Positions 1 through 64,000 of a DNA stretch of 64,000 bases are shown piece after piece (positions within the stretch are counted from its first letter, which is position 1; each line of letters starts with the position of its first letter). The notes below the pieces were generated by a model, which was given only the letters and a program-made list of their open reading frames with translations, ran no database searches and was not told where the DNA came from. Origin of the DNA: an uncultured Candidatus Saccharibacteria bacterium (GTDB lineage Bacteria > Patescibacteriota > Saccharimonadia > Saccharimonadales > Saccharimonadaceae). Where the stretch lies: assembly GCA_947305705.1 (NCBI GenBank), contig CAMZEB010000001.1, positions 248,001-312,000 on the forward strand. Direction: 5' to 3'. Both the position numbers and the translations under genes were made by a program.

Positions 1-155
1 TGCTGGTTCCGAAGAAACGCTTTGGAACGAGGGTGCGTGTTTATTTCCCTGAAACAGAGGGAGAGCAAATCGTAGATGTCTTTGGTATGCATTTGCCAAT
101 GGAGCCGGTGAAGCTTGATATGCTCGATCGCTTGGTGCGTTTCTTGCGCATATAG
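1..155 (+). CDS. C-terminal fragment of an unidentified protein
   Basis: An open frame enters from the left edge and stops at TAG 153-155. The visible part is about 50 residues, basic at first (LVPKKRFGTRVRVYFPE) and ending in a short amphipathic stretch (MLDRLVRFLRI). The start and the rest of the protein lie outside the window. No family can be named from this tail. It is read on the same strand as the next gene, 52 nt upstream. Confidence 0.5.
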   Translation, partial: LVPKKRFGTRVRVYFPETEGEQIVDVFGMHLPMEPVKLDMLDRLVRFLRI

Positions 156-207
156 ACATTAGCGTGTTATTATTGAAATAGTAAAAGATTAGATAAAGGG
201 TGGAAAA

Positions 208-687
208 ATGGACCAAACAAATACTGCGACTCCAGATGAGTTGCAACAAGCAATAAATAATATTACAAATCCGAGCAACAATACTGCTAATGATGCGGTT
301 GCGGCTGTGACGGAGAGCGTTGCGGCGGCGAACGATGTGCCTGATCTTGGCACGCCACCAGCACCTGTGGTTCCTGACATTGCGCCTGCGGCTCCGGCTG
401 CTCCAGTGATGCCAGAAGGCAAAGCTGTATATGGTGATCCAGATTTGGACCGCGTGAAGTCGATGGCACTTTCTGATTTGCGCCCAATTATCGAGAGCAT
501 CGATATTGAACCAGAGAAAAAATTCAAGATTTACAAAGAGATTATTGATTTGACAGAAGATAAGGCTTGCATTGAGCCGGCTTATAACGCGGCCAAGAAC
601 ATTGCTGACCAAGCTGTCAAAGCTGATGCATTGCTCTATATTGTCGATACGATTGACAGGCTTGGTATTCCAGTTCAGCAGAACTAA
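208..687 (+). CDS. Small acidic protein with Ala/Pro-rich linker, function unknown
   Basis: This 159-aa protein has no family I recognise. Residues 1-70 are low complexity (Asn/Thr-rich, then Ala/Pro/Val-rich), like a flexible linker. Residues about 75-159 look like a compact all-helical domain (SDLRPIIESIDIEPEKKFKI, then a second helical pair). There is no signal peptide or membrane segment, so it is probably cytosolic. The ATG at 208 follows a purine-rich AGGGTGG about 6 nt upstream. It converges with groL, and the two share a terminator at 712-745. Confidence 0.7.
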   Translation: MDQTNTATPDELQQAINNITNPSNNTANDAVAAVTESVAAANDVPDLGTPPAPVVPDIAPAAPAAPVMPEGKAVYGDPDLDRVKSMALSDLRPIIESIDIEPEKKFKIYKEIIDLTEDKACIEPAYNAAKNIADQAVKADALLYIVDTIDRLGIPVQQN

Positions 688-711
688 TAATTTGAATATC
701 TAATCTTTAAA

Positions 712-745
712 AAGATTCCGCTTGTTTAGGCGGAATCTTCTTTTG
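712..745. terminator. Bidirectional intrinsic terminator between the 159-aa gene and groL
   Basis: A 10-bp perfect stem, AAGATTCCGC / GCGGAATCTT (712-721 and 730-739), has an 8-nt loop. It is followed by a T-run on the plus strand and preceded by an A-run (T-run on minus), so it can end both converging transcripts. Confidence 0.85.
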
Positions 746-761
746 TGGTTTGTTAGGCGGA

Positions 762-2387
762 TTAGTAGAGACCGCCACCCATACTAGCGGCAGCTGCGGC
801 TTCGTCCTTGTTTGGGAGTTCTACGATGAGAGCACCCATTGTAATGGTCGTTGCAGCGATGCTGACGGCATTTTGAACTGCTTCGCGAGTGACGCGAGCT
901 GGATCAACGACGCCAGCTTTCTTGAGGTCAACGAGGCCTTTTTCTGGTGACATTACGTTGATGCCCTGCCCGTTTGGAGCAGATTCGACTTGAGCAAGGA
1001 GAGCTTGAGCATTAAGGCCAGCGTTTTCCATAATTTGAATAAATGGTGCTTTGAGGGCGTTTTTGAGGATAGTGGCGCCAGCGTTGTCATCTTTGATGTT
1101 TTTTGCGAGGTTGACGAGAGTTACGCCGCCGCCTGGAACAATACCTTCATCGAGAGCGGCTTTGGTTGCGGCAACAGCGTCGTCGACGCGATATTTTTTC
1201 TCATCAATCTCAGTTTCGGTAGCGCCACCGACCTTAATAACGGCAACTTTGCCAGCAAGAGCGGCTGCACGCTTATTGAACTGCTCAGTTTCGTAATCGG
1301 ACATAGCGGCTTCGGCTTGGGCTTTGATATCTGCAATGCGAGCTTTGACTTCGCGAGTATCGCCAGCGCCATTAATAATAGTGGTTTGATCTTTGGTGGC
1401 AATAATCTTGCGAGCCTGACCGAGAATTTCGAGACCGCAATCGTCGAGACTCATACCCTTTTCGCTAGAGATAACGGTTGCGCCGGTAAGAATTGCGATA
1501 TCTTCCATAATTTGTTTGCGGTTTTCGCCGAAGGCTGGAGCCTTGAGAACGAGAGTATTAAAGACGCCTTTGAGCTTGTTGAGGACGAGGACAGAAAGGG
1601 CCTCGCCTTCGACGTCTTCGGCGATGATGACGAGGTCTTTGCGGCCGGCTTGAGCCATCTTTTCGAGGAACGGAACAATGTCGTTGACGGCGCTTATTTT
1701 CTTATCTGTGATAAGGATTTCTGGTTTATCGAAAATAGCTTCTTGGCGCTGCGTGTCGGTGATAAAGAATGGCGATGCGTAGCCTTTGTCGTAAGTGTAG
1801 CCTTCGGTAATTTCAGATTGCATTTCGAGGCCTTGACCTTGTTCAACGGTCACAACGCCTTCTTTGCCGATCTTTGAGATGACATTTGCGATAAGCTTGC
1901 CAATTTCGGCGTCGCCGGCAGAGATAGTGGCAACTTCGGCAACTTTGCCATCGTCGCCTTCGATTTGTTCAGCGGTGGCGTTGATGCCCTTTATGATTTC
2001 GGCGCCGGCAGCTTCGATGCCCTTGCGGAGATCCATTGGATTGTGGCCAGCAGCGATGAGCTTGTTTGCTTCAGCGAGGATATTGTACGTGAGGACTGTG
2101 ACGGTAGTGGTGCCATCACCAGCGACCTTGTTGAGCTTTTGAGCAGCGGTTTTGATGAGTTTGGCGCCCATTTGGTAGCCGAGGGTTGCCTCGTCGTCAT
2201 TGCCGAGGTCAACAGCTTCAGCGACAGTGACGCCATCATGAGTGATGGTTGGTGCGCCGTAGCTTTTTTCGATAACTACGTTCTGGCCTTTTGGACCGAA
2301 AGTGACCTTTACTGCGTCATATAGAGCCTTGGCACCGCCGAGAACTTTCTCGCGCGCCTCAGCATCGTAGAATACTTTTTTTGCCAT
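762..2387 (-). CDS. groL: Chaperonin GroEL (60 kDa, Hsp60)
   Basis: GroEL, 541 aa, the usual length. It forms the double-ring ATP-dependent folding chamber that works with GroES in the cytoplasm. The nucleotide-binding signatures are visible: GPKG at 31-34 and GDGTTT at 90-95. The C-terminal tail ends in MGGGLY rather than the common GGM repeats. It lies downstream of groS on the same strand, separated by 139 nt that contain a long inverted-repeat element, which is unusual because groS and groL are normally only a few tens of bases apart. An SD-like AAGGAG sits just before ATG 2385-2387. Expression is expected from the CIRCE-controlled promoter ahead of groS. Confidence 0.98.
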   Translation of the reverse strand: MAKKVFYDAEAREKVLGGAKALYDAVKVTFGPKGQNVVIEKSYGAPTITHDGVTVAEAVDLGNDDEATLGYQMGAKLIKTAAQKLNKVAGDGTTTVTVLTYNILAEANKLIAAGHNPMDLRKGIEAAGAEIIKGINATAEQIEGDDGKVAEVATISAGDAEIGKLIANVISKIGKEGVVTVEQGQGLEMQSEITEGYTYDKGYASPFFITDTQRQEAIFDKPEILITDKKISAVNDIVPFLEKMAQAGRKDLVIIAEDVEGEALSVLVLNKLKGVFNTLVLKAPAFGENRKQIMEDIAILTGATVISSEKGMSLDDCGLEILGQARKIIATKDQTTIINGAGDTREVKARIADIKAQAEAAMSDYETEQFNKRAAALAGKVAVIKVGGATETEIDEKKYRVDDAVAATKAALDEGIVPGGGVTLVNLAKNIKDDNAGATILKNALKAPFIQIMENAGLNAQALLAQVESAPNGQGINVMSPEKGLVDLKKAGVVDPARVTREAVQNAVSIAATTITMGALIVELPNKDEAAAAASMGGGLY

Positions 2388-2402
2388 TTTATATTATTCT
2401 CC

Positions 2403-2518
2403 TTGATTGTGTATACTTTATTCTTCGGAACCGCTCAATGACGCCTGTCGTTACAGGGTCATCGAGCTAGCTTCATCGTGATTGCGCACGTTCCGAAGAA
2501 TAAAGGATGCGCAATCAA
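2403..2518. repeat. Palindromic element between groS and groL (family with 18577-18856)
   Basis: Arms of 29 nt (2403-2431 and 2490-2518) are inverted copies with only three differences. The perfect core is TTTATTCTTCGGAAC / GTTCCGAAGAATAAA. Inside is a hairpin ATGAC...GTCAT (2438-2462) with GTCGTTAC in its loop, followed by the short palindrome AGCTAGCT. The outer-stem, GTCGTTAC-hairpin and second-hairpin architecture recurs at 18577-18716. It would be transcribed as part of the groS-groL mRNA and could influence processing or relative dosage. Confidence 0.75.
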
Positions 2519-2526
2519 ACATACCA

Positions 2527-2781
2527 TTATAAAATGGCAAGAATGTCTTCTTCTTTGATGATGAGGTAGTCGGTGCCGTCGTATTTAACTTCGGTAGCGG
2601 AGTATTCGCGATAAAGAATGCGATCGCCTTTTTTAACGTTCTTTACATCTGGGCCGACAGATTCGATGACGGCGGTGTTTGGTTTTTCTTTTGCTTCACC
2701 GAGAAGTATGCCTGAGGCAGTAGTGCTGGTTGCGGCGTCTTTTTTTGCGACGACGCGGTCAGCGAGAGGCTTGATAGACAT
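2527..2781 (-). CDS. groS: Co-chaperonin GroES (10 kDa)
   Basis: GroES, 84 aa, slightly shorter than the typical 95. It caps the GroEL ring. It begins MSIKPLADRVVAK, and has the mobile-loop region (TTASGILLGEAKEKP) and the GDRILYREY motif. A strong SD (AGGAGG, plus-strand 2790-2798) precedes the ATG. The gene is first in the groS-groL operon and lies directly downstream of a sigma-70-like promoter embedded in a CIRCE operator, so HrcA-type heat-shock control is expected. Confidence 0.97.
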   Translation of the reverse strand: MSIKPLADRVVAKKDAATSTTASGILLGEAKEKPNTAVIESVGPDVKNVKKGDRILYREYSATEVKYDGTDYLIIKEEDILAIL

Positions 2782-2816
2782 GTGGTAATTTCCTCCTGAA
2801 AATTAGTTCTACCTCT

Positions 2817-2845
2817 AGTGTAGCGCGGTATTTTAGCACTGTCAA
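2817..2845 (-). promoter_or_regulatory. groS-groL promoter
   Basis: On the minus strand TTGACA (plus 2840-2845) is followed by a 17-nt spacer and TACACT (plus 2817-2822). The -35 hexamer lies inside the CIRCE element, so repressor binding would block RNA polymerase. Confidence 0.85.
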
Positions 2846-2859
2846 GCGACGAGTGCTAA
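2833..2859 (-). promoter_or_regulatory. CIRCE operator (HrcA binding site)
   Basis: TTAGCACTG - N9 - GAGTGCTAA matches the CIRCE consensus TTAGCACTC-N9-GAGTGCTAA with one mismatch. It overlaps the groS promoter and the stop codon of the upstream folA gene. Known family behaviour is that HrcA represses groESL until heat stress. Confidence 0.93.
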
Positions 2860-3365
2860 TTATAGAGTTTGCGTGCAGGTAGTTTTTTGATGTAGAGTTT
2901 ATGAGTATATAAGAGACCGTTATCTTCGCCGTGACCGAGGATATGTGAAGAATAGTCTGATTGGTCGAATTCCGGGAAGAAGGTGTCGGCTTCGGCGTCG
3001 GAAGCGTAGACTTCGGTGAGGTAGAGTTTGTCGCAATGGGGGAGCATTTGTTTATAGACCATGCCGCCGCCGATGACGAAGATTTCTTCGTCGGTGTTTT
3101 CGTGGTCTTTGATAAAGGCGTCAAGGTTGGTAATTGGAGTGACATCGTCATCCTTAATGTCGTTAGCGTCTGGGGTTAGAACGTAATGTTTGCGTCCTGG
3201 TAATTTGCCTGGGAGGCTGCGCCAAGTATTAAGCCCCATAAAAACTGGGTGGCCGATGGTGGTTTGCTTGAAAAACTTGAGGTCGCCTGGGATATGAAAG
3301 ACGAGGCCGCCTTTTTTGCCAAGCTCGCGGTTTTTGCCAATAGCAGCAATCAATGAAAAGCTCAT
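2856..3365 (-). CDS. folA: Dihydrofolate reductase
   Basis: DHFR, 169 aa. It reduces dihydrofolate with NADPH and so recycles the folate oxidised by ThyA. It begins MSFSLIAAIGKNRELGK. The substrate-pocket loop and NADPH signatures are seen as HIPGDLKFFK, VFMGLNTWRSLP, KHYVLT and EIFVIGGG. Its ATG overlaps the thyA stop (TAATG), so the two genes are translationally coupled. Its stop codon lies inside the CIRCE element of the next operon. A second DHFR-like gene is at 25419-25901. Confidence 0.95.
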   Translation of the reverse strand: MSFSLIAAIGKNRELGKKGGLVFHIPGDLKFFKQTTIGHPVFMGLNTWRSLPGKLPGRKHYVLTPDANDIKDDDVTPITNLDAFIKDHENTDEEIFVIGGGMVYKQMLPHCDKLYLTEVYASDAEADTFFPEFDQSDYSSHILGHGEDNGLLYTHKLYIKKLPARKLYN

Positions 3366-4318
3366 TAGGCGGTTACCTCCATTTGGATTCTTCCCTGGTG
3401 CTGGTAATCGATGAGCTTAATATCCTTCAGCTCTTTGCTGCTGTCGAATTTGAAGAAGTCGGTAATCTCTGGGTTGATCCAGAGTTTTGGCGCGTCGAAG
3501 AGCTTGCCGTCTTTGGCGAGTTTTTCGTCGCGGCGGCGAAGTTGCTCTTTGATACCGTCGATCTGGTTCTCGTAGATATGGGCATCATTTATAACATAGG
3601 TCATCTGACCAGCCTCCATACCAACGCTTTGCGCAATAAGGTGACAAAGGACGGCATACTGCGCGACATTGAATGGCATACCGAGCGGAACATCATTACT
3701 GCGAACAGTAACCATCATATTAAGGCGTGGTTTGTCGCTGTTGACTTTGCTGACGTGCCACTGTGTATTCCAGACGCAGCTAGGGAGGGCGGCGGTTGGG
3801 AGCCATTCGTTTTGCCATAGCGACATAATCATACGGCGGTTGCCCGGATTAGTTTTGAGGGTTTCGATGAGACTTTGAGTGAGTTGATAACGCTTAACAA
3901 TCCAGCCATAGGCGGTACCGATAGTGTGGGCGAATTCTTTTGGGTTCCATTCGCGGCCTTGATATTTGCCGTCTTCGGGGATTTCCCATTCGTCCCAAAT
4001 CTTGATGCCACGCTCGTGAAGCCAACGAACGTCGTTGCTCTGCTGCTGGTAAATCCAAAGCATCTCGAGAACGGCGGTTTTGAAGGCGACAAATTTGGTA
4101 GTTAGGATTGGGAATTCTTCGGACAAATCGAATTGAAGAATTTGGTGTGGGAGACGGATGGTAGCAGATTGTTGCTGTCCTTGGGCGGCGTGGTCTGGAA
4201 TGTTGCTTTTGGCTTTACTGTCTTTGCGTTTGTCAGCTGTGGCGTAGTTTACGACACGCTCTCCATCTTTGAGAATGCGCTCGCAAAGGTCAAGGTACTG
4301 GTCGTCAAATTTACTCAT
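3365..4318 (-). CDS. thyA: Thymidylate synthase (folate-dependent ThyA)
   Basis: ThyA, 317 aa. It methylates dUMP to dTMP using methylene-tetrahydrofolate. The catalytic cysteine lies in LPSCVWNTQWHVS, where many ThyA proteins have PPCH. The phosphate-binding RRM of PGNRRMIMSLW and the substrate motifs DVPLGMPFNVAQYA and NDAHIYENQ are present. It is the first gene of a two-gene operon with folA, overlapping it by one base, which matches their joint role in dTMP synthesis. Confidence 0.96.
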   Translation of the reverse strand: MSKFDDQYLDLCERILKDGERVVNYATADKRKDSKAKSNIPDHAAQGQQQSATIRLPHQILQFDLSEEFPILTTKFVAFKTAVLEMLWIYQQQSNDVRWLHERGIKIWDEWEIPEDGKYQGREWNPKEFAHTIGTAYGWIVKRYQLTQSLIETLKTNPGNRRMIMSLWQNEWLPTAALPSCVWNTQWHVSKVNSDKPRLNMMVTVRSNDVPLGMPFNVAQYAVLCHLIAQSVGMEAGQMTYVINDAHIYENQIDGIKEQLRRRDEKLAKDGKLFDAPKLWINPEITDFFKFDSSKELKDIKLIDYQHQGRIQMEVTA

Positions 4319-4360
4319 ATCGTCTCCTAAACATTCTGTTTTTATTATAACAAAGGGTGC

Positions 4361-4372
4361 TAGAATGATTGT
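4361..4372 (+). promoter_or_regulatory. Extended -10 promoter giving a probably leaderless murE mRNA
   Basis: TGC-TAGAAT (hexamer 4361-4366) ends 6 nt before ATG 4373, so transcription should start at or within a base or two of the start codon. There is no SD. Confidence 0.6.
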
Positions 4373-5629
4373 ATGGGTATTAAAGAGAAAATTCCGTTTT
4401 ATGATTCATTAGTTATTCCATATCACATTAGCAAAGCTGCTGTGTATGGCGTAGCAAAAGGCTTCCCTGCGAAGCATTTGACCGTAATTGGCGTGACTGG
4501 CACAAATGGCAAGACTACGACGTCTTTTATGATTTGGAAGATGTTAAATAATGCTGGGCTGAAGGCTGGCGTGATGACAACGGTCGGTTGGGGTGTAGAT
4601 AAGATCCACGAACAGATGGAGCATATGACGACGGTCGATTCGAAGCTGCTTAACGAGCGTATCAAGACGATTGCGAATTCGGGGGCAAAATACTTGGTTC
4701 TCGAACTTACAAGTCACGCGATGGCGCAACACCGTGATCTTGGCGTACCGATTGATATTGCGGTGATGACAAATGTAACGCATGAGCATTTGGATTATCA
4801 TAAGACATTCGAGCGCTACCGTGATGCGAAGCGAAAACTCTTTAAGAAAGCGAAGTTTGGCGTAATCAATGCTGATGATCCGTCGGCGAAATATTTTGAA
4901 CGAGATGTGAAGAAATATATCACATACGGTATAAATCACGGGAAATTGAAGGCAGAAAAGGTGAAATTACGCCCAGATGGCGTGGAGTATTATACGTCTG
5001 ATGGTCTAAAAATACAGACAAGGATTGCTGGTCAGTTTAATGTATCTAATTCCCTAGCCTGTGTGGCGGTTGGTCGTCAGTTGGGCTTGTCAGATAAAGA
5101 CATTGCCGATGGTATTTATGCGCTAGAAGAAGTCGAAGGCCGAATGGTAAAGGTTGATTGCGGTCAAGTATTCATGGCGATTATGGACTATGCGCACACA
5201 CCGGATGCGTTTGAGAAGCTTTTGCCAGATATGAAGAAGGCTACTTCTGGTCGCTTGATTGTAGTGTTTGGTTCGGCTGGCGGCCGTCGTGATCCGTCAA
5301 AGCGTGAACCGATGGGTGAAATAGCGGGTAAGTATGCGGATATTGTGATTTTAACAGAGGAAGATGACCGAGATACGCCTGGTGATGAAATCTTGGAGAT
5401 GATTGCGGTCGGTGCCCGAAAGAATGGTAAGAAAGACGGCGAGAATCTAATTAAGATTTTGGACAGGCCGAGTGCGATTTTGGAGGCTTGTAAGATGGCG
5501 AAGAAAGGCGATACGGTGCTTTTCCTTGGTAAAGGCAACGAGAAGACAATTGAGCGTGCGCACGGCATCGACTCTTATTACGAGCTTGATGAAATAAAGA
5601 AGGCACTGAAAAAAGTCGTCAAAAAGTAA
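4373..5629 (+). CDS. murE: MurE-like UDP-MurNAc-tripeptide ligase
   Basis: A 418-aa Mur ligase that adds the third amino acid to the peptidoglycan stem peptide with ATP. The P-loop TGTNGKTTT is at 42-50. The central-domain signature ELTSHAMAQHR and the motif NVTHEHLDYH follow, and the C-terminal domain contains FGSAGGRRDPSKR. Canonical MurE is about 480-500 aa, so most of the N-terminal UDP-binding domain is missing or reduced. The place where diaminopimelate enzymes carry DNPR reads EEDDRDTPG here, so the third residue cannot be assigned. The start has no SD and follows a -10 box by 6 nt. Confidence 0.88.
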   Translation: MGIKEKIPFYDSLVIPYHISKAAVYGVAKGFPAKHLTVIGVTGTNGKTTTSFMIWKMLNNAGLKAGVMTTVGWGVDKIHEQMEHMTTVDSKLLNERIKTIANSGAKYLVLELTSHAMAQHRDLGVPIDIAVMTNVTHEHLDYHKTFERYRDAKRKLFKKAKFGVINADDPSAKYFERDVKKYITYGINHGKLKAEKVKLRPDGVEYYTSDGLKIQTRIAGQFNVSNSLACVAVGRQLGLSDKDIADGIYALEEVEGRMVKVDCGQVFMAIMDYAHTPDAFEKLLPDMKKATSGRLIVVFGSAGGRRDPSKREPMGEIAGKYADIVILTEEDDRDTPGDEILEMIAVGARKNGKKDGENLIKILDRPSAILEACKMAKKGDTVLFLGKGNEKTIERAHGIDSYYELDEIKKALKKVVKK

Positions 5630-5647
5630 GAATTTGGTGGTGAGCTA

Positions 5648-6499
5648 TTAGTCTAGCCAGAGGCTGACGCAACGGATATAGCCGCCACCTTTTTTGAGCT
5701 CGGTGACGTCTGGGGTGAGGCAGATGAGGCCGCGAGCTTCGAGCTCGGCTTGAAGTTTTGGCGCCTTGTTCGACATTATGACGTGCTTGCCGGTGCTGAC
5801 GAGGTTGCAGGCGAAGCCGGTGGTGCATTCGTTGAAATCGACGATTATCTTGTCGAGGTCGTTTAGGGCTTCGATTTGGGCGCGAGAGGCGTCATCGAAG
5901 GCCATTGGGCAGTAGGCAATAGTGTGGTCATCAATGACAGAGAGTGCAAGGTCGAGGTCATACCAGAAACTGTCGGCGTGATTTGTGAATGGATTAATAT
6001 GCTCTGTTCCGTCAGGATTGAGTTGTGGTTTGGTATGAAGCTGGATAAGAGTTAGGCCAAGAGTTTTGGCGGCAAAAGCTTGGGCGGCAGGATCGGAGCG
6101 GTAGCCACTACCGGCAAAGAGATAATTTCCGCAACGTAGAGAATCGCCCTGCCCCGAGAAAAGGTGGTTGTTTGGCACTTCTATGCAGCGGTAGCCAAGG
6201 GCGGTGAGTTGAGCTTTGGCGTATGGTTCCTCGCCTTTGCGAGCTTCTGGTAGGCGTGACATTACGGCGATGCCGTCTTTGACGAGTGCCCAGTTGGCAG
6301 TATAGACGCCGTCTTGGCAGCCTTCTGGTGCGGCGACTTTGATGATTTCGATGCCGGCTTGTTTGAAACAGTCGACGATGGCGGCGTGTTCGGCGCACGC
6401 TTTTTTGACGTCAATTTTTTCTTTGTTGTAGTAAGGGTTTATTTCGTAGTCGTCCGCAAAAAAGTCTGCGCCTGAGACGAGGAGTTTTTGATTGATCAT
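5648..6499 (-). CDS. Amidinotransferase/DDAH-family (arginine-deiminase fold) hydrolase
   Basis: A 283-aa protein of the pentein fold, which acts on guanidino groups (arginine, dimethylarginine, citrulline-forming reactions). QDGVYTANWAL matches the acidic substrate-binding loop. NNHLFSGQGD and a late GGGYIRCVSL place the catalytic Cys at about residue 277, as in DDAH and related enzymes. There is no signal peptide. It overlaps the upstream MurE-like paralogue by 4 nt (ATGA type), indicating an operon. The exact substrate cannot be read from sequence. Arginine catabolism is a theme in host-attached Saccharibacteria, but that link is only an inference here. Confidence 0.75.
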   Translation of the reverse strand: MINQKLLVSGADFFADDYEINPYYNKEKIDVKKACAEHAAIVDCFKQAGIEIIKVAAPEGCQDGVYTANWALVKDGIAVMSRLPEARKGEEPYAKAQLTALGYRCIEVPNNHLFSGQGDSLRCGNYLFAGSGYRSDPAAQAFAAKTLGLTLIQLHTKPQLNPDGTEHINPFTNHADSFWYDLDLALSVIDDHTIAYCPMAFDDASRAQIEALNDLDKIIVDFNECTTGFACNLVSTGKHVIMSNKAPKLQAELEARGLICLTPDVTELKKGGGYIRCVSLWLD

Positions 6500-7221
6500 T
6501 GGTTGTTACTTTGGTGGTTAGTTTTTGGTTCGTAATTTGCAATACCGTCAACGATGGCATCTGAACGGAAGTCGAGAGCAAAGGCAGTAGCGGCGGCAGC
6601 GGCCATATAGAGATAAGATGAAGGGTCGGTAACGTAGGTGGCAACCTCGAAGCGTTCAGTATTGAAAGCTAGAGAAGCTTCGGAGCCTTGTCGGTAGATT
6701 TTGCCTGGAGTGACCTTTAGGTCGGCATTGTGATTGCGTCCATAAGAGATGGTCGCAGTTTTGTTTGGAAATTCGGCATAGGTTTGGTAATCGGTGCTAT
6801 CGCGGCTAATAATACTGAAGTCTGGTTTGATATTGAAAAGAATTGCTTTGGCATCGTCGGAGTCAGGGCCTAAATCGTCAGCGATAACAACGGCGTGAAT
6901 CGGCATACCGTAGAAAAGATGGTTAGCGATAGTATGACTATTGGCGGTGACGACGACATAGTCGGTGCCGGTTTTCCAAATCTTATAGAGCTGGCGATAG
7001 AGGTCGGAGGTAGTTTTTGGATCAATGATTAGACCGGCGCGTGAATCGCGAGTTTTGATAATTTCCCGAATAAAGTTTGCAGTGATATCCCGCCCAATGG
7101 TGCCAGTTACTACAATAATTTTTACGTCTTTAGCAGGGTTGCTATAGTAAGTTTTGTAGAATTTTGCTTTGGCTTTTTGAAGTTTTGGTTTGAGTCCGGA
7201 TTTCTTCTGCTTGTCTGCCAT
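6496..7221 (-). CDS. Degenerate MurE paralogue lacking the P-loop and C-terminal domain
   Basis: About 241 aa from the chosen start MADKQKKSG. A longer frame starts at 7272, but a -10 box 6 nt before 7221 favours the shorter start. It aligns by eye with the MurE at 4373: TGTNGKTTT becomes TGTIGRDIT, TSHAMAQH becomes NSHTIANH, and GVPIDIAVMTN becomes GMPIHAVVIAD. The P-loop lysine and the Thr/Ser Mg ligand positions are lost. The protein stops where the central domain ends, so the glutamate-ligase C-terminal domain is absent. It is unlikely to be an ATP-dependent ligase. A binding or regulatory role is possible. Confidence 0.7.
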   Translation of the reverse strand: MADKQKKSGLKPKLQKAKAKFYKTYYSNPAKDVKIIVVTGTIGRDITANFIREIIKTRDSRAGLIIDPKTTSDLYRQLYKIWKTGTDYVVVTANSHTIANHLFYGMPIHAVVIADDLGPDSDDAKAILFNIKPDFSIISRDSTDYQTYAEFPNKTATISYGRNHNADLKVTPGKIYRQGSEASLAFNTERFEVATYVTDPSSYLYMAAAAATAFALDFRSDAIVDGIANYEPKTNHQSNNQ

Positions 7222-7227
7222 AAAAAT

Positions 7228-7233
7228 AGTATA
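7228..7233 (-). promoter_or_regulatory. Extended -10 for the Mur-like gene, probably leaderless
   Basis: On the minus strand TGG-TATACT ends 6 nt before ATG 7221, with no SD between. Confidence 0.6.
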
Positions 7234-7388
7234 CCATCTCTTGAAAAAATGTGCTATAATATCGTTTATCACGTTTTGCGCGAGTGAAATGCGACGTTCG
7301 TTTAATCTTTGAACGGTGGAAGTATACGTCCTCTGGGCGTTTTGTTTACAGGATACTCACTGGCGTATATTCATCCACAATTTTATAT

Positions 7389-7465
7389 GTGCCCGTAGCT
7401 CAGTTGGATAGAGCGTTAGCTTGCGGAGCTAAAGGTCGTACGTTCGAATCGTATCGGGCATACCA
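7389..7465 (+). tRNA. tRNA-Arg (GCG)
   Basis: A 77-nt cloverleaf. Acceptor GTGCCCG pairs with CGGGCAT (one G-U). The D arm is GCTC/GAGC, the anticodon stem is TTAGC/GCTAA with loop TTGCGGA (anticodon GCG), and the T arm is GTACG-TTCGAAT-CGTAT. CCA is encoded. GCG is unusual, because most bacteria read CGN with an ACG (inosine) tRNA. Confidence 0.93.
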
Positions 7466-7508
7466 TAATTGCAATTAAAATCGCCTATCTTGGCAGTTTT
7501 TCTTTTTC

Positions 7509-7711
7509 GCTCGGTCAATAACCGCGCTTCAAAAGAAGAAACTACCAACCTAGACGATTTTTTCTTGCAATTATTACTCGATCAATAATCGCGCAAGACA
7601 ACAAGAAAATACCCTTCTAGACATTTTTATTCTCGAAATATTTCTGCTCGGTCAATAACCGCGCTTCAAAAGAAGAAACTACCAACCTAGACGATTTTTT
7701 CTTGCAATTAT
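7509..7711. repeat. Three tandem ~68-bp repeats after tRNA-Arg
   Basis: Copies start near 7509, 7577 and 7646. The first and third (7509-7574, 7646-7711) are identical over 66 nt. The middle copy is diverged but keeps the layout. Each contains a small hairpin: CGGTCAATAACCG in the outer copies and CGATCAATAATCG in the middle one, a compensatory change in the stem. Each has a T-rich end. The last copy abuts the promoter of the next small gene. The function is unknown. Confidence 0.85.
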
Positions 7712-7720
7712 CGTTCTTGC

Positions 7721-7726
7721 TATAAT
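7721..7726 (+). promoter_or_regulatory. Extended -10 (TGCTATAAT) for the 58-aa gene
   Basis: TGC-TATAAT directly after the third tandem repeat, 16 nt before ATG 7743. A Shine-Dalgarno sequence lies between. Confidence 0.7.
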
Positions 7727-7742
7727 GGAGAAAAGGAGAAAT

Positions 7743-7919
7743 ATGGAAAACGAGAAGAAATTTATTCCTGGGACGAATCCTGAGTGGGGGCGTGAGATGC
7801 CAGAGGGCTATGATAATTCGCTGGTTGATAAGAATGGCGAAAAATGGGACAATGGCTGGAATTTTGATGAGCCGAGTGGCGAGGACGACGAGGCAGATGA
7901 GGATGGCGAGGAGCAGTAG
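7743..7919 (+). CDS. Small acidic protein, function unknown
   Basis: A 58-aa protein (MENEKKFIPGTNPEWG...). The start at 7743 is chosen because AAAGGAG lies 6-7 nt upstream; an in-frame ATG at 7725 has no SD. The middle is Trp/Gly/Asn-rich (KWDNGWNF), and the C-terminus is a run of Asp/Glu (GEDDEADEDGEEQ). No known domain or membrane segment is visible. It sits alone between two tRNA genes. Confidence 0.6.
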   Translation: MENEKKFIPGTNPEWGREMPEGYDNSLVDKNGEKWDNGWNFDEPSGEDDEADEDGEEQ

Positions 7920-7958
7920 CGCTCGCTTATAGAGTGTTTTTGTGATAAGATAAGTGGT

Positions 7959-8046
7959 GGAAGCGTGGCCGAGTGGTTGAAGGCGCACGACTCGAAATCG
8001 TGTAGGTCGCAAGGTCTCGGAGGTTCGAATCCTCTCGCTTCCGCCA
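7959..8046 (+). tRNA. tRNA-Ser (CGA)
   Basis: Class II tRNA of 88 nt with a long variable arm. Acceptor GGAAGCG pairs with CGCTTCC, the anticodon stem is CACGA/TCGTG with loop CTCGAAA (anticodon CGA), and the T arm is GGAGG-TTCGAAT-CCTCT. It ends GCCA with CCA encoded. The last 17 nt before the final CA are repeated at 8153-8169. Confidence 0.95.
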
Positions 8047-8058
8047 GGAATAAAAAAG

Positions 8059-8080
8059 ACGACCGTAGGTCGTGTTTTTT
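8059..8080 (+). terminator. Intrinsic terminator after tRNA-Ser(CGA)
   Basis: ACGACC-GTA-GGTCGT stem followed by GTTTTTT. Confidence 0.85.
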
Positions 8081-8152
8081 ATGCCTCCGAAGGAGGCGCG
8101 AGAGGGTGAGAGCCGCCTGGTCGGGCTTGTCTGACGACGGCGCATTGTTTAT

Positions 8153-8169
8153 ATCCTCTCGCTTCCGCC
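8153..8169 (+). repeat. Duplicate of the tRNA-Ser 3' end (possible att scar)
   Basis: ATCCTCTCGCTTCCGCC repeats positions 8029-8045 of tRNA-Ser exactly. A copied tRNA 3' end is the usual mark of tyrosine-integrase insertion. Here only ~107 nt separate the copies and no integrase is present, so it would be a remnant. Confidence 0.55.
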
Positions 8170-8188
8170 GCATATTTGGTGAGTTACG

Positions 8189-8524
8189 TTATAGCGATAT
8201 TGAATATCCTGCTTTTTTGATTCCGGCTATTATGAAACTATAATCGGGGCAATTATCAGCTCGTAAATCGCTAAATGGTACAAAATTCCAATCTTGAGAT
8301 AATGATTCTATTGTCTTCTCTGGAAGATTTATATAAATACACTTGGTGTTTTCATCTTCATAGAAAATATTTCCGATTTCTATATCTTGCCAGAGTTTGT
8401 TTTTTATTTCTTCGATTGAGTTTGCCGTCGGCAATTCATTTCCAGAATTTAGCAATATTTTGATATGTTGAGATTTGCCAAGTTCTGGTTTGAAAATTGT
8501 TCTTAGTAGGAAGCATTTAATCAT
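8189..8524 (-). CDS. Hypothetical 111-aa protein
   Basis: I do not recognise this protein. It is soluble, has no signal peptide, and begins MIKCFLLRTIFKPELG, with an acidic central region (EEIKNKLWQDIEIGNIFYED) and ends in IIAGIKKAGYSISL. It starts 4 nt after the stop of the MazG-like gene and is probably co-transcribed with it. It lies just inside the possible att duplication next to tRNA-Ser, so it may be acquired DNA. Confidence 0.6.
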   Translation of the reverse strand: MIKCFLLRTIFKPELGKSQHIKILLNSGNELPTANSIEEIKNKLWQDIEIGNIFYEDENTKCIYINLPEKTIESLSQDWNFVPFSDLRADNCPDYSFIIAGIKKAGYSISL

Positions 8525-8527
8525 ATT

Positions 8528-8827
8528 TTATTGCTCTTTTATGTTTTTGCCGTCTATTGTTTTATATACGCGGCGTTCATTTATTGTCATTTTCTTTTGG
8601 ATTTCGTTGTCGAGATCAAAGCCGAGCATTTCAGAGAGGCCAAAGAGGTAGATTGCAATATCGGCAAGTTCGGATCCGAGGTCGTCTTTATTTTTATACC
8701 AGGCATCGAAAGCTTCACTGACTTCGCCATAGAGATAATTGAACTCAAGATTGACGTTAGTCAGGTTGAAGCCGTGCTTCTCTTTGTTTGCCCAAGCCCT
8801 TTTTTGGTAGTTGCTAATATCACTCAT
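8528..8827 (-). CDS. MazG-like nucleotide pyrophosphohydrolase
   Basis: A 99-aa all-helical protein. MazG-like enzymes cleave NTPs or dNTPs to monophosphate and pyrophosphate for nucleotide-pool cleaning. The metal-binding pattern can be seen as EVSEAFDAW, followed about 12 residues later by ELADIAIYLFGL. It is a single short domain, so it belongs with the small MazG-like/dUTPase-type proteins rather than with full MazG. First of a two-gene operon with the 111-aa unknown. Confidence 0.75.
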   Translation of the reverse strand: MSDISNYQKRAWANKEKHGFNLTNVNLEFNYLYGEVSEAFDAWYKNKDDLGSELADIAIYLFGLSEMLGFDLDNEIQKKMTINERRVYKTIDGKNIKEQ

Positions 8828-8866
8828 AAGTTTGATTATACGTTAAAATATAGGAAAGGAGTTTTT

Positions 8867-9241
8867 ATGGCAAGTATTTTTTCGAAGATTATCGCGGGTG
8901 AAATTCCCTCCTATAAGATTTATGAAGATGACAAGACTTACGCGTTTCTAGATATAAATCCAGAAAGCAAGGGGCATACTTTGGTCGTGCCGAAGGTCGA
9001 GATTGATAAGATATACGAACTTCCTGATGAGGATTATCAGGCGCTGTGGGCGAGCGTCAAAAAAGTGGCGGCACACATGGAAGAGGTGTCTGGCCGCCGC
9101 GTGATTATGAAGGTGGTTGGTACGGACGTGCCGCATGCACACGTACACCTAATGCCGATGGATGAGACTTGGGAATACGGGCGTACGCTCAGTTTGACTG
9201 AGGATGAGTTTAGAGAGATTCAGGCTAAGTTGGCATTCTAG
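8867..9241 (+). CDS. HIT-family nucleotide hydrolase/transferase
   Basis: A 124-aa histidine-triad protein. HIT proteins hydrolyse nucleoside phosphoramidates and dinucleotides. The triad HAHVH is at 90-94 (PHAHVHLMP). The N-terminus FSKIIAGEIPSYKIYED and the stretch FLDINPESKGHTLVVPK are typical. The start at 8867 is fixed by AAAGGAG 6 nt upstream. The reading frame is open further upstream, but that part is antisense to the MazG-like gene. Confidence 0.92.
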   Translation: MASIFSKIIAGEIPSYKIYEDDKTYAFLDINPESKGHTLVVPKVEIDKIYELPDEDYQALWASVKKVAAHMEEVSGRRVIMKVVGTDVPHAHVHLMPMDETWEYGRTLSLTEDEFREIQAKLAF

Positions 9242-9244
9242 ATA

Positions 9245-9273
9245 TTGACATTTTTTGTCTTTTGTGATATAAT
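9245..9273 (+). promoter_or_regulatory. Near-consensus promoter for the 101-aa gene
   Basis: TTGACA (9245-9250), a 17-nt spacer ending TGA, then TATAAT (9268-9273). This is one of the strongest sigma-70-type promoters in the window. Confidence 0.85.
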
Positions 9274-9309
9274 TGAAGCGTAGCTTACTCTGTAGGAGGT
9301 GGTGAACTT

Positions 9310-9615
9310 ATGAGGGAGCTTGTTTCTTTTGTTGGTGATTCAAAGAAATATTATGTTAAAAATTTTTTTGACTATAAGAAGCTAAATAATGTTGTCGTTA
9401 ATGACGTGTTAGAGATTTGTCTTATCGACGATGATGGGATCGAGCAGCTTGTTCGATTTAGAGTGAATAGAAATCAATATTTGGGCCAGAAATGGCATAT
9501 TGTCCACGGAGTTGTTATGAACTCCGTTATTCACGCAGAAGTTAGTTTTCAAATTAATATGAGCGAGCGTGAATCTAAAATTTGTATTTATGCTTGCGCG
9601 CCGTCAATTCTTTGA
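9310..9615 (+). CDS. Hypothetical 101-aa protein, strong expression signals
   Basis: I do not recognise this protein. It is soluble and probably beta-rich (NNVVVNDVLEICLIDDDG, QLVRFRVNRNQYLGQKW), with two cysteines at the end (ICIYACAPSIL). It has a consensus promoter, an AGGAGG Shine-Dalgarno sequence just upstream of the ATG, and its own strong terminator, so it is a monocistronic and probably abundant product. Confidence 0.7.
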   Translation: MRELVSFVGDSKKYYVKNFFDYKKLNNVVVNDVLEICLIDDDGIEQLVRFRVNRNQYLGQKWHIVHGVVMNSVIHAEVSFQINMSERESKICIYACAPSIL

Positions 9616-9624
9616 ATCGCTAAA

Positions 9625-9656
9625 ATCCCCCTAACGTTGTTAGGGGGAATATTTTT
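9625..9656 (+). terminator. Strong intrinsic terminator
   Basis: ATCCCCCTAAC-GTT-GTTAGGGGGA stem followed by ATATTTTTA. Confidence 0.9.
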
Positions 9657-9664
9657 ATTAGTTA

Positions 9665-10864
9665 TTATTCTACTGGGGGGCGGCTAGATAGCTTTTCTCT
9701 TACTTTTAGATATGCATTGTTTGGTAGTTTTCCGTCATTTCGCATAAATCGTATGCCTTGCTCCTTGCAATGCTCTATCCATTTGTCTGTGTCGTATTCG
9801 CTTGGAGCAGGCATGAGAATATGTCCGTTTTCCCACTCCTGATGCATTAGTTTAATTTCTTTGGCTAGTTCTCTTGATTTTTGTCCTGGTTCTTCTGAGA
9901 GGTTTTTGTACTCACCTAGAACAAAAGCGCCAAATTTCTGAGCGCGCGTCTTTGGATTTGGGTATTTTTCATAACGTTTTTCATAAAAATCCTCGTTAAT
10001 ATCTCCTATCCCTCTACCTAGCCAACTTGAAGGGTCATACCATACCGGTACGCTACGCATTTGTTTCTCGCTTGAGTCTCCTGGCTTTGTTTGGAAGCCC
10101 CCGTCCCAGAAATAACTACCATTAACACTGGCGGCTTCTGGTATTGCCATAGAAACGAGATATTTTGCAATTTCGAGGGTGGTGCCGCTACGCTCAACTT
10201 CATCGATGATAGTGATATTTTTACCTTCAAGATTTGTTGGAGTATTCATTATTTCTTCTGGGTCTTCGGTTTCGATACCGCCAGGAATGAAGAGGGCGCG
10301 AATTCTAGCTAGCTGTTCGTCGGTGATATTTTCCTTCTTTATATCTCGAATTGTTGCTAATGTGCTAGTCCCATCCGGCCTTTTAGCATACCCAGCCGAG
10401 TCGACTTTCGTATCTGTTCGCTTAAACCATTCCATGCGATCGATTGCGAGGTAAGAATGTTTTGGGCGTTCCTTTTCAGTGAAATCGCTCCAAAAAGTAT
10501 TTACGAGCCAGCTGACAGGGCGTGCTGATTTGTCTAGATAAATGATATAGTCGGCTGCTGGGATTTTGGATTTTTCTCCTTCTCCGGTTAGGACGGCGAT
10601 TGTGTCTGCGGTGCATTTTACAAATCTGCCCATAGTTTCATCTAATGGCTGTTTTTCCATTTTGTCGCCCCAGTTTGGTCCCATCTCGGCTTGTTGTGAG
10701 AAGATTGGGAATAATTCTGGGTTAACACGATAACGTTTTGAGGGGTCGTCAAGCAGCTCTTGTTCTGTGAAATATTTTGGATCTTCCGGGAATGATGGCG
10801 ACAATGTATCCCATTTGCTTTCCGTCTGCTCGGCAGGCGATTCTTGGTTAGTCTCTTTGGACAT
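9665..10864 (-). CDS. Large protein with phosphoribosyltransferase-fold signature
   Basis: A 399-aa soluble protein. ITIIDEVERSGTTLEIAKYL at about residues 218-237 resembles the PRPP-binding loop of type I phosphoribosyltransferases (a hydrophobic strand, acidic pair, then SGTT). An earlier strand ADYIIYLDKSARPVSWLV would be the partner loop. The N-terminal ~60 residues are acidic and disordered (QESPAEQTESKW). The protein is much longer than a normal PRTase, with no recognisable second domain. Substrate unknown. It has its own promoter and a weak SD (GAGGTAAT). Confidence 0.6.
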   Translation of the reverse strand: MSKETNQESPAEQTESKWDTLSPSFPEDPKYFTEQELLDDPSKRYRVNPELFPIFSQQAEMGPNWGDKMEKQPLDETMGRFVKCTADTIAVLTGEGEKSKIPAADYIIYLDKSARPVSWLVNTFWSDFTEKERPKHSYLAIDRMEWFKRTDTKVDSAGYAKRPDGTSTLATIRDIKKENITDEQLARIRALFIPGGIETEDPEEIMNTPTNLEGKNITIIDEVERSGTTLEIAKYLVSMAIPEAASVNGSYFWDGGFQTKPGDSSEKQMRSVPVWYDPSSWLGRGIGDINEDFYEKRYEKYPNPKTRAQKFGAFVLGEYKNLSEEPGQKSRELAKEIKLMHQEWENGHILMPAPSEYDTDKWIEHCKEQGIRFMRNDGKLPNNAYLKVREKLSSRPPVE

Positions 10865-10911
10865 TATTACCTCTAAAGTTAAGTGTTTGTTTTTGATACC
10901 CTATTAAGTTG

Positions 10912-10940
10912 AGCATAGCAAAAAACTTATGTTTTGTCAA
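10912..10940 (-). promoter_or_regulatory. Promoter of the PRTase-like gene
   Basis: On the minus strand TTGACA (plus 10935-10940), a 17-nt spacer, then TATGCT (plus 10912-10917). Confidence 0.8.
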
Positions 10941-10948
10941 GAGGCGAC

Positions 10949-10979
10949 AAAAAGAGCAGGTGTTGCCCTGCTCTTTTTT
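10949..10979. terminator. Terminator downstream of valS
   Basis: AAAAAGAGCAGG / CCTGCTCTTTTT, a 12-bp stem with A- and T-tracts on both sides, just after the valS stop on the minus strand. Confidence 0.9.
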
Positions 10980-10990
10980 AGTGTCGGCGG

Positions 10991-13552
10991 TTAGACGAGC
11001 TCGAATTCGGCTTTCATATCGTCGAGAAGCTTTTGCTTGGTCTCGAGTTGAGACTTGGTTTCGTCGACGAGTTCCTTCGGTGCCTTTGTTACGTAGTTTG
11101 GATTGCGGAGGCGCGCTTCGAGCGTGTTGATCTCCTGGCCGAGCTTGAGGATGCGATCCTCGAGGTTTTTCTTGTATTTGGCGTGGATGTCGGCTGGGAT
11201 TTCGAGGTAGATGTTTGGGTGACCGGCGATTGCGAGATGGAGGCCTTTGGCATCTTCTGGCTTGATCTGTGGGACGCTTGGAGCCTTCGTGTAATGCTGA
11301 AGGAGGAGCTGGTTTTCGTACATTAGCGGGTCGTCATAGAAAGCGATTGGATAGCTGCCAGCGCCTGGGAGGCTCTGGAAGTGGCTTCTGACGTTCGTGA
11401 CGATAAGTATAAGCTCATCGAACTTCTTGGCCCTTGTAGCGTCAAATTTGAGCTCTGTAGGCCATTTTTGCGTGATACACATACCTTCGGTCCAGCTAAG
11501 CGTCTGCCAAATCGTTTCGGTGACGAATGGGGCGAATGGATGGAGCATGATGAGAATTTGTTCGAAGGTGGTCTTGAGGAGGTTGGTGTCCTTCCAGAGT
11601 TTTTCACCTTCGATAAACCAGTCGGCGTATTTGTTCCAGATGAGGTCGTAGATAGCGTCACCGGCTTCGGCGAAGCGGTATTTGGCGAGGAGCTTCTGGA
11701 TCTCTTTGTTGGTGCGGTTGATTTCGCGGCAAATCCAATCTTCGCCAAGGCTGTCGATGACGATATCTTTGCTCTTGGTTTCGTTTTTGTCGACCATATC
11801 TTGGATGAGGCGGGCGATGTTCCAGATTTTGTTGCAGAGGTTGCGGCTAGCGACAACTTTGCTACTACTGAAGGCTTGGTTGACGCCGGCACTGCGGCTG
11901 GCGATCAAACCGAGACGGAGAGCGTCGGAGCCGTATTTGGAGACGATTTCGATAGGGTTGATGACGTTGCCTTTGGACTTGGACATCTTTTGGCCTTTTT
12001 CGTCTAATACCATGCCGTGCATATAGACGTCTTTGAATGGGACATCGTCGGTGTTATAGAGGCCGAGCATAATCATACGGCCAACCCACTGGAATAGGAG
12101 GTCGGCGCCAGTTTCCATAACGCTGGTTGGGTAGTGTTGTTTGCGGTCGCTGGTGGTGATGTATGGCCACTGGCCAGAGCTAAACCAAGTATCGAAGGTA
12201 TCTTCGTCGCGGCGATAGGTCTTGCCGTTCTTTTCGATTTCGGTCTCTTGGACACGCTTATCGAAAATCCAGTCGGTTGGGTCGTTGACGTTTACGAAGG
12301 CTGGGATTGGGATACCCCATGGAATCTGGCGTGAAATGTTCCAGTCTTTGAGGTTCTTGAGATAGTTGATGAGAACGCGCTTTTTGTTTTCTGGATGGAA
12401 TTTAATCTTGTTCTCTTCGAGGGTTTTGATGGCGCGTTCAGCGAGAGGTTTGACGTCGACGAACCATTGTTCCTTGAGGAGCGGTTCGATGACGGTGTCG
12501 CACTTGTAGCAATGGCCAACAGAGTGGACGATTGGCTCTTCGCCTCTTAGTAGTCCCTGCTCTTCGAGGTCGGAGAGGACTTTTTGGCGGGCTTCCGCTG
12601 TAGTGAGGCCTTCGTAATTGGCGCCTGCATCGGCGGTCATTTTGCCGTCAAAGCCGATAACGGTGACCATCTCGAGGTTATGGCGTTGGCCGACCTCATA
12701 ATCGTTCGGATCGTGGGCTGGGGTGATTTTGACGACGCCGGTGCCGTATTCTGGGTCGGCGTGTTCGTCGGCGATAATTTCGATTTCGCGGTCGGTGAGT
12801 GGTAACTTGACTTTCTCGCCGATTATGTTCTTGTAGCGATTATCATCTGGGTTGACTGCGACTGCAGTATCGCCCATAAGAGTTTCTGGGCGGGTTGTCG
12901 AGACGATTATTTCTTCGATGCCGTTTTTTGGTTTGACGAGTGGGTAGGCGATTTGCCAGAGTTTGCCCTTCTCGTCTTTGTGAGTGACTTCGATATCAGC
13001 GAAAGCGGTTTGGTGTTTGGTGCAGAAGTTTACGAGTTTTTTGCCACGATAGATGAGGCCTTGTTTCCAGAGTTTTTCAAAGGTGTTATAGACGGTGTCG
13101 ACGACTTTTTGGTCAAGAGTAAACGTAAGGCTGTCCCAGTCGCAGGAGGCACCAAGGGCTCGGAGCTGGAGCTCCATGTTGCCACGCTGTTCGTGAACGA
13201 AGTCCCAGACTTGGCTATAGAGTTCGTCGCGGCCGAAATCGAAGCGAGTTTTGCCTTCGGCTTCGAGTTTGCGTTCGTAGACGACCCAAGTTTCGAATCC
13301 AGCGTGATCGGCACCGGGGATATACCAGGTGTTCTCTCCTTTTAGGCGATGGTAGCGTGTGAGAATATCTTCGAGGGCGATGGTTAAGCCGTGGCCGATA
13401 TGAAGATTACCGTTGGCGTTTGGCGGTGGCATAACAATCGTATAGCTATCGGCAGTTTTGTCTTCTGTTGGTTTGAATGCGCCAGATTTTTCCCATAGGG
13501 CGTAGATTTCGGGTTCGTATTGATCTGGCTCGTAAGCTTTGCTAAATTTCAT
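10991..13552 (-). CDS. valS: Valyl-tRNA synthetase
   Basis: ValRS, 853 aa, class I. It charges tRNA-Val, with an editing domain that removes misactivated threonine. HIGH at 51-54 (NLHIGHG) and KMSKSKGN at about 530 form the active site. The editing domain lies between them (TTRPETLMGDTAVAVNP). The C-terminus has the long coiled-coil tRNA arm (LEDRILKLGQEINTLEARLR). A TATAAT 7 nt before the ATG and no SD suggest leaderless initiation. A second strong promoter lies ~320 nt upstream. Confidence 0.98.
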   Translation of the reverse strand: MKFSKAYEPDQYEPEIYALWEKSGAFKPTEDKTADSYTIVMPPPNANGNLHIGHGLTIALEDILTRYHRLKGENTWYIPGADHAGFETWVVYERKLEAEGKTRFDFGRDELYSQVWDFVHEQRGNMELQLRALGASCDWDSLTFTLDQKVVDTVYNTFEKLWKQGLIYRGKKLVNFCTKHQTAFADIEVTHKDEKGKLWQIAYPLVKPKNGIEEIIVSTTRPETLMGDTAVAVNPDDNRYKNIIGEKVKLPLTDREIEIIADEHADPEYGTGVVKITPAHDPNDYEVGQRHNLEMVTVIGFDGKMTADAGANYEGLTTAEARQKVLSDLEEQGLLRGEEPIVHSVGHCYKCDTVIEPLLKEQWFVDVKPLAERAIKTLEENKIKFHPENKKRVLINYLKNLKDWNISRQIPWGIPIPAFVNVNDPTDWIFDKRVQETEIEKNGKTYRRDEDTFDTWFSSGQWPYITTSDRKQHYPTSVMETGADLLFQWVGRMIMLGLYNTDDVPFKDVYMHGMVLDEKGQKMSKSKGNVINPIEIVSKYGSDALRLGLIASRSAGVNQAFSSSKVVASRNLCNKIWNIARLIQDMVDKNETKSKDIVIDSLGEDWICREINRTNKEIQKLLAKYRFAEAGDAIYDLIWNKYADWFIEGEKLWKDTNLLKTTFEQILIMLHPFAPFVTETIWQTLSWTEGMCITQKWPTELKFDATRAKKFDELILIVTNVRSHFQSLPGAGSYPIAFYDDPLMYENQLLLQHYTKAPSVPQIKPEDAKGLHLAIAGHPNIYLEIPADIHAKYKKNLEDRILKLGQEINTLEARLRNPNYVTKAPKELVDETKSQLETKQKLLDDMKAEFELV

Positions 13553-13559
13553 GGTTTTT

Positions 13560-13565
13560 ATTATA
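13560..13565 (-). promoter_or_regulatory. Extended -10 just before valS
   Basis: On the minus strand TGC-TATAAT ends 7 nt before ATG 13552. No SD. Confidence 0.6.
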
Positions 13566-13873
13566 GCATAGTTCTATCTGTTTGAAACAGGGGTAGTTTC
13601 GGTTTTGGTTTTCGGGGACATATTATGACATATTTTTAGGTGGTTGGTTTTAGTGATGTGGGGGATGATTGTAGTTGTTTTACTTCCCTGCTTTGATGCT
13701 AACAGAGGTGAAATTTTTGCAAAAAAATAAATTCACACGAAAAATTACATAAAATGCATGCAATCACTTTCACGTGAAAGTTGACAAAATAGGCAAAATG
13801 TATCTTAATGCGTCTCACCCGCCATACGTTCTGCGTCTTACCAACCAAACGATGTAACTCGCTTGATGCTTTT
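13566..13873 (-). other. Long non-coding tract upstream of valS, possible leader or small RNA
   Basis: About 310 nt without a convincing ORF, downstream (minus strand) of a consensus promoter at 13874-13903. It contains a perfect 16-nt palindrome ACTTTCACGTGAAAGT (13766-13781) and a larger imperfect hairpin around 13714-13743 (GTGAA...TTCAC). A six-codon frame ATGGCGGGTGAGACGCATTAA lies on the minus strand near 13806-13826. I see no known riboswitch or T-box motif. Confidence 0.4.
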
Positions 13874-13903
13874 ATTATAGCGGAAGCGGGATGCTAATGT
13901 CAA
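13874..13903 (-). promoter_or_regulatory. Consensus promoter pointing toward valS
   Basis: On the minus strand TTGACA (plus 13898-13903), an 18-nt spacer and TATAAT (plus 13874-13879), both hexamers perfect. The start site would be near 13867. Confidence 0.8.
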
Positions 13904-13975
13904 TGGGCATTAATATAAGGATTAGTGGAATGGTGGATTTGGTGGGGCGTTGTTAAAATTTCTTTGTGGAAATGT

Positions 13976-13981
13976 TAAAAT
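13976..13981 (+). promoter_or_regulatory. Extended -10 for the transposase-like stub
   Basis: TGT-TAAAAT ends 6 nt before ATG 13988. No SD. Confidence 0.5.
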
Positions 13982-13987
13982 GTGGTT

Positions 13988-14197
13988 ATGGCTTTTATAA
14001 GGAAATTTGAGACGGCGAGTGGGGCGACTGGCGTTCAGGTTTGCTGGAAGCAAAATGGGGAAGTGGTAAAAATCGTGCACGTCGGTTCGGCGAATTCGGA
14101 GGTGGCTCTCGAAAAATTGCTGAAAAAAGCGCAAAAAATTCTGGATGACGGGAAGCGACCACTGTTTGATTTAGCGGAATTTGATCGAAAAAAATAG
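13988..14197 (+). CDS. 69-aa protein resembling the N-terminus of IS1634-type transposases
   Basis: The sequence MAFIRKFETASGATGVQVCW, followed by VVKIVHVGSANSEVALEKLL, resembles the N-terminal region of IS1634/IS4-group transposases (SGATAVQ, then HIGSAHT). The rest of a transposase, including the catalytic DDE region, is absent and no terminal repeats are visible. The frame is intact and ends at its own terminator, so it is either a relic or a retained small protein. Family assignment is from memory of the motif, not from a search. Confidence 0.55.
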   Translation: MAFIRKFETASGATGVQVCWKQNGEVVKIVHVGSANSEVALEKLLKKAQKILDDGKRPLFDLAEFDRKK

Positions 14198-14221
14198 TCC
14201 GCTGTCGCGGATTATTTTTTT
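14192..14221. terminator. Bidirectional terminator
   Basis: AATAGTCCGC-TGTC-GCGGATTATT followed by T7 on the plus strand and preceded by an A-run. It overlaps the stop codon of the minus-strand FemAB gene. Confidence 0.8.
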
Positions 14222-15150
14222 GTGATTTTGCGTTTGAGTTTGTTGATTGGGCGGAGCAGGGAATAGATGCGGTATTTTTGGCGATTTATTGGGATATCGT
14301 AGGTGCCGGCGTAGTCGATTTGGCAGCCTCCAAAGGATTTTTTGAATTTTGTGAAACCGAACCAAGGGTCTTTTGGGCTTTCTGAGGTGGTGATGCCCCA
14401 AAAATCGAAAATTTTCTTGCCGGCGGCCTTGGCGTCGTGAATCATTTGAATTAAGAGTATTGCGCCGGCTTCTTTTTTGCGAAATTCGTAATCGGCGCCG
14501 GCGTAGGCGTAATAACAGGAGTCGTCGCCGGTATACATTATTGTTGCGGCGATTGGCGTGGTTTTGCCGTTTTCATCTGTAAAATAGGCAATATATAGTG
14601 TGGCAAAGTCGAATTTTAGCTGATTTTCGAGATATTTGCGGTCATTGGTCTGAAAATTGTCTTTTGCGGCGACGGTTTCGTAAAATTTGAAAAAAATGTC
14701 CATATCGCGCGGATTTTTGCTTGTGCGCAGTGTTATGCCTTTTTGGGCGTGGTTTTTCCAGGCGCGCATTTTATTTTTGCCGATACTTTGGGCGATTTCG
14801 TCCTCGGTTTGGGTCAAATCTAAGATCCAGGTGTGTTCTGGGTCGAAATGGTCGGATTTTTTGGCGCCGTGGCGCTTCATTTCGGCGGCGGAGAAGGGAA
14901 TTGTGGGCTCAATTCTAATGAAAATGCATTTTTTGGTTTTTGCGAGATTTTTGAGCGCTGCGAGAGCGGTATTTAGGGATTTTTTGTCTTTTAAGGTTGG
15001 GCCGTAGGGGACAAAAAGGTAATTTCCGAGCGAAGTTTGCTTCAAAATGGCGGAAAATTCGTAATTTTTGCCTTTTTCGTGCAAAATTTCGAAGCCTTCG
15101 GCTTTTTGAAATTCCATCCAGGTGTCTGATTGTAGAAAGTGTGGCTTCAT
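14212..15150 (-). CDS. FemAB-family peptidoglycan aminoacyltransferase
   Basis: A 312-aa FemAB/FemX-type protein with two GNAT folds. The family transfers amino acids from aminoacyl-tRNA to the peptidoglycan stem peptide to build cross-bridges. Visible features are WILDLTQTEDEI, IGKNKMRAWKNHAQKGITLR, YYAYAGADYEFRKKEAG and FDFWGITTS...GFTKFKKSFGG, the usual C-terminal GNAT motif. The basic C-terminus (INKLKRKITKK) may touch membrane or RNA. It is preceded by a DegT-type aminotransferase in the same operon, 23 nt apart. Confidence 0.88.
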   Translation of the reverse strand: MKPHFLQSDTWMEFQKAEGFEILHEKGKNYEFSAILKQTSLGNYLFVPYGPTLKDKKSLNTALAALKNLAKTKKCIFIRIEPTIPFSAAEMKRHGAKKSDHFDPEHTWILDLTQTEDEIAQSIGKNKMRAWKNHAQKGITLRTSKNPRDMDIFFKFYETVAAKDNFQTNDRKYLENQLKFDFATLYIAYFTDENGKTTPIAATIMYTGDDSCYYAYAGADYEFRKKEAGAILLIQMIHDAKAAGKKIFDFWGITTSESPKDPWFGFTKFKKSFGGCQIDYAGTYDIPINRQKYRIYSLLRPINKLKRKITKK

Positions 15151-15173
15151 TTTATGCGTCTGGTGATATATTG

Positions 15174-16361
15174 TTAGTTTTGCACAGGTTTTTCCACAGT
15201 GGCTTTTTTGTCGTTTAATAGGTGGATGATTTTGTTCGTTTCAATCGCTGTAAGGTCGGTTGGAAGGCATAATATGCGTTTGCTGATATCTTCGGCAATT
15301 GGGACTTTTTTCGGGTCGTAGCGGTAGATTTTGAGTGAGTCTGGACCGGGATATAACAGAGGTAAATACCAACGTCGGATGAAATAGCCTTGGCTGGTTA
15401 GTAGATCATAAGCTTCGTTAGCCTTTTCTGGTTTTTCAAATAAAATTGGGTAAGCGAGGAGCGGTTCGCTATTTTTGGTGATTTTTGAAAAATGCTTTGA
15501 TTTCAATTTGTTTTGATACTGCGCGACGTTTGAAGTGCGGCGGATGTAGTTTTGTTTGAGGTTTGAAAGCTGTGAAATTATACGTTCGTTGACATATTTA
15601 TTTGTTGTGACTGGCTCGTCTTGTTGGCCTTGTTGTTCAAAAGGATAAATCGGAGGTTCGAGCAGGCCGGCTTTAATTGTGAAACTTCGGAAGTTACGGC
15701 GAAAATTGCCGTGGAGACGCTGGATGACGGCGTTATTGAGACGGTAATTGCGGATACGGAAGGCGAGAGATAAATTTGGCCTTTTGAGGTGGTTGAATTT
15801 GTCGATTATGCGTTCGTAGAGCGCGGGATTTGTCTCTTTGAGTTTCGGGTTAAGATAGATGGCGCCACCGAATTTGGTACCAGTGAGGACTTTTTCGACA
15901 CCGAAAGAATGGACTGAGATGTCGGCGAGTATTTGGTCATCGGCGTCTCTAGCGAAGCGGGTGACGCAGTGAGCGGAATCCTCGATTAGAAGGAGATGGT
16001 GTTTATCGACAAACTTGCGGAGTTTGGCCTTGTCGCCAATGATACCGAGAGTGTTTTGCATAACGATAGCTTTGGTCTTGCCTTTTACGTAGTGATCGTC
16101 AGGCTTGCCGGTGCTGAGAAGGTTTTTGTCGATGTCGTGGTAAATAGGGGTGAGGCCAGATACGATAATTGGATTAATAGAAGTAATGCAGGTGTAGGGC
16201 GTGGTAATAACTTCGCCATTGCCGAGTTCGTCGCGGATGGCTTCAAAAACGATTGCCATTCCGAAGCGGGCCTTGAGACAGAGGTGCCAATCCTCGGCTT
16301 TTGTCTCACTTAGACTAGCGAGTTTTTGGCGGATTTTTGCACTGGACTCCTCGTAATTCAT
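15174..16361 (-). CDS. DegT/DnrJ/EryC1-type PLP aminotransferase-fold protein
   Basis: About 395 aa from the chosen start MNYEESS (a frame start 18 nt upstream is less likely because TATAAT lies 6 nt before 16361). Fold type I PLP enzyme, usually acting on nucleotide sugars. LLIEDSAHCVTRF carries the cofactor-binding Asp, and SFGVEKVLTGTKFGG carries the expected Schiff-base Lys. The partner FemAB gene downstream and another FemAB divergently upstream suggest a cell-envelope role. Substrate unknown. Confidence 0.8.
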   Translation of the reverse strand: MNYEESSAKIRQKLASLSETKAEDWHLCLKARFGMAIVFEAIRDELGNGEVITTPYTCITSINPIIVSGLTPIYHDIDKNLLSTGKPDDHYVKGKTKAIVMQNTLGIIGDKAKLRKFVDKHHLLLIEDSAHCVTRFARDADDQILADISVHSFGVEKVLTGTKFGGAIYLNPKLKETNPALYERIIDKFNHLKRPNLSLAFRIRNYRLNNAVIQRLHGNFRRNFRSFTIKAGLLEPPIYPFEQQGQQDEPVTTNKYVNERIISQLSNLKQNYIRRTSNVAQYQNKLKSKHFSKITKNSEPLLAYPILFEKPEKANEAYDLLTSQGYFIRRWYLPLLYPGPDSLKIYRYDPKKVPIAEDISKRILCLPTDLTAIETNKIIHLLNDKKATVEKPVQN

Positions 16362-16367
16362 AAGTAA

Positions 16368-16395
16368 ATTATAGCGCATCTCAGTGTTGTATAAT
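16368..16395. promoter_or_regulatory. Face-to-face divergent promoters (DegT and FemAB genes)
   Basis: TATAAT on the minus strand (plus 16368-16373) and TATAAT on the plus strand (16390-16395) are only 16 nt apart. Each -10 occupies the -35 region of the other, and each sits exactly 6 nt before its ATG (16361 minus, 16402 plus). Confidence 0.7.
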
Positions 16396-16401
16396 GGAAG
16401 A

Positions 16402-17532
16402 ATGAAATTAGTGGAGCTGACAGACGAAGAATTCGCGAAATTTGAGCGTAAGCAAGCTTGTGGTAACTTCTTCCAGAGCGCAGAGCGAGCGGAACTTCGT
16501 CGTAAAATGGGGTGGAATGTCTTTTTGTTAGGACTAAAAGATGATAAAACGCTAGTGTCGGCTTGTCTTTTGATGGAGCGGGGTGGCGAAGCGTTGGTGC
16601 AGCTTGGTCCTGTGATGGATTATTCGGTTATTCGGAATGTTAAAGCTTGGATAAAAGAGGTAGTTGAGTTCGCGAAGGCAAAGAATTTTATATCAATCGA
16701 AGTTTTTCCGCCAGCTTTGCTGTCGATTCGTGATGCAAAAGGTGAAGTAGTAAAGAGCTACGACGGAGCGAAGATTGAGAAGGCTTTTGTTGAGGCTGGA
16801 TTTACGTATTATGGGCGGACGGTCGAGCTTGAAAATAAGGCGAATCGCTGGATGGCGGTGAAGAATTTGAAGGGTTTCAAAGATATGGCTGAGGTGCGTG
16901 CTTCGTACAAGAAAAACGTGCGAAATAAGTTGCGTAAGATTAGCCCGGAACTTGAGGTTTATGAATTGAAAGAGAAGTCGGAGATTCCGCTGCTCGCTGA
17001 GGCGGTAGATCAGAGTAACCACAAGAACGGAGTAGTGAGCCGTTATCTGTCGTATTACGAATGGATGTGGGATGCTTGGGGTGAGAATACGCGGTTTATC
17101 GTGGCGCGCCGTCGTGAAGATAAAGCGGTGGTGGCGGGACGAATTCTGATTTACCATCCGAACGAAGTTGTGAGTTTTATCTCTGGTACGACGCAACGCT
17201 ATAAGAAGTTGAATGGGATGACTTTTTTGCAGGATTGGCTGCTTGAGGATTGTTTGAAACGTGGGGTAATGCGAGCGAATTTTTATGGTATAGACGGTGA
17301 TTTTTCGGAAAACAACAAGCTACTAGAATTTAAGAGCGGATTTGGGGTGGATATCGAGGAATATGTTGGTGGTTTTCGTTTGATTTTGCAACCTGGGAAA
17401 TATCGATTCGCTAAGGCAAAAAAGGCGAGTTTGAACGCGTTAAGAAGCGTGCGAAATATAGTGCGAGATGGCGTGAAAAAGATTCGCAAACGTCAAACAC
17501 ATATTGTGCATAAGGTAGATACTAGCGAATAA
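16402..17532 (+). CDS. FemAB-family aminoacyltransferase
   Basis: 376 aa from the start MKLVELTDEEF, chosen because a -10 box lies 6 nt upstream. Double GNAT fold: FFQSAERAELRRKMGW and LVQLGPVMDY in the first half, ASYKKNVRNKLRKISPELEV as the helical motif, VSFISGTTQRYKKLNGMTFL and ANFYGIDGDFSENNKLLEFKSGFG in the second. The C-terminus is strongly basic. It is probably a second peptidoglycan interpeptide-bridge enzyme alongside the one at 14212. It converges with tsaD, the two genes overlapping by 11 nt. Confidence 0.88.
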   Translation: MKLVELTDEEFAKFERKQACGNFFQSAERAELRRKMGWNVFLLGLKDDKTLVSACLLMERGGEALVQLGPVMDYSVIRNVKAWIKEVVEFAKAKNFISIEVFPPALLSIRDAKGEVVKSYDGAKIEKAFVEAGFTYYGRTVELENKANRWMAVKNLKGFKDMAEVRASYKKNVRNKLRKISPELEVYELKEKSEIPLLAEAVDQSNHKNGVVSRYLSYYEWMWDAWGENTRFIVARRREDKAVVAGRILIYHPNEVVSFISGTTQRYKKLNGMTFLQDWLLEDCLKRGVMRANFYGIDGDFSENNKLLEFKSGFGVDIEEYVGGFRLILQPGKYRFAKAKKASLNALRSVRNIVRDGVKKIRKRQTHIVHKVDTSE

Positions 17533-18562
17533 TAGAGCGAGGGGAGATGTCGAGCGCGTAAGGATCGCTCGATTTTTCTCCGGCCTGGATGGAGAAGTAG
17601 GCGGCGGAGGCGACCATGGCGCCGTTGTCGGTGCTGTATTTGAACTCTGGGACGTAGACTTGGCATTCGTTGTCGAAGGCTTTGTGGAGCTCGGTTCTTA
17701 GGAGTTCGTTGGCGGAGACGCCACCGGCGAGGAGAATAGACTTGGTTTCTGGATGGAGCTCGCGAGCTTTTTGGAGTTTCTTGATAATAATATTGACGGC
17801 GGTTTGCTGGAAACTGGCGGCAAAGTCGGCGATTTGTTGGTCGGTAAGGTGGTTTTTGAGCTCGTGGGAAGGGGTGGTTATGGGGAGATTGAGCTCGTGC
17901 TGGACGGCGCGGAGGACAGCGGTCTTGATGCCACTAAATGAGAAATCGAGGCCGTCGACTTTTGGAATAGGGAGCTGGTATTTGTCTGGATTGCCGTTTA
18001 AGGCTATTTTCGCGATGTTTGGGCCGCCTGGATACGGTAAGCCGAGTATTTTAGCGACTTTGTCAAAACACTCGCCTATGGCGTCGTCACGCGTGCTACC
18101 GATGATTTCGAAATGGTCGTGGTGTTCCATATAGATAATTTGAGTGTGACCGCCACTGACGACGGCGGCAAGGAGTGGAAATTCTGGTTGATAACCACTG
18201 AGCCAGTTGGCGTAGATGTGGGATTTGAGGTGGTGGGTAGGGTAGAAAGGCTTGTTGTGAAGGACGGCGAGAGTGCGAGCGGCAAGGGTGCCGACGAGGA
18301 GGCTACCGACGAGGCCAGGAGTATGAGTGACGGCGATAGCGTCAATGTCATCGATGGTGAGGTTCGCATCGGCGAAGGCCTTCTTGAGAACAGGGTTGAT
18401 AGCCTCGATATGGGAGCGAGCGGCAATTTCTGGGATGACACCACCGTATTCAGAGTGGATATCGATTTGAGACACGACAACATTGGACAGGACTGTTTGC
18501 CCGTCTTCGATAATAGCGGCGGCAGTTTCGTCGCAAGAAGATTCGATACCAAGGATTTTCAT
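17522..18562 (-). CDS. tsaD: tRNA N6-threonylcarbamoyladenosine synthase subunit TsaD
   Basis: A 346-aa Kae1/TsaD ASKHA-fold protein. It transfers threonylcarbamoyl to A37 of ANN-decoding tRNAs. It begins MKILGIESSCDETAAAI, has the iron/metal-binding histidines in THHLKSH, the nucleotide motif AVVSGGHTQI and LLAGGVSANELLR. A TATAAT (plus 18570-18575) lies 7 nt before the ATG, with no SD. The -10 abuts the palindromic element at 18577. Confidence 0.97.
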   Translation of the reverse strand: MKILGIESSCDETAAAIIEDGQTVLSNVVVSQIDIHSEYGGVIPEIAARSHIEAINPVLKKAFADANLTIDDIDAIAVTHTPGLVGSLLVGTLAARTLAVLHNKPFYPTHHLKSHIYANWLSGYQPEFPLLAAVVSGGHTQIIYMEHHDHFEIIGSTRDDAIGECFDKVAKILGLPYPGGPNIAKIALNGNPDKYQLPIPKVDGLDFSFSGIKTAVLRAVQHELNLPITTPSHELKNHLTDQQIADFAASFQQTAVNIIIKKLQKARELHPETKSILLAGGVSANELLRTELHKAFDNECQVYVPEFKYSTDNGAMVASAAYFSIQAGEKSSDPYALDISPRSIIR

Positions 18563-18576
18563 CTTAATTATTATAA

Positions 18577-18716
18577 CTCAAAATATGCTCTTATCCTAAG
18601 CTTTACGGAGAGAACGTCGTCAAGCGCGCCCGTCGTTACGGGGCGCTTGCTCCTCACGCTCGGCCCGTGGCCTCCGCGAGCTCTCCGTAAAACTTAGGAC
18701 GCAAGCATATTTTGAG
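18577..18716. repeat. 140-bp palindromic element, copy 1
   Basis: Arms of 36 nt (18577-18612 and 18681-18716) are inverted copies with about six differences. Between them lie a hairpin AAGCGC...GCGCTT (18622-18648) carrying GTCGTTAC, and a second hairpin GCTCGGCC-CGT-GGCC...CGAGC (18659-18682). The predicted fold is a three-way junction. It shares its design and the GTCGTTAC loop with the groS-groL element at 2403-2518. Confidence 0.85.
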
Positions 18717-18746
18717 ATATACTACTCAAGATTCATTATCTAATTT

Positions 18747-18856
18747 GAGAGAACGTCGTCAAGCGCGCCCGTCGTTACGGGGCGCTTGCTCCTCACGCTC
18801 GGCCCGTGGCCTCCGCGAGCTCTCCGTAAAACTTAGGACACAAGCATATTTTGGAG
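18747..18856. repeat. Palindromic element, copy 2 (left arm degraded)
   Basis: From GAGAGAACG onward it repeats 18608-18717 almost base for base (offset 139). The left outer arm is lost or diverged. Flanks TACTACTCAAGAT and CTACTATTCAAGAT suggest the whole ~139-bp unit was tandemly duplicated. Confidence 0.85.
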
Positions 18857-18903
18857 CTACTATTCAAGATGGAAATCCTTGGTATGATTTATTGTGCTTG
18901 TGC

Positions 18904-18909
18904 TATAAT
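18904..18909 (+). promoter_or_regulatory. Extended -10 (TGCTATAAT) for the 635-aa gene
   Basis: TGC-TATAAT 46 nt before ATG 18956. An AAAGGA SD-like sequence lies between. Confidence 0.65.
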
Positions 18910-18955
18910 TTAACATAAGGATAATGTTTATTTTTGAGAGGTCAAAGGAACATAT

Positions 18956-20863
18956 ATGTCAGAAGTGTTAAACCAGGGCGAAAACAGTGCCAACCAGTGG
19001 GAGGGTATGGCGCAAGCGGCGGCTGAAGATGCTGCTAGAGAGAATAATGTCAGCGAAGTGACTGACGATGATGTGGCTTATCAGAAAAAGCTAATAGAAA
19101 TGCAAGAAACGCGTGATGATTCTTTTGATTACCTCTCGGAAGACGAAATAGTAAAACACGAAACAAACACGGGTATAAACGCAAAGGGCGAAGAATACAA
19201 GCGGATGCCTTGGAATACTTGGGACACCTATGCGCGCCGTGGCAAAGATGCCAATAACGAGCATTATTATCAAAAGCTTGATTGGGATAAGAGGATGACA
19301 GAGGCGGCGGCAAACACGCCGAGGCGAATTATTGTCGGTGCAGCTGGCGACGATCGTCAAAACGAGACGCGCGAACAATTTCAGCGTGATGTAATGAACA
19401 ATGTTTTTAGCGACATTGCGAAGGAGCAGGCGGAAGATCCCAATCGTAAATTGAACGCTGTCGAGATGGAGCACTTGCAAAAGATGTATCCTCGTAATGA
19501 CGGCGAAAATACTTCGGATTGGGCGGCGAGAATTGCTGCTGAAACTGGTTTGCGCTTTGGCGGATTTTTGCACTGGACTCCTGCGCAAGAAACGGCGCCT
19601 GAGGATGTTGCGGTAGGGGAGTCTGCTGAGGTGGCGGAAGAGTCTGTGCCTGAGGTTGCTACGGCTGAAGAGTCTGCGCCTGAGGTCGCTGCGGAAGATG
19701 AGAATGCGCGCCAGAGTTGGGATTCGCGTCTTGAGGAAGCAAAAAGCAAGTTTGAACAGATGGATGGCGAATCGGCAGACGAGTATGAGCGAAGAATGAA
19801 AACTGTTGTAGTTAGTAATCTTTCTACAGAGATGCATAATCATTCGGATCGTTCTTTGACGGATGTTGAATATACAGAAATCGCCGATATGTATCCGCGC
19901 AATGATGGTGAAAGTGTAAATGATTGGTATGGCCGCATCAAAGAAGATAGCGGTATCGATATGAGGCGATTGGCTTCTGGCCACTCTGCGCCTGAACAGC
20001 CGGAATTTGTGAAACGTGCCGTTGAGGAGCCTGGAACAGAGGTTGCCGTACGAGAGAACAAATCAGAGGTACCTCAGAGAAGGAATGATAAGATTCGCTT
20101 CCTGTGTAAGTCGGATGAATTGAAGGCTTGGCGTGAAATGCGCGGAATCACAATCGAGCAAATTGATTCAATGGGTGATGATGGGTTGGAATTGATGTAT
20201 GCGGCATATGGTTCGCAATTGACGGATTTTGTGCGTGAAGAGCTCGGTATGACTAATGAACAAATTACGGCTCTGAATGGTCAAACTGATAAGATTAACG
20301 AATTGATTCGAAAATATAATGAGTTCTTGTCGCAAGGCAAGGAAGATGAGCCGGAGCCGGAGACGAAACCAGTTGAGGCTTTGCCTGATAATGAGGCTGA
20401 GGCTGAAAAGATTCGCAAAGAGATGGTGTATAGCTTCGGTGGTTCTGATTTGCGCTGGATTCTTGAGGATGAAGGGCTGAAGCCTGGCGATATTCGCAAT
20501 CTTGACATTGAGGGCTTGAAGGGGCTTCAAGAGAAGGTTCGCCCAGCAATGATGCGTGGACTTGGTTCGGCACGCGTAATTGATTTGCTGGAGCGTGATG
20601 GCGTGAAAATTAGCGATTTGCGTAATGCAAGCTTCGACGAGATTCGTGAGATGCGTGAAAAGTATCGCGACGAGCTTATGCGCGGGTTTGCGACGCTCGA
20701 TAATATTAGCTTTTTGGAAGAAAATGGCTATGCGTTTTCGATTCGCGATTTACACTATAAGTCACTCGAGGAGATGGTGAAGCTCTATGATTTAGTGCAA
20801 GATTCTGATGAGATTGATTTTGAGGAAACACCGAACGGCGTCGAAGACCAACGCGCGGCTTAA
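18956..20863 (+). CDS. 635-aa acidic repeat protein, function unknown
   Basis: I do not recognise this protein. It is strongly acidic, without signal peptide or membrane span. An internal repeat occurs twice: MYPRNDGE followed by a conserved DW..RI..(E/D)(T/S)G at residues 177-200 and 312-334. A Glu/Ala/Val/Pro-rich linker (about 210-250) lies between them. The C-terminal third holds several ~40-residue helical repeats of the type L...(D/E)G(L/V)...D(I/L)R(N)L.....E(M/L), ending NGVEDQRAA. This looks like a scaffold or protein-binding protein rather than an enzyme. Confidence 0.75.
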   Translation: MSEVLNQGENSANQWEGMAQAAAEDAARENNVSEVTDDDVAYQKKLIEMQETRDDSFDYLSEDEIVKHETNTGINAKGEEYKRMPWNTWDTYARRGKDANNEHYYQKLDWDKRMTEAAANTPRRIIVGAAGDDRQNETREQFQRDVMNNVFSDIAKEQAEDPNRKLNAVEMEHLQKMYPRNDGENTSDWAARIAAETGLRFGGFLHWTPAQETAPEDVAVGESAEVAEESVPEVATAEESAPEVAAEDENARQSWDSRLEEAKSKFEQMDGESADEYERRMKTVVVSNLSTEMHNHSDRSLTDVEYTEIADMYPRNDGESVNDWYGRIKEDSGIDMRRLASGHSAPEQPEFVKRAVEEPGTEVAVRENKSEVPQRRNDKIRFLCKSDELKAWREMRGITIEQIDSMGDDGLELMYAAYGSQLTDFVREELGMTNEQITALNGQTDKINELIRKYNEFLSQGKEDEPEPETKPVEALPDNEAEAEKIRKEMVYSFGGSDLRWILEDEGLKPGDIRNLDIEGLKGLQEKVRPAMMRGLGSARVIDLLERDGVKISDLRNASFDEIREMREKYRDELMRGFATLDNISFLEENGYAFSIRDLHYKSLEEMVKLYDLVQDSDEIDFEETPNGVEDQRAA

Positions 20864-20867
20864 TATA

Positions 20868-20900
20868 AAATACCCTTTCTTGTTCGGAAGGGTATTTTTT
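20868..20900 (+). terminator. Intrinsic terminator
   Basis: AAATACCCTT / AAGGGTATTT stem followed by a T-run, just after the 635-aa gene. Confidence 0.85.
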
Positions 20901-20908
20901 GTTGGGTT

Positions 20909-22138
20909 CTAGCGGTAGAACTTGAGGCTTGTGATTGGGTCTTTGTTGGCGGCTTTGATTGCTGGGTAGATGCCGAAGAAGACGCCAACGATGAGACTGA
21001 CTGCGCCGGTTATGCCAAGGATTTGCCAGGAAATGTGTGGGGCGAACGGCGTAATGAGAGAGACGAGGAAGGCGAAGATATAGCCGAGAACGAAGCCCAT
21101 AAGGCCGCCAATTACGCTAAGAATGATTGATTCAAAGAGGAATTGGAGAAGGATGTGCCAGGCGCTCGCGCCGACGGCTTTGCGAATGCCGATTTCGCGG
21201 GTGCGTTCGGAGACGGACACGAGCATAATGTTCATGATGCCGACGCCGCCTACGATGAGCGAGATGCTAGCGACGAGAGTGAGCATATAGGAAATGATCG
21301 AGAGGAGAGAGCCGGCTGGATGGAGGTTGTCGTCACCAGTGATAACCTGGAAGCTCTTGTCGCCTTTTTTGGCCTTCGATAGTTTTTCGTTGATTTCATT
21401 AACTGCGTCTGGGACAGCATCGGTGGTTTCGGTGCGGATATCAATCTGCTGAATCTGGATTGATGATTCGAAAGTGCTGGCATACTTAATGTTAATGAGA
21501 ATGGAATTGTCGAAATCGACACCATTGAAGTTGATTGGCTCGTCAATTTTTTCGAGTACGCCGACGACCATAAATTGCTTGCCGTTGTAATTGAAGGTGC
21601 GGGTAGTTGCCTCGGTGGTGCCAAAGACTTGCTCAGCAATAGTGTAGCCGAGGACGGCGATGTTTTCGCGGAGGCTGTAATCGAGGAATTGGCCGCTCTT
21701 GAGCTGGAGACCGAGGATGTCCTTGAGGTTGTCGTTAGTGGCGACAACAGGGGTAGATTGGTAGGTTTTGTCGACAATCGTGATTGGCGCGTTGCTAATT
21801 GCGATTGGGGCGACAGATTTGACGCTCTTTACTTCTTTGATTGTTTCGACATCTTCGATAGTGAGGTTGGATTTGGAATATTGGCTAGTGTTAGCGAGCT
21901 CGTCGATGATGCTTTCGGTGACCTCTTTGCCATTGGAAGGGCGAACGAGGATAAGGTTGGCATTGTCTTTGCTGCTGCTGGTGCTGATAAGGTGGTTGAT
22001 GCCGCCGGTGAGGGAGAGAATAAGGACGATGCTGCCGACGCCGATTGCGATACCGAGGGCAGAAAGGAAAGTGCGGGCGCGATTCTGACGGAGGTTGTCG
22101 ACGGCGAGATGGAAATGGGTGTTAATAAGAAAACGCAT
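20909..22138 (-). CDS. MacB/FtsX-type ABC transporter permease
   Basis: 409 aa. An N-terminal membrane helix (ALGIAIGVGSIVLILSLTGG), then a large extracellular MacB-like domain of about 230 residues, then three C-terminal helices (FtsX domain). VGGVGIMNIMLVSVSERTREIGIRKAVGA is the classic coupling region of this family (motif GIMNIMLVSV). It works with the ATPase encoded immediately upstream, which it overlaps by one base (TAATG). Such pairs export peptides or lipoproteins or resist antimicrobial peptides. No substrate can be named. Confidence 0.93.
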   Translation of the reverse strand: MRFLINTHFHLAVDNLRQNRARTFLSALGIAIGVGSIVLILSLTGGINHLISTSSSKDNANLILVRPSNGKEVTESIIDELANTSQYSKSNLTIEDVETIKEVKSVKSVAPIAISNAPITIVDKTYQSTPVVATNDNLKDILGLQLKSGQFLDYSLRENIAVLGYTIAEQVFGTTEATTRTFNYNGKQFMVVGVLEKIDEPINFNGVDFDNSILINIKYASTFESSIQIQQIDIRTETTDAVPDAVNEINEKLSKAKKGDKSFQVITGDDNLHPAGSLLSIISYMLTLVASISLIVGGVGIMNIMLVSVSERTREIGIRKAVGASAWHILLQFLFESIILSVIGGLMGFVLGYIFAFLVSLITPFAPHISWQILGITGAVSLIVGVFFGIYPAIKAANKDPITSLKFYR

Positions 22139-23184
22139 TACTTGGCCTCCTTCTTGGTTGATTTAGTGGATTTTTTGCCCTTTGATTTACTCTGAGATTT
22201 CTTTGACTTTTTGGATTTATCGGATTTTTTCTTGAGGGCGTTTTCGACGACGGATTTTAGCACGGTGCCGGCTTTTTCTAGCGGCATTTTGCCTTTGCGT
22301 TCAGATTTTTCGTCTGCTTTGTCGTCTTTTTTGTCGTCGGCTTTGTCGTCGGCGGCGGTGACATTTTCGCCAGATACGACGACGTCGCTTTCGGATGAAA
22401 TTTCCATCTGGATAGGGTCGCGAGTAGGGAGAACCTTGATTGTGACCTTTTCGTTTTTGCTGCCGCGTGGGAGTTCGGAATCATCGACGGTCTTGATATC
22501 GGTGTCAATTTCGCCATCGAGCATATTGATAACGCGGGTGGCATAGGTGGTCAAAGCAGGGTTGTGGGTGACCATAATGATAGTGTTGCCAAGGGAATGA
22601 ATTTCTTTGAGCTCTTCCATAATGATGTGGCTGTTGCGGCTATCGAGGTTGCCGGTTGGCTCATCGGCGAGAATGATGCTCGGGCTTGCGATGAGGCTGC
22701 GGGCGATGGCGACGCGTTGCTGTTGGCCACCAGAGAGCTGGTACGGCATATAGTATTCGCGCTCGCGAAGGTGGAAATGCTCAAGAATGCTGTCGGCCAT
22801 ATGAAGACGGCGAGTTTTGTGGTAGCCAGAGTAAATAAGGGGAAGGGAGACGTTCTCAATGATGGATAGGGTTGGGACAAGGTTGAAATTTTGGAAGATA
22901 AAGCCGATTTCCTTGGCGCGGAAGCGAGCTTTTTTGCCGGCGGAGACGCGGGCGACATTTTTGCCGGCGAGGTAGTATTCGCCTGATGTTGCCTGGTCGA
23001 GGAGGCCGATAATGTTTAGTAGAGTGGTCTTGCCGCAGCCGGAAGGCCCCATGATCATGATAAATTCACCGCGTTTGACGGTTAGGTCGAAGTTGCGGAG
23101 AGCGTATGATTCTGCATCGCCGAAGCCGTAACGTTTGGATACGGATTTTAGCTCGATGATTGTATCTTTATCCTGAGTTGACAT
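22138..23184 (-). CDS. MacB/LolD-type ABC transporter ATPase with basic tail
   Basis: 348 aa. Walker [10 protein letters not shown], signature LSGGQQQR and Walker [11 protein letters not shown] are intact in the first 230 residues. The last ~110 residues are an unusual extension: an acidic stretch ([19 protein letters not shown]), then a Lys/Ser-rich tail ([18 protein letters not shown]). That tail is probably disordered and could bind membrane or nucleic acid. It is the first gene of the pair with the permease and is preceded by TATAAT and an AAGGG SD. Confidence 0.93.
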
Positions 23185-23258
23185 CTTACCCTTAAAAAAT
23201 TAATTGTTGTTGCGAATTATCTATAATTATACGCTGTTTTTTATGCTTTGAGAATGAG

Positions 23259-23282
23259 AAAAAGGCCGGCAAATTGCCGGCC
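23259..23282 (-). terminator. Terminator of the 108-aa gene
   Basis: GGCCGGC-AATTT-GCCGGCC, a perfect 7-bp GC stem, followed on the minus strand by TTTTTCTC. Confidence 0.88.
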
Positions 23283-23289
23283 GAGGAGG

Positions 23290-23613
23290 CTAAAACTTTT
23301 CGCGGCTGTATTGCTTGGTGGCCTTGAAAGTAGTTTTATGCGTGTTGAGGAGCAGGTAACTACAGAAATGCGGGGTTACTTCGACGTAGGTAGTTTCGCG
23401 CGGTTTGCCGTTATTGGATGGTTCGATGATGGCGACGTAATCGCCTTCGTTCATGTAGTAGACGAGATTGGCGATTTTGTCGAAACGCCTTTCGGCGACA
23501 ACTTCGACATCGGTTACTTCGTGGCGCATACATTCTAAGAATGAGTATTTGACCTTCCAGAGGTCATTGGCGCTGACTTCCTTTTCGTTTTTATGAAGAA
23601 TAAATATTCTCAT
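23290..23613 (-). CDS. Hypothetical ~107-aa protein, strong expression signals
   Basis: I do not recognise this protein. The start MRIFILHKNEKE at 23613 is chosen because AGGAGG lies just upstream; six further in-frame codons precede it. It is soluble and alpha/beta (DVEVVAERRFDKIANLVYYM, then DYVAIIEPSNNGKPRETTYV). It has a near-consensus promoter and its own strong terminator, so it is monocistronic and probably abundant, like the 101-aa gene at 9310. Confidence 0.7.
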   Translation of the reverse strand: MRIFILHKNEKEVSANDLWKVKYSFLECMRHEVTDVEVVAERRFDKIANLVYYMNEGDYVAIIEPSNNGKPRETTYVEVTPHFCSYLLLNTHKTTFKATKQYSREKF

Positions 23614-23661
23614 AAGCTTTCCTCCTGACAAATGAACGATAGACGGGCTACATAAATATCT

Positions 23662-23690
23662 ATTATATCACAGATTGGCGCAAAAGTCAA
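23662..23690 (-). promoter_or_regulatory. Near-consensus promoter of the 107-aa gene
   Basis: On the minus strand TTGACT (plus 23685-23690), a 17-nt spacer ending TGA, then TATAAT (plus 23662-23667). Confidence 0.85.
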
Positions 23691-23735
23691 TATGGCTGGC
23701 GTTTTTGGGGTGAGTGTGGTAAGATTGAGGGAGCT

Positions 23736-23825
23736 GGAGAGGTGTCCGAGTGGTTGAAGGAGCACGCTTGGAAAGCGTGTAGGGTCGCAAGGCTCTCGCA
23801 GGTTCGAATCCTGTTCTCTCCGCCA
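23736..23825 (+). tRNA. tRNA-Ser (GGA)
   Basis: Class II tRNA of 90 nt. Acceptor GGAGAGG pairs with TCTCTCC, the anticodon stem is CACGC/GCGTG with loop TTGGAAA (anticodon GGA), there is a long variable arm, the T arm is GCAGG-TTCGAAT-CCTGT, and it ends GCCA. An imperfect hairpin plus T-run follows at 23826-23862. Confidence 0.95.
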
Positions 23826-23914
23826 GAACAAAATGGGGCTTTTGCCTCTATTTTTGTTCAGATTTTGGGTGGGTATTTATGGTAGAATAAAAACATAATT
23901 ATTTCTGCGAAAAA

Positions 23915-24832
23915 ATGAAACGTCTATTTATTGTTTATAATCCGCGTTCGTCGCATTATGCGCTGGTGAAGACTGATATTATTGATAAGCTGCGCGACCT
24001 GAAGGGCGTGATGGTGGGGAAGTTTGAGGTGGCGGCGACGGATGTCGACGATAATGCTCGGAGGCTGGCGAAGGTGCTGGCGTCGGGCGATTTGGTGATT
24101 GCGGCGGGGGGCGATGGAACGGCGACGATTGCGATTAATGGTATTATGTTGTCGCGGGCGCAAAATGTGAAACTTGGCGTGATTGGCTACGGGAATTTTA
24201 ACGATGTGGCGCGGACGTTTGGTGATTTGAAGTTGAAAGATATTTTGAAGGGGTCGGTTAAGCGCGTTTATCCGCTAGAGTGCAAGATTAATGGCAAACA
24301 TTGGCGATTTGGGATGTGTTACTTTACGCTGGGGATGTTTGCGGAGGCGTGTGCTTGTTTTGATGTGCCAAAAACGCGTAAGACTTTGCGCAAGGGTGGC
24401 CGCAAGACGATTTTTAGTCTGATGACTTTGGTGAAGTGGTGGCTCAAAAATCATCGGAGGAAGTTTTTGCCGGAGTCGTTCCAGCTCGCTGATTCGTCGG
24501 AAGAGTCGGTTGAGTGTAAGAAGGTGTCGGATTATATGGCAGTGAATGGTCGCACGGTGGCGAAAATTATGAAAGGTTCAGATTGGTGCTTGAGCGAGAG
24601 CGAGTTTTTGAGCGCGACGGGTCGGATGACGAAGTTTTGGAAGTTGTTCAAATTTATGACGCGTTCGGTGTTTAGACGAATTCCTGGTGCGACGAGCGAT
24701 TACGATTGTCTCGTGTTCCCGGAGGCGACGAAGGTTATGATTCAGGCGGAGGGGGAATATAAACAGATGGAAGGCGTGCGAACGGTCGAGATTTCGAAAG
24801 TCGGGAAGCCGCTTTTGGTTGTGACGAAATGA
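23915..24832 (+). CDS. Diacylglycerol/lipid kinase family protein
   Basis: A 305-aa DAGK catalytic-domain protein that phosphorylates diacylglycerol or a related lipid using ATP. The nucleotide motif GGDGT is at 65-69 (AAGGDGTATIAING), with LGVIGYGNFNDVARTF following as the usual glycine-rich substrate loop (normally GTxND). It has a basic stretch in the middle (TLRKGGRKTIF, WLKNHRRK). The start codon has no good SD. It overlaps the next gene by 4 nt (ATGA). Confidence 0.85.
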   Translation: MKRLFIVYNPRSSHYALVKTDIIDKLRDLKGVMVGKFEVAATDVDDNARRLAKVLASGDLVIAAGGDGTATIAINGIMLSRAQNVKLGVIGYGNFNDVARTFGDLKLKDILKGSVKRVYPLECKINGKHWRFGMCYFTLGMFAEACACFDVPKTRKTLRKGGRKTIFSLMTLVKWWLKNHRRKFLPESFQLADSSEESVECKKVSDYMAVNGRTVAKIMKGSDWCLSESEFLSATGRMTKFWKLFKFMTRSVFRRIPGATSDYDCLVFPEATKVMIQAEGEYKQMEGVRTVEISKVGKPLLVVTK

Positions 24833-25389
24833 ATGAAGTAGTCGGACGAGCAGAGTACAAGATTGCGGATGCGGCGAAGGCGTTTGGGGTGGATTTTCGT
24901 GGTAAGGTTGTGCTTGATATTGGCTCGTCGACGGGCGGGTTTACGGAGTTTGCTTTGCGAAACGGTGCCGCGAAGGTGATTGCCGTCGAGAAGGGGACTG
25001 GTCAGATGAAGGCGCCACTTTGTTTTGATTCGCGCGTGGAATTGCATGAAAAGACGGACATTTTTGAGTTTGAGCTATCGGAGCCTGTCGATATGATTTT
25101 GGCGGATGTAAGTTTTGTGAGTTTGCGCAAGGTGCTTGCGTATGCCAAGGAGAATTTTGTGAGTGTTGGGACGGATTTGCTTGTGATGTTGAAGCCGCAG
25201 TTCGAGGCGAAGCCGTGGCAATTGAAAAACGGTGTTGTGAAAAATAGCAAGATGCGCCGGGAGATTATTGCGGATTTTGAGGCGTGGCTAAAGACGAATC
25301 GCTTCGTGATTGAGGGAAAGCGCGATAACGAGGTGGCGGGGCGGTTTGGCAATGTTGAGAGATTTTATTTGTTAAAATCGGTGAAATAA
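24829..25389 (+). CDS. TlyA/FtsJ-like rRNA 2'-O-methyltransferase without S4 domain
   Basis: A 186-aa Rossmann methylase. LDIGSSTGGFTE (29-40) is SAM motif I as in TlyA. ILADVSFVSLRK, LVMLKPQFEAKP and VGRFGNVERFYLL-type motifs follow. TlyA proteins are about 270 aa with an N-terminal S4 RNA-binding domain, which is missing here. Family activity is 2'-O-methylation of rRNA cytidines. It is translationally coupled to the lipid kinase. Confidence 0.82.
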   Translation: MNEVVGRAEYKIADAAKAFGVDFRGKVVLDIGSSTGGFTEFALRNGAAKVIAVEKGTGQMKAPLCFDSRVELHEKTDIFEFELSEPVDMILADVSFVSLRKVLAYAKENFVSVGTDLLVMLKPQFEAKPWQLKNGVVKNSKMRREIIADFEAWLKTNRFVIEGKRDNEVAGRFGNVERFYLLKSVK

Positions 25390-25422
25390 AAATCCCATCT
25401 TCTTAATGAAGACGGGATTTAT
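25390..25422. terminator. Bidirectional terminator
   Basis: AAATCCCATCTTC-TTAAT-GAAGACGGGATTT with flanking A- and T-runs, between the TlyA-like gene and the second DHFR. Confidence 0.88.
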
Positions 25423-25901
25423 TCTACGGCTTTGTTGAGGTATGTAATAAAGGTGTAGGGTAAGCCTTGAAAGTATAAGGTTGGTGTTTCGATGATTTTT
25501 TCCCAGTTTGGTAGTTTTGATAGATTCGGGAAGTAGGCGTCACTATAGAGCGTAACGGAGTCGACATAGGTTACGATGGCGTATTTGCAACTTGTATAAA
25601 GTTGGTTATAGATGCTAGCGCCGCCGATTACGAATGTGTCGTCGGTTTTTGGTATTTCCTCTATGCTGTGAGCGATTACTACTTTGTCGTTACGATAGAG
25701 TTGATTGCGGGTGAGGACGATTGTTTTTGAGCTGTCTAGGTCAACATCGCGATAAATGGTCTCGTATGATTTTCGACCACATATTACTGTGTGTTCGCGA
25801 ATGTTTTGACGTCTGTACTCAATAATCGCCGGAACGTCGTAAAGGAGTGAATTGTTTTTGCCGATGGCCCAATTTCGATCAACAGTCACGATAAGAAACA
25901 T
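25419..25901 (-). CDS. Second dihydrofolate reductase-like protein
   Basis: A 160-aa DHFR-fold protein, clearly different from folA at 2856. It begins MFLIVTVDRNWAIGKNN and has VICGRKSYETI, KTIVLTR and DTFVIGGASIYNQL. The substrate-pocket region (LLYDVPAIIEYRRQ) departs from folA's HIPGDLKFF and lacks the usual acidic residue at that site, so activity as a true DHFR is uncertain. It has a perfect AAAGGAGG SD 8 nt before the ATG. Confidence 0.82.
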   Translation of the reverse strand: MFLIVTVDRNWAIGKNNSLLYDVPAIIEYRRQNIREHTVICGRKSYETIYRDVDLDSSKTIVLTRNQLYRNDKVVIAHSIEEIPKTDDTFVIGGASIYNQLYTSCKYAIVTYVDSVTLYSDAYFPNLSKLPNWEKIIETPTLYFQGLPYTFITYLNKAVE

Positions 25902-26010
25902 TCATACCACCTCCTTTTTCTGGAATTGCCGTAGATAATAAGGGGCCTAAGTCGCAATGCGACTACTTTTTTAGTGTATTTTTTGACATCGTATTATGCA
26001 AGCATAAGAA

Positions 26011-29000
26011 TTAATTTGGCATATAGGTAAGGATGCTGTATTCGTAGCCAGTGTTTGAGTCGGTTCCGGTGATGGCCTCGTATTGGTACTCGACGTTTGA
26101 GGCAGTATCTGGTTTGGCGTTGGTGCTGCCGAGGAGATAGCCGTCGTAGAAGTTGAAGTAGCCGCTGGCAAGCTTGACGCCGATACCGGTCGTCGAACCA
26201 ACGCCTTCGACGTGTGGGTCAGTGGTGCTGACGTGGGCAGTAGCTTGACCGTAGTCTGGTGAGCTGTCTGGTTCGGCTTCGCCGAGTGTGACGGTGCCAC
26301 CATTAACATATATGCCATATGCGTTTCCGCCGGTTGCTTTGAGGTTTCCAGAAAGAATAGTCGCGGTGCCACCATTGTTGTAGAAGGCGTAAGAGTTGTT
26401 TTTGCGATCCACCAAGATATCGCCGGACACATAATTGAAGGTACCGGTGTTATAGACGCCATACGTCGAAGGGTAAGAATTATAGTCATTAGTTGGAGCA
26501 GGAGAAGCGGTGATGTTGGTGTTTGTATAGGTCGCGTTACCGCTGTTATTGATTGTGCTGACATTTGCGCTGACGCTACTACTAATATAGTCACAGGTTA
26601 TATTAGAGTCGGAGATATTGAGTGTGCTGGTATTTTTGATAACAGAAGTGTAATCACTACCAAGTGGGTTATTTAATATTAATGTTAGGTCGGAGTTGGT
26701 GATTGTGAGGGGCTTGCTTGAAGTGATAAGGTTGTCTGTTTGGTATTCGCGGTTTTGTTTTGTGATTGTTGACTGGTCGATGGCGGCAGTACCATAGCCA
26801 ATAGTAATAGAGCCGTTGATAGTGCTATTCGTTATCGTCGTTGTCGAAGATGAACTATTATTTTGATATATGGCGTCTTTGTAGTCTGACGCGTAGATGG
26901 TTGAATTGCTAATCGTCAGCATTGTGCCACGCTCGTCGATGGTATTTGCTTCACTTGATGAGATTCTTTGGCTGCCAGAGATTGTGGCACTGCCGTTGTT
27001 GAGGAGGCTAGTTGAAGTGGCGAGGAGTTTTGTGTCGGTAATTGTTAAGCTGCCGCTGTTGCTGACGTTTTTGTATGAATCGATGGTGAGACCATCGAGG
27101 GTTAGATTGCCGCCTGTGGCGTTTTGGAAGAAGTAATCGTCGCCGTTATAGTCGAGATAGTGGTTGGAATTCTGAGAGTCGGTAATTGTTAGTGTCCCGC
27201 TGTTTGAGATATAGTTGTTTGCAATTAAATCATTGCCGTTCAAATCAATAGTAATATTGGCAGTTGATGGAATAGAGAGAGGGCGATAAATATAGTTTGT
27301 ATCGATTAGCTCGATTGTGTCGCCAGGATTCGAGGCGGAAATGGCGGAGTAGATGGAGCCGAACTTGGTGGCTCCGATTTGAGCTACATCGCTAGCTGTA
27401 GTGAGGAAGTTTGTAGTGTAGGTCACTCCGTCGATTGTCTCGGTGCCGGTGCCGATTTTGGTAGTGTCTGGAATATCTTTGACGATGCGCCCATTATAAG
27501 GGGCGGTGCCACCTTTGAGGATGCCATCGTAGAAATAAACGTTGCCGCCATTTAGCGCGTAGCGACCGCCGATGATTGCTGGATTTGTTGAGCTAATTGT
27601 GCTGTCGTTGGTGCCAAGATATACATTACTATTACTATTAATCCCGTCGGCACCGCCAGTAATAGTTACGTTATCTCTTATACTTATGGAAGAGTTGTCG
27701 GCGTTGATGCCGGTAGTTCCGCCAGTGACAGTTCCGCCTGTAATTGTTGTACTGCTGTTATTTGACATACTTATACCTTTTGAGGTGCCGTTGTTTGAAG
27801 ATGCGGTTATGTCGCCGCCAGTGATGTTTAAAACGCCGGAGCTAAATGAGATTGATATACCGTAGGCGTTGCCGTTTATAGAGCTGGCAATGATTGAGCC
27901 GCTATTAACTGTAATTGGCTCGCCCTGTGAGTAAATGCCTTCTGCCGTGTTAGTGTTAGTTCTTGCGATAATGGTGCCACCGTTAAGAGTTGTTCTGGAT
28001 ATAAAATCGGCGACACCAGTTGCGCTACCGCTTATGCTCTCTGATTCTATTGTTCCACCTGTTATATTTGTTTGGTTATAAATGAAGTAAACACCGTTTG
28101 CTGAGCCAGAGTTGGTGCTAGTATATATTTTGCCGGTGCCGCTTAGGTTTACATAGCTTGCGTTCTCGATAGTTTTGCAAGCGGCACTTCCTGTTGAAAT
28201 ACAAGATACTTCGCCGTCGGTAATGTTAATGGTATTGCCATAATAGATGGCGGAGGATTCATTGCTTCCTGATGGAATAGCCGTTACTTTGCCGCCATTT
28301 ATATTTACCGTACCGGCGCTGCTACCGCTATGATTAATAGCGCGGGTGTTACCTTGGATAGTACCAGATGAAATAGTTAATGTTCCGGCATTTTGTATAG
28401 TAGCATTTGTGTTATTAATGATTATGCCATTATGATCCGTGCTGTCGTCACGGATTTCCATAGTACCGTTGTTTGTTATGGATTGAGTATAGTTTATCGT
28501 GTGCCCGTTGAGGTCAATAATAATGGTTTTTCCGCTTGGATTAGCTGGTAGAGCAGCAGAAGTGGTGAAATCTTTGATAACCGTAATAGTATCGCCACTC
28601 GCGGTTGCGTTGTAGGCTTTGGTAAGCGAATTGTATTGAGTGCCATTTGCTTCTAGATATGGATCATCTTCTAGGAGCCAGCTGTTTTCTACGCCATCAA
28701 TTATCTCGGTATGGACTAAAGCGCCATCCGGTATAGCCACGATATTATCTGGTGACGGGTATGCTTTGGTGCCGCCCTTTAGGATACCGTCATAGAATGA
28801 AATGCTACCACCAGATACGGCATACTGACCGCCAGTAACCTCTGGCGCAGTAGTATAGATAGTTGCGTCGTTCGTGCCGATAATAGTATTCCGGCTACTG
28901 CTAATGCCATTAACGCCGCCTGAGACAACAGCACTATTGCTGACATAAATCGTAGCGTCGTTTCCGTTCGCTATGCCGTTAGTACCACCAGTTACCGTTC

Positions 29001-32000
29001 CGCCAGTCACGCTAGCGCTGCCATGATAGACATAGACGCCAGTCGACGAACTGCCAGAAGTCGCAGAAACGCTCCCGCCATTAATCGTCGTTGAATAGCT
29101 AGACGACGTATTTATGCCGTATGCAGAGCCACTAGTAGAGCTAGCACTGACAGTACCACTATCGATTACGATGGTGCCATGCTGAGAGGATAAACCGATA
29201 GTTTCCGACGTATCGGAATGCGCGATTACGGAGCCGCCATTTATCGACACATTGCCGAGATATAGATACATTGTATAAGCAGTACTACTAATACTCGATG
29301 CCTCGACTGTTCCGCCGGTGATATTTATATTATTGTAATTCCAGCTTATGGCCACCGCCCTGTTCGATGTGGTTTTTGCGGTAATTTTTCCGGTATTACT
29401 GACATTGATGTAATCTACGCTATCCACCGTATAGCAGCTAGCACTTCCGGTAGATTCGCAGATCACTTCGCCACCTGATACATTTACAGTCTTTCCTCGA
29501 TAAATTGCTTTCATTTCGCTGCCGCTGGTTGGATTAATAAATACTTTGCCGCCGGCGATATTTGTAACACTGTTACTTCCGCCGTTAATGACACGCGAGT
29601 TACTTTGGAGTGTACCTGAAGTAAGATTAAGGGTCGCATTATTTACGATAACTGGGTTAGTATTATTAATAATTACACCGTCATGATTTGTGCTGTTATC
29701 TACTATATTCAGCGTGCCATTATTTGTGAGCGACTGGGTGTAGTTAACAGTGTGCCCGTTGAGATCGATAGTGATTTCTTTGCCGCTTGGGTTAGCTGGC
29801 AAGGAAGCAGAGGTAGAAAAATCGCGAATCACCGTAATAGTGCCGCCGCTCGCGGTTGCATTGTAGGCTTTGGTGAGCGAGTTGTATTGAACGCCATTTG
29901 CTTCCAGATACGGATCGTCTTCTACGAGCCAGCAGTTCTCCACTCCGTCGATAGTCTCGAGGTGTAGAATAGCACCGTCCGGCACAGCAGTAATAATATT
30001 GCCGTTATAAGCATTAGTGTTGCCCTTGAGAATGCCGTCAAAGAAACGCGCATTCGTGTTTGTGATGGCGTATTGCCCGCCCTGGACGATTGGAGAATCG
30101 GTATGGATTGTATCATCATTAGACCCAATGTATGTATTGCCGCCATTTACGCCGGCAGTTTTTCCGGTAACAATACCGCCATAGATACTTTGCGTAGTAC
30201 CACTCATGCCGTAGGCGGTGCCACTTGTAGTGTCGGCCGTAATTGTGCCGCTATATACATTAGTGTAACCGTCTCTAGTTTCGACGCCATAGGCAGTTCC
30301 ACTTTCAGATTCGGCGGTTATTGTTGCGTTGTAGATACTGATTGGGTATTCATCATAATAGGTATATACAGCTACTGCAGTACCAGATTCACTGTATGCC
30401 TCGATGGTTCCACCATTAATGTATGCCGGATAAACCATTGGTGATAATGCTACGGCTCGATTATTCTTGGTTACTGCGCGTACGGTGCCGCCATTCATAG
30501 TAATGCGACTGTAATGCACGACATCCAAGTAATAGTTATTAGTGTTGATGCCTTCTATTAAGCCCCCATTAATTACTACTGTGCTGTCGATTGTCTCGTA
30601 AGAATTGAGCGAATACACGCGTCCGTCGTTAATCGTGGCATTATCGGTATAAATAGCGTACGTCGATGATTTATTTGGGGTTATAAGACCAATCTCACCA
30701 CCATTGACGATTACCTTGCCCTGACGAATAGCAGCTGACGTATACTGCGTTGAATTTGATACAACTACCTCGCCGCCCTCAACTGTCACGGTGGCATTCG
30801 AGTTATGATTATATACACCGTAGCGAGCACTAGTTACGTGCCCGTCCGATATGACGAGGTCAGTGCTGTAGTTATAAATAGCCTCAGATTCATTTGAGCT
30901 GATATACGAATCGCTATCCATATTGAGCGTGGTGCCGTTTACTGGAATAGTCAAGACGCGTCCATAGCTCGAAGAAAGTGTGGCGTTGTCGAGATTCAAT
31001 GCCCCTCGGTTTTCGATAAGTGTGGTCGAGTTGGCTGCGGAAGCAGTAGTGTTGCAGAAGGTGAGGTTTGAGTTATTGATGATAGTCTGAGAGAATACGG
31101 CGGAACCCGGCTCTTCGGCACTAGCACAAATCTCTAACGTGCCATTATTAGTCATGGTTTCGCCGAAGTTTATAGTGTAGTTGACGAGGTCTAGTTCAAT
31201 CTCATCGTTGCTATTGATGGTAATTGGGTAGCTCGCATCAAAGTCCCTCACAGCATAAATCTTGTAGCCAGTAATGGCAGAAGTATTGATGTTGTCCTGA
31301 AGGTTGTAGTAGTAGATATCTCCGTGGTGAGAGGTCTTAGAAACGGCACGGTTAGAACTTTTGAGTTCGACGTGCTGGTAGGAACGACCATCAGCTTCCA
31401 TATGTTCAACGTTCGGGAAGAAGTAGATAGTGACTTCTTCATAATCTTCAGACATGGTGCGGTAGAATGGTGCACCGTCATAACCGCCAACTAGACCTAA
31501 GTCTCCTTCGAGATAGCCATCGTAGTAATAAAGCTTGTAGGTATTGTTGTCTTGATACAGACCAGCTGTAGTACCGATGAGGCGGACATTGTCGTTAATA
31601 ACGTTAGCGACACCAGTAGTCTCATCGTAGTCATCAATACCTAGGGTGAGAATACCATTGTTAGTTACAGCTGCACCATTAGGGTTATTGATCTCGCCAT
31701 TAATAATGGTGAGGTTACCGGCAGTAGTATTCGTGAGTGAGCCAGTAACAGTATGTCCATTAAGGTCTAGGGTTACAGTCTTGCTGTTCGTGACAGTCTC
31801 TTCTGTATCGACAAGAAGCGTAATAGTGTCGTTAGTTTGAGCGGCGTTCTCAGCAGCCATAATGGAGTTATATATCCTACCAGTACGTTCGATACGAGCG
31901 ACGGCTCTATCCCAATGAGCAGCGATTTCGGTGTCCTCTGCGACAACGAAGCTGTTATTATTATCTATCACTGCGCTGCCGCTCGTGACGGACCAATAAT

Positions 32001-33015
32001 TTACGTAATAGCCAGAAAGGGTTGCTTCGCCGATGGTGAAGGTTGAACCCTCACGTATGGAGTAGGTTGAAGGAGAAGCGGACTCGTCATAAACGCCGCC
32101 ATTTGGATCAACAGTGACGTTATGGAAGATGGTGCTGAGCCAGTTAGCGGTGAGTTCGGTATCGGCGATTAGTAGGTAGCTCGAACTAGAGGCAGGGAGA
32201 GTAGAGGTGGTGGATTCGTCAGCTATTGTGACGATCTTCGTCCAATCTGCTAGCTCGTAAGTATTTGAAGCTGGAGCTATGCTAGTTAAAACGATATTAG
32301 TGCCGCAAGTAGTGGTTTCAGTGTAGGTCTCGACGGAACCATTAAAGGTGCCACCATTTGGATTGATTGTAATGGTGCAACGTTTGTCTGCAGGGAAGTC
32401 GTTTTCAGTATCCGTCATTTGGAAGGTAACATAGACGTGGTATTCTGCATCAGCATATTCTGATGGGATAGATTCGCCAGTTTTGCCATCTGCGCTATAG
32501 ACGACACTACCGGCTAGGTTAGCATCGCAGTTCATGGTGACGGATTTGAGAAGAGAAGTAGTGGTTTCGTTTTCTCTAAGTGGAGTTTTGTAGTAATACC
32601 AGCCATCGGAGCGGAGTTCCCAATCGTTCTCGTTCTGGTAATTGATGATGGCATAGTTATGGGTGCCAGTTGCATCAGTCCAGGTGAGACTTAGGTCTGT
32701 AGTGTAATGATCATTAACGTCAGTTGTAGTATTTGCAATGCGCCAATACTCATTGATGCGCATACGAACATAACGTGGTGTACTGTTCTTATTAGTGGCA
32801 GTAGCAGTCTTATCTACTTCTTGGCATGGTTGCCAATCTGAAGGGGGAGTGAAATCTTCGGTGAAGTCTGCTTCATCGGAGGCAACGTGGAAGAGATTCG
32901 CGAATGGAACTGAATCGGAGAGAAAAGCAATCGTGCTGCCAATGGCAGCCAAAATACATACCGCAATAATTACGGGCAAGAATGACCGGATGCGTGTTTG
33001 TTTTGACCTCACCAT
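26011..33015 (-). CDS. Giant exported beta-helix surface protein (2334 aa)
   Basis: A 2334-aa protein with an N-terminal signal/anchor (FLPVIIAVCILAAIGSTIAF, residues 12-31). Residues ~38-90 (FTEDFTPPSDWQPCQEV, ATNKNSTPRYVRMRI) resemble the TasA/camelysin N-terminal region. Two InlB/Flg_new-like repeats follow (CTITINPNGGTFNG, HNVTVDPNGGVYDE). From ~375 to the end are Asn/Thr/Ser/Gly-rich parallel beta-helix repeats, organised as large modules starting near residues 375, 1030, 1445 and 1880, each opening with a Y.S...A form and ITIDLNGHT. The modules at 1030 and 1445 are close copies. It ends GYEYSILTYMPN, with no LPXTG or membrane anchor. It is probably an adhesin or surface fibre. Confidence 0.88.
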   Translation of the reverse strand: MVRSKQTRIRSFLPVIIAVCILAAIGSTIAFLSDSVPFANLFHVASDEADFTEDFTPPSDWQPCQEVDKTATATNKNSTPRYVRMRINEYWRIANTTTDVNDHYTTDLSLTWTDATGTHNYAIINYQNENDWELRSDGWYYYKTPLRENETTTSLLKSVTMNCDANLAGSVVYSADGKTGESIPSEYADAEYHVYVTFQMTDTENDFPADKRCTITINPNGGTFNGSVETYTETTTCGTNIVLTSIAPASNTYELADWTKIVTIADESTTSTLPASSSSYLLIADTELTANWLSTIFHNVTVDPNGGVYDESASPSTYSIREGSTFTIGEATLSGYYVNYWSVTSGSAVIDNNNSFVVAEDTEIAAHWDRAVARIERTGRIYNSIMAAENAAQTNDTITLLVDTEETVTNSKTVTLDLNGHTVTGSLTNTTAGNLTIINGEINNPNGAAVTNNGILTLGIDDYDETTGVANVINDNVRLIGTTAGLYQDNNTYKLYYYDGYLEGDLGLVGGYDGAPFYRTMSEDYEEVTIYFFPNVEHMEADGRSYQHVELKSSNRAVSKTSHHGDIYYYNLQDNINTSAITGYKIYAVRDFDASYPITINSNDEIELDLVNYTINFGETMTNNGTLEICASAEEPGSAVFSQTIINNSNLTFCNTTASAANSTTLIENRGALNLDNATLSSSYGRVLTIPVNGTTLNMDSDSYISSNESEAIYNYSTDLVISDGHVTSARYGVYNHNSNATVTVEGGEVVVSNSTQYTSAAIRQGKVIVNGGEIGLITPNKSSTYAIYTDNATINDGRVYSLNSYETIDSTVVINGGLIEGINTNNYYLDVVHYSRITMNGGTVRAVTKNNRAVALSPMVYPAYINGGTIEAYSESGTAVAVYTYYDEYPISIYNATITAESESGTAYGVETRDGYTNVYSGTITADTTSGTAYGMSGTTQSIYGGIVTGKTAGVNGGNTYIGSNDDTIHTDSPIVQGGQYAITNTNARFFDGILKGNTNAYNGNIITAVPDGAILHLETIDGVENCWLVEDDPYLEANGVQYNSLTKAYNATASGGTITVIRDFSTSASLPANPSGKEITIDLNGHTVNYTQSLTNNGTLNIVDNSTNHDGVIINNTNPVIVNNATLNLTSGTLQSNSRVINGGSNSVTNIAGGKVFINPTSGSEMKAIYRGKTVNVSGGEVICESTGSASCYTVDSVDYINVSNTGKITAKTTSNRAVAISWNYNNINITGGTVEASSISSTAYTMYLYLGNVSINGGSVIAHSDTSETIGLSSQHGTIVIDSGTVSASSTSGSAYGINTSSSYSTTINGGSVSATSGSSSTGVYVYHGSASVTGGTVTGGTNGIANGNDATIYVSNSAVVSGGVNGISSSRNTIIGTNDATIYTTAPEVTGGQYAVSGGSISFYDGILKGGTKAYPSPDNIVAIPDGALVHTEIIDGVENSWLLEDDPYLEANGTQYNSLTKAYNATASGDTITVIKDFTTSAALPANPSGKTIIIDLNGHTINYTQSITNNGTMEIRDDSTDHNGIIINNTNATIQNAGTLTISSGTIQGNTRAINHSGSSAGTVNINGGKVTAIPSGSNESSAIYYGNTINITDGEVSCISTGSAACKTIENASYVNLSGTGKIYTSTNSGSANGVYFIYNQTNITGGTIESESISGSATGVADFISRTTLNGGTIIARTNTNTAEGIYSQGEPITVNSGSIIASSINGNAYGISISFSSGVLNITGGDITASSNNGTSKGISMSNNSSTTITGGTVTGGTTGINADNSSISIRDNVTITGGADGINSNSNVYLGTNDSTISSTNPAIIGGRYALNGGNVYFYDGILKGGTAPYNGRIVKDIPDTTKIGTGTETIDGVTYTTNFLTTASDVAQIGATKFGSIYSAISASNPGDTIELIDTNYIYRPLSIPSTANITIDLNGNDLIANNYISNSGTLTITDSQNSNHYLDYNGDDYFFQNATGGNLTLDGLTIDSYKNVSNSGSLTITDTKLLATSTSLLNNGSATISGSQRISSSEANTIDERGTMLTISNSTIYASDYKDAIYQNNSSSSTTTITNSTINGSITIGYGTAAIDQSTITKQNREYQTDNLITSSKPLTITNSDLTLILNNPLGSDYTSVIKNTSTLNISDSNITCDYISSSVSANVSTINNSGNATYTNTNITASPAPTNDYNSYPSTYGVYNTGTFNYVSGDILVDRKNNSYAFYNNGGTATILSGNLKATGGNAYGIYVNGGTVTLGEAEPDSSPDYGQATAHVSTTDPHVEGVGSTTGIGVKLASGYFNFYDGYLLGSTNAKPDTASNVEYQYEAITGTDSNTGYEYSILTYMPN

Positions 33016-33050
33016 ATTAACAATATGTTTATGGTTATATTATATAGTAT

Positions 33051-33056
33051 TTTTGC
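33051..33056 (+). promoter_or_regulatory. Extended -10 (TGCTATAAT) for the 231-aa exported protein
   Basis: TTTTTGCTATAAT in the 73-nt divergent gap. The opposite strand carries TATAAT-like boxes (ACTATATAATATAACC) for the giant gene. Exact hexamer coordinates are within 2 nt. Confidence 0.6.
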
Positions 33057-33088
33057 TATAATAACTATGAAAGAGTGAGGTTATTTGG

Positions 33089-33784
33089 ATGATTTCAGTT
33101 TTTAATAGAAGAGCTGGATTTCGGAATTTCGGAAGCGTGGTTTTTGCGGTTTTGGCGGCGTTAGTTTTTACAACCTTCTTTATGACTGGTAATGTGATTC
33201 GTTCGAAGCGTCATAGCGATGCTGAGGCGATTATGAATGGTGAGTATGTTGAAGCAGGGAGCGAGATTAGTTATCGACTAGATTCGGGTAAAAATATTGT
33301 TGATAGATTACCGGAAGGTTTGGAATTTGCTCGTTTTGAGGGCGATGACGGATGTCTGGATAATTTAAACTATGATTTGGCGAGTCATAGCGTTCGGGGT
33401 CATATTGACTGTGAATCGGGCGCAAGCATTGTTATGAATGTTCCGGAAATAGAGGGCGGGAAGAGAATGGATTTTTATAATGTCGTCAGCTATGATGGCA
33501 ACTATTCTAATAGAACTCATTATTATACAGGCGAAGAATCTGTGGCGCAGTATATGGTGATTTACCAGTATACTGGCGATGTTCCGAGTGGTGCGCCAGA
33601 ATTGCCAGAGATGATGCTGTATTCAAATAATTCCGTAGTTGGTTTATTGCAGGATGCGGAGCTAGAAGGATACGAATTTAGCGGCTGGATTACGAGTGAT
33701 GTCGAAGTGGTTGATAGCAAGTTTGCTATGCCGGCGCAGACGGTAGTATTTTCGGGACTTTTTACACCGAAGATAGAGTATTAG
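33089..33784 (+). CDS. Small exported protein with Flg_new/InlB-like repeat
   Basis: 231 aa. N-terminal membrane anchor or signal (SVVFAVLAALVFTTFFMTG, residues 16-34), then an extracellular beta-rich region starting SDAEAIMNGEYVEAGSEISY, which resembles DUF11-type uncleaved repeat domains. The C-terminus YEFSGWITSDVEVVD...FAMPAQTVVFSGLF matches the Listeria-Bacteroides (Flg_new) repeat type also found in the divergent giant protein. It is probably a surface partner of it. It has a GAGG SD-like sequence upstream of ATG 33089. Confidence 0.7.
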   Translation: MISVFNRRAGFRNFGSVVFAVLAALVFTTFFMTGNVIRSKRHSDAEAIMNGEYVEAGSEISYRLDSGKNIVDRLPEGLEFARFEGDDGCLDNLNYDLASHSVRGHIDCESGASIVMNVPEIEGGKRMDFYNVVSYDGNYSNRTHYYTGEESVAQYMVIYQYTGDVPSGAPELPEMMLYSNNSVVGLLQDAELEGYEFSGWITSDVEVVDSKFAMPAQTVVFSGLFTPKIEY

Positions 33785-33799
33785 ACTGATTTTTCGTGG

Positions 33800-33805
33800 T
33801 ATCAT
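33800..33805 (+). promoter_or_regulatory. Extended -10 before dnaE
   Basis: TGG-TATCAT ends 8 nt before ATG 33814. No SD. Confidence 0.5.
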
Positions 33806-33813
33806 AAATATAT

Positions 33814-36800
33814 ATGACAAAAGAGGTGACACAACTTAAACCGAGTGATTTTGTGCATTTGCACAACCATACGCATTACTCGCTTTTGGACGGTTTGACG
33901 AAAGTCGATGAGTTGGTAAACCTCGTAAAAGAAACCGGCATGGAAGCTGTGGCAGTGACTGACCACGGTACGATGTCGGGCTTGATTGAGCTTTATAAGA
34001 CTGCGAATGATGCGGGGGTGAAGCCGATTTTGGGTCTCGAGGCTTATGTTGCGGCGCGCAAATTGGAAGACAGGGACCCGGCATACGATAAGGAGCGTTT
34101 CCATATCACTTTGTTAGCGCAAACGAATCAGGGTTTTGAGAATTTGTGCCGAATGATGACGATTGCGGAAATCGATGGCAAATATTACAAACCACGTATC
34201 GATCATCGCGTGATGGAAGAATATAACGAAGGCATTATTTGTTTGTCTGGCTGTGCTGGTTCTGAGATTTCGATGGCAATTCGTAATGACGATTTAGACC
34301 GAGCGCGAGAACTTATCAAGTGGTATGCGAAGACTTTTGAGGGGCGTTTTTATCTAGAGATGCAAGACCACGGGCATCCAGATTCGCCGACGCATTGGGA
34401 TGTTCAGAATAAAATCAACGAGCAGTTGATGAAGTTTTCGAAAGAGTTTGATTTGCCACTCGTGGTAACTTGCGATGCGCACTATATCAAGCACGAGGAT
34501 CAGGACGCGCACGAGGTGCTGCTTTGTATTGGAACCGGTGCGAGAATTACGGACGAAAAGCGTATGTCGCTCAAGGATTTCCAATTGCACGTGATTACGC
34601 CAGATGAGCTATTGCCACGTTGGCAGAAGACTTGCCCAGAAGCGATTCTAAATACGAAGAAAATTGCAGAGAGCTGTAACGTTACGATTGATTTGGGCAG
34701 GATTTTGATTCCAAAATTCCCGATTGAGACGGGCGAGACGGAAAAAGAGTATTTGGACAAGATGGTGTTTCGTGGGCTTGCGGAGCGTTATGGATATCTG
34801 AGCAAGGAAGAGGCGCAAAAGAAGTCGGTTGAAGAAATTCGGCCGCTGCTTTCGAAAGAAATACTAGATCGCATTGATTACGAATTGTCTGTCGTTGATA
34901 AGATGGGCTACAACGGCTACTTCCTTATCGTTCAGGACTTTATTAACTGGGGTAAAAACCAAGGGATTATTTATGGGCCTGGGCGTGGTTCGGCGGCAGG
35001 GTCGCTTCTAGCGTATGCGATTCATATTACTGATCTTGATCCGCTGAAGTATGATTTGCTCTTTGAGCGTTTCTTGAATCCGGATCGTATTTCTATGCCA
35101 GATATCGATACAGATATTCAGGATAACCGTCGTGACGAGGTGATTGAATATTGTACAGAGAAGTATGGCAAGGGGCGCGTGAGTAACATTGTGACCTTTG
35201 GTAAGATGATGGCGAAGAACGCGGTGCGTGATGTGGCGCGTGTCTTGGACGTGCCATATGCGGAGGCGGATAGGATTGCGAAGCTTGTGCCGGATCCGGT
35301 GATGGGGCATCATGTGAAATTGAAGGATGCGATTGTAAATGAACCGGATCTCAAGAGGGAATATGAAACAAACCCGACCGTAAAAGAGGTGATTGATCTT
35401 GCGATGCGCCTTGAGGGGACGATTCGTTCGCACGGCGTACACGCTTGCGGCGTCGTGATTGCGCCAGATGATCTCGTGAAGTTCATGCCGCTAGAAGTTT
35501 CAGCCAAGGGGCCGCTTGCGACACAGTACCCTGGCCCGCAGGTTGAGGAGCTCGGCCTTCTTAAGATGGACTTTTTGGGCCTATCGAACCTTTCGGTGAT
35601 TCAGCAGACGCTTCGTATTATTAAGAAGGTGCACGGCAAAGTTATCGATATGAATAAGATTCCGCTTGATGACGATAATGTGTATGCATTGTTCCGCCGC
35701 GGTGATACAACGGGCGTATTCCAGTTTGAATCTGCAGGTATGAAGCGCTATTTGCGTGAGCTTCAGCCGACGGCGTTTGATGATCTTATTGCTATGAACG
35801 CGCTTTATCGTCCGGGCCCGATGCAGTTTATCGAAAGTTTCATCAAGCGCAAACACGGGGAAGAGCCGATTACTTATCTTCATCCTGGGCTCGAGAACTC
35901 GCTCAAGAGCACCTATGGTATTTTGATTTATCAGGAGCAGTTCATGCAGGCGTCGAAGGAATGGTGCGGCTTTACTGGCGGTCAGGCAGATACTTTGCGT
36001 AAGGCGGTTGGTAAGAAAAAAGTTGACCTTATGAAAAAAATGAAGCCGCTTTTCATTGAAGGTGCAGTAAAAGTCGGTGGGGCGACAGAGGAGATTGCGG
36101 AAACGTTCTGGAGTCAGTTGCTTGACTTCGCAAACTATTGTTTCAACAAGAGCCACGCAGCGTGCTATGCATTAGTTGCTTATTGGACGGCATATCTCAA
36201 AGCATACTATCCTGATGCCTTTATGGCGGCACTGATGACGGCAGATATGCGTTGGACAGATCGTCTTGCGATTGAGATGACCGAGTGTAAACGTATGGGA
36301 ATTCCGGTGCTTGGGCCAGATATCAACGAGTCTTATGCGGATTTTGCAACGGTAGGGAAAGAGAAGAAGATTCGCTTTGGCCTTGCGGCAATTAAGGGTA
36401 TGGGCAAGGCGCTTGCCGAGGAAGTAATTGAAGAGCGTGATAAGAATGGTCCGTTCAAGTCGGTTTGTGATTTTGCGAAGCGTGTGAATTCGACGAAGTT
36501 TAATAAGAAATCGTGGGAGTCGGCAATCAAGACTGGCGTGTTCGATCGGTTTGGTGACCGTTCGGACTTGCTGTTTAACCTTGATAAGATTCAGGCTTAT
36601 GGCAACAAGATGCAAAAAGACGCGGCGTCTGGGCAGACAGATTTGTTTGGTGCGATGGGTGCGGCGGCAGAAGTGCCAGAGGTAGAAGTGGTGCCGGCGC
36701 CGACGAAATATACCGACAAAGAGCAGTTGATGTGGGAGCGCGATTTGATGGGGCTTTATATTTCTGCGCATCCACTCGATAAATATGATACGTATTTCCA

Positions 36801-37515
36801 AGAGCAGACGATGCCGACGAATGAAATTAAGCCTGCGCTTGATGGTGCTTCGGTGATTGTTGGCGGCCTTATTACAAATGTTCGCACGCTTATTACTAAG
36901 TCTGGCTCGAAGATGGCATTCGTGAAGATCGAGGATAAGGTTGGCGAGATTGAAGTAACAATATTCCCGCGGACTTTTGAGGAGGTTGGCGCGAAGTTAG
37001 TTGTTGATACAGTCGTTAAAGTATCAGGGAAGGTGAATGCGCGTGACAGGGATGGCGTGCTTACAGATGAAGCAAAGATTAACGCCGAAGAATTGACGGT
37101 CGTGACTGATGAAGAGCTTGAAAGTTATGAATCGACCGGAGCAACTTTGAAGACGCCGACGAAAGGTGTAGCGCCAGCGAAACCGCGCGGCAAGACGGCG
37201 GCTACTTCGGTTGGCGGTGGTCGCAGAGGTGGTGCGGAAAAACCGGCGACACATTTCAAAACTTCAGAGAGTGACGTGAATGCACAGCCGCTCAAGCCGA
37301 AAAAATTGTTTGTGAGGATAAATGATTCGTCCAATACGAAGTTGTTGATGGATTTCAAGAAGATGTGCGGGACTTATCCGGGTCTATCTGAGGTGATTTT
37401 GGTGATTGGACCAGACAAAAAAGCAATGCGCATGCCATTTAGAGTTGAGCTTGAGAGCGTGCTATTATCGGGGCTGAATGAATTGTTTGGCGAAGAGAAT
37501 GTAATCGCGAAATAG
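33814..37515 (+). CDS. dnaE: DNA polymerase III alpha subunit
   Basis: DnaE, 1233 aa, the replicative polymerase. N-terminal PHP domain (LHNHTHYSLLDG at 16-27, TDHGTMSG). Polymerase core PGRGSAAGSL and the catalytic aspartates in MPDIDTDIQDNRRDEV. It also has RSHGVHACGVV, KMDFLGLSNL and RPGPMQFIESF. The C-terminal OB-fold (VGGLITNVRTLITKSG) is followed by a low-complexity linker and a short final domain. Its stop is only 3 nt from the stop of the converging LOG gene. Confidence 0.98.
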   Translation: MTKEVTQLKPSDFVHLHNHTHYSLLDGLTKVDELVNLVKETGMEAVAVTDHGTMSGLIELYKTANDAGVKPILGLEAYVAARKLEDRDPAYDKERFHITLLAQTNQGFENLCRMMTIAEIDGKYYKPRIDHRVMEEYNEGIICLSGCAGSEISMAIRNDDLDRARELIKWYAKTFEGRFYLEMQDHGHPDSPTHWDVQNKINEQLMKFSKEFDLPLVVTCDAHYIKHEDQDAHEVLLCIGTGARITDEKRMSLKDFQLHVITPDELLPRWQKTCPEAILNTKKIAESCNVTIDLGRILIPKFPIETGETEKEYLDKMVFRGLAERYGYLSKEEAQKKSVEEIRPLLSKEILDRIDYELSVVDKMGYNGYFLIVQDFINWGKNQGIIYGPGRGSAAGSLLAYAIHITDLDPLKYDLLFERFLNPDRISMPDIDTDIQDNRRDEVIEYCTEKYGKGRVSNIVTFGKMMAKNAVRDVARVLDVPYAEADRIAKLVPDPVMGHHVKLKDAIVNEPDLKREYETNPTVKEVIDLAMRLEGTIRSHGVHACGVVIAPDDLVKFMPLEVSAKGPLATQYPGPQVEELGLLKMDFLGLSNLSVIQQTLRIIKKVHGKVIDMNKIPLDDDNVYALFRRGDTTGVFQFESAGMKRYLRELQPTAFDDLIAMNALYRPGPMQFIESFIKRKHGEEPITYLHPGLENSLKSTYGILIYQEQFMQASKEWCGFTGGQADTLRKAVGKKKVDLMKKMKPLFIEGAVKVGGATEEIAETFWSQLLDFANYCFNKSHAACYALVAYWTAYLKAYYPDAFMAALMTADMRWTDRLAIEMTECKRMGIPVLGPDINESYADFATVGKEKKIRFGLAAIKGMGKALAEEVIEERDKNGPFKSVCDFAKRVNSTKFNKKSWESAIKTGVFDRFGDRSDLLFNLDKIQAYGNKMQKDAASGQTDLFGAMGAAAEVPEVEVVPAPTKYTDKEQLMWERDLMGLYISAHPLDKYDTYFQEQTMPTNEIKPALDGASVIVGGLITNVRTLITKSGSKMAFVKIEDKVGEIEVTIFPRTFEEVGAKLVVDTVVKVSGKVNARDRDGVLTDEAKINAEELTVVTDEELESYESTGATLKTPTKGVAPAKPRGKTAATSVGGGRRGGAEKPATHFKTSESDVNAQPLKPKKLFVRINDSSNTKLLMDFKKMCGTYPGLSEVILVIGPDKKAMRMPFRVELESVLLSGLNELFGEENVIAK

Positions 37516-37518
37516 AGA

Positions 37519-38226
37519 TTATCCAGAAAAACCGTTGTAGAGATTTTCGTAAATACTTGGATGGCCGATTTTGTTGGCAGCTTTGACGACGTCGGTTACA
37601 TCATCGGTGATGGTATAAATCTTGCGGTCAGCTGCTTTGATGAGGCGGTTCTTTTGGAGCTTTTGCTCAAAGAATTTGTCGAGCGGACGCCAGTGAGATT
37701 TGCCGATGAGGAACATTGGCATTTTTGGCATTTTGCCTTCTTGCATAAGGATGAGAATTTCGGTAAATTCATCAAGTGTGCCGAAGCCGCCAGGGAAGAA
37801 GACGTAGACTTTGCTGGCAATTGTGAGCATAACTTTGCGGGCGAAGAAGTAGCGGAATTCGATGGATTCAGTGACGTATGGATTAATGTGTTGCTCGTGT
37901 GGGAGCTCGATGTTGAGGCCGATGCTGCGGCCGCCAGCTTCGTAGGCACCCTTGTTTGCGGCTTGCATAATACCTGGGCCACCACCAGTAATAACGGCGT
38001 GGCCATTTTGGGCGAGAAGGAAGCCGAGTTTTTCGGATTCTTTGCACCACTTATCGTTTTCTTTGAGACGGGCGGAACCGAAGATGGTGACGCCTTGGGC
38101 AAAGGTGCGGATTTTAGCAAGACCCTGCTCTAGGTCTTTGGCGTAACGAAGTGAGCGTTCAACGTCGTCATTGTCTAGTTTTTGGTTGGCAATTTGGTCT
38201 AGCCAGTTGGTAACTACTTGGTCCAT
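37519..38226 (-). CDS. LOG-family (TIGR00730) nucleotide 5'-monophosphate phosphoribohydrolase
   Basis: A 235-aa Rossmann protein. The LOG signatures VTIFGSARLK, GGGPGIMQAANKGA and PGGFGTLDEF are present (PGGxGTxxE is the active-site motif). LOG enzymes split nucleoside monophosphates into base and ribose 5-phosphate. It is the last gene of an operon with gap, rpiB, rpe-like and pfkB genes, which suggests the ribose 5-phosphate is used for carbon metabolism. Only 1 nt separates it from the pfkB gene. Confidence 0.88.
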   Translation of the reverse strand: MDQVVTNWLDQIANQKLDNDDVERSLRYAKDLEQGLAKIRTFAQGVTIFGSARLKENDKWCKESEKLGFLLAQNGHAVITGGGPGIMQAANKGAYEAGGRSIGLNIELPHEQHINPYVTESIEFRYFFARKVMLTIASKVYVFFPGGFGTLDEFTEILILMQEGKMPKMPMFLIGKSHWRPLDKFFEQKLQKNRLIKAADRKIYTITDDVTDVVKAANKIGHPSIYENLYNGFSG

Positions 38227-38227
38227 A

Positions 38228-39181
38228 TTAGCGAATCTCCTCTATTGGCATATTATGCAATTTTGTATTATTCGTGATGATACCGTCTTTGCTGCCGATT
38301 TTTTGGACAACTGAGGTTGAATTCGCGCTAGCGAAGACAAGTGATTCTTTGAAAGATTTGCCATTTGCGAAGGCAGCTAGGAAGCCAGAACCAAAGGCGT
38401 CGCCGGCGCCGGTAGCGTCTAGGACTTTTTGATCTTCGTAGAGGCCAATGCGGTATGTTTCGGTGCTATCTGTGGCGATGGCGCCTTGAGTGCCGTCAGT
38501 AATAATGACGTTTGGAACGTAGTTTTTGAGTTTTGCGATAAGCTCGGTAAGGAGATAGCCGTCTACAATCTGTTGGGCTTCGGTTTTGTTGAGAATTAGG
38601 ACGTCGACATCAGTTAGGAGGCCGAGAAGTTTGCGGGAATGCTGAAGCTCAAGATTGCCTGGATTAAACATAATTTTCACACCAAGTGATTTCGCTTTTG
38701 TGAAGAAGCGGTCGAGCATCTCCATATCGCCGCGAAGGGTAGTGACGTAGAGCCAATCTGGGAAAATAGTGTCGAGATCGTCTGGATTTAGCATATCGAA
38801 GTGCGCGCTGGCGCCACGGCAGGTTAGAATTGTGCGTTCGCCGGTTGGGGTGAGCAAGATGACGGAGTAGCCAGTTTGGGTATTATCGATATAAGTAATA
38901 TAGCTAGAATCGATACCTTCATCGTCGAGGGAATTGATGATAGCTTGGCCGGCTGGGTCATTTGCGATGCAACCCATAAATATGGATTCGTGGCCGGAAC
39001 GGGCAAAAGTAGTTGCGGCATTGGTCGCGCCACCGCCGGTGCTGAATTTGATTTTGTCGATGTCGATTTTGGTGCCGAGTTCGATTTGGTCAAAAAAGCC
39101 ACGTTTATTGGTGCCGAAATCATCATGATCAATAAGATAGACGTCTTGAAGGGCGGCGCCGATACTAACGATGCGTGCCAT
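38228..39181 (-). CDS. PfkB-family sugar or nucleoside kinase
   Basis: A 317-aa ribokinase-fold kinase. FSTGGGATNAATTFAR is the N-terminal signature. LDATGAGDAFGSGFLAAF (from about residue 255) is the PfkB C-terminal signature with the catalytic Asp. ILNKTEAQQI is typical. The substrate may be ribose, adenosine or fructose 6-phosphate; neighbouring pentose enzymes favour a pentose or nucleoside. Its ATG overlaps the rpe-like stop by one base. Confidence 0.88.
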   Translation of the reverse strand: MARIVSIGAALQDVYLIDHDDFGTNKRGFFDQIELGTKIDIDKIKFSTGGGATNAATTFARSGHESIFMGCIANDPAGQAIINSLDDEGIDSSYITYIDNTQTGYSVILLTPTGERTILTCRGASAHFDMLNPDDLDTIFPDWLYVTTLRGDMEMLDRFFTKAKSLGVKIMFNPGNLELQHSRKLLGLLTDVDVLILNKTEAQQIVDGYLLTELIAKLKNYVPNVIITDGTQGAIATDSTETYRIGLYEDQKVLDATGAGDAFGSGFLAAFANGKSFKESLVFASANSTSVVQKIGSKDGIITNNTKLHNMPIEEIR

Positions 39182-39831
39182 TAAATTGGATCCTCCTTTT
39201 CAGTTTCGGCCATAAGGGCTGCGTAGGTTTCAGCTGGATTTGGACTTTTTGCGATAGTGCTACCGACGTTTATAACAGTGACGTCGCCGTGAACAATAGT
39301 GCGGATATTTTCGAGATTTACGCCGCCATCCCAGCCGATTTCGATGCCGCTATGAATTTCTTTGATAATGGGCACTTTTTCAAGAAGGAATGTGTCGGCT
39401 GTGCCGCCGTATTGTCCCATGTTGCCAGAGAAAATCATGGCATGGTCGGCAGCTTCCAAAATTGGCTTGATGGAAGGAGGATAAACGCTTTTGATGATAG
39501 CGACGCCGACTTTCATTCCGTTTTGTTTGATAGTGTCAAAGACGGGGAGAAGGTTTTCTTTTGCTTCGGCGTGGAAGATAACGAGATTAGGGTGAAGTTT
39601 GATGAGGTTTTCTAGGTGGGCGGATGGGTTGGCGGTCATCATATGAATATCGACTTGCCAGCCTTTTGGCCACCAGCAGGCGGTCTCATTGATGGTGACG
39701 TCTGGAGATAGAGTGCCATCTGAAATATCGATATGGACACGCTTAGCGAATGCATTGTATTTTTGGATTATCTCTTTGTACTCGGTTGGATTCTTGGTAA
39801 GAATTGTTGGAGTTACGATTGAAACAGCCAT
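39181..39831 (-). CDS. Ribulose-phosphate 3-epimerase-like protein
   Basis: A 216-aa TIM barrel. The family interconverts ribulose 5-phosphate and xylulose 5-phosphate. Motifs are recognisable but altered: VHIDISDGTLSPD in place of HxDIMDGxFVPN, VDIHMM in place of DVHLM, SGNMGQYGG in place of VNPGFGGQ, and IGWDGGVN retained. The changed phosphate loop leaves room for a related sugar-phosphate epimerase. It sits 3 nt from rpiB in a pentose operon. Confidence 0.78.
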   Translation of the reverse strand: MAVSIVTPTILTKNPTEYKEIIQKYNAFAKRVHIDISDGTLSPDVTINETACWWPKGWQVDIHMMTANPSAHLENLIKLHPNLVIFHAEAKENLLPVFDTIKQNGMKVGVAIIKSVYPPSIKPILEAADHAMIFSGNMGQYGGTADTFLLEKVPIIKEIHSGIEIGWDGGVNLENIRTIVHGDVTVINVGSTIAKSPNPAETYAALMAETEKEDPI

Positions 39832-39834
39832 AGT

Positions 39835-40275
39835 TTATTCCTCATCTAATTTTTGGCAGCGCCTTTGATATTTTTCGCCTTGGAGCGGTTTGGTGTCTAG
39901 GAACGAATCGAGGATTTCGGAAAAATGCTCGTAGGAGTTGTCTGCGGAAATGCAGAGAACGTTGGCATTGTTGTGACCGCGGGTTTCGATGGCTTCGCTA
40001 GCGCTGTTACAGAGAGCGGCGCGAATGCCTTTAAAACGATTGGCCTGCATACACATACCTTGGCCGGAGCCGCAGAGAAGGATGCCGAATGCGTCGTCTT
40101 CTTTATCGGCGAGAACAGCTTTGGCGACTTGTTTGGCATAATCATTGAAATCATCCTCGGCGTCATAAGTGTTGGCACCAAAATCGGTGTATTGGATTTG
40201 CTGGCTTTCGAGCCAGTTGATGACGTCATTTTTTAGTTGGTAACCGCGATGGTCTGCGCCGAGGTAGATATGCAT
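39835..40275 (-). CDS. rpiB: Ribose 5-phosphate isomerase B
   Basis: A 146-aa RpiB from the start MHIYLGADHRGYQLKN. This start is chosen because it follows the gap stop by one base; an in-frame ATG 30 nt upstream would lie inside gap. It interconverts ribose 5-phosphate and ribulose 5-phosphate. ADHRG and LLCGSGQGMCMQANRFKGIR (catalytic Cys and anion hole) are clear. Alternative substrates such as allose 6-phosphate are known in the family, but the operon supports the pentose role. Confidence 0.92.
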   Translation of the reverse strand: MHIYLGADHRGYQLKNDVINWLESQQIQYTDFGANTYDAEDDFNDYAKQVAKAVLADKEDDAFGILLCGSGQGMCMQANRFKGIRAALCNSASEAIETRGHNNANVLCISADNSYEHFSEILDSFLDTKPLQGEKYQRRCQKLDEE

Positions 40276-40276
40276 A

Positions 40277-41287
40277 TTATTCGTTTCCCATTTTGCCAAA
40301 ATCAATACTGAGCTCTACGAGGCGGTTGCTGTAGCCCCATTCGTTGTCATACCAGGCGACGACCTTGATAAGATTGCCGTCTACGACATCGGTGAGTTTG
40401 AGGTCGACGATGCAGGAGTGGCTGTTGCCGCGATAGTCAATAGAGACGAGCTCTTCGTCGGTGGCGTCAAGAATACCTTGGTAGTAATCTTCTTTGGCGG
40501 CGCGACGGAAGATGTCGTTGATTTCTTCGATGCTAGTTGGGCGCTTGCTGATAGCAGTGATGTCAGAAAGGGAAACAACTGGGGTCGGGACGCGAACGGA
40601 GAGACCATTGAACTTGCCCTTGAGACTTGGAATAGTGAGAGCGGCAGCTTTGCTGGCACCGGTAGTCGTAGGAACGATATTTTCGGCAGCGTTGCGAGCT
40701 TCGCGAATATCTTTGGCAGGAGCATCCTGGAGCTTTTGGCTGGCGGTGTAACTATGGACGGTAGTCATCATAGCTTTTTCGATGCCAAGGTTGTCCTCGA
40801 GGACTTTCATAACAGGTGCGATACAGTTAGTAGTACAAGATGCATTGGAGATAATTTGATCATCGGCAGTGATTTGATCATCGTTTACGCCAAGGACGAT
40901 AGTTTTTGCACCTTCACCTTTGGCAGGGGCGGAGATGACGACTTTTTTGGCGCCAGCATCGATGTGAGCGCGAGCTTTGGCAGGATCAGTAAAGAGACCG
41001 GTTGATTCAATGACGACATCTATGCCCATATCTCTCCACGGGAGGCTAGCTGGGTCTTTTTCGGCGAGAACGCGAACTTTTTTGCCATTGACGATGATAT
41101 TTTCGTCGTCATATTCGACGTTGCGACCGTAGATGCCATAGTTGGAGTCGTATTTTAAGAGGTGAGCGAGTGTTTTTGCGTCGGTAAGGTCATTGATGGC
41201 AACAATCTCGGCGTCGCTGCGTTCAAAAGCGATTTTGAAAGCGTTGCGGCCGATGCGCCCAAACCCATTAATTGCAATTTTGACCAT
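40277..41287 (-). CDS. gap: Glyceraldehyde-3-phosphate dehydrogenase
   Basis: A 336-aa GAPDH of glycolysis. INGFGRIGRNAF is the NAD-binding start. SNASCTTNCIAP holds the catalytic Cys, and VRVPTPVVSLSD and YDNEWGYSNRLVEL are the C-terminal signatures. It is the first gene of the five-gene operon gap-rpiB-rpe-pfkB-LOG and has a GGAGAT SD. It is divergent from ppa across an 82-nt gap. Confidence 0.98.
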   Translation of the reverse strand: MVKIAINGFGRIGRNAFKIAFERSDAEIVAINDLTDAKTLAHLLKYDSNYGIYGRNVEYDDENIIVNGKKVRVLAEKDPASLPWRDMGIDVVIESTGLFTDPAKARAHIDAGAKKVVISAPAKGEGAKTIVLGVNDDQITADDQIISNASCTTNCIAPVMKVLEDNLGIEKAMMTTVHSYTASQKLQDAPAKDIREARNAAENIVPTTTGASKAAALTIPSLKGKFNGLSVRVPTPVVSLSDITAISKRPTSIEEINDIFRRAAKEDYYQGILDATDEELVSIDYRGNSHSCIVDLKLTDVVDGNLIKVVAWYDNEWGYSNRLVELSIDFGKMGNE

Positions 41288-41369
41288 TAGTTATTATCTC
41301 CTATATATTTCTTATGCTTATTATATCATAAGTGATGATGTATAATAAGGGAAACGAAAGGAGTTTTTA

Positions 41370-41903
41370 ATGGCAGATTTTAACCAGATTTTGGATCCTG
41401 GTGATTACAAAGAAGGTTCAATTAACGTTGTAATTGAAATCCCAACTGGCAGTAACCATAAGATTGAGTGGGATCGCAAGCGCGCTTGCTTTATGCTTGA
41501 TCGCATTGAGCCAATTGCATTTGCAAAGCCTTGCAACTATGGCTTCATTCCACAGACGCTAGATGAGGATGGCGATGAGCTCGATGTGCTCGTTATAACC
41601 GATCAGCCACTTACGACTGGTATCTATCTCAAGGCTCGCGTGCTTGGCGTGATGAAGTTTGAAGATGACGGCGAAGTTGACGATAAGATTATCGCTGTCG
41701 TTGAAGATGATCGCAACAATGGCGATGCTGTGAAGACGCTTGAAGATTTGCCAAAGCGCTGGTTCGAACAGGTTGAATTCCACTTCAATCACTACAAAGA
41801 TTTGAAGAAACCTGGTACGACCCACGTCAAAGGATTCTTCGGTGCAGATGAAGCAGAGAAGGTTATCGAAGCTTCAATTGAGCGTTGGCAGAAATCTAAC
41901 TAA
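41370..41903 (+). CDS. ppa: Inorganic pyrophosphatase
   Basis: A 177-aa family I soluble pyrophosphatase that hydrolyses pyrophosphate from biosynthetic reactions. VVIEIPTGSNHKIEWD is the N-terminal signature. YGFIPQTLDEDGDELDVLV contains the metal-binding aspartates. DDKIIAV and KRWFEQVEFHFNHYK are also typical. AAAGGAG SD 6-7 nt before the ATG, and a strong terminator follows. Confidence 0.97.
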   Translation: MADFNQILDPGDYKEGSINVVIEIPTGSNHKIEWDRKRACFMLDRIEPIAFAKPCNYGFIPQTLDEDGDELDVLVITDQPLTTGIYLKARVLGVMKFEDDGEVDDKIIAVVEDDRNNGDAVKTLEDLPKRWFEQVEFHFNHYKDLKKPGTTHVKGFFGADEAEKVIEASIERWQKSN

Positions 41904-41920
41904 TTTGTAGTTAAAACGCG

Positions 41921-41954
41921 AAAAGTCAGGATTTGTTCCTGACTTTTTGTTTTT
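41921..41954 (+). terminator. Intrinsic terminator after ppa
   Basis: AAAAGTCAGGA / TCCTGACTTTT, an 11-bp stem followed by T-rich DNA. Confidence 0.9.
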
Positions 41955-42010
41955 AAGGTTCGCTTTATAAAACAGGGGTAAATTGGTATCATAAGTAATG
42001 AGGACGCTTT

Positions 42011-42670
42011 ATGAGAATATTGTATGTAGAAGATGAAAAATTTCTAGCAGATGCCGTTAAACACAATTTGGAAAAACAGGGTTTCGATGTGGATCACGCG
42101 GCGGATGGGGAAGATGGACTCGATAAGGCGGTGCGCGATATTTATGACTGTGTCGTGCTTGATATTATGTTGCCGAAATTGAGCGGTATCGAAATCTTGA
42201 AACGGATGAGAGAGAAGAAGGTTAATACGCCTGTAATTATGCTTTCGGCTTTGTCGGAAGTGGAAGATAAGATTCAGGGTTTGGATGCGGGGGCGGACGA
42301 TTATTTGGCAAAGCCGTTTAAGACGGCAGAGTTGGTTGCGCGTATAAATGCATTATTGCGTCGCCCAGCGAATATTAAAGAGGAAATTTATGCGTTTGGT
42401 GATATAAAATTTGATGCAGTTCAGAAAACGCTGAACGGTGTTTCTCTGACAGCAAAAGAAGCTAGTATTATCCACGAATTAATAAAAGCGAATGGTAGAT
42501 TGATTCAGAAAGAGTATTTGCTGAATAAGATTTGGGGCGAAGAAGCGTTTGGTGAAGATAATTATATTGAAGTGTATATGTCGAGGATTCGTAAAACGAT
42601 GCGTGAGCTCGGGCTGAAAACGAAGATTAAGACCTCGCGGGGTCTAGGATATAAGCTTGTGGAAGGGTGA
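42011..42670 (+). CDS. OmpR-family response regulator
   Basis: 219 aa. Receiver domain with acidic pocket (YVEDE), phospho-acceptor Asp in VVLDIMLPKLSG, switch Ser in LSALSE and Lys in LAKPFKTAEL. Winged-helix DNA-binding domain at the C-terminus (DNYIEVYMSRIRKTMRE, SRGLGYKLVEG). It is paired with the kinase that follows (stop TGA overlaps into TGATATG) and with an ABC exporter, so it likely controls that exporter. Confidence 0.95.
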   Translation: MRILYVEDEKFLADAVKHNLEKQGFDVDHAADGEDGLDKAVRDIYDCVVLDIMLPKLSGIEILKRMREKKVNTPVIMLSALSEVEDKIQGLDAGADDYLAKPFKTAELVARINALLRRPANIKEEIYAFGDIKFDAVQKTLNGVSLTAKEASIIHELIKANGRLIQKEYLLNKIWGEEAFGEDNYIEVYMSRIRKTMRELGLKTKIKTSRGLGYKLVEG

Positions 42671-42671
42671 T

Positions 42672-43598
42672 ATGTTTAGAAGGCTACGAAACAAATTTAT
42701 CTTAACGAATTTATTGACGACGACGGCGATAATTATCGTGGCATTTACCTCTGTTTTTATTGCGAACGCAATTAGCGCGAAGCGGCCGAGACCAATGCCG
42801 GCAAGGATGCCTGGCGAGAGCTCCGAGATGCGAGAAGTAATAGATAGAGAGATACAAAACGATCGCGATGAGAGGCTGGGGAGCCTTGCGTTAACTTTGG
42901 TGTTGACGGGAATTTCGATTGAATTGCTGGTGTTTTTGGTGAGCTATTTTATTGCTGAAAGTGCGATAAAGCCGGTGAAAGAGGCGTATGAGAAGCAGCG
43001 AATCTTTATTGCTAATGCATCTCATGAGCTAAAAACTCCGATTGCGGCGGTGCAGGCGAATTTTGAAGCGTTGGGTGCAACGGAACAGCCTTGGGTTAAT
43101 AATATTGAAAATGAATTGAATCGAGCAAGTAATTTGGTGAGTGATTTACTGACGCTTGCGAGGACAGATGGGCGTACGGCGGAGGCGCCGAAAAAAGATA
43201 CTGATATTGCGAAGGTTGTGCGAAATAGGACACAACTAATACAGGCGCGCTTAGGGGATAAGAAGTTGGAGTTGGAGTTGCCGGAAAAGGCAGTGATCAA
43301 TCTAAATGCAGCAGATTTTACACAAGTGTTAGATATTTTGCTCGACAATGCTGTTAAATATTCGGAGAAAAAAGTTGTAGTGCGGCTTGATGGAAAGCGA
43401 TTGATAGTCGAGAATGACGGGAAAACGATTGCGAAGGATAAAATAGATAAAATATTTGATCGTTTTTATCAGACAGATAAGACGGCGGAAGGATCGGGGC
43501 TTGGGCTTGCGATTGCGAAGGCGATTGCTGTTCAGAACAAGTGGAATATTCAGGTTGAATCTGATAAAAAATTGACTCGGTTTTCAGTTTCGTTTTAA
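42672..43598 (+). CDS. Sensor histidine kinase
   Basis: 308 aa from ATG 42672, just after the regulator stop, with a GGAAGGG SD. Two membrane helices (residues ~10-31 and ~80-102) enclose a short extracytoplasmic loop rich in Pro/Met/Arg (RPRPMPARMPGES). H-box ASHELKTPIAAVQ, N-box DILLDNAVKYSE and G-box GSGLGLAIAKAI are intact. The loop is short (~48 aa), as in intramembrane-sensing kinases that watch an ABC transporter. Confidence 0.93.
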   Translation: MFRRLRNKFILTNLLTTTAIIIVAFTSVFIANAISAKRPRPMPARMPGESSEMREVIDREIQNDRDERLGSLALTLVLTGISIELLVFLVSYFIAESAIKPVKEAYEKQRIFIANASHELKTPIAAVQANFEALGATEQPWVNNIENELNRASNLVSDLLTLARTDGRTAEAPKKDTDIAKVVRNRTQLIQARLGDKKLELELPEKAVINLNAADFTQVLDILLDNAVKYSEKKVVVRLDGKRLIVENDGKTIAKDKIDKIFDRFYQTDKTAEGSGLGLAIAKAIAVQNKWNIQVESDKKLTRFSVSF

Positions 43599-43643
43599 GT
43601 ATTGAAACGATAATTTAGTTAAGAATAAACAGAAAGGAACAGA

Positions 43644-45164
43644 ATGTTTAAAAACATGCTGAAGAGGAGTTGGCTGTCGATTCATCGAAAGCTTGGGCGG
43701 ACGATTGTTTTGACGCTAATCTTCTTTATGATGGCGAATTTGGTGCTCGCCGCAATAACTATTAAGACCGCCGTGGGGGCGCAGATGGATTATGCGAAGT
43801 CTACGCTTGGTGGCAAAGTGACGGTTCAGGCCGATATGGACTCGATTCGCGAGTCGCAGAAAAAGGAGATGGAGTCTGGAACGGATCGCAAAGAGATGTT
43901 TGGCAAGATGGAACGTCCGCAAGTTAGCGTGACGACGGCGAACTCGATTGCGGCGTATACGGACTATGTGAAAGATTATTCATATGAAGTGTCGGCGACG
44001 GCGAATTCGAATGAGTTGGAAGTAGTTGAAACTTCGAGCAAATTCCAGGGTATGGGTGGTCCTGGCGGGATGAGTTTTCCTGGTATGACGAAGACGAGTG
44101 ATGCGGAGCTAGACGGTGATATCACGATTAGTGGTGTTAATGCTTATGCTTATATTTCTGGGGTGCAGAATGAGACTTTGAAGATAAAAGAGGGCGATTA
44201 TTTCGATGAAGATACGAATGATAGCGCTTTGATTTCGTACGAATTTGCCGAGCTTAATGGCTTGAGTGTGGGCGACGAATTTAAGATTAAAAATATTTAT
44301 TCAACAAGTTCCGTGAAGCTGAAGGTGATTGGCATTTATGATTCGAGTGAAGAGCGTGCGAATGCGAATACGGTATATATGAATACGGCGACGGCGGCAA
44401 AGTTTTTGAACGATGACGATTATAACGACGGGAACTACGATGTTTCGAATGTGAATTATTATATGGTCAATTCGGAAAAAGCTGATGAGTTCGTGGCGCT
44501 GATTAACGAGAAATTCCCTGAGCTAGCAGAGAATAAGATGAAGATTTCGGTCGATACGAGCGAATATGACGCGGTGGCAAGTTCGGTTGAGAGTGTGGGC
44601 AGTTTTGCGACGACGATTCTTGTGATTGTGATCGTGGCGGCTGTGATCATCGTTACGCTGATTGTGACTTTGAACGTGCGTGATCGCCGCTATGAAATGG
44701 GCGTGCTATTGTCGCTTGGTGCAAATAAGGTTAACGTTGTGGCGCAGATTGCGACAGAATTAATAATAGTCGGTACGCTTGGGTTCGCGTTGGCATCATT
44801 GTCTGGCACATTTTTGGCGAAGGCGATGGGGCAGGGTATTATTGATTCGCAGACGAAGTCTTCGCAGCAACAACAGGAGAAGAACTTTGGCCGGCCGACG
44901 AGTGGCAGCCGTTCGTCTAGTAGGAGTGGAAATATGCCAAGTATGTCGGATGGAATGCCGAGTATGCCAGGGCAGGATACGAATATGAAACAGTTTATGG
45001 CGAATGGCCGTAATCAGGAAATTAAGCTTGATATCAATGCAACGCCGATTGACTTCTTGCTACTATTCGTGACGGGGTATGTCGTGATTATCTTGGCGCT
45101 GATTTTACCATCGGTGAATATTATGCGCTATCAGCCGAAAGAAATCTTAGCGGGGAAGGAGTAG
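43644..45164 (+). CDS. FtsX/MacB-type ABC permease
   Basis: 506 aa. One N-terminal helix (IVLTLIFFMMANLVLAAITI), a large extracytoplasmic domain (~45-320), then three helices. VRDRRYEMGVLLSLGANK is the FtsX coupling motif. An unusual insert between helices (residues ~405-455) is rich in Ser/Met/Pro/Gln (GNMPSMSDGMPSMPGQD) and probably exposed. It is preceded by AGAAAGGAA SD and followed 2 nt later by its ATPase. Confidence 0.92.
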   Translation: MFKNMLKRSWLSIHRKLGRTIVLTLIFFMMANLVLAAITIKTAVGAQMDYAKSTLGGKVTVQADMDSIRESQKKEMESGTDRKEMFGKMERPQVSVTTANSIAAYTDYVKDYSYEVSATANSNELEVVETSSKFQGMGGPGGMSFPGMTKTSDAELDGDITISGVNAYAYISGVQNETLKIKEGDYFDEDTNDSALISYEFAELNGLSVGDEFKIKNIYSTSSVKLKVIGIYDSSEERANANTVYMNTATAAKFLNDDDYNDGNYDVSNVNYYMVNSEKADEFVALINEKFPELAENKMKISVDTSEYDAVASSVESVGSFATTILVIVIVAAVIIVTLIVTLNVRDRRYEMGVLLSLGANKVNVVAQIATELIIVGTLGFALASLSGTFLAKAMGQGIIDSQTKSSQQQQEKNFGRPTSGSRSSSRSGNMPSMSDGMPSMPGQDTNMKQFMANGRNQEIKLDINATPIDFLLLFVTGYVVIILALILPSVNIMRYQPKEILAGKE

Positions 45165-45166
45165 AG

Positions 45167-45820
45167 ATGAAAAATAATGTTTTGAAAGTGGAAGGTTTGG
45201 AGTATTCGTACCAGAATGCGTCAGGGACGCAGAAGGTGCTCAAAGGAATCGATGCAGAGTTTGAGGCTGGCAAGATGTATGCGATTGTAGGGGAGAGCGG
45301 CTCGGGCAAGACGACGTTCTTGTCGCTCATCTCGGCGCTCGATAAGATTCAGGAAGGTGATATTCGTTATAACGGCAAGAGCGTGCGCAAGATTGGCGGT
45401 TCGGAGTTTCGCCTGAAATATGTAAATATTGTGTTCCAATCGTATAACTTGATTAAGTATATGACGGCGCGCGAGAATGTGCAGGTGGCGATTGATTTCG
45501 ACAAGCGCAAAGTGTCGCCGGACAAGTACCTCGCGCAGGTTGGTTTGACTGAGGAGGAGGGTGGACGCTTAGTGAATAAGTTGTCTGGTGGCCAGCAACA
45601 GCGCGTCGCGATTGCGCGGGCGATTGCGTCGAATTCGCCGATTATTGTGGCGGATGAGCCGACCGGTAACCTCGATGAGGATACAGAAGAGAAGATTATC
45701 GAGATTTTCCGCGAGTTGGCGCACAAGGAAGATAAGATTGTGATTATCGTGACGCACTCGAAGCGCGTGGCGGAGCATGCGGATGAAGTATTGAGGCTGA
45801 GAAGGGGAGTGCTGAGCTAA
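45167..45820 (+). CDS. ABC transporter ATPase (LolD/MacB type)
   Basis: 217 aa. Walker [12 protein letters not shown]-loop VFQSYNLI, signature LSGGQQQR, Walker [12 protein letters not shown], and the H-loop THSKR. It is a minimal single-domain ATPase, without the basic tail of the paralogue at 22138. Last gene of the regulator-kinase-permease-ATPase cluster, which probably exports or resists a membrane-active compound. Confidence 0.95.
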
Positions 45821-45850
45821 ACGCGCTATAACAAAACTATTTAAAAAGGG

Positions 45851-45879
45851 TCCTCTAGCTTTTAGCTAGAGGATTTTTG
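45851..45879 (+). terminator. Intrinsic terminator of the ABC cluster
   Basis: TCCTCTAGCT-TTT-AGCTAGAGGA stem followed by TTTTTGG. Confidence 0.92.
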
Positions 45880-45948
45880 GGTTTCGGTAACCGAATGAGT
45901 AAGATAAAATCTCTGTTAACTAATTTCTTCGCTAGAGATAAAGGATGC

Positions 45949-45954
45949 TATAAT
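45949..45954 (+). promoter_or_regulatory. Extended -10 promoter of the structured RNA
   Basis: TGC-TATAAT. Its expected start (about 45961) coincides with the first base of the inverted-repeat RNA. No clear -35. Confidence 0.65.
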
Positions 45955-45960
45955 AAAAAT

Positions 45961-46111
45961 GCTACAACATTACAATCATAATAGAGTCTAACAGTTTTGC
46001 GGACTCTCCAAATAAAAGGCGGAAAGCGGCCCTGCTGCAGTCTTAGTTTTTCTTTTATTTGGAGAGACTCAGGATTGTTAAAGTTGTAGCGACTCGGTAG
46101 GGTCGCTTTTT
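45961..46111 (+). ncRNA. Highly structured RNA upstream of the restriction-like cassette
   Basis: About 150 nt with its own promoter and terminator. Outer stem GCTACAACATTACAATC (45961) pairs with GATTGTTAAAGTTGTAGC (46073-46090). A 15-bp perfect inner stem CTCTCCAAATAAAAG (46004-46018) pairs with CTTTTATTTGGAGAG (46052-46066), with a ~33-nt apical loop containing CGGCCCTGCTGCAG. An alternative hairpin AGAGTC...GACTCT competes for the same bases. It ends in AGCGAC-N8-GTCGCT plus T5. No known Rfam family is recognised, and a 6S-like shape or an attenuating leader are both possible. Confidence 0.55.
46088..46111 (+). terminator. Terminator/attenuator of the structured RNA
   Basis: AGCGAC-TCGGTAGG-GTCGCT followed by TTTTT, 34 nt before the first cassette gene. 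Its 5' strand begins in the last bases of the RNA outer stem, so the two structures may compete. Confidence 0.75.
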
Positions 46112-46144
46112 GCTTTAGAGCAAAGCGATTCGAACATAGTCGCT

Positions 46145-46822
46145 ATGCAAGAGGATACTAAAAGGTCAACTAAAAGGGAAGCACAAGCACGACAAACTCT
46201 CGAGAAGGGTATTAAATCTCGTGAGCGCGTTCGTGATGCAGGCGAAGTCTTCACGCAGCCGCGCGAAGTGAAAGCCATGTGCGATCTCTGTGAGCCTACG
46301 ATTTCTGAGATTGACAAAAAAGTCCTCGAACCAAGTTGCGGTAATGGCAACTTCCTAGTTGAAATTCTCGAACGAAAATTACAAAAGACAAAGAAAAATA
46401 AATACAAAATCCTCATTGCGTTGAGCAATATTTACGGGGTAGATATTGCGCGAGATAACCTTGAGGAAGCACGTGATAGGATGAAAAATATCGTGCTGGA
46501 TTATTTGGCTGGTGAAGAGACTCCTGCCGAATTTTTGATGGCTATGAATGCAATTCTGAAGGCGAATATCTGTTATGGGAATATGCTGACAGGCCGTAAA
46601 AAGATAGATTTGATTAATTGGATCCCTGATGGGAATGGTGGTTTTGAACTAGAAAAATGGAACTTTGCTGAGATTGAGAAAAGGCGCGAAGAGTCTCGAG
46701 TGGCAAAGATTGATGAATTAGAAAAGATTTCTAATGAACTACTACATCCTCCGCTAAAGCTTCCAGATAAGCCGAAGCCTAGACCGAAACAAAAAGTCGA
46801 AAAGCAAGCAAGTCTGTTTTAG
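46145..46822 (+). CDS. Methyltransferase-like subunit of a restriction/defence cassette
   Basis: 225 aa. VFTQPREVKAMCDL, then VLEPSCGNGNFLVEIL (SAM motif I, PSCGNGNF at 63-70) and IYGVDI (motif II) are those of N6-adenine DNA methylases. However, the catalytic (N/D)PPY motif is absent, and the last ~40 residues are Pro/Lys-rich (KLPDKPKPRPKQKVEKQASLF). It may bind SAM but need the next protein for catalysis. There is no SD, and the ATG lies just after a small hairpin. It is the first gene of a four-gene operon. Confidence 0.75.
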   Translation: MQEDTKRSTKREAQARQTLEKGIKSRERVRDAGEVFTQPREVKAMCDLCEPTISEIDKKVLEPSCGNGNFLVEILERKLQKTKKNKYKILIALSNIYGVDIARDNLEEARDRMKNIVLDYLAGEETPAEFLMAMNAILKANICYGNMLTGRKKIDLINWIPDGNGGFELEKWNFAEIEKRREESRVAKIDELEKISNELLHPPLKLPDKPKPRPKQKVEKQASLF

Positions 46823-46834
46823 GGAAAGGAAGAA

Positions 46835-48355
46835 ATGAGCGAACAAGTAAATAATCTATTAAACAAAGGCTATAACCCAGATGTTTTGGAGTGCTTGGCG
46901 AACCTTTCAAACGATGAGGTGTTTACGCCTCCAAAAGTCGTAAATAATATGCTTGATATGTTCCCGGAGGAGATTTGGAGTAATCCGGATTTAACATTCC
47001 TAGATCCGGCCTGCAAAACGGGGGTATTCTTGCGCGAGATTGCGAAACGTCTAATTGTGGGGCTAGAAGAGAAAATCCCCGATTTACAGGAGCGCCTTGA
47101 TCATATTTTTCATAAACAACTATATGGTATTGCGATTACGGAATTAACAGCGTTGGCGAGCAGAAGGAGTTTATATTGTAGTAAATATGCGGACGGGAAG
47201 TATTCGGTAAGTAAATTTAACAATCCGAATGGCAACATACGATTCGTGTCTATGAATCATGCGTGGGTGAATGGGAAATGTAAATATTGTGGGGCGAGCG
47301 CTGAGCAGTATCAGCGGGCGTCGGAGCTAGAAACGCATGCTTATGAATTTATACACACTAATAATCCGGAGGAGATATTTGGAATGAAATTTGACGTTAT
47401 TATTGGAAATCCGCCATATCAGCTGAGTACTGGCGGCGCTCAAGCTCAGGCGACTCCTATATATAATAAGTTTGTTGATCAAGCGAGAAAACTTAGGCCT
47501 AAGTACCTATGTATGATTACTCCAAGTAGATGGTTTACGGGTGGTTTTGGCCTCGATTCATTCAGAAAAACAATGCTAGAAGACGATAGTCTTCGGATAA
47601 TTCATGATTATCTAGATGCGTCGGTTTGTTTTCCGGGTGTCGAAATAAAAGGCGGTGTTTGTTACTTCCTATGGAAAAGAGACGATAAGGGCAAGTGTAT
47701 GGTTAATACATATAGAGGCGAACTGCTTTCTTCTAGTATGGAGAGAGATTTGCTTGAAGATGGTCTAGACTTTTTTATCCGATATAATGAAGCAGTTCCG
47801 ATATTCAAGAAGGTTAAGATATTCAATGAAAAGTCTTTGACGGAGATTATTAGCTCGCAGAGACCTTTTGGTCTTCCGACAAATTTTGATGGATTTATAA
47901 AAGATAAAGACGAAACGCACTCTATAAAGATATACGCTAACAAAAAAGTTGGATATGCGCCATTGTCGGTAATTACTAAGAATAGTGGTCTGATACCGAA
48001 ATATAAGGTATTGACTCCAAAGGCAATCGGGTCTGGCGATAGTCGTACGGATTGGGTGAAGCCGATTTTGGCAGAGCCAGGGAGTGCTTGTACGGAAACA
48101 TATATTATCCTTGGGGCATTTGACTCTAGGGAGGAGGCGGAAAACCTGATTTCATATACGCAGACAAAGTTTTTTCATTTTATGCTTACTTTAAAAAAGA
48201 ATACACAGGACGCATTGTCGAAAGCATATGTCGCAGTTCCTTTACAAGATTTTTCAGAATCATGGGCTGACGATAAATTGTATAAAAAATATAACTTATC
48301 TCCGGATGAAGTATCATTTATTAATGACATTATTACTCCAGCGGAGGATAGATGA
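46835..48355 (+). CDS. Eco57I-type N6-adenine DNA methyltransferase
   Basis: 506 aa. EVFTPPKVVNNML, then FLDPACKTGVFL (motif I, ~55-66), a CKYC-containing insert at 149-152 that may bind zinc, and IIGNPPYQLS (motif IV, NPPY at 192-195). The C-terminal half is an Eco57I/TaqI-like target-recognition region (ITPSRWFTGG, VEIKGGVCYFLW). It methylates adenine in a specific DNA site. Preceded by GGAAAGGAAG SD. Its stop overlaps the helicase start (ATGATG). Confidence 0.88.
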   Translation: MSEQVNNLLNKGYNPDVLECLANLSNDEVFTPPKVVNNMLDMFPEEIWSNPDLTFLDPACKTGVFLREIAKRLIVGLEEKIPDLQERLDHIFHKQLYGIAITELTALASRRSLYCSKYADGKYSVSKFNNPNGNIRFVSMNHAWVNGKCKYCGASAEQYQRASELETHAYEFIHTNNPEEIFGMKFDVIIGNPPYQLSTGGAQAQATPIYNKFVDQARKLRPKYLCMITPSRWFTGGFGLDSFRKTMLEDDSLRIIHDYLDASVCFPGVEIKGGVCYFLWKRDDKGKCMVNTYRGELLSSSMERDLLEDGLDFFIRYNEAVPIFKKVKIFNEKSLTEIISSQRPFGLPTNFDGFIKDKDETHSIKIYANKKVGYAPLSVITKNSGLIPKYKVLTPKAIGSGDSRTDWVKPILAEPGSACTETYIILGAFDSREEAENLISYTQTKFFHFMLTLKKNTQDALSKAYVAVPLQDFSESWADDKLYKKYNLSPDEVSFINDIITPAEDR

Positions 48356-51147
48356 TGTCTAACAAGATTATAGATTTAACTCGACCTGAGATTGAGCCTA
48401 AAATTTATGCATATGAACTCCCGGGAATTCATGACGGTTATTTAAAGATTGGATATACCGAGCGCGATGTTAGGCGGCGCGTTGATGAACAGACGCACAC
48501 TGCTAGTGTTACGCCAAGAATCGTGTTTCAGCATTCTGCTGTCAGAGATGATGGTTCAGTGGTGTCAGATAAAGATATCCATCGAGTATTGCGCGACTGG
48601 GGAAAACATCAACTGAATGAGGGGACTGATAATAATGAATGGTATGAATGCACGTTAGATGATGTCGAAAGAATTCTCAATGCTTTGCTCAATGGTGGCT
48701 CTTTGAATCGTGTTAGGAACTTAGATTTTCGCCCTCGCCAAGAGCAGGAACGTGCCGTCGCGAAAACTAAGGCTTACTACGAGTCAATGAAGGAAAGCGA
48801 TCCGGAATCGCGGCCGAAGTTTTTATGGAACGCAAAGATGCGTTTTGGCAAAACTTTCGCAAGTTATGAGCTTGCGAAGACCATGGATTTTAATCGTATC
48901 CTCATTTTGACGTTTAAGCCTGCCGTTGAGTCTGCCTGGCAAGAAGATCTTGAGACTCATTGCGATTTCGAAGGTTGGAATTTCGTGTCAGTAAAGAAGG
49001 CTGAATTACAAGGGCTCACTTTGAACCAGCTTTATGAGAAAACATATAAAGGCAAGCCAATAGTCGTGTTCGGTTCTTTCCAAGATTTACTTGGCACTAC
49101 GCCTAATGGCGGTATTAAACCAAAACACGAATTTATTAATAGCGAAGCATGGGATTTAGTTATTTTCGATGAATATCATTTTGGTGCATGGCGCGATAAT
49201 GCCAAAAAATTGTTCGCTGGCGCATCCGATAGCGTCGATGAAGAATCGGACGATGTCGTAGATTTTGATGCAGAGGCTTATCAGAAATATGAAGCAGGAA
49301 ATGCATACAACGAGTCATTTCTTCAAATCGATACGCAGTATTATCTATTTCTTTCTGGCACGCCATTTCGTGCGATAAATAGTGGCGAGTTTATTGAAGA
49401 GCAGATTTTCAACTGGACTTATTCTGACGAGCAATACGAAAAAGAGCATTGGGATGAAAGCCATCATGGCGAGCCGAATCCCTATCTTTCTTTGCCGAAA
49501 ATGTGCATGATGACCTATAAGTTGCCGGAGGCTATTCGCAGGGTTGCAGAGCAGGGTCAGTTCAATGAATTTGATTTGAATGTGTTTTTCTCAGCAAAAA
49601 CTGAAACAGGTCGGGCGGAAGATGCGCAGTTTGTTTATAAAGACGAAGTTCAAAAATGGCTAGATTTGATTCGCGGTGGCTACGAAGAGGCTTATGTAGA
49701 TAATCTCAGGCAGGGCAAGGATAAACCGCCGATGCCGTTTTCGCATGGTCCGTTACTTAGAACTCTTACGCATACATTTTGGTATTTGCCGAATGTGAAT
49801 AGCTGTTTCGCGATGGCGAATTTACTGAAAGAGCCGCAAAACACTTTTTATCACGATTATAAAGTGAATGTTTGCGCCGGCCCTGGCGCTGGTGTTGGTT
49901 TAGCCGCATTGAAACCTGTTCAAGAATCGATGCATGAACCGCTGAAGTCTAAAACTATCACCTTGTCCTGTGGTAAATTAAATACCGGCGTGACAGTAAA
50001 ACCGTGGTCGGGTGTGTTTATGTTGCGCAATTTGAAATCGCCGGAAACGTATTTTCAGACAGCCTTCCGCGTTCAGTCGCCGTGGGTGATGAAAGACGAA
50101 GAAGGGCGTGACGTGATTATGAAGGAAGTTTGTTATGTCTTTGACTTTGCGCTTGATAGGGCATTGAGGCAGATTTCTGAATATTCATGTAAGCTGAATG
50201 TTGAGGAGCAAAATCCAGAGAAGAAGGTCGGCGAGTTTATTCATTTCTTGCCGGTGTTGGCTTATGACGGTAGCTCGATGAAGGAGATATCGGCAAGCGA
50301 GATTCTCGATATGACGATGTCTGGTACGTCGGCGACTTTACTTGCGCGTCGTTGGGAATCTGCGCTACTTGTTAACGTCGATAACGATACGCTTCGCCGC
50401 ATCATGAATGATCCACGTGCCTATGAAGCAATTATGAGCATTGAGGGCTTCCGTGCACTCGGCGACAATTCAATAGAAACTGTGATTAATAAATCTGAAG
50501 CCGTAAAGAAAGCAAAAGCCGAAAATGTTGAGCGAACTCCTTCCGAGAAGAAAGAGCTAAGTGAGGAAGAGAAGAAGACGAAGTCACTTCGTAAGCAAAT
50601 TCAGGAAAAACTCATCAAGTTTGCTACGCGTATTCCGATCTTCATGTATCTTACCGATTATCGTGAGTTGACCTTGAAAGAAGTAATTACTAAGCAGGAG
50701 CCGGATTTATTCAAAAAGGTAACCGGCATTAACGTATCGGATTTTGAATTACTATGCGAGATAGGTGTGTTCAATGCATCGCTGATGAACGAAGCCGTCT
50801 ATAACTTTAAAAGATATGAGGATGCAAGCCTAAGCTATACGGGTATTAATCTTCATACGAACGACGCTCAAGTTGGCGGTTTCGATGAGGTTATTACTCG
50901 CGAAGAGTTTTATGATCGACCGGAAACTAATATTACAGTAGAGAACGCTGTTCCGATCGAAGAAGCGGCTGAGGAGGACGAGGCGGAAAAACTTGAAATC
51001 ACGAAGGGTACCATTGTGCATTCGGAGAAGTTCGGCCAAGGGCGAGTGGTGACGATGAAAGATGATGTTATCTGGGTTGCGTTCAAGGATGGGTACAAGA
51101 CGTTCCGATTCCCGGATGACGTTGAGAATGGTTTTTTGCAGTTATAA
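48352..51147 (+). CDS. GIY-YIG nuclease / SF2 helicase fusion (restriction subunit)
   Basis: 931 aa. Residues ~15-115 form a T5orf172-type GIY-YIG domain (KIYAYELPG, YLKIGYTERDVRRRVDEQ, EWYEC with the expected catalytic Glu). FRPRQEQ (127-132), MRFGKTFAS (Walker A, 163-171), VIFDEYHFGAW (DEYH 273-276), LFLSGTPFRAI and FQTAFRVQSPW are superfamily 2 helicase motifs. The end (VHSEKFGQGRVVTMKDDVIW) resembles the UvrD C-terminal Tudor-like fold. It probably translocates on DNA and cleaves it when the site is unmethylated. Confidence 0.88.
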   Translation: MMSNKIIDLTRPEIEPKIYAYELPGIHDGYLKIGYTERDVRRRVDEQTHTASVTPRIVFQHSAVRDDGSVVSDKDIHRVLRDWGKHQLNEGTDNNEWYECTLDDVERILNALLNGGSLNRVRNLDFRPRQEQERAVAKTKAYYESMKESDPESRPKFLWNAKMRFGKTFASYELAKTMDFNRILILTFKPAVESAWQEDLETHCDFEGWNFVSVKKAELQGLTLNQLYEKTYKGKPIVVFGSFQDLLGTTPNGGIKPKHEFINSEAWDLVIFDEYHFGAWRDNAKKLFAGASDSVDEESDDVVDFDAEAYQKYEAGNAYNESFLQIDTQYYLFLSGTPFRAINSGEFIEEQIFNWTYSDEQYEKEHWDESHHGEPNPYLSLPKMCMMTYKLPEAIRRVAEQGQFNEFDLNVFFSAKTETGRAEDAQFVYKDEVQKWLDLIRGGYEEAYVDNLRQGKDKPPMPFSHGPLLRTLTHTFWYLPNVNSCFAMANLLKEPQNTFYHDYKVNVCAGPGAGVGLAALKPVQESMHEPLKSKTITLSCGKLNTGVTVKPWSGVFMLRNLKSPETYFQTAFRVQSPWVMKDEEGRDVIMKEVCYVFDFALDRALRQISEYSCKLNVEEQNPEKKVGEFIHFLPVLAYDGSSMKEISASEILDMTMSGTSATLLARRWESALLVNVDNDTLRRIMNDPRAYEAIMSIEGFRALGDNSIETVINKSEAVKKAKAENVERTPSEKKELSEEEKKTKSLRKQIQEKLIKFATRIPIFMYLTDYRELTLKEVITKQEPDLFKKVTGINVSDFELLCEIGVFNASLMNEAVYNFKRYEDASLSYTGINLHTNDAQVGGFDEVITREEFYDRPETNITVENAVPIEEAAEEDEAEKLEITKGTIVHSEKFGQGRVVTMKDDVIWVAFKDGYKTFRFPDDVENGFLQL

Positions 51148-51161
51148 GAGAAAGGATAAAA

Positions 51162-51929
51162 ATGGCAAATAACAAGAGCGGCGTAATATATGTATTGACG
51201 AATCCGTCATTTCCGGAATATGTAAAGATTGGCTATGCGGATAATCTCGAGAAAAGGTTGACAGATTTAAACCGAAGCGAATGCTTACCTTTTGCCTTTC
51301 GCGCATACTGCGTCTATGAAGTTGATGGGCGATTAAAAGATAAAGACGTTCATGCGTTGATTGATAAAATTAATCCCGAGCTACGCGCGATAGAGACATT
51401 TGATGGGAAGCCTCGGGTGCGAGAATTTTATAACATTTCAGCCGAGGATGCTTATGAGATTCTCTATAGCATAGCCACAATAAGTGGGACTGTTGGTCGG
51501 CTGAAATATATTACTCCGGAAGGTCATGATATATTAGACGAAAAAATAGCATTGGATATACAGGAAAACGGAAGAGTTCAGTATACAGAAGAAGATCATA
51601 TAATGCATAGTTCCGCTACGACAAAGCGTCTTTATATGGTGATTCGCGAGAAAATGCTCGCATTAGGTGATATAACGATTGAGCCAAAGAAAGAATATGT
51701 CGCGTTTAAGAAAAAGAATAATGTTTGCGATATCGAAATTCAGCGCAGCAAGCTGAAAATTACTGTCAATTTGCGCCATGGAGCTATTGATGATCCGGCA
51801 GGAATTGCAAGAGATATTTCGAATGTCGGCCATTGGGGAAATGGTGATTACGAGATACACTTAACGGATGAAAGTATGCTTCCTGAAACACTTGCAATTA
51901 TTATGCAATCTTATCGTGCGTCGAGATAA
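51162..51929 (+). CDS. GIY-YIG (T5orf172) protein with DUF5655-like C-terminus
   Basis: 255 aa. GVIYVLTNPSFPEYVKIGYA with REFYNIS further on is a T5orf172-type GIY-YIG nuclease domain (residues 6-100). Residues ~185-255 (EIQRSKLKITVNL, then DDPAGIARDISNVGHWGNG) match the DUF5655 type often attached to predicted restriction enzymes. AGAAAGGA SD. It follows the helicase by 14 nt and is probably the last gene of the cassette; a second nuclease of the same fold in one operon is unusual. Confidence 0.82.
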   Translation: MANNKSGVIYVLTNPSFPEYVKIGYADNLEKRLTDLNRSECLPFAFRAYCVYEVDGRLKDKDVHALIDKINPELRAIETFDGKPRVREFYNISAEDAYEILYSIATISGTVGRLKYITPEGHDILDEKIALDIQENGRVQYTEEDHIMHSSATTKRLYMVIREKMLALGDITIEPKKEYVAFKKKNNVCDIEIQRSKLKITVNLRHGAIDDPAGIARDISNVGHWGNGDYEIHLTDESMLPETLAIIMQSYRASR

Positions 51930-51978
51930 AAGTAGCGATTACTGGCGATCTCCTGATTTATTATAATCACAACTCTCG

Positions 51979-51993
51979 GCGGCATTGTGCCGC
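51979..51993 (+). other. GC-rich hairpin after the cassette
   Basis: GCGGCA-TTG-TGCCGC, perfect 6-bp stem without a T-run. It may mark the 3' end of the cassette mRNA. Confidence 0.4.
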
Positions 51994-52017
51994 ATCATAA
52001 TCTATCTTCAAATCTGC

Positions 52018-52023
52018 TATAAT
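52018..52023 (+). promoter_or_regulatory. Extended -10 (TGCTATAAT) for the SPFH operon
   Basis: TGC-TATAAT, 35 nt before ATG 52059, with GGAGG SD between. Confidence 0.7.
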
Positions 52024-52058
52024 AAAGGCATAAGAAACTTAACGGAGGAAATCCCAGA

Positions 52059-53222
52059 ATGGCATTTCTAAAAGCTTTCGGCGGTGCTATCAGTGGTGCA
52101 TTTGCCAACCAGTGGTTGGAATATATGGCTCCACCAAAGACCATGACCGATCATACCCTAATTGCTCGCGCAGTTCCTGTGAAGGTTAACGGTAGCGAAA
52201 ACAACGATGGCGAGGAGCAGGCTAACCTCATTTCTAACGGTTCTAAGTTCATGGTTCCAGAAGGTACCTGTCTTATCACTGTAGAGAACGGCGCTATCGT
52301 CAGCGTTGTTGCGGAACCAGGTGGCTACACCTACACGACTGAGAACATCCCAGAAGCTCGTTCGATGTTTGCTGGTGATGGCTTCTTTGCTTCTACCTTC
52401 GGTACTAGCTTCAAGCAGTTCAAGTTCGGTGGTCAGCCAGGTAATCAACAGCAGGCTTACTATGTAAACCTCAAGGATATTGCAGGTTTGCCATATGGCA
52501 CTGCGAACCCAATTCGCTATAACGATAGCTATTATGGCGGTGTTAAACTTGCTGTCACAAGTAATGGTACATATACTATAAAGGTTGTTGATCCAATCTT
52601 AATGTTCAAAAATCTTATTCCAGCTGACATTACATCTGGCCAAGGTCGTTCACAGTTTGATCTTGGTGAAGGTGATGGCGGTGTAGAGGATAGCCTCTTC
52701 TCCGGCTTCGTCGGTTCGCTTGCTGTAGCACTTCAGAAGTTTTCTAGCGGTGGAAAATCGATTGAAGATATTCAAGGTGGTACGACTGAGTTTGCAAAAG
52801 ACGTAAACGAAGCAGTTGAACAGAGTTATCAATGGGGTACGAAGTATGGTCTCGCAATCGTAAACGTTCAGCCACGTAGCGTCGACTGGGATCCATCTTC
52901 AGCTGCGATTGTCGAGAAGTTCACGACTGGTATGATGATGCAGGGCAGTATTGGCAATGCATATGCACAGACTCAGGTTGCCGAAGGCTTCAATGCTGCT
53001 GGTAACAATGCCGGAACAAATGGCATCATGGGTATGGGCTTTGGTATGGGCGCTACGGGCGCTGCAGGCATGAACGTCATGAACAATGGCGGCGGTGTCA
53101 ATCCGATTGCTCAGCAAATTCAGCAACAACAAGCTGCCTCACAACAGCCAGTGGCTCCAGCTGCGCCAGAAGCACCGGCTGCTCCTGAAGCTCCAACAAC
53201 ACCTGAAACTCCAGCGGAGTAA
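52059..53222 (+). CDS. SPFH/YdjI-like (stomatin-prohibitin family) protein
   Basis: 387 aa. AFLKAFGGAISGAFANQWLEY at the start and the SPFH-like body (FMVPEGTCLITVENGAIV, YTIKVVDPILMFKNLIP) match the YdjI/virion-core-protein group. The C-terminus is Gly/Met/Asn-rich then Gln/Pro/Ala repeats (APEAPAAPEAPTTPETPAE). SPFH proteins form membrane-associated rings. In Bacillus ydjI works with zinc-ribbon YdjG and a PspA-like protein in envelope stress. The zinc-ribbon genes follow here, but no pspA-like gene is visible. Confidence 0.82.
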   Translation: MAFLKAFGGAISGAFANQWLEYMAPPKTMTDHTLIARAVPVKVNGSENNDGEEQANLISNGSKFMVPEGTCLITVENGAIVSVVAEPGGYTYTTENIPEARSMFAGDGFFASTFGTSFKQFKFGGQPGNQQQAYYVNLKDIAGLPYGTANPIRYNDSYYGGVKLAVTSNGTYTIKVVDPILMFKNLIPADITSGQGRSQFDLGEGDGGVEDSLFSGFVGSLAVALQKFSSGGKSIEDIQGGTTEFAKDVNEAVEQSYQWGTKYGLAIVNVQPRSVDWDPSSAAIVEKFTTGMMMQGSIGNAYAQTQVAEGFNAAGNNAGTNGIMGMGFGMGATGAAGMNVMNNGGGVNPIAQQIQQQQAASQQPVAPAAPEAPAAPEAPTTPETPAE

Positions 53223-53227
53223 TCTAG

Positions 53228-54706
53228 GTGGTCGAATTATCGGCGAAAAATGGTCTCAATCGCTGCCCCAATTGTGGGGGCAGCGATATAGAGACTGATG
53301 CTGCAGCAGGAAAACTGAAGTGCAAATATTGCCAGACACTTTTTGATGCAGCGACCGACAACGCCGCCGGTGGGATGGAATCGCTCAAGGGCGATACGGT
53401 TAATCAGGGTGCCTCGGATATTATTCCGGGCGAGGACATCGTCCAGACTTTTAAATGTCCGGCTTGTGGCGCTGAGGTTGTGATAAATACCGATGAGGCG
53501 ACCAGCGCGTCTTGTCACTGGTGCCGCCATATTTTCTCGGTTAATGAGAAAATTAGCAACGGTGCAGTGCCAGATTTAGTTTTACCGTTCAAGATTACAA
53601 AAGAAGAAGCGATCGAGAAAGTGCGCGAATCGGTGGATTTGAATTCGCCGTCTCTACTGACGGAATTTCGCCAGAATTTCAAACCAGAGGAAGTGCGTGG
53701 GGTCTATTTCCCATACATGATCATCGACTTGAATTCGCACTGGACTTCGTATGGGGAAGCGCAAAAATCGATTGGCGATACTTCGCATCCGCCATACCAA
53801 TATGAAGAATACAATATCTCGCGTGAGTTTGACTTACTAGTTGACGATTTGACAGTTGAGTCATCGGCTGGTCGGTTGAACCAGGATACCTATGTAAATT
53901 CGAACAATATTATTAATGCAATTTTGCCGTTCGATACTGAGAACGCAGTAGCGTGGAATGCAAATTATTTGCGCGGCTTTGCATCGGAGCGACGTAGCGT
54001 TGACACGAATAGCTTAAAAGAGGTCGTGGCTTTGCAGGCGGGCGATATGGCGCGTCGCAAAATCAAGGCTGATTCGCCGCAATATGATCGTGGTATTCAC
54101 TGGGAAAATGAACATCTCAAGGTAAATGGCTCGAAGTGGAAAGCGGCTTATTTACCAGTTTGGCTTTATAGCTACAAGCCAGAGAATGAATCAAGAATTT
54201 ATTATATTGCGATTAATGCGCGTACGGGTGAAACAGTTGGCTGCGTGCCGACGCACGGGACATCAGGGCAGAATATTATGGCGCGTCATCATCACGAGGA
54301 TGAGACTCGCTTTGAGATAAAGAATCTTGTCGCGAAAGATGATTTGTCTAAGACAGACAAATCGTACAAAAAAGAGATAGATTTTCGCAACGATACGCGC
54401 GTAATCGGTTCGTTGTCGCATGGCCGCGAAGAAATGCTTGGCGTCGAGCAGGCGCGTTTTAAGAACGGCGCTAACTATACACACGCGTCAAAGTCCTCGG
54501 GCTCAAGCTTTAGTACGATTTTGATTATTATAATATTTATTGTGTTTATTTTGCTTGCATTATTGTTGCCTGGTGGGAGCGGCGGTTCTGGCTCTGGTTC
54601 GAGTTCAAGTTGGGATTCTGGATCAAGCTGGGATAGCGGCAGTAGCTATGATTCTGGCGGCAGTTACGGCGGCGATTCGAGCAGTGGTTTTAGTTACGAT
54701 TGGTGA
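53228..54706 (+). CDS. Zinc-ribbon membrane protein (YdjG/TFIIB-like)
   Basis: 492 aa from a GTG at 53228, with GGAG 8 nt upstream inside the end of the SPFH gene. Two zinc ribbons: C13/C16/C32/C35 (NRCPNCGGSD, KCKYC) and C76/C79/C95/C98 (KCPACGAEVV, SCHWC). A long soluble region holds YLPVWLYSY and NARTGETVG motifs, then one membrane helix near the end (STILIIIIFIVFILLALLL) and a Ser/Gly/Asp/Trp tail (SSWDSGSSWDSGSSYDSGG). Likely partner of the SPFH protein. Confidence 0.8.
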   Translation: MVELSAKNGLNRCPNCGGSDIETDAAAGKLKCKYCQTLFDAATDNAAGGMESLKGDTVNQGASDIIPGEDIVQTFKCPACGAEVVINTDEATSASCHWCRHIFSVNEKISNGAVPDLVLPFKITKEEAIEKVRESVDLNSPSLLTEFRQNFKPEEVRGVYFPYMIIDLNSHWTSYGEAQKSIGDTSHPPYQYEEYNISREFDLLVDDLTVESSAGRLNQDTYVNSNNIINAILPFDTENAVAWNANYLRGFASERRSVDTNSLKEVVALQAGDMARRKIKADSPQYDRGIHWENEHLKVNGSKWKAAYLPVWLYSYKPENESRIYYIAINARTGETVGCVPTHGTSGQNIMARHHHEDETRFEIKNLVAKDDLSKTDKSYKKEIDFRNDTRVIGSLSHGREEMLGVEQARFKNGANYTHASKSSGSSFSTILIIIIFIVFILLALLLPGGSGGSGSGSSSSWDSGSSWDSGSSYDSGGSYGGDSSSGFSYDW

Positions 54707-54721
54707 TAAGTGAGGTAAAAA

Positions 54722-56860
54722 ATGACGACGACAATGAAAAATCAGGAAAAGAACGGTGCGAATCGTTGTCCGAATTGTGGCGCAACTGATGTTAGTCTGG
54801 ATACGAAATCTGGAAAATTGAAGTGCAAATTTTGTCGTACGTTATTTAAGCCTGAAAAGTCGGCAAACGCGCGAGGCGGTGTCGATAAACTAAAGGGTAG
54901 AACTGTTGGCTCTGGCGCTGCGGACATTATTCCAAGCGAAAAGATTATTGTGACGCTCAAGTGTCCGGCTTGTGGCGCAGAGGTTGTGATAAATACTGAT
55001 GAGGTTTTGAGTGCGCGCTGTCACTGGTGTCGCAATATCCTATCGATAAATGAGAAGATGCCGAATGGTGCGGTGCCGGATTTGGTTTTGCCGTTCAAAA
55101 CAGAGAAATCGGTTGCCGAAGAGAATATTCGCGAATTCGTAAAAAAGCGTCGTTTCTTTGCGCATCCGACATTCAAGAAAGAATTTGCGCCAGAGAACGT
55201 GATGGGCGTGTATTTGCCATATATGGTTGTAGATGTGAATGCTCACGCGAAGATGAGCGGCGAGGCAGAACATCTTATTCGAAAATATTCGCGGGGGAGC
55301 GGGAATAGTCGACGCACGTATTATGATGCTGAAGCGTTCAAAGTTACGCGTAATTTTGATTTGCTCGTGGATGATCTTACGATAGAATCGTCAAGTAAGC
55401 GTTTGCAGCAAGATGTGCGTTCGAACACAAATAACGTGATTAATGCAATTATGCCATTTGACACGGAAAACTGTGTCGATTGGAATCCGAATTATTTACA
55501 CGGGTTTGCGAGCGAACGACGTGATACGAATGTTGATGATTTGGCAAAGCAGCTAAAACTGCAGGTCGGCGATATTGCGCGTTACAAAGTTAAAGAGACG
55601 ATGACTTATTACGATCGCGGCGCAAAGTGGGAGTCTGAGGAAATTGAGGCAAAAGGCTCGATGTGGAAGGCAGCTTATTTGCCGGTGTGGCTTTATAGCT
55701 ATCTTGAAGATAACGGCAAGACGAAGATGCTCCATTATGTGGCGGTGAATGCGCGCACTGGCGAGACGATGGGTTCGGTTCCAATCAATAAAGCGCGATT
55801 GTTGCTGCTATCTGGTATTTTGGAATTTTTTGGCATAGTGCTCGGTTTGTATTGGATATTATTCTGGCTTGGCATTGATGTAGATGATGATAATCCGTTC
55901 TTGTTTGGTTTGGTTGGTTTGACGCCTGGCGTGATTTTCTATTGGGTGAAGTGTGCGAAATATCGTAATATGAATGCGCGCCATAAACACGAGAAGGAGA
56001 CGGCTTCGGAGATAACGAATCTCGAGAAAACTGATGTTTCGATTGGGCGCAGAAATGGTTTGCGCAATTCACGAATTGCCGGTGAGAATGATTCGGTCGT
56101 GAAGGGTGTCGTTGCAAAATCTGGCGAACGTATGATGGGCGAGAAGATGGCGAACTTCATTGGCATCGGACGGATGGTTGGTTCGAAGATGGGTGAAACC
56201 GTGACGGGGCAACAGACTATCGCGAAAGCGCAAGCGAATTCGCAAGCGCTTCGTGCGATTGGGATAATATTTGCCACTTTGTTTATTGTGCCGTTTTTGA
56301 TTTTTGTCGTGATGTTTATTGTAGTGATTGTGTTTGGGGCAGGGGATTTTTCGAAGAAAAATTCTGTCTCGGTACCGACGAGTACATTTACGACAATTCG
56401 GGATAATTTCAGAAATTATGCAGAAAGTCATAGCTACGTGTATTCAGATATTGCGAGCGAAGTCTATATATATAACAGAAATGTGAGTGAGAAATATTCG
56501 GTCTTTGAGTTGTCGCAGGTGCAAAATGGCGCAATGTTCTCGGTGACGAAATTGATGGAATTGTCGAAGAATGATTTGAGCAAATCGAGTTTTGCGACTG
56601 AGGCAGCGAAGGACTTGAACAATAAATTGTATGGCTGGGATTTCAAAGAGCGTAAGTCTGGCTTAGTGTCGGACGGCAATATAAAGATGGCGATTCGGAT
56701 GTATACGAGAGACGACACAAAGAACAAAACATATACGATGTGCGATTTGCGCGAAGAGTTGTTATCGAGTACGAAACTGCTCGGCAATAATTATAAAGTT
56801 GAGCTGAATTGTGTCGAAATGGACAAAGCGACTAAGAAAGAGAATAAGATAGATAACTAA
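54722..56860 (+). CDS. Zinc-ribbon membrane protein, larger paralogue
   Basis: 712 aa, clearly paralogous to the preceding gene: ribbons C16/C19/C35/C38 and C81/C84/C100/C103, then the same NGAVPDLVLPF, NNVINAI(M/L)PFDTEN and YLPVWLYSY stretches. Here two membrane helices lie mid-protein (LLLLSGILEFFGIVLGLYWI, FGLVGLTPGVIFYWV) and one near 520-550, followed by a ~150-residue domain with no known family. GAGGT SD. A tandem duplication followed by divergence. Confidence 0.8.
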   Translation: MTTTMKNQEKNGANRCPNCGATDVSLDTKSGKLKCKFCRTLFKPEKSANARGGVDKLKGRTVGSGAADIIPSEKIIVTLKCPACGAEVVINTDEVLSARCHWCRNILSINEKMPNGAVPDLVLPFKTEKSVAEENIREFVKKRRFFAHPTFKKEFAPENVMGVYLPYMVVDVNAHAKMSGEAEHLIRKYSRGSGNSRRTYYDAEAFKVTRNFDLLVDDLTIESSSKRLQQDVRSNTNNVINAIMPFDTENCVDWNPNYLHGFASERRDTNVDDLAKQLKLQVGDIARYKVKETMTYYDRGAKWESEEIEAKGSMWKAAYLPVWLYSYLEDNGKTKMLHYVAVNARTGETMGSVPINKARLLLLSGILEFFGIVLGLYWILFWLGIDVDDDNPFLFGLVGLTPGVIFYWVKCAKYRNMNARHKHEKETASEITNLEKTDVSIGRRNGLRNSRIAGENDSVVKGVVAKSGERMMGEKMANFIGIGRMVGSKMGETVTGQQTIAKAQANSQALRAIGIIFATLFIVPFLIFVVMFIVVIVFGAGDFSKKNSVSVPTSTFTTIRDNFRNYAESHSYVYSDIASEVYIYNRNVSEKYSVFELSQVQNGAMFSVTKLMELSKNDLSKSSFATEAAKDLNNKLYGWDFKERKSGLVSDGNIKMAIRMYTRDDTKNKTYTMCDLREELLSSTKLLGNNYKVELNCVEMDKATKKENKIDN

Positions 56861-56866
56861 CAGTGG

Positions 56867-56872
56867 TAAAAT
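56867..56872 (+). promoter_or_regulatory. Extended -10 before cysS
   Basis: TGG-TAAAAT ends 6 nt before ATG 56879. No SD. Confidence 0.55.
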
Positions 56873-56878
56873 AGTTGT

Positions 56879-58240
56879 ATGAAACTATATAATACACTAT
56901 CGCGCAAAGTTGAAGAGTTTGTTCCGTCAAATCCTGATGAAGTTAAGATTTATACTTGTGGTCCGACGGTGTATTCTTATGCGCACATTGGAAACTACAC
57001 GTCTTACACGTATTGGGATTTGTTGATTCGCGTTTTGCGTTTGAATGGCTATAAAGAAAAACGCGTGCTGAATATTACGGACGTGGGGCATTTGACGTCT
57101 GATTCTGATCTCGGCGAAGACAAGATGGAGAAGGGTGCGCGTCGCGAGGGGAAGACGGTTTGGGAAGTTGCCCAGATGTATATGGATGATTTTTTGGAAA
57201 AATTTCGTATGCTTGGCTTGATTGAGCCGTCGGAGATTTGTCGTGCGACGGACTATATTGATGCTGATAAAAAGTTAGTTGAGGCGCTAGATAAGGCAGG
57301 GTATCTGTATGATACGACTGATGGCTTGTATTTTGACACGTCGAAGTTCCCAAAGTATGCGGAATTTGCACGGCTAGATTTGGAAAATTTGCGGGCGGGG
57401 GCGCGAGTTGAATATTCTGACGAGAAGCGCAATGCGTCGGATTTTGCGGTATGGAAATGGATTCGCGAGGGCGAAGATCACGCGATGAAGTGGGAATTCC
57501 GTGGACGTATGGGCTATCCTGGTTGGCATCTTGAATGTTCGACGATTATCCACGAAAGATTAGGCGAACCAATTGACATTCATTGTGGTGGTGTTGATCA
57601 TATTCCTGTACATCATACGAATGAAATTGCGCAAACTGAGGGCGCGTTTGGCGGTCAGATGTCGAAATTCTGGTTGCACAATAATTTTATTACGATTGAT
57701 GGTGAGAAGATTTCGAAGTCGCTTGGCAATGTGTATTATTTCTCAGATTTAGCAGAGAAGGGCTTTTCGCCGATTGATTTTAAGATGTGGCTTTATCAGG
57801 GGCACTATCAGGCGGAGAGAGATTTTTCGTTTGAACAGTTGGCTGCGGCGCACGCGCGGTTGACGAATTATCGGAATTTTGCGGCGTTGCGCTGGCAGAA
57901 TGGAGAAAAATCTGATTTCGTAGAAGCTCGTGCGGAAATTATGGAATGTTTGAATTCAAATTTGAACTCGGCGGGTGCATTCGCAGTGCTAGATGGGGTA
58001 GCGAAAAGTGGTTTGGCGCCAACGGATGATTTCTTGAAGTTTTTGGATGATGCGTTTGGGCTTGAAATTCGTGAGACGACGCCTGATATTTCTGATGAGT
58101 TGAAGGCAAAAATCGCTAAGCGCAGTGAAGCGAAAAACGAAAAAGATTTTGCGCTGGCCGATAAGTTGCGTGATGAAATACTTGAGCGCGGAATTGAGTT
58201 GCTTGACTCGACAGACGGCGTAAAGTGGCAGTATAAGTAA
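56879..58240 (+). CDS. cysS: Cysteinyl-tRNA synthetase
   Basis: A 453-aa class I CysRS. YTCGPTVYSYAHIGNYTSY carries the first zinc Cys and the HIGN motif. WHLECSTIIHE and GGVDHIPVHHTNE give the remaining zinc ligands. KISKSLGN is the KMSKS motif. The C-terminal helical tRNA-binding domain ends LLDSTDGVKWQYK. Probably leaderless from the -10 at 56867. Confidence 0.98.
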   Translation: MKLYNTLSRKVEEFVPSNPDEVKIYTCGPTVYSYAHIGNYTSYTYWDLLIRVLRLNGYKEKRVLNITDVGHLTSDSDLGEDKMEKGARREGKTVWEVAQMYMDDFLEKFRMLGLIEPSEICRATDYIDADKKLVEALDKAGYLYDTTDGLYFDTSKFPKYAEFARLDLENLRAGARVEYSDEKRNASDFAVWKWIREGEDHAMKWEFRGRMGYPGWHLECSTIIHERLGEPIDIHCGGVDHIPVHHTNEIAQTEGAFGGQMSKFWLHNNFITIDGEKISKSLGNVYYFSDLAEKGFSPIDFKMWLYQGHYQAERDFSFEQLAAAHARLTNYRNFAALRWQNGEKSDFVEARAEIMECLNSNLNSAGAFAVLDGVAKSGLAPTDDFLKFLDDAFGLEIRETTPDISDELKAKIAKRSEAKNEKDFALADKLRDEILERGIELLDSTDGVKWQYK

Positions 58241-58241
58241 T

Positions 58242-58273
58242 AAAAAATAGACCTCTTTCGAGGTCTATTTTTT
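58242..58273. terminator. Bidirectional terminator after cysS
   Basis: AAAAAATAGACCTC-TTTC-GAGGTCTATTTTTT, a 14-bp perfect stem that serves both strands. Confidence 0.95.
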
Positions 58274-58275
58274 GA

Positions 58276-58386
58276 TTAGTGGCGTTTTGAATTTTTAAAA
58301 ATGATTGCTAGGGCGCCAATTGTCGAGAGGCCGATAATGCCTGCAAAGGTATTTGCAAGATTAATTGTGTTCGACTTTTTTGTCAT
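58276..58386 (-). CDS. 36-aa membrane peptide overlapping the AI-2E gene
   Basis: ATG 58386 lies inside the end of the transporter gene in another frame (overlap ~26 nt). The product MTKKSNTINLANTFAGIIGL continues as a hydrophobic stretch and ends IIFKNSKRH, so it has one membrane helix and a basic end. The stop at 58276 lies 3 nt from the shared terminator, exactly where an operon's last gene should end. It resembles the tail of a cell-wall sorting signal without LPXTG. Function unknown. Confidence 0.5.
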   Translation of the reverse strand: MTKKSNTINLANTFAGIIGLSTIGALAIIFKNSKRH

Positions 58387-59464
58387 CGTCAAGGTTTAGG
58401 CTTTTGCCGTATTCTTCGATAAGGACTTTAATGCAGCCGGCGATAGGAATGGAAATGATAGCGCCTACGATGCCGAACATATAGACGCCGATAGTGACGG
58501 CGGCGAGAATAGTAAGAGCAGGGAGTTGAAGGCCTTTGCCTTGGACTTTTGGCGAAATGACGTTCGATTCGATTTGTAGATAGATGACTGTGTAGATGAT
58601 GAAGATGAGGCCGGCAATCCAGACGTTGAAGGCGAGGAGTAATGCAACTAGCGCGCCGCCGATGAATGAACCGAACATTGGGATTAGACTAAACACACCG
58701 GTGATGAGGCCGAATGGAATAGCTAGACCGATGTCTAGATGGAAGATGAGACAGATAATTAGCGTGGCGATTGAGGTGCAGCAGGCATTGATTAGGGCGA
58801 CAGTAAGCGCATTGGAAACGTATTTTGAAACGACGTCGGCCATACGGTTGATGACTTTTTGGGTGCGAGTGGCTTCTGGGTTGTTTTTGAAATTTCCCCA
58901 GAATTGGTTAAGGATTGATGGTCCTTCGGTAAGCATAAAGAGGGCAAGAACGAGAACGAGAATTGTGGCGGCAATGAAGCTGCCGAATGCGCCGACACCT
59001 GATGCGAAATTGGCGCCGAAATCATTAATGATTGAGGAAGAGAACTTCTGAATATTGCTGACGATTTGGCCTTGAAGGTCAGCGATGCCGATACTTTCGC
59101 CGAAATCATTAAGCCAAGAAAAGCTGTTCGAGACGCTTTTGATAGTATCTGGTAAAGTACGAGCAAAATTAATAGATTCATTGACGACGGTCGGGATGAC
59201 AATTGCGAGGAAAGCGACAAGAAAACCGACGACGATGATATAGGAGATGGCAATTGGAATTTTCATACCTTTGCCAGGAATGAGCTTGGCGATTTTGTGG
59301 ACTAGGGGATTAATCGCGAGGGCGAGGAAGAGTGCTGCGCCAATAATAAGCAAGCCGGTTGATGCCTTAATGATAAGAAAACCGGCGAGAATAAAGCCGA
59401 GTATAACTAGCCAGAAGCGAATAAAAGTTTTTGTATCAACAGTGACCTTGTAATTTTTGCTCAT
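58361..59464 (-). CDS. AI-2E/PerM-family membrane transporter
   Basis: 367 aa with about eight membrane helices in the usual pattern: a pair near 15-55, one at 70-95, a central extracellular helical region, then five to the C-terminus (ALTVALINACCTSIATLIIC, LVALLLAFNVWIAGLIFIIY). The motif IESNVISPKVQGKGLQLPAL is characteristic of this family (P.V.G..L.LHP). Members include AI-2 exporters and Na+/H+ antiporters, so the substrate is open. The -10 (plus 59471-59476) lies 6 nt before the ATG. Confidence 0.9.
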   Translation of the reverse strand: MSKNYKVTVDTKTFIRFWLVILGFILAGFLIIKASTGLLIIGAALFLALAINPLVHKIAKLIPGKGMKIPIAISYIIVVGFLVAFLAIVIPTVVNESINFARTLPDTIKSVSNSFSWLNDFGESIGIADLQGQIVSNIQKFSSSIINDFGANFASGVGAFGSFIAATILVLVLALFMLTEGPSILNQFWGNFKNNPEATRTQKVINRMADVVSKYVSNALTVALINACCTSIATLIICLIFHLDIGLAIPFGLITGVFSLIPMFGSFIGGALVALLLAFNVWIAGLIFIIYTVIYLQIESNVISPKVQGKGLQLPALTILAAVTIGVYMFGIVGAIISIPIAGCIKVLIEEYGKSLNLDDDKKVEHN

Positions 59465-59470
59465 GCTTTA

Positions 59471-59476
59471 ATTATA
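59471..59476 (-). promoter_or_regulatory. -10 of the AI-2E-type gene, probably leaderless
   Basis: TATAAT on the minus strand ends 6 nt before ATG 59464. No SD. Confidence 0.55.
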
Positions 59477-59484
59477 CAACAGGT

Positions 59485-60621
<1,137 letters not shown>

Positions 60622-60661
60622 GCAGAGAAGATAAGATATTGAACCATAAGCGAAATACTAG

Positions 60662-60667
60662 TATAAT
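60662..60667 (+). promoter_or_regulatory. -10 of the 541-aa exported protein gene
   Basis: TATAAT, 11 nt before ATG 60679. No SD, so only a very short leader is expected. Confidence 0.5.
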
Positions 60668-60678
60668 CATAAGCAATA

Positions 60679-62304
60679 ATGGAGTTTGAGAGTAGTGTAT
60701 TTCGAAGGGGGCGATTATTCTTGTGCTTTTTGTGTGTTTTTGCTGCGCTAGCTTTATGTCGTAATGTGTTTGCTGATTCGGCTTTGTTCGTTATTGAGAA
60801 TGCTTCAATTGTAAATAAATCCGCTAATGTTGAAGGTGGCATAACAAATATTGATAGTAATAGTATTCATAATAATGCGGTTTTTTATGAAGCTGGTGGC
60901 AGTATTACTTATAAGGTTTTGATTCGAAATAAAAGTAAAATTGAGCGTACGATCGAAGGAGTTACTGCCGAAACGACGAGTAGAAACATTGCAGTAGAAT
61001 ATAACGACTATAATGGCGAGAAAGTTGCGGCTGACGGAACTTTTGAATTCTTGTTGAAGGTTGTCTATAAGGATGATTCTTCAAGCACTAATGACAAGAG
61101 TACGCGAGTTAAAATTGCATTCAAATTGGATGGGGGAGAGAATGCTAGTATCGTAATCATGAATCCGAGTACTTGGGATAATATTACGGTGTTTGGCGCG
61201 ATTTTGGCAGTATCGATTATTACGTTGTTTGCGATTGTGATTTTGGGAATGAAGCGACTCGGTAATGATAAGAAAATTATAATTATTGCTGGACTTTTAA
61301 TAATCGCTTGTGTGCCATTACCATTTGCAGCACAGGCAAAATCTGATGTGTTTGATTTTGTAATTATTAACGATGCGGTTTTGAACGACGAAGAAATAGT
61401 TGACGATGTTGAAGAGTTGGAAGAGATAGAAAATGTGGCTAATGTAAACCCTTATGAGGATGAGCCAAGCACGAGTAGTCCTGTGGTTGGTTTGAAACCG
61501 GCTAAGGTCGCGCCTAGTGAAGTAGTTCAGGTAATTGTCGATTCTGACGATGAAGAAGACCCTGCGATTACGGATACTGATGACCCTGTAATTGCTGGTT
61601 CTGACGAAGAAGATGAGGATGAGCCTACAATTGCAAGTGCGGACGACGAAGAGCCTGTGCTGGTGTCGATGGAGACCGTGTTTGAGCAAAGTGAACCGTG
61701 TGTATTTGACGGACCGAAAGATTCGATTAATGGGCATACAATTTCTGGATGCGAAAAATATACCGATGTTTCGTATATTGATACGGAAATTAAACTATTC
61801 AACAAAGACAATTTTGAAAAAGATTTCCTCGTATCATTTACGATTGATGAATTTGATTTGTCGAAAAATGGTTATCGTCCGACATTTATGAGCTCGACAT
61901 TGGAAGTTGGGTCGCTGCTTTATCCTGGCTTCGTTGCAAGACGCGATAATACTACGAGCAACATTTTAATCGGTTCAAATACGGTCGAATGGAAAGACGA
62001 AGAGCATACTGGCCTAGTGAAGACCGATGCATTGAAACATTATTATCCAGCTATTGATGTGAAAAAAATTAGCTTCATGCGCAAAGGTGGCGTGATTTGC
62101 TATCAGATTAATGACGACCCGATAGTGCGTTTGCATGAACAACCAACTAACAATCAATACTATTTCGATACAACGGTTTCCTTTGGTGCTTCGTATGAGC
62201 AGTCAGGAAAAACATGGCGTCCAGAAAGATTCTTTGTCGGGACAATGTCGAACATGATTATTAAGCTTGGCACCGATGGAATTGGCGAGCTTGATTGTCA
62301 GTAA
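60679..62304 (+). CDS. Exported protein with lectin-like C-terminal domain
   Basis: 541 aa. Signal peptide (LFLCFLCVFAALALCRNVFA, ~13-32), then a beta-sandwich like DUF11 domains (GGSITYKVLIRNKSKIERTI). Two membrane helices follow (AILAVSIITLFAIVILGM and KIIIIAGLLIIACVPLPFA). Then an acidic linker of Asp/Glu/Thr/Pro (DDEEDPAITDTDD) and a ~190-residue C-terminal domain (FLVSFTIDEFD, MSSTLEVG, GGVICYQINDD) with a concanavalin/LamG-like feel. The order puts the acidic linker and lectin-like part on the far side of the second membrane helix. It overlaps queA by 7 nt at the 3' end. Confidence 0.7.
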   Translation: MEFESSVFRRGRLFLCFLCVFAALALCRNVFADSALFVIENASIVNKSANVEGGITNIDSNSIHNNAVFYEAGGSITYKVLIRNKSKIERTIEGVTAETTSRNIAVEYNDYNGEKVAADGTFEFLLKVVYKDDSSSTNDKSTRVKIAFKLDGGENASIVIMNPSTWDNITVFGAILAVSIITLFAIVILGMKRLGNDKKIIIIAGLLIIACVPLPFAAQAKSDVFDFVIINDAVLNDEEIVDDVEELEEIENVANVNPYEDEPSTSSPVVGLKPAKVAPSEVVQVIVDSDDEEDPAITDTDDPVIAGSDEEDEDEPTIASADDEEPVLVSMETVFEQSEPCVFDGPKDSINGHTISGCEKYTDVSYIDTEIKLFNKDNFEKDFLVSFTIDEFDLSKNGYRPTFMSSTLEVGSLLYPGFVARRDNTTSNILIGSNTVEWKDEEHTGLVKTDALKHYYPAIDVKKISFMRKGGVICYQINDDPIVRLHEQPTNNQYYFDTTVSFGASYEQSGKTWRPERFFVGTMSNMIIKLGTDGIGELDCQ

Positions 62305-63323
62305 ATTAACATCGAATCGCCGTAACTGAGCAACTTATAACCAGATTTGACAGCATGTTCGTAGGCTGGCTTGAGATTTTTCCAGTCAGCAAAGGCGGAG
62401 GTTAGCATGAGTACGGTGGATTTTGGCGCGTGGAAATTCGTAACGAGTGCATCAATGATTTCGAATTTAAAACCTGGATAGATAAAGATATTGTCTTCAC
62501 CTTCGGTTTTTCCGGTTTTGGCCCAGAATTCTAGAGTGCGAGTGACGGTGGTACCGACAGCGATGACGCGGTGGCCGGCGGCTTTCGTTTGTTCGATTGC
62601 TTCTATTGTGTCATCAGGAATATGGAACCATTCGGAATGCATTTGGTGGTCTTCGACATTGTCGGAGCGAATCGGCAAGAAAGTGCCAAGACCGACATGT
62701 AGGGTAAGATACTTTATTTGAACGCCTTTTGCCTCGAGTTTTTTGAGTAATTCTTTGGTCATATTGAGGCTGGCGGTTGGTGCGGCGGCAGAACCGAGAT
62801 CTTTTGCCCAGACAGTCTGATAGCGTTCGATGTCTTCTTTTTTGGCATCGCGGTGCATATATGGGGGGAGGGGGACGTTACCGTAATCTTGCGCGATTTC
62901 TTCGAGAGGGCGATTGGCTTTGGCAGTAGCAATGCCGTTACCAAGTATTTTTTCGATTGTGATGATGTCGGCGGTCTGTTTGTTGGTGGCGACATTTCTG
63001 ACGATTAATTCTTCGCCTTCGTGGAGTTTGCCGCGATACATAACGTGGTCGATTTCGCCTTCGTGGCGTTCGAGTACGACGAGCTCGCGAGGGTGGCCGT
63101 CGGATTTGCGCTCGGTGAAGACGCGGCTACGCATTACTTTGGTGTCGTTTAAAATAATTAAGTCACCTGGCTCTAGGAAATCGGCGAGGTTTTTGTAATA
63201 ACTGTCGGTTGTTTCGCCAGTTTTGCGATTGAGTGCGAGCAGGCGAGTAGTGCCGCGAACTTTTGGCGGGTGCTGAGCAATGACTTCCTCGGGAAGGTCG
63301 TAATTAAAATCTGAGACTAACAT
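62298..63323 (-). CDS. queA: S-adenosylmethionine:tRNA ribosyltransferase-isomerase
   Basis: A 341-aa QueA. It builds the epoxyqueuosine ring from SAM on tRNA. The N-terminus DFNYDLPEEVIAQHPP, GDLIILNDTKVMRSR, AAPTASLNMTKELL, TLHVGLGTFLPIR, and FHAPKSTVLMLTSAFADW are all family motifs. The -10 TATAAT (plus 63332-63337) lies 8 nt before the ATG. It and tgt flank the 541-aa exported protein. Confidence 0.97.
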   Translation of the reverse strand: MLVSDFNYDLPEEVIAQHPPKVRGTTRLLALNRKTGETTDSYYKNLADFLEPGDLIILNDTKVMRSRVFTERKSDGHPRELVVLERHEGEIDHVMYRGKLHEGEELIVRNVATNKQTADIITIEKILGNGIATAKANRPLEEIAQDYGNVPLPPYMHRDAKKEDIERYQTVWAKDLGSAAAPTASLNMTKELLKKLEAKGVQIKYLTLHVGLGTFLPIRSDNVEDHQMHSEWFHIPDDTIEAIEQTKAAGHRVIAVGTTVTRTLEFWAKTGKTEGEDNIFIYPGFKFEIIDALVTNFHAPKSTVLMLTSAFADWKNLKPAYEHAVKSGYKLLSYGDSMLIY

Positions 63324-63331
63324 TAGCGCAT

Positions 63332-63337
63332 ATTATA
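63332..63337 (-). promoter_or_regulatory. Extended -10 before queA
   Basis: TGT-TATAAT on the minus strand ends 8 nt before ATG 63323. No SD. Confidence 0.5.
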
Positions 63338-63347
63338 ACACATTTTG

Positions 63348-64000
63348 CTAGTTCGGCATGTAGGTGAGGATGCTGTATTCGTAGCCGGTATCTGGGTCGG
63401 TTTGGGTGACTGGTTCGTATTGGTACTCGACTTTTGTGACAGTGTCTGGGAGAGCCTGAGTGCTACCAGTAATACGACCATCGTAGAAGTTGAATGATGA
63501 AGCTGGGTTCTTGACGCCAATTCCAGATGAAGAGACACCGCCGATGGCTGTGATAGCTGGATCGGTTGTAGACACATGTGCAGTGGCCTTGCCGTAATCT
63601 GCGGAGTCGGACGGTTCAGCCTCGCCAAGAGTAAATTCGCCAGCGGAAATGTAGGTGCCGTAGGAAGTGCCAGTAGCAGTAGCAGTGACGGTACCGGTCT
63701 TCATCGTGTTCATGCCACCTGAGACATAGATACCGTAGGTTGTTGCGCCATTAACGGTGATAGCGTTGTCTTCGAGGGTGGAGGTGCCGGAAGTGATGAT
63801 ACCATAGGCGTTGGAATGGGTTGTACTGATTGTGTTGTTCGTAGCTATGAGCGTGCCGGAGTTGTTTATGGCGCGAGCCGAGTCACTACCCCCAGTAGTA
63901 AATGTAATGCTTATGCTTGAGTCTGAGATATTGAGTGTTCCGGAACTGGTTATTGCGTTTGCGGAGCTGACGCCGCTATAGGATTTGTTACTGCTTGCCG
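63348..64000 (-). CDS. C-terminus of a second giant beta-helix surface protein (partial)
   Basis: The frame is open from the right edge to the stop at 63348, about 217 visible residues. Ser/Thr/Asn/Gly-rich beta-helix rungs (SGTLNISDSSISITFTTGG, NAYGIITSGTSTLEDNAITV) continue into GEFTLGEAEPSDSADYGKA. It ends GYEYSILTYMPN, identical to the end of the 2334-aa protein at 26011. The nucleotide sequence of the last ~250 bp is also close to that gene. The start lies outside the window. Confidence 0.88.
   Translation of the reverse strand, partial: ASSNKSYSGVSSANAITSSGTLNISDSSISITFTTGGSDSARAINNSGTLIATNNTISTTHSNAYGIITSGTSTLEDNAITVNGATTYGIYVSGGMNTMKTGTVTATATGTSYGTYISAGEFTLGEAEPSDSADYGKATAHVSTTDPAITAIGGVSSSGIGVKNPASSFNFYDGRITGSTQALPDTVTKVEYQYEPVTQTDPDTGYEYSILTYMPN

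What the first reader, a model, noticed from the sequence alone, without database searches (positions are those of the whole stretch)
45949..46111. Self-contained, highly paired RNA gene at the cassette boundary
A TGCTATAAT promoter places transcription at the first base of a ~130-nt inverted repeat (outer stem ~17 bp, inner perfect 15 bp), followed by a separate terminator hairpin 34 nt before the first cassette gene. An alternative hairpin AGAGTC/GACTCT competes with the inner stem. It could be a regulatory leader that attenuates the cassette, or a functional defence RNA.
Basis: partly seen in the sequence, partly recalled or inferred. Interest (0 to 1): 0.7.

Follow-up and report, generated by a model that had tools for sequence, protein, structure and literature searches.

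The report
Portable RNA switch heading restriction-modification operons
Just in front of a DNA-modification (restriction-modification) operon, this Saccharibacteria genome carries an undescribed ~150-nt knotted RNA whose sequence is complementary to the operon's start codon; matched RNA-plus-start-site pairs of quite different sequence sit in front of several unrelated methyltransferase genes in relatives, so it looks like a portable family of expression switches.

Summary
The RNA gene is real: extended -10 promoter, z = -6 structure, terminator, 34 nt before gene 1. The cassette is a DrdVI-type restriction-modification (R-M) operon (M1, M2, GIY-YIG/helicase R). Three same-genus loci carry the RNA, ~90% identical, at the same place with different flanks. 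More telling, about 45 loci in nine sequence-unrelated groups show one architecture: TGnTAWAAT, outer stem P1, inner stem, a long helix P3 crossing P1 (apical loop x 3' tail/terminator), terminator, gene. P1+P3 beats every shuffle in 17/17 loci tested; P3 covaries (group E: 209/209 cells paired, 7/11 pairs doubly changed). Each RNA is complementary to its own gene's start region (best of 362,880 group permutations). The module stops at the start codon and heads unrelated genes: DrdVI M1, two Type III-like Mod families, an EcoRI-type methylase, a DEAD helicase, a sugar transferase. It is not in Rfam. Best reading: a terminator-gated leader RNA whose P1 3' strand masks the start codon, i.e. a regulator of methyltransferase-first operons, diversified into matched RNA/start-site pairs. 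Transcript, direction of control and signal are untested.

The parts
45946..45954 (+). extended -10 promoter element TGCTATAAT (TATAAT 45949-45954)
   Evidence: sequence; TGnTAWAAT at the equivalent position in all 17 loci first compared
45960..46116 (+). structured RNA, about 150 nt, from the predicted start to the terminator
   Evidence: z = -6.2; ~90% identical at 3 same-genus loci; not in Rfam
45960..45968 (+). P1 5' strand (pairs with 46083-46091)
46083..46091 (+). P1 3' strand
45972..45977 (+). P1b 5' strand ACAATC (pairs with 46073-46078)
45983..46007 (+). alternative hairpin AGAGTC/GACTCT that competes with P2
46004..46018 (+). P2 5' strand (15 bp with 46052-46066)
46052..46066 (+). 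P2 3' strand
46016..46037 (+). P3 5' strand in the apical loop (crosses P1; pairs with 46095-46116)
   Evidence: covariation of the equivalent helix in group E
46095..46116 (+). P3 3' strand = terminator 3' arm and U-tract
46088..46112 (+). local intrinsic terminator hairpin AGCGACTC-GGTA-GGGTCGCT + T5 (competes with P3)
46085..46094 (+). anti-start segment TGTAGCGACT, complementary to 46138-46147
46124..46147 (+). start region of gene 1; hairpin AGCGAT...GTCGCT just before ATG; AGTCGCTATG pairs with the anti-start segment
46145..46822 (+). gene 1, M1: 225-aa N6-adenine-methyltransferase-like subunit without an NPPY catalytic motif
   Evidence: 38% identical to the DrdVI-plasmid homologue; Pfam; alignment; AF2/Foldseek
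46835..48355 (+). gene 2, M2: Eco57I-type methyltransferase (NPPY)
   Evidence: 47% identical to the DrdVI-plasmid homologue; Pfam
48352..51147 (+). gene 3, R: GIY-YIG (T5orf172) + DEAD/ResIII helicase
   Evidence: 52% identical to the DrdVI-plasmid helicase; Pfam

Best explanation
It is a terminator-gated regulatory leader RNA of an R-M operon. Shown by sequence: an extended -10 promoter precedes an RNA with an outer stem P1, an inner stem P2 and a helix P3 that crosses P1 and, in this group, uses the terminator's 3' arm; a terminator lies before gene 1, and no second TATAAT lies between terminator and ATG; the 3' strand of P1 is complementary to the start region. Inferred: gene 1 is made by read-through, so most transcripts end as a ~150-nt RNA; in read-through mRNA the anti-start strand is either held in P1 (start open) or, with the local start hairpin, masks the start codon (start closed). 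The P1/P3 choice and the start-region choice together set how strongly the methyltransferase-first operon is expressed. RNA and start region changed together into matched pairs, and the module (promoter to start codon) has been swapped between unrelated R-M operons.
For: P1+P3 crossing architecture beats 300/300 shuffles in 17/17 loci of 7 sequence-unrelated groups. Covariation of P3 in 19 group-E loci: 209/209 cells paired, 7 of 11 pairs doubly changed, 0/500 row permutations as good, slid helices at most 59%. Own RNA x own start region is the best of 362,880 permutations over nine groups by duplex energy and 2/362,880 by longest run. In group E an RNA change (AATCGTAGG / AATTGTAGG) is matched in the start region (CCTACGATT / CCTACAATT) in the GTG-start genes. 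The start region is mostly paired in whole-leader folds, with the P1 3' strand in the window and in G036. The module ends at the start codon and precedes non-homologous genes: Type III Mod, a second N6_N4 methylase, EcoRI_methylase. R-M operons without the RNA exist elsewhere (G053 has a promoter right at its ATG), as expected of a regulator rather than an enzyme part.
Against: No transcript, termination or translation measurement. Complementarity of the P1 3' strand to the start region follows automatically if the start region merely copies the P1 5' strand, so a mimic read by a protein fits too. Group F shows only a weak match to its start region. Tandem extra RNAs in G016 and G025 have no start site of their own group. 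P3 may simply be the long form of the terminator, not a coexisting pseudoknot. The signal is unknown.
Confidence: 0.52

Rival explanations
1. The released RNA acts in trans as a dosage-sensing antisense RNA: its 3' strand pairs with the start region of gene 1 mRNA, limiting the operon by its own copy number (like IS10 RNA-OUT or plasmid copy-control RNAs).
For: Discrete terminator-bounded RNA; matched RNA/start pairs; diversified pairs would avoid cross-talk between R-M operons in one cell; stand-alone tandem RNAs.
Against: The anti-start strand is locked in P1 of 9-20 bp; the RNA is encoded in the same transcript as its target, so trans action is not needed; G036 carries two copies of one group before two genes.
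Confidence: 0.2
2. Mimicry: a host protein or nuclease binds the RNA stem and the look-alike hairpin at the start codon; the RNA is a decoy or feedback site.
For: In groups A-D the start region is itself a hairpin that repeats an RNA stem.
Against: Groups E and G copy one strand only, without a start hairpin of that sequence; the sequence differs wholly between groups, so one host protein would need shape, not sequence; the same RNA serves unrelated proteins, so self-binding by the methyltransferase is unlikely.
Confidence: 0.12
3. A functional RNA of the defence system itself (guide, RNP part, or type III-antitoxin-like RNA).
For: Same gene order as type III toxin-antitoxin loci (RNA, terminator, protein gene); most downstream genes are R-M; in group A the RNA is more conserved (89-90% nt) than M1 (71-85% aa).
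Against: Closely related RNAs precede unrelated proteins including a sugar transferase; DrdVI-type systems in several other phyla have little or no room for it; M1-2.DrdVI was cloned and expressed in E. coli (PMC6430315).
Confidence: 0.1
4. A DNA-level element (operator or recombination site) whose repeats only look like RNA stems.
For: Inverted repeats near promoters; the module recurs at cassette boundaries with different neighbours.
Against: G-U pairs and compensatory changes, terminators, crossing helices of 10-22 bp and pairing with the start codon make sense at the RNA level.
Confidence: 0.04

Closest known systems
DrdVI R-M system (M1-2.DrdVI, pDrdVI, Deinococcus wulumuqiensis; PMC6430315)
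   Same: Same three genes in the same order; 38/47/52% identity
   Different: No such RNA seen upstream in DrdVI or in Firmicutes, Rhizobium or Mycolicibacterium plasmid relatives, by eye only
Antisense RNA control of EcoRI / Eco29kI R-M systems (reviewed in PMC3874152)
   Same: RNA that controls an R-M operon, with analogy to type I toxin-antitoxin control
   Different: There the RNA is transcribed from reverse promoters inside the genes; here it lies upstream on the same strand, is a folded RNA with crossing helices, and carries a copied anti-start strand
Attenuator / start-codon-masking leader RNAs (ribosomal-protein leaders, riboswitches; own knowledge)
   Same: Promoter, alternative structures, terminator, start codon masking
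   Different: No conserved ligand pocket or sequence across groups; RNA and start site change together; one module heads unrelated genes
Type III toxin-antitoxin loci (ToxIN; own knowledge)
   Same: Promoter, structured RNA, terminator, protein gene
   Different: No tandem repeats inside the RNA; downstream proteins are methyltransferases, not endoRNases; start-codon complementarity
IS10 RNA-OUT / plasmid antisense RNAs (own knowledge)
   Same: RNA complementary to the start region of the gene it limits
   Different: Encoded in tandem upstream by a copied sequence, not on the opposite strand

Membership tests
DrdVI-type R-M system (for the cassette) | M1 + Eco57I-type M2 + GIY-YIG/helicase R in this order, homologous to DrdVI | tested here: met
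DrdVI-type R-M system (for the cassette) | Methylation and cutting activity | not testable with these tools
   needs methylome or cloning
Any Rfam family | Match at the gathering score | tested here: not met
   for the window; for other RNA groups (one tRNA only)
Terminator-gated regulatory leader (attenuator class) | Promoter upstream and terminator between RNA and gene | tested here: met
   (sequence level only)
Terminator-gated regulatory leader (attenuator class) | Competing or linked structures that covary in homologues | tested here: met
Terminator-gated regulatory leader (attenuator class) | Measured read-through and its control | not testable with these tools
   needs RNA-seq or in vitro transcription
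Antisense regulator of translation start | Complementarity to the start region of the regulated gene beyond chance | tested here: met
   (P about 3e-6 over nine groups); weak in group F
Antisense regulator of translation start | Effect on translation | not testable with these tools
   needs reporter assays
Type III toxin-antitoxin | ToxN/CptN/TenpN-like endoRNase downstream | tested here: not met
   downstream genes are mostly methyltransferases
Type III toxin-antitoxin | Tandem repeats within the antitoxin RNA | tested here: not met
   none seen in the RNA sequence or alignment
Retron ncRNA | Reverse transcriptase gene adjacent | tested here: not met
   no RT among the ten genes downstream

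The most novel reading that the evidence does not exclude
A previously undescribed, portable class of interlocked (pseudoknot) riboregulators in Saccharibacteria, each with a matched start-codon lock, that has diversified into mutually non-crossing pairs and is exchanged as a unit between unrelated defence and surface genes; possibly sensing copy number or phage infection.
Probability: 0.35. Interest if true: 0.9.

Novelty: new variant of a known kind. Interest (0 to 1): 0.72.

Why it matters
R-M operons moving between cells must balance protection and cutting, and how systems without control (C) proteins do so is poorly known. Here is a recognisable RNA module, shared by at least four unrelated methyltransferase families in one bacterial group, with a directly testable RNA/start-codon pair in each case. 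It would also be one of few described regulatory RNAs of Patescibacteria, and a natural set of possibly orthogonal RNA/start-site pairs for expression tools in organisms that lack them (PMC11665869 names riboswitches as promising tools).

Tried and rejected
Rfam at gathering and at E <= 10: no family. Small peptide in the RNA: frames shift between the four closest copies and other groups lack an ATG there; rejected. tRNA, tmRNA: not found at this place. Retron: no RT. CRISPR/tracr-type: no such nuclease among the neighbours. Phage origin: conserved pieces of groups A, C and E absent from IMG/VR; gene-1 search of the viral collection empty. M1 as the RNA's partner: weakened because the same RNA precedes unrelated proteins. 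A plain sequence search misses the class: BLAST with the window RNA finds only four loci in the genus; the link between groups is structure, position and start-site matching. Papers: nothing on such RNAs found.

Full report
WHAT IS THERE. The window is a Saccharibacteria genome (885 kb in 18 contigs; the named relatives are Saccharibacteria records). At 45946-46112 there is an extended -10 element, a strongly folding RNA and a terminator; the first gene starts at 46145. The fold is far beyond chance (z -6.2).

THE CASSETTE. Genes 46145, 46835 and 48352 are 38, 47 and 52% identical to the three corresponding genes of pDrdVI, i.e. the DrdVI R-M system, m6A at GCAGCC, type IIG (PMC6430315). M1 keeps the SAM-binding motifs but has no NPPY in the alignment of 17 relatives; its AF2 model is weakly like adenine methyltransferases such as CamA (E 0.02 at best).

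THE CLOSE RELATIVES. Three other genomes of the genus carry the RNA at 89-90% identity, always directly before M1, with different upstream genes, and in two of them with a fused downstream enzyme. Identity is high from promoter to terminator and again at the start codon; the stretch between them varies in length.

THE DISTANT RELATIVES. Other M1 homologues of the family have, at the same place, RNAs with no sequence similarity but the same plan: TGnTAWAAT; P1 starting about 6 nt later; an inner stem; P3 between the apical loop and the tail just after P1; a terminator; the gene. With the promoter position fixed, the best P1+P3 crossing pair beat all 300 dinucleotide shuffles in each of 17 loci. 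In groups A, C, E and G the P3 tail carries the U-tract; in B, D and F a separate terminator follows.

COVARIATION. Within groups P3 keeps pairing through double changes (C: 5 double, 6 single, 2 broken; B: 3 double, 3 single, 3 broken). In 19 group-E loci P3 is paired in 209 of 209 cells with 7 of 11 pairs doubly changed; no row permutation in 500 did as well; P1 is paired in 97%, again 0/500. P1 in group C and the start-site pairing in group E vary too little to test this way.

THE START REGION. In most groups the start region repeats an RNA strand, so that the P1 (or P2) 3' strand is complementary to the start codon region: 10 bp in the window, 13-18 bp in B, 14-15 bp in E, 14 bp in G (just inside the gene), about 10 bp in H, weaker in C and D, weakest in F. 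Against a null that swaps start regions between nine groups, the true pairing is the best of 362,880 by duplex energy and 2 of 362,880 by longest run. In whole-leader folds the start region is mostly paired.

DIFFERENT GENES, SAME MODULE. A search for the group-C RNA gave genomes without an M1 hit: in four of them (G223, G334, G045, G347) the module precedes a Type III Mod gene. Conversely 12 of the 16 closest Mod homologues in the family carry a module of group C, E, H or I (group membership partly by eye). Group E occurs in 17 of 45 genus genomes, before two Mod families, before M1, before a DEAD helicase (G036, which thus has two copies 3.5 kb apart) and before a bacterial sugar transferase; group F also precedes an EcoRI-type methylase. 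Similarity between M1-type and Mod-type members ends at the start codon. In G016 and G025 a group-E RNA without a start site stands in tandem before another module.

SPECIFICITY. In the own genome, fetched in pieces, the window RNA is the top scorer of 436 extended -10 sites (-47.8; 1% quantile -33; tRNA genes are among the next hits).

MECHANISM. Shown: promoter element, crossing helices, terminator, start-site complementarity, modular exchange. Inferred: gene 1 is made by read-through; the anti-start strand toggles between P1 and the start codon. Cis action is preferred because RNA and target share one transcript; trans action of the released RNA is the main rival. What opens or closes the switch is unknown; delay or dosage control of a methyltransferase-first operon is the natural use. 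Diversification into matched pairs fits avoidance of cross-talk between several R-M operons in one cell.

LIMITS. Draft metagenome-assembled genomes; no expression data; the crossing helices may be alternatives instead of a standing pseudoknot; group F is poorly explained; the scan of other genomes covered only fetched loci; relatives in other phyla were inspected for the RNA by eye only.

Noticed in passing
L228 8427-8553 (-) = G000:C17: Second orphan RNA in the same genome: TGATATAAT, ~20-bp outer stem AGCCCGACTTACAAAATTTTTCC...GGAAAAATTGTAAGACGGGCT, U-tract; no gene follows, no Rfam match.
   Followed up: partly
L153 (G016), L152 (G025): Tandem RNA modules: a group-E RNA with its own promoter and terminator but no start site, followed by a group-B or group-F module.
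   Followed up: partly
L075 2459-5698 (G036): A DEAD/DEAH helicase ORF (~1079 aa) with its own group-E module, 3.5 kb from the M1 module: a row of genes each headed by the same RNA.
   Followed up: partly
L154 (G001), L156 (G024): Group-E module shortly before a bacterial sugar transferase gene, so the class is not limited to R-M.
   Followed up: partly
L152, L155, L046 start regions: Group F: start hairpin GTGGCGC..AGGAGGCGCCA; the reading frame lacks an obvious ATG near it (ATA/ACG/TTG candidates) in three loci.
   Followed up: no
window 51162-51929 and 53228-56860: After the R-M genes: a T5orf172-DUF5655 protein and, after an SPFH/Band-7 gene, two large zinc-ribbon proteins without other domain matches.
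   Followed up: no
window 46145-46822: The M1 family conserves SAM-binding motifs but no NPPY: apparently a catalytically silent partner methyltransferase, widespread in bacteria and plasmids.
   Followed up: partly

What the first reader, a model, noticed from the sequence alone, without database searches (positions are those of the whole stretch)
46145..51929. Four-gene restriction-like cassette with two GIY-YIG proteins and a split methylase
Seen: a methylase-like protein with motif I but no NPPY, an Eco57I-like methylase with NPPY and a CKYC insert, a GIY-YIG/SF2 helicase fusion with a UvrD-C-like end, and a GIY-YIG/DUF5655-like protein, all on one strand and tightly packed. Known: GIY-YIG and helicase proteins occur in restriction systems. 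Inference: this is one operon forming a defence system in which nuclease and translocase are fused and a second nuclease of the same fold is added. I cannot assign it to a named type.
Basis: partly seen in the sequence, partly recalled or inferred. Interest (0 to 1): 0.75.

Follow-up and report, generated by a model that had tools for sequence, protein, structure and literature searches.

The report
DrdVI-type restriction operon with RNA leader
Three of the four genes are a known kind of bacterial anti-phage restriction system (the DrdVI type), a fourth adds a DNA-cutting protein of a sort seen beside other restriction systems, and the operon starts with an apparently undescribed folded RNA that also precedes other restriction genes in these tiny bacteria.

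Summary
In detail: four intact, tightly packed plus-strand genes. The first three (M1, M2, R) are not an unnamed type: they match, subunit by subunit and in order, the DrdVI 'split' Type IIG restriction-modification (R-M) system (38/47/52% identity), whose M1+M2 methylate GCAGCC. R fuses a GIY-YIG nuclease to an SF2 motor; M2 is a complete adenine methylase; M1 is a methylase-like partner without NPPY. The fourth gene (GIY-YIG + DUF5655) is an accessory: no copy beside 14 of 14 other M1-M2-R or M2-R loci examined, but the same architecture stands beside Type I R-M in three other Saccharibacteria MAGs, and nuclease-DUF5655 proteins lie near R-M genes in 11 of 18 Patescibacteria loci (0 of 10 stand-alone DUF5655 genes, tested less deeply). 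Upstream of the finding lies the most novel part: a 154-nt structured leader with a promoter box and a terminator-like end, one of 34 matches found in Saccharibacteria. Its apical loop pairs with the terminator arm (10-13 bp in 26 non-redundant members, covarying), and the first gene behind it is a DNA methylase or methylase-like in 10 of 31. No Rfam match was found. Core known; fourth gene a new variant; leader probably a new regulatory RNA.

The parts
45949..45954 (+). -10-like box TATAAT, 4 nt before the leader RNA
   Evidence: A -10-like box lies within 18 nt upstream in 27 of 32 leader members (exact TATAAT in 20) against 27 of 800 control windows
45959..46112 (+). Structured leader RNA: outer stem P1 45961-45968 / 46083-46090, long inner hairpin, terminal hairpin
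   Evidence: CM R1/R2 hits; fold z-score -5.31 for 45960-46114; 51 of 51 consensus pairs kept in 4 of 4 sequences, window included
46026..46037 (+). Apical-loop segment (mimic of the terminator 5' arm), pairs with 46095-46106
   Evidence: 12-bp run in the window; mean 12.08 bp in 26 non-redundant members against 4.25 in shuffled loops; covarying
46088..46112 (+). Intrinsic-terminator-like hairpin AGCGAC..GTCGCT with T-tract, 32 nt before the M1 ATG
   Evidence: (consensus scan, 9 such sites against 5.4 expected in the region; not proof of function)
46145..46822 (+). M1: methylase-like subunit, motif I without NPPY
   Evidence: 38% identical to M1.DrdVI over 158 aa; no NPPY in 18 of 18 sequences
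46835..48355 (+). M2: Eco57I-type adenine methylase with CxxC insert and C-terminal target-recognition half
   Evidence: Pfam Eco57I 9.5e-35; 47% identical to M2.DrdVI; C-terminal half variable
48352..51147 (+). R: GIY-YIG (T5orf172) nuclease fused to SF2 motor
   Evidence: 52% identical to DrdVI R; Y19, K32, G34, R43, E96 and motifs MRFGKT, DEYH, SGTPF, FQTAFR conserved; PADLOC REase_MTase_IIG model 1.1e-37
51162..51929 (+). G4: GIY-YIG (T5orf172) plus DUF5655 accessory protein
   Evidence: Pfam, PADLOC PDC-S57 5.8e-58 and PDC-S18 6.6e-33; model pLDDT 83, fold matches

Best explanation
A horizontally acquired DrdVI-family split Type IIG R-M operon in a Saccharibacteria genome, with an accessory nuclease and an RNA leader. 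Shown by sequence: M1-M2-R match DrdVI in order and content; all frames are intact; the specificity half of M2 has diverged. Inferred from DrdVI and MaeIV: M1+M2 form a methylase that marks adenine (m6A) in a short asymmetric site; R joins or binds at unmethylated sites, its SF2 motor moves along or remodels DNA with ATP, and its single GIY-YIG site cuts. Inferred only: G4 supplies a second, separately aimed GIY-YIG active site (its DUF5655 half has a YdhG/YjbR-like fold) and is a plug-in nuclease that different R-M types recruit. Inferred: the leader is transcribed from its own promoter and controls read-through into the operon by choosing between helices that hold the terminator arm; the signal is unknown.
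For: DrdVI match and order; DrdVI methylates GCAGCC, m6A, IIG, methylase genes cloned in E. coli (whole text read); MaeIV is placed in a 'split methylase/RM' family similar to DrdVI, GCACY (passage). M1-M2-R or M2-R also on plasmids, in phage records and in 4 of 5 IMG/VR contigs found. Active-site and motor residues conserved. M2: same-genus relatives 0.68-0.95 identical in 20-residue blocks 1-200 but 0.12-0.67 in 241-480, while R blocks are 0.41-0.95. Site: a variable gap between ppa and an SPFH gene, 22-175 nt wide in 4 of 16 same-genus regions and holding other restriction-type genes in 3; GC 41.9% against 45.9% for the window. DUF5655-nuclease/R-M linkage 11 of 18 against 0 of 10. Leader.
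Against: No activity, methylome or expression data; recognition site unknown. M1 is only 38% identical to M1.DrdVI. ResIII scores just below Pfam's cut-off. The R model is poor (pLDDT 60). G4 could be a passenger gene. The leader's switching is not shown: both competing helices keep the terminator arm paired, so what gives read-through is unclear; and more terminator-like sites than expected were found in the region as a whole (9 against 5.4).
Confidence: 0.87

Rival explanations
1. A true four-gene system in which G4 is an obligatory partner of M1-M2-R.
For: Same strand, 14-nt gap with a purine-rich ribosome-binding-like stretch by eye; both nucleases are T5orf172 proteins.
Against: No G4 match beside 14 of 14 other M1-M2-R or M2-R loci examined (L021 has only about 120 nt and L067 about 580 nt after R, so they say little); its full-length relatives sit beside Type I R-M genes.
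Confidence: 0.12
2. A decayed R-M locus kept only for its methylase, as proposed for DnmA-YeeB-YeeC of B. subtilis (PMC9973331, passages).
For: A helicase gene and a T5orf172 gene beside a methylase form an apparently non-functional relic in B. subtilis; DrdVI-like relics are reported in Bibersteinia.
Against: All four frames are full length without stops, and residues of nuclease, motor and methylase are conserved.
Confidence: 0.1
3. It works like a Type ISP enzyme divided into subunits: two complexes translocate towards each other from two sites and cut where they meet.
For: Asymmetric sites in the family (GCAGCC, GCACY); SF2 motor, nuclease, methylase and TRD; fused R-M2 versions exist. Type ISP make-up and behaviour: PMC4666363 (start of abstract in listing).
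Against: Nuclease fold is GIY-YIG, not Mrr; three chains instead of one; DrdVI is filed as IIG. The cut position was seen in no call.
Confidence: 0.35
4. The leader element is a DNA recombination site or element end (an attC-like or MITE-like inverted repeat) and not a regulatory RNA.
For: Long inverted repeats upstream of varied accessory genes; the RNA model also scores weakly on the opposite strand (25.4 bits and less).
Against: A promoter box at a short distance in 27 of 32, a T-tract after the helix in 32 of 32, and a gene start 12-56 nt downstream on the same strand in 31 of 32; the loop-to-terminator-arm pairing covaries.
Confidence: 0.1

Closest known systems
DrdVI (Deinococcus wulumuqiensis 479, plasmid pDrdVI; split Type IIG, GCAGCC)
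   Same: M1-M2-R, same order and strand, near-abutting genes; R 52%, M2 47%, M1 38% identity; M1 without NPPY, M2 with NPPY and CxxC; R with GIY-YIG and SF2 motor
   Different: No G4 match there and no C-terminal tail of R beyond residue 851; recognition halves of M2 differ; the leader model had no hit on L016
MaeIV (Methanococcus aeolicus PL15/Hp; GCACY)
   Same: Described as a split methylase/RM family similar to DrdVI (passage)
   Different: Sequence not compared here
Type ISP (LlaGI, LlaBIII)
   Same: SF2 motor, nuclease, methylase and target-recognition region in one functional unit (abstract starts in listing)
   Different: Single chain and Mrr-family nuclease there; three chains and GIY-YIG here
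DnmA-YeeB-YeeC (B. subtilis)
   Same: Methylase, helicase and T5orf172 protein in one cluster (passages)
   Different: There the T5orf172 domain is on a separate protein from the helicase and the methylase is related to MmeI; not aligned here
PADLOC candidates PDC-S57 and PDC-S18
   Same: G4 matches PDC-S57 over residues 5-138 and PDC-S18 over 139-251
   Different: G4 joins the front of one to the back of the other; PADLOC gives no description for either
Terminator-type riboswitches and T-box leaders (recalled as a class)
   Same: Structured 5' leader ending in a terminator before the gene
   Different: No Rfam family reached its gathering score at the leader in the window or in ten member loci; a pairing between apical loop and terminator arm is the defining feature here

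Membership tests
DrdVI split Type IIG R-M | Three genes M1-M2-R in this order on one strand | tested here: met
DrdVI split Type IIG R-M | Each subunit homologous | tested here: met
   R 864 aligned columns at 52%, M2 527 at 47%, M1 158 columns (of a 225-residue protein) at 38%
DrdVI split Type IIG R-M | R = GIY-YIG nuclease fused to a translocase, active residues kept | tested here: met
   description of DrdVI
DrdVI split Type IIG R-M | M1+M2 give m6A at one short asymmetric site | not testable with these tools
   needs a methylome
DrdVI split Type IIG R-M | Restriction activity | not testable with these tools
   needs protein or a restriction assay
Type ISP | Nuclease, motor, methylase and TRD in one polypeptide | tested here: not met
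   separate ORFs
Type ISP | Mrr-family nuclease | tested here: not met
   T5orf172/GIY-YIG instead; Mrr named as the Type ISP nuclease
Type I R-M | Separate HsdS specificity subunit | tested here: not met
   no Methylase_S match up to E 1 in the four proteins
R-M-linked nuclease-DUF5655 proteins (G4) | Nuclease domain fused to C-terminal DUF5655 | tested here: met
   Pfam
R-M-linked nuclease-DUF5655 proteins (G4) | Gene near an R-M operon | tested here: met
   window; 11 of 18 Patescibacteria loci with a 296-351 aa frame against 0 of 10 stand-alone DUF5655 genes
Known Rfam regulatory RNA | Match at gathering score over the leader | tested here: not met
   best sub-threshold hit in the window is a snoRNA family at E 0.68

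The most novel reading that the evidence does not exclude
The operon is headed by a member of an undescribed cis-regulatory RNA family of Saccharibacteria. A 109-154-nt leader, transcribed from its own promoter, folds into an outer stem P1 and a hairpin whose apical loop forms a covarying 9-13-bp pseudoknot with the terminator arm, and so decides whether the gene behind it is transcribed. R-M genes of several unrelated types (DrdVI-like, EcoRI-type methylase with a GmrSD-like partner, N6/N4 Type III-like methylase, C5 methylase) stand behind this one RNA switch, which would delay or gate restriction in these episymbionts. G4 would in addition be a plug-in nuclease shared between R-M types.
Probability: 0.65. 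Interest if true: 0.8.

Novelty: new variant of a known kind. Interest (0 to 1): 0.64.

Why it matters
The named finding turns from an unassignable defence cassette into a member of the little-studied DrdVI family, so its methylation motif becomes directly testable. The accessory GIY-YIG-DUF5655 protein points to a set of exchangeable nucleases (PD-(D/E)XK-like or GIY-YIG) that sit with Type I, II, III and IV restriction genes; no paper in the searched library holds the word DUF5655. The leader RNA would be the larger gain: R-M genes must be held back when they enter a new host, often by controller proteins (recalled), and one RNA switch in front of several R-M types would be a new answer, in a bacterial group with few known regulators (recalled).

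Tried and rejected
UvrD-C-like tail of R: no Pfam hit, no significant PDB sequence hit; left open. Whole-R structure: AlphaFold2 with 10 rows gave pLDDT 60, so no fold search was made with it. PDB sequence search with R (none up to E 1) and M2 (one hit at E 0.086). G4 in viral contigs: 3 pattern matches, none a relative. The 15-nt inverted repeat as a repeated DNA element: one place in 45 genomes as an exact pattern. Leader fragment of 23 nt in viral contigs: none. Rfam at E<=1: one implausible snoRNA. First counting script for the leader stopped on a pattern error after seven members and was replaced. In the P1 count some members were read in a wrong register; one search repeats it with the best register. 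G4 as an obligatory subunit: disfavoured by synteny. attC/integron reading of the leader: kept as a rival.

Limits of the counts. Leader matches G653:C70 and G834:C2 were not fetched (32 of 34 matches examined). The complementary run was capped at 13 bp. The four M1 leaders are close relatives, so 10 of 31 is not 10 independent cases. L186's downstream frame (53 aa) is cut by the end of the fetched stretch. Several gene starts behind leaders were read by eye or set mechanically. DUF5655: of the 29 short-frame rows only 10 were fetched; those 10 were tested by BLAST against my R-M reference set and by eye, not by Pfam, and for the 7 unlinked loci of the 18 only three neighbours were given to Pfam, so the test was deeper on the positive side. 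G254 (L076) was left out of the 18/10 counts because its frame is cut by the contig end (it lies beside two DNA methylase genes). L063 and the G005 C3 contig appear to be the same contig (both 15,947 bases) and are counted once. Loci with R but without a plain M1-M2-R or M2-R array (L010-L012, L014, L015, L020) and short stretches (L007, L040) are not in the 14. The one-sided Fisher value for 11/18 against 0/10 (about 0.0015) was worked out by hand.
Full report
What is there. Four intact ORFs on one strand: M1, M2, R and G4, with junctions of 12 nt, a 4-nt overlap and 14 nt. Pfam and PADLOC give: M1, weak methylase matches; M2, Eco57I methylase; R, T5orf172 (GIY-YIG) plus a ResIII-type motor; G4, T5orf172 plus DUF5655. 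One PADLOC model, REase_MTase_IIG PDLC03626, matches R (residues 145-777) in its front part and M2 (18-483) in its back part: the same system also exists as an R-M2 fusion.

Identity. A search of plasmids with R brought up pDrdVI of Deinococcus wulumuqiensis 479, whose annotated order is DNA methyltransferase - Eco57I methylase - helicase. Alignments: M1 38% over 158 aa, M2 47% over 527, R 52% over 864. The source paper (PMC6430315, whole text) lists M1-2.DrdVI, GCAGCC, 6mA, Type IIG, with the methylase genes cloned in E. coli. [quoted passage not shown] The core of the finding is therefore a known kind.

Anatomy. M1 has an AdoMet motif I (LEPSCGNGNF, by eye) but no NPPY in 18 of 18 sequences; M2 has NPPY in 15 of 15 and a CxxC in 15 of 15. 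M2 is thus a complete methylase and M1 a conserved partner that looks non-catalytic. In R, Y19, K32, G34, R43, E96 and the motor motifs are near-invariant. Among three same-genus operons (L086-L088) M2 is 0.68-0.95 identical in the 20-residue blocks of 1-200, but 0.12-0.67 in the blocks of 241-480, as low as against other phyla, while R blocks are 0.41-0.95. That is the pattern of a target-recognition region under diversification, so the motif cannot be read off the relatives.

Distribution. In 100 genomes (own included) R is found in 12, M1 in 11, G4 in 7 at E<=1e-3, but G4 over most of its length only in the own genome and one other. M1-M2-R loci were seen in G034, G021, G005, G053, G035 (L086-L090), on plasmids of Deinococcus, Variovorax and Mycobacteroides and in two phage records; M2-R or M1-M2-R in 4 of 5 IMG/VR contigs. 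A fused R-M2 with M1 occurs in G030, G042 and G057, and an Enterococcus plasmid has the pieces in separate frames. No G4 match lies beside 14 of 14 such loci. The site is a variable gap between ppa and an SPFH gene: of 16 same-genus regions, 4 have only 22-175 nt there (L095, L101, L102, L104) and 3 hold other restriction-type genes (L092 Eco57I-type methylase piece, L093 EcoRI-type methylase plus GmrSD_N/HNH, L094 GIY-YIG plus Schlafen-type helicase); not all 16 show both flanks.

The fourth gene. The single scan of named genomes gave 14 loci; three carry the whole GIY-YIG-DUF5655 architecture, all Saccharibacteria MAGs and all beside hsdM-hsdS-hsdR (L052, L053, L063; Pfam for L052). DUF5655 more often follows a PD-(D/E)XK-like front (NucS_C and HSDR_N_2 hints below cut-off). 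In Patescibacteria, of 18 loci with a 296-351 aa frame carrying DUF5655, 11 lie within 4.5 kb of R-M genes: Type I in L072, L074, L078, L139 and L144 (inside the operon in L072 and L074), a fused methylase-specificity gene in L073, AlwI-type nuclease with methylase in L137, EcoRI-type methylase with GmrSD-like gene in L138 and L140, Type III-like in L079, GmrSD in L071. Two further same-genus loci outside this count, L080 and L081, have the gene between hsdM and hsdS. Of 10 stand-alone short DUF5655 genes, 0 lie near R-M genes, but these were tested by BLAST and eye only. Seven of the 18 show no R-M neighbour (L075, L077, L141, L142, L143, L145, L146), some on short contigs. The G4 model (pLDDT 83) has no Foldseek match below E 0.001 (best 0.026); by VIA-align its GIY-YIG half resembles Slx1 (Z 7.6, 3.1 A, 101 residues) and its DUF5655 half YdhG (Z 9.9, 2.6 A, 103), YjbR-type proteins and the DNA-binding domain of phage T4 MotA (Z 7.5, 3.5 A, 97). 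These values allow only a fold suggestion: a DNA-contacting module is possible, not shown.

The leader RNA. Comparing upstream regions showed that 168-182 nt before M1 are 89% identical in G032, G030 and G042, with divergent flanks, although G030 and G042 carry the fused variant. Window 45960-46114 folds at -56.2 kcal/mol, z -5.31; all 51 consensus pairs are kept in the four sequences, 8 of them with one-sided changes, none broken, none changed on both sides. A covariance model (R1) found 9 of 295 family genomes; a second (R2, nine sequences) found 32 matches in 26 of 392 order genomes, all in the same family. With two R1 matches in G491 this makes 34, of which 32 were examined. (a) A -10-like box lies within 18 nt upstream in 27 of 32, against 27 of 800 control windows. 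(b) A T-tract follows the last helix in 32 of 32. (c) A gene starts 12-56 nt downstream in 31 of 32 (exception L180). (d) A segment of the apical loop is complementary to the terminator 3' arm over 9-13 bp (cap 13). In 26 non-redundant members the mean is 12.08 bp and the minimum 10, against 4.25 in shuffled loops (1.8% reach 9). Swapping arms between members gives 7.7 bp on average, with 26% at 10 or more against 91% for own arms; so sequence conservation explains part, and positions 7-12 carry the covariation (position 9: GC 8, GT 6, AT 6, TA 3, TG 2, CG 1, paired in 26 of 26). This pairing is not part of the structure of either model, so it is separate support. (e) P1 pairs at 11.62 of 12 positions on average against 8.65 in the shuffled control, but P1 is in the models and is therefore biased. 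Model R1 also scores weakly on the opposite strand of some members, as expected of long inverted repeats.

What the leader precedes. First genes by Pfam or homology: M1 four times, EcoRI-type methylase three times (L177, L190, L197), N6_N4 methylase twice (L188, L195), C5 methylase once (L193), so 10 of 31 are DNA methylases or methylase-like; a GIY-YIG protein three times (L179 just below the cut-off, L183, L200); the other 18 include a glycosyltransferase, a TM2 protein, an oxidoreductase-like protein and many without a Pfam match. Rfam found nothing at the leader (one search gave only a snoRNA at E 0.68). Paper searches with terms for leader RNA, attenuation, riboswitch or structured RNA together with restriction-modification or Saccharibacteria showed no such element in their listings (the last listed 12 of 64 papers); one Patescibacteria review searched for riboswitch, restriction and noncoding RNA speaks of riboswitches only as a tool (PMC11665869, passages). 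How it switches is inference: the outer stem overlaps the 5' arm of the local terminator hairpin by two bases (GC), and the apical loop competes for its 3' arm. Both pairings end next to the T-tract, so which state reads through, and what signal decides, is open.

Verdict. Finding: real; core known (DrdVI family), fourth gene an R-M-linked accessory in a rare architecture, leader probably new. Score 0.64, carried mainly by the leader and the nuclease-DUF5655 linkage rather than by the four-gene cassette as first read.

Noticed in passing
window 41370-52059: The gap between ppa and the SPFH gene is a variable hotspot; in the window it also holds response-regulator, histidine-kinase and ABC transporter genes (42011-45820), which had no match in the 16 same-genus regions fetched.
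   Followed up: partly
L010, L011, L012 (G042, G030, G057): Variant DrdVI-like operons in which R and M2 are one protein (open frames of 1381-1419 aa) behind M1.
   Followed up: partly
L089 8973-9380; L090 9760-10299 and 11824-12324: Small extra genes (136, 180 and 167 aa, the last zinc-finger-like) between M1, M2 and R in two Saccharibacteria operons; no Pfam family above its cut-off.
   Followed up: no
L014 6001-8559 (Corynebacterium crudilactis pCRULAC2): An R homologue (54%) with no M1 or M2 match within about 6 kb on either side.
   Followed up: no
window 50905-51147: R carries a C-terminal tail beyond residue 852 that is shared with same-genus relatives and two gut phage records but missing in DrdVI; strands predicted.
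   Followed up: partly
L178 2120-2188: A DUF3800-IX RNA (Rfam RF02968) lies on the other strand about 150 nt upstream of one leader member.
   Followed up: no
L082 408-1112: A GIY-YIG protein 84% identical to the front 111 residues of the L052 GIY-YIG-DUF5655 protein but without DUF5655: sign of domain swapping.
   Followed up: no
L094 2300-4030: In the same hotspot of another genome, a protein joining GIY-YIG to a Schlafen group 3 helicase domain: another GIY-YIG-helicase fusion of a different make.
   Followed up: no
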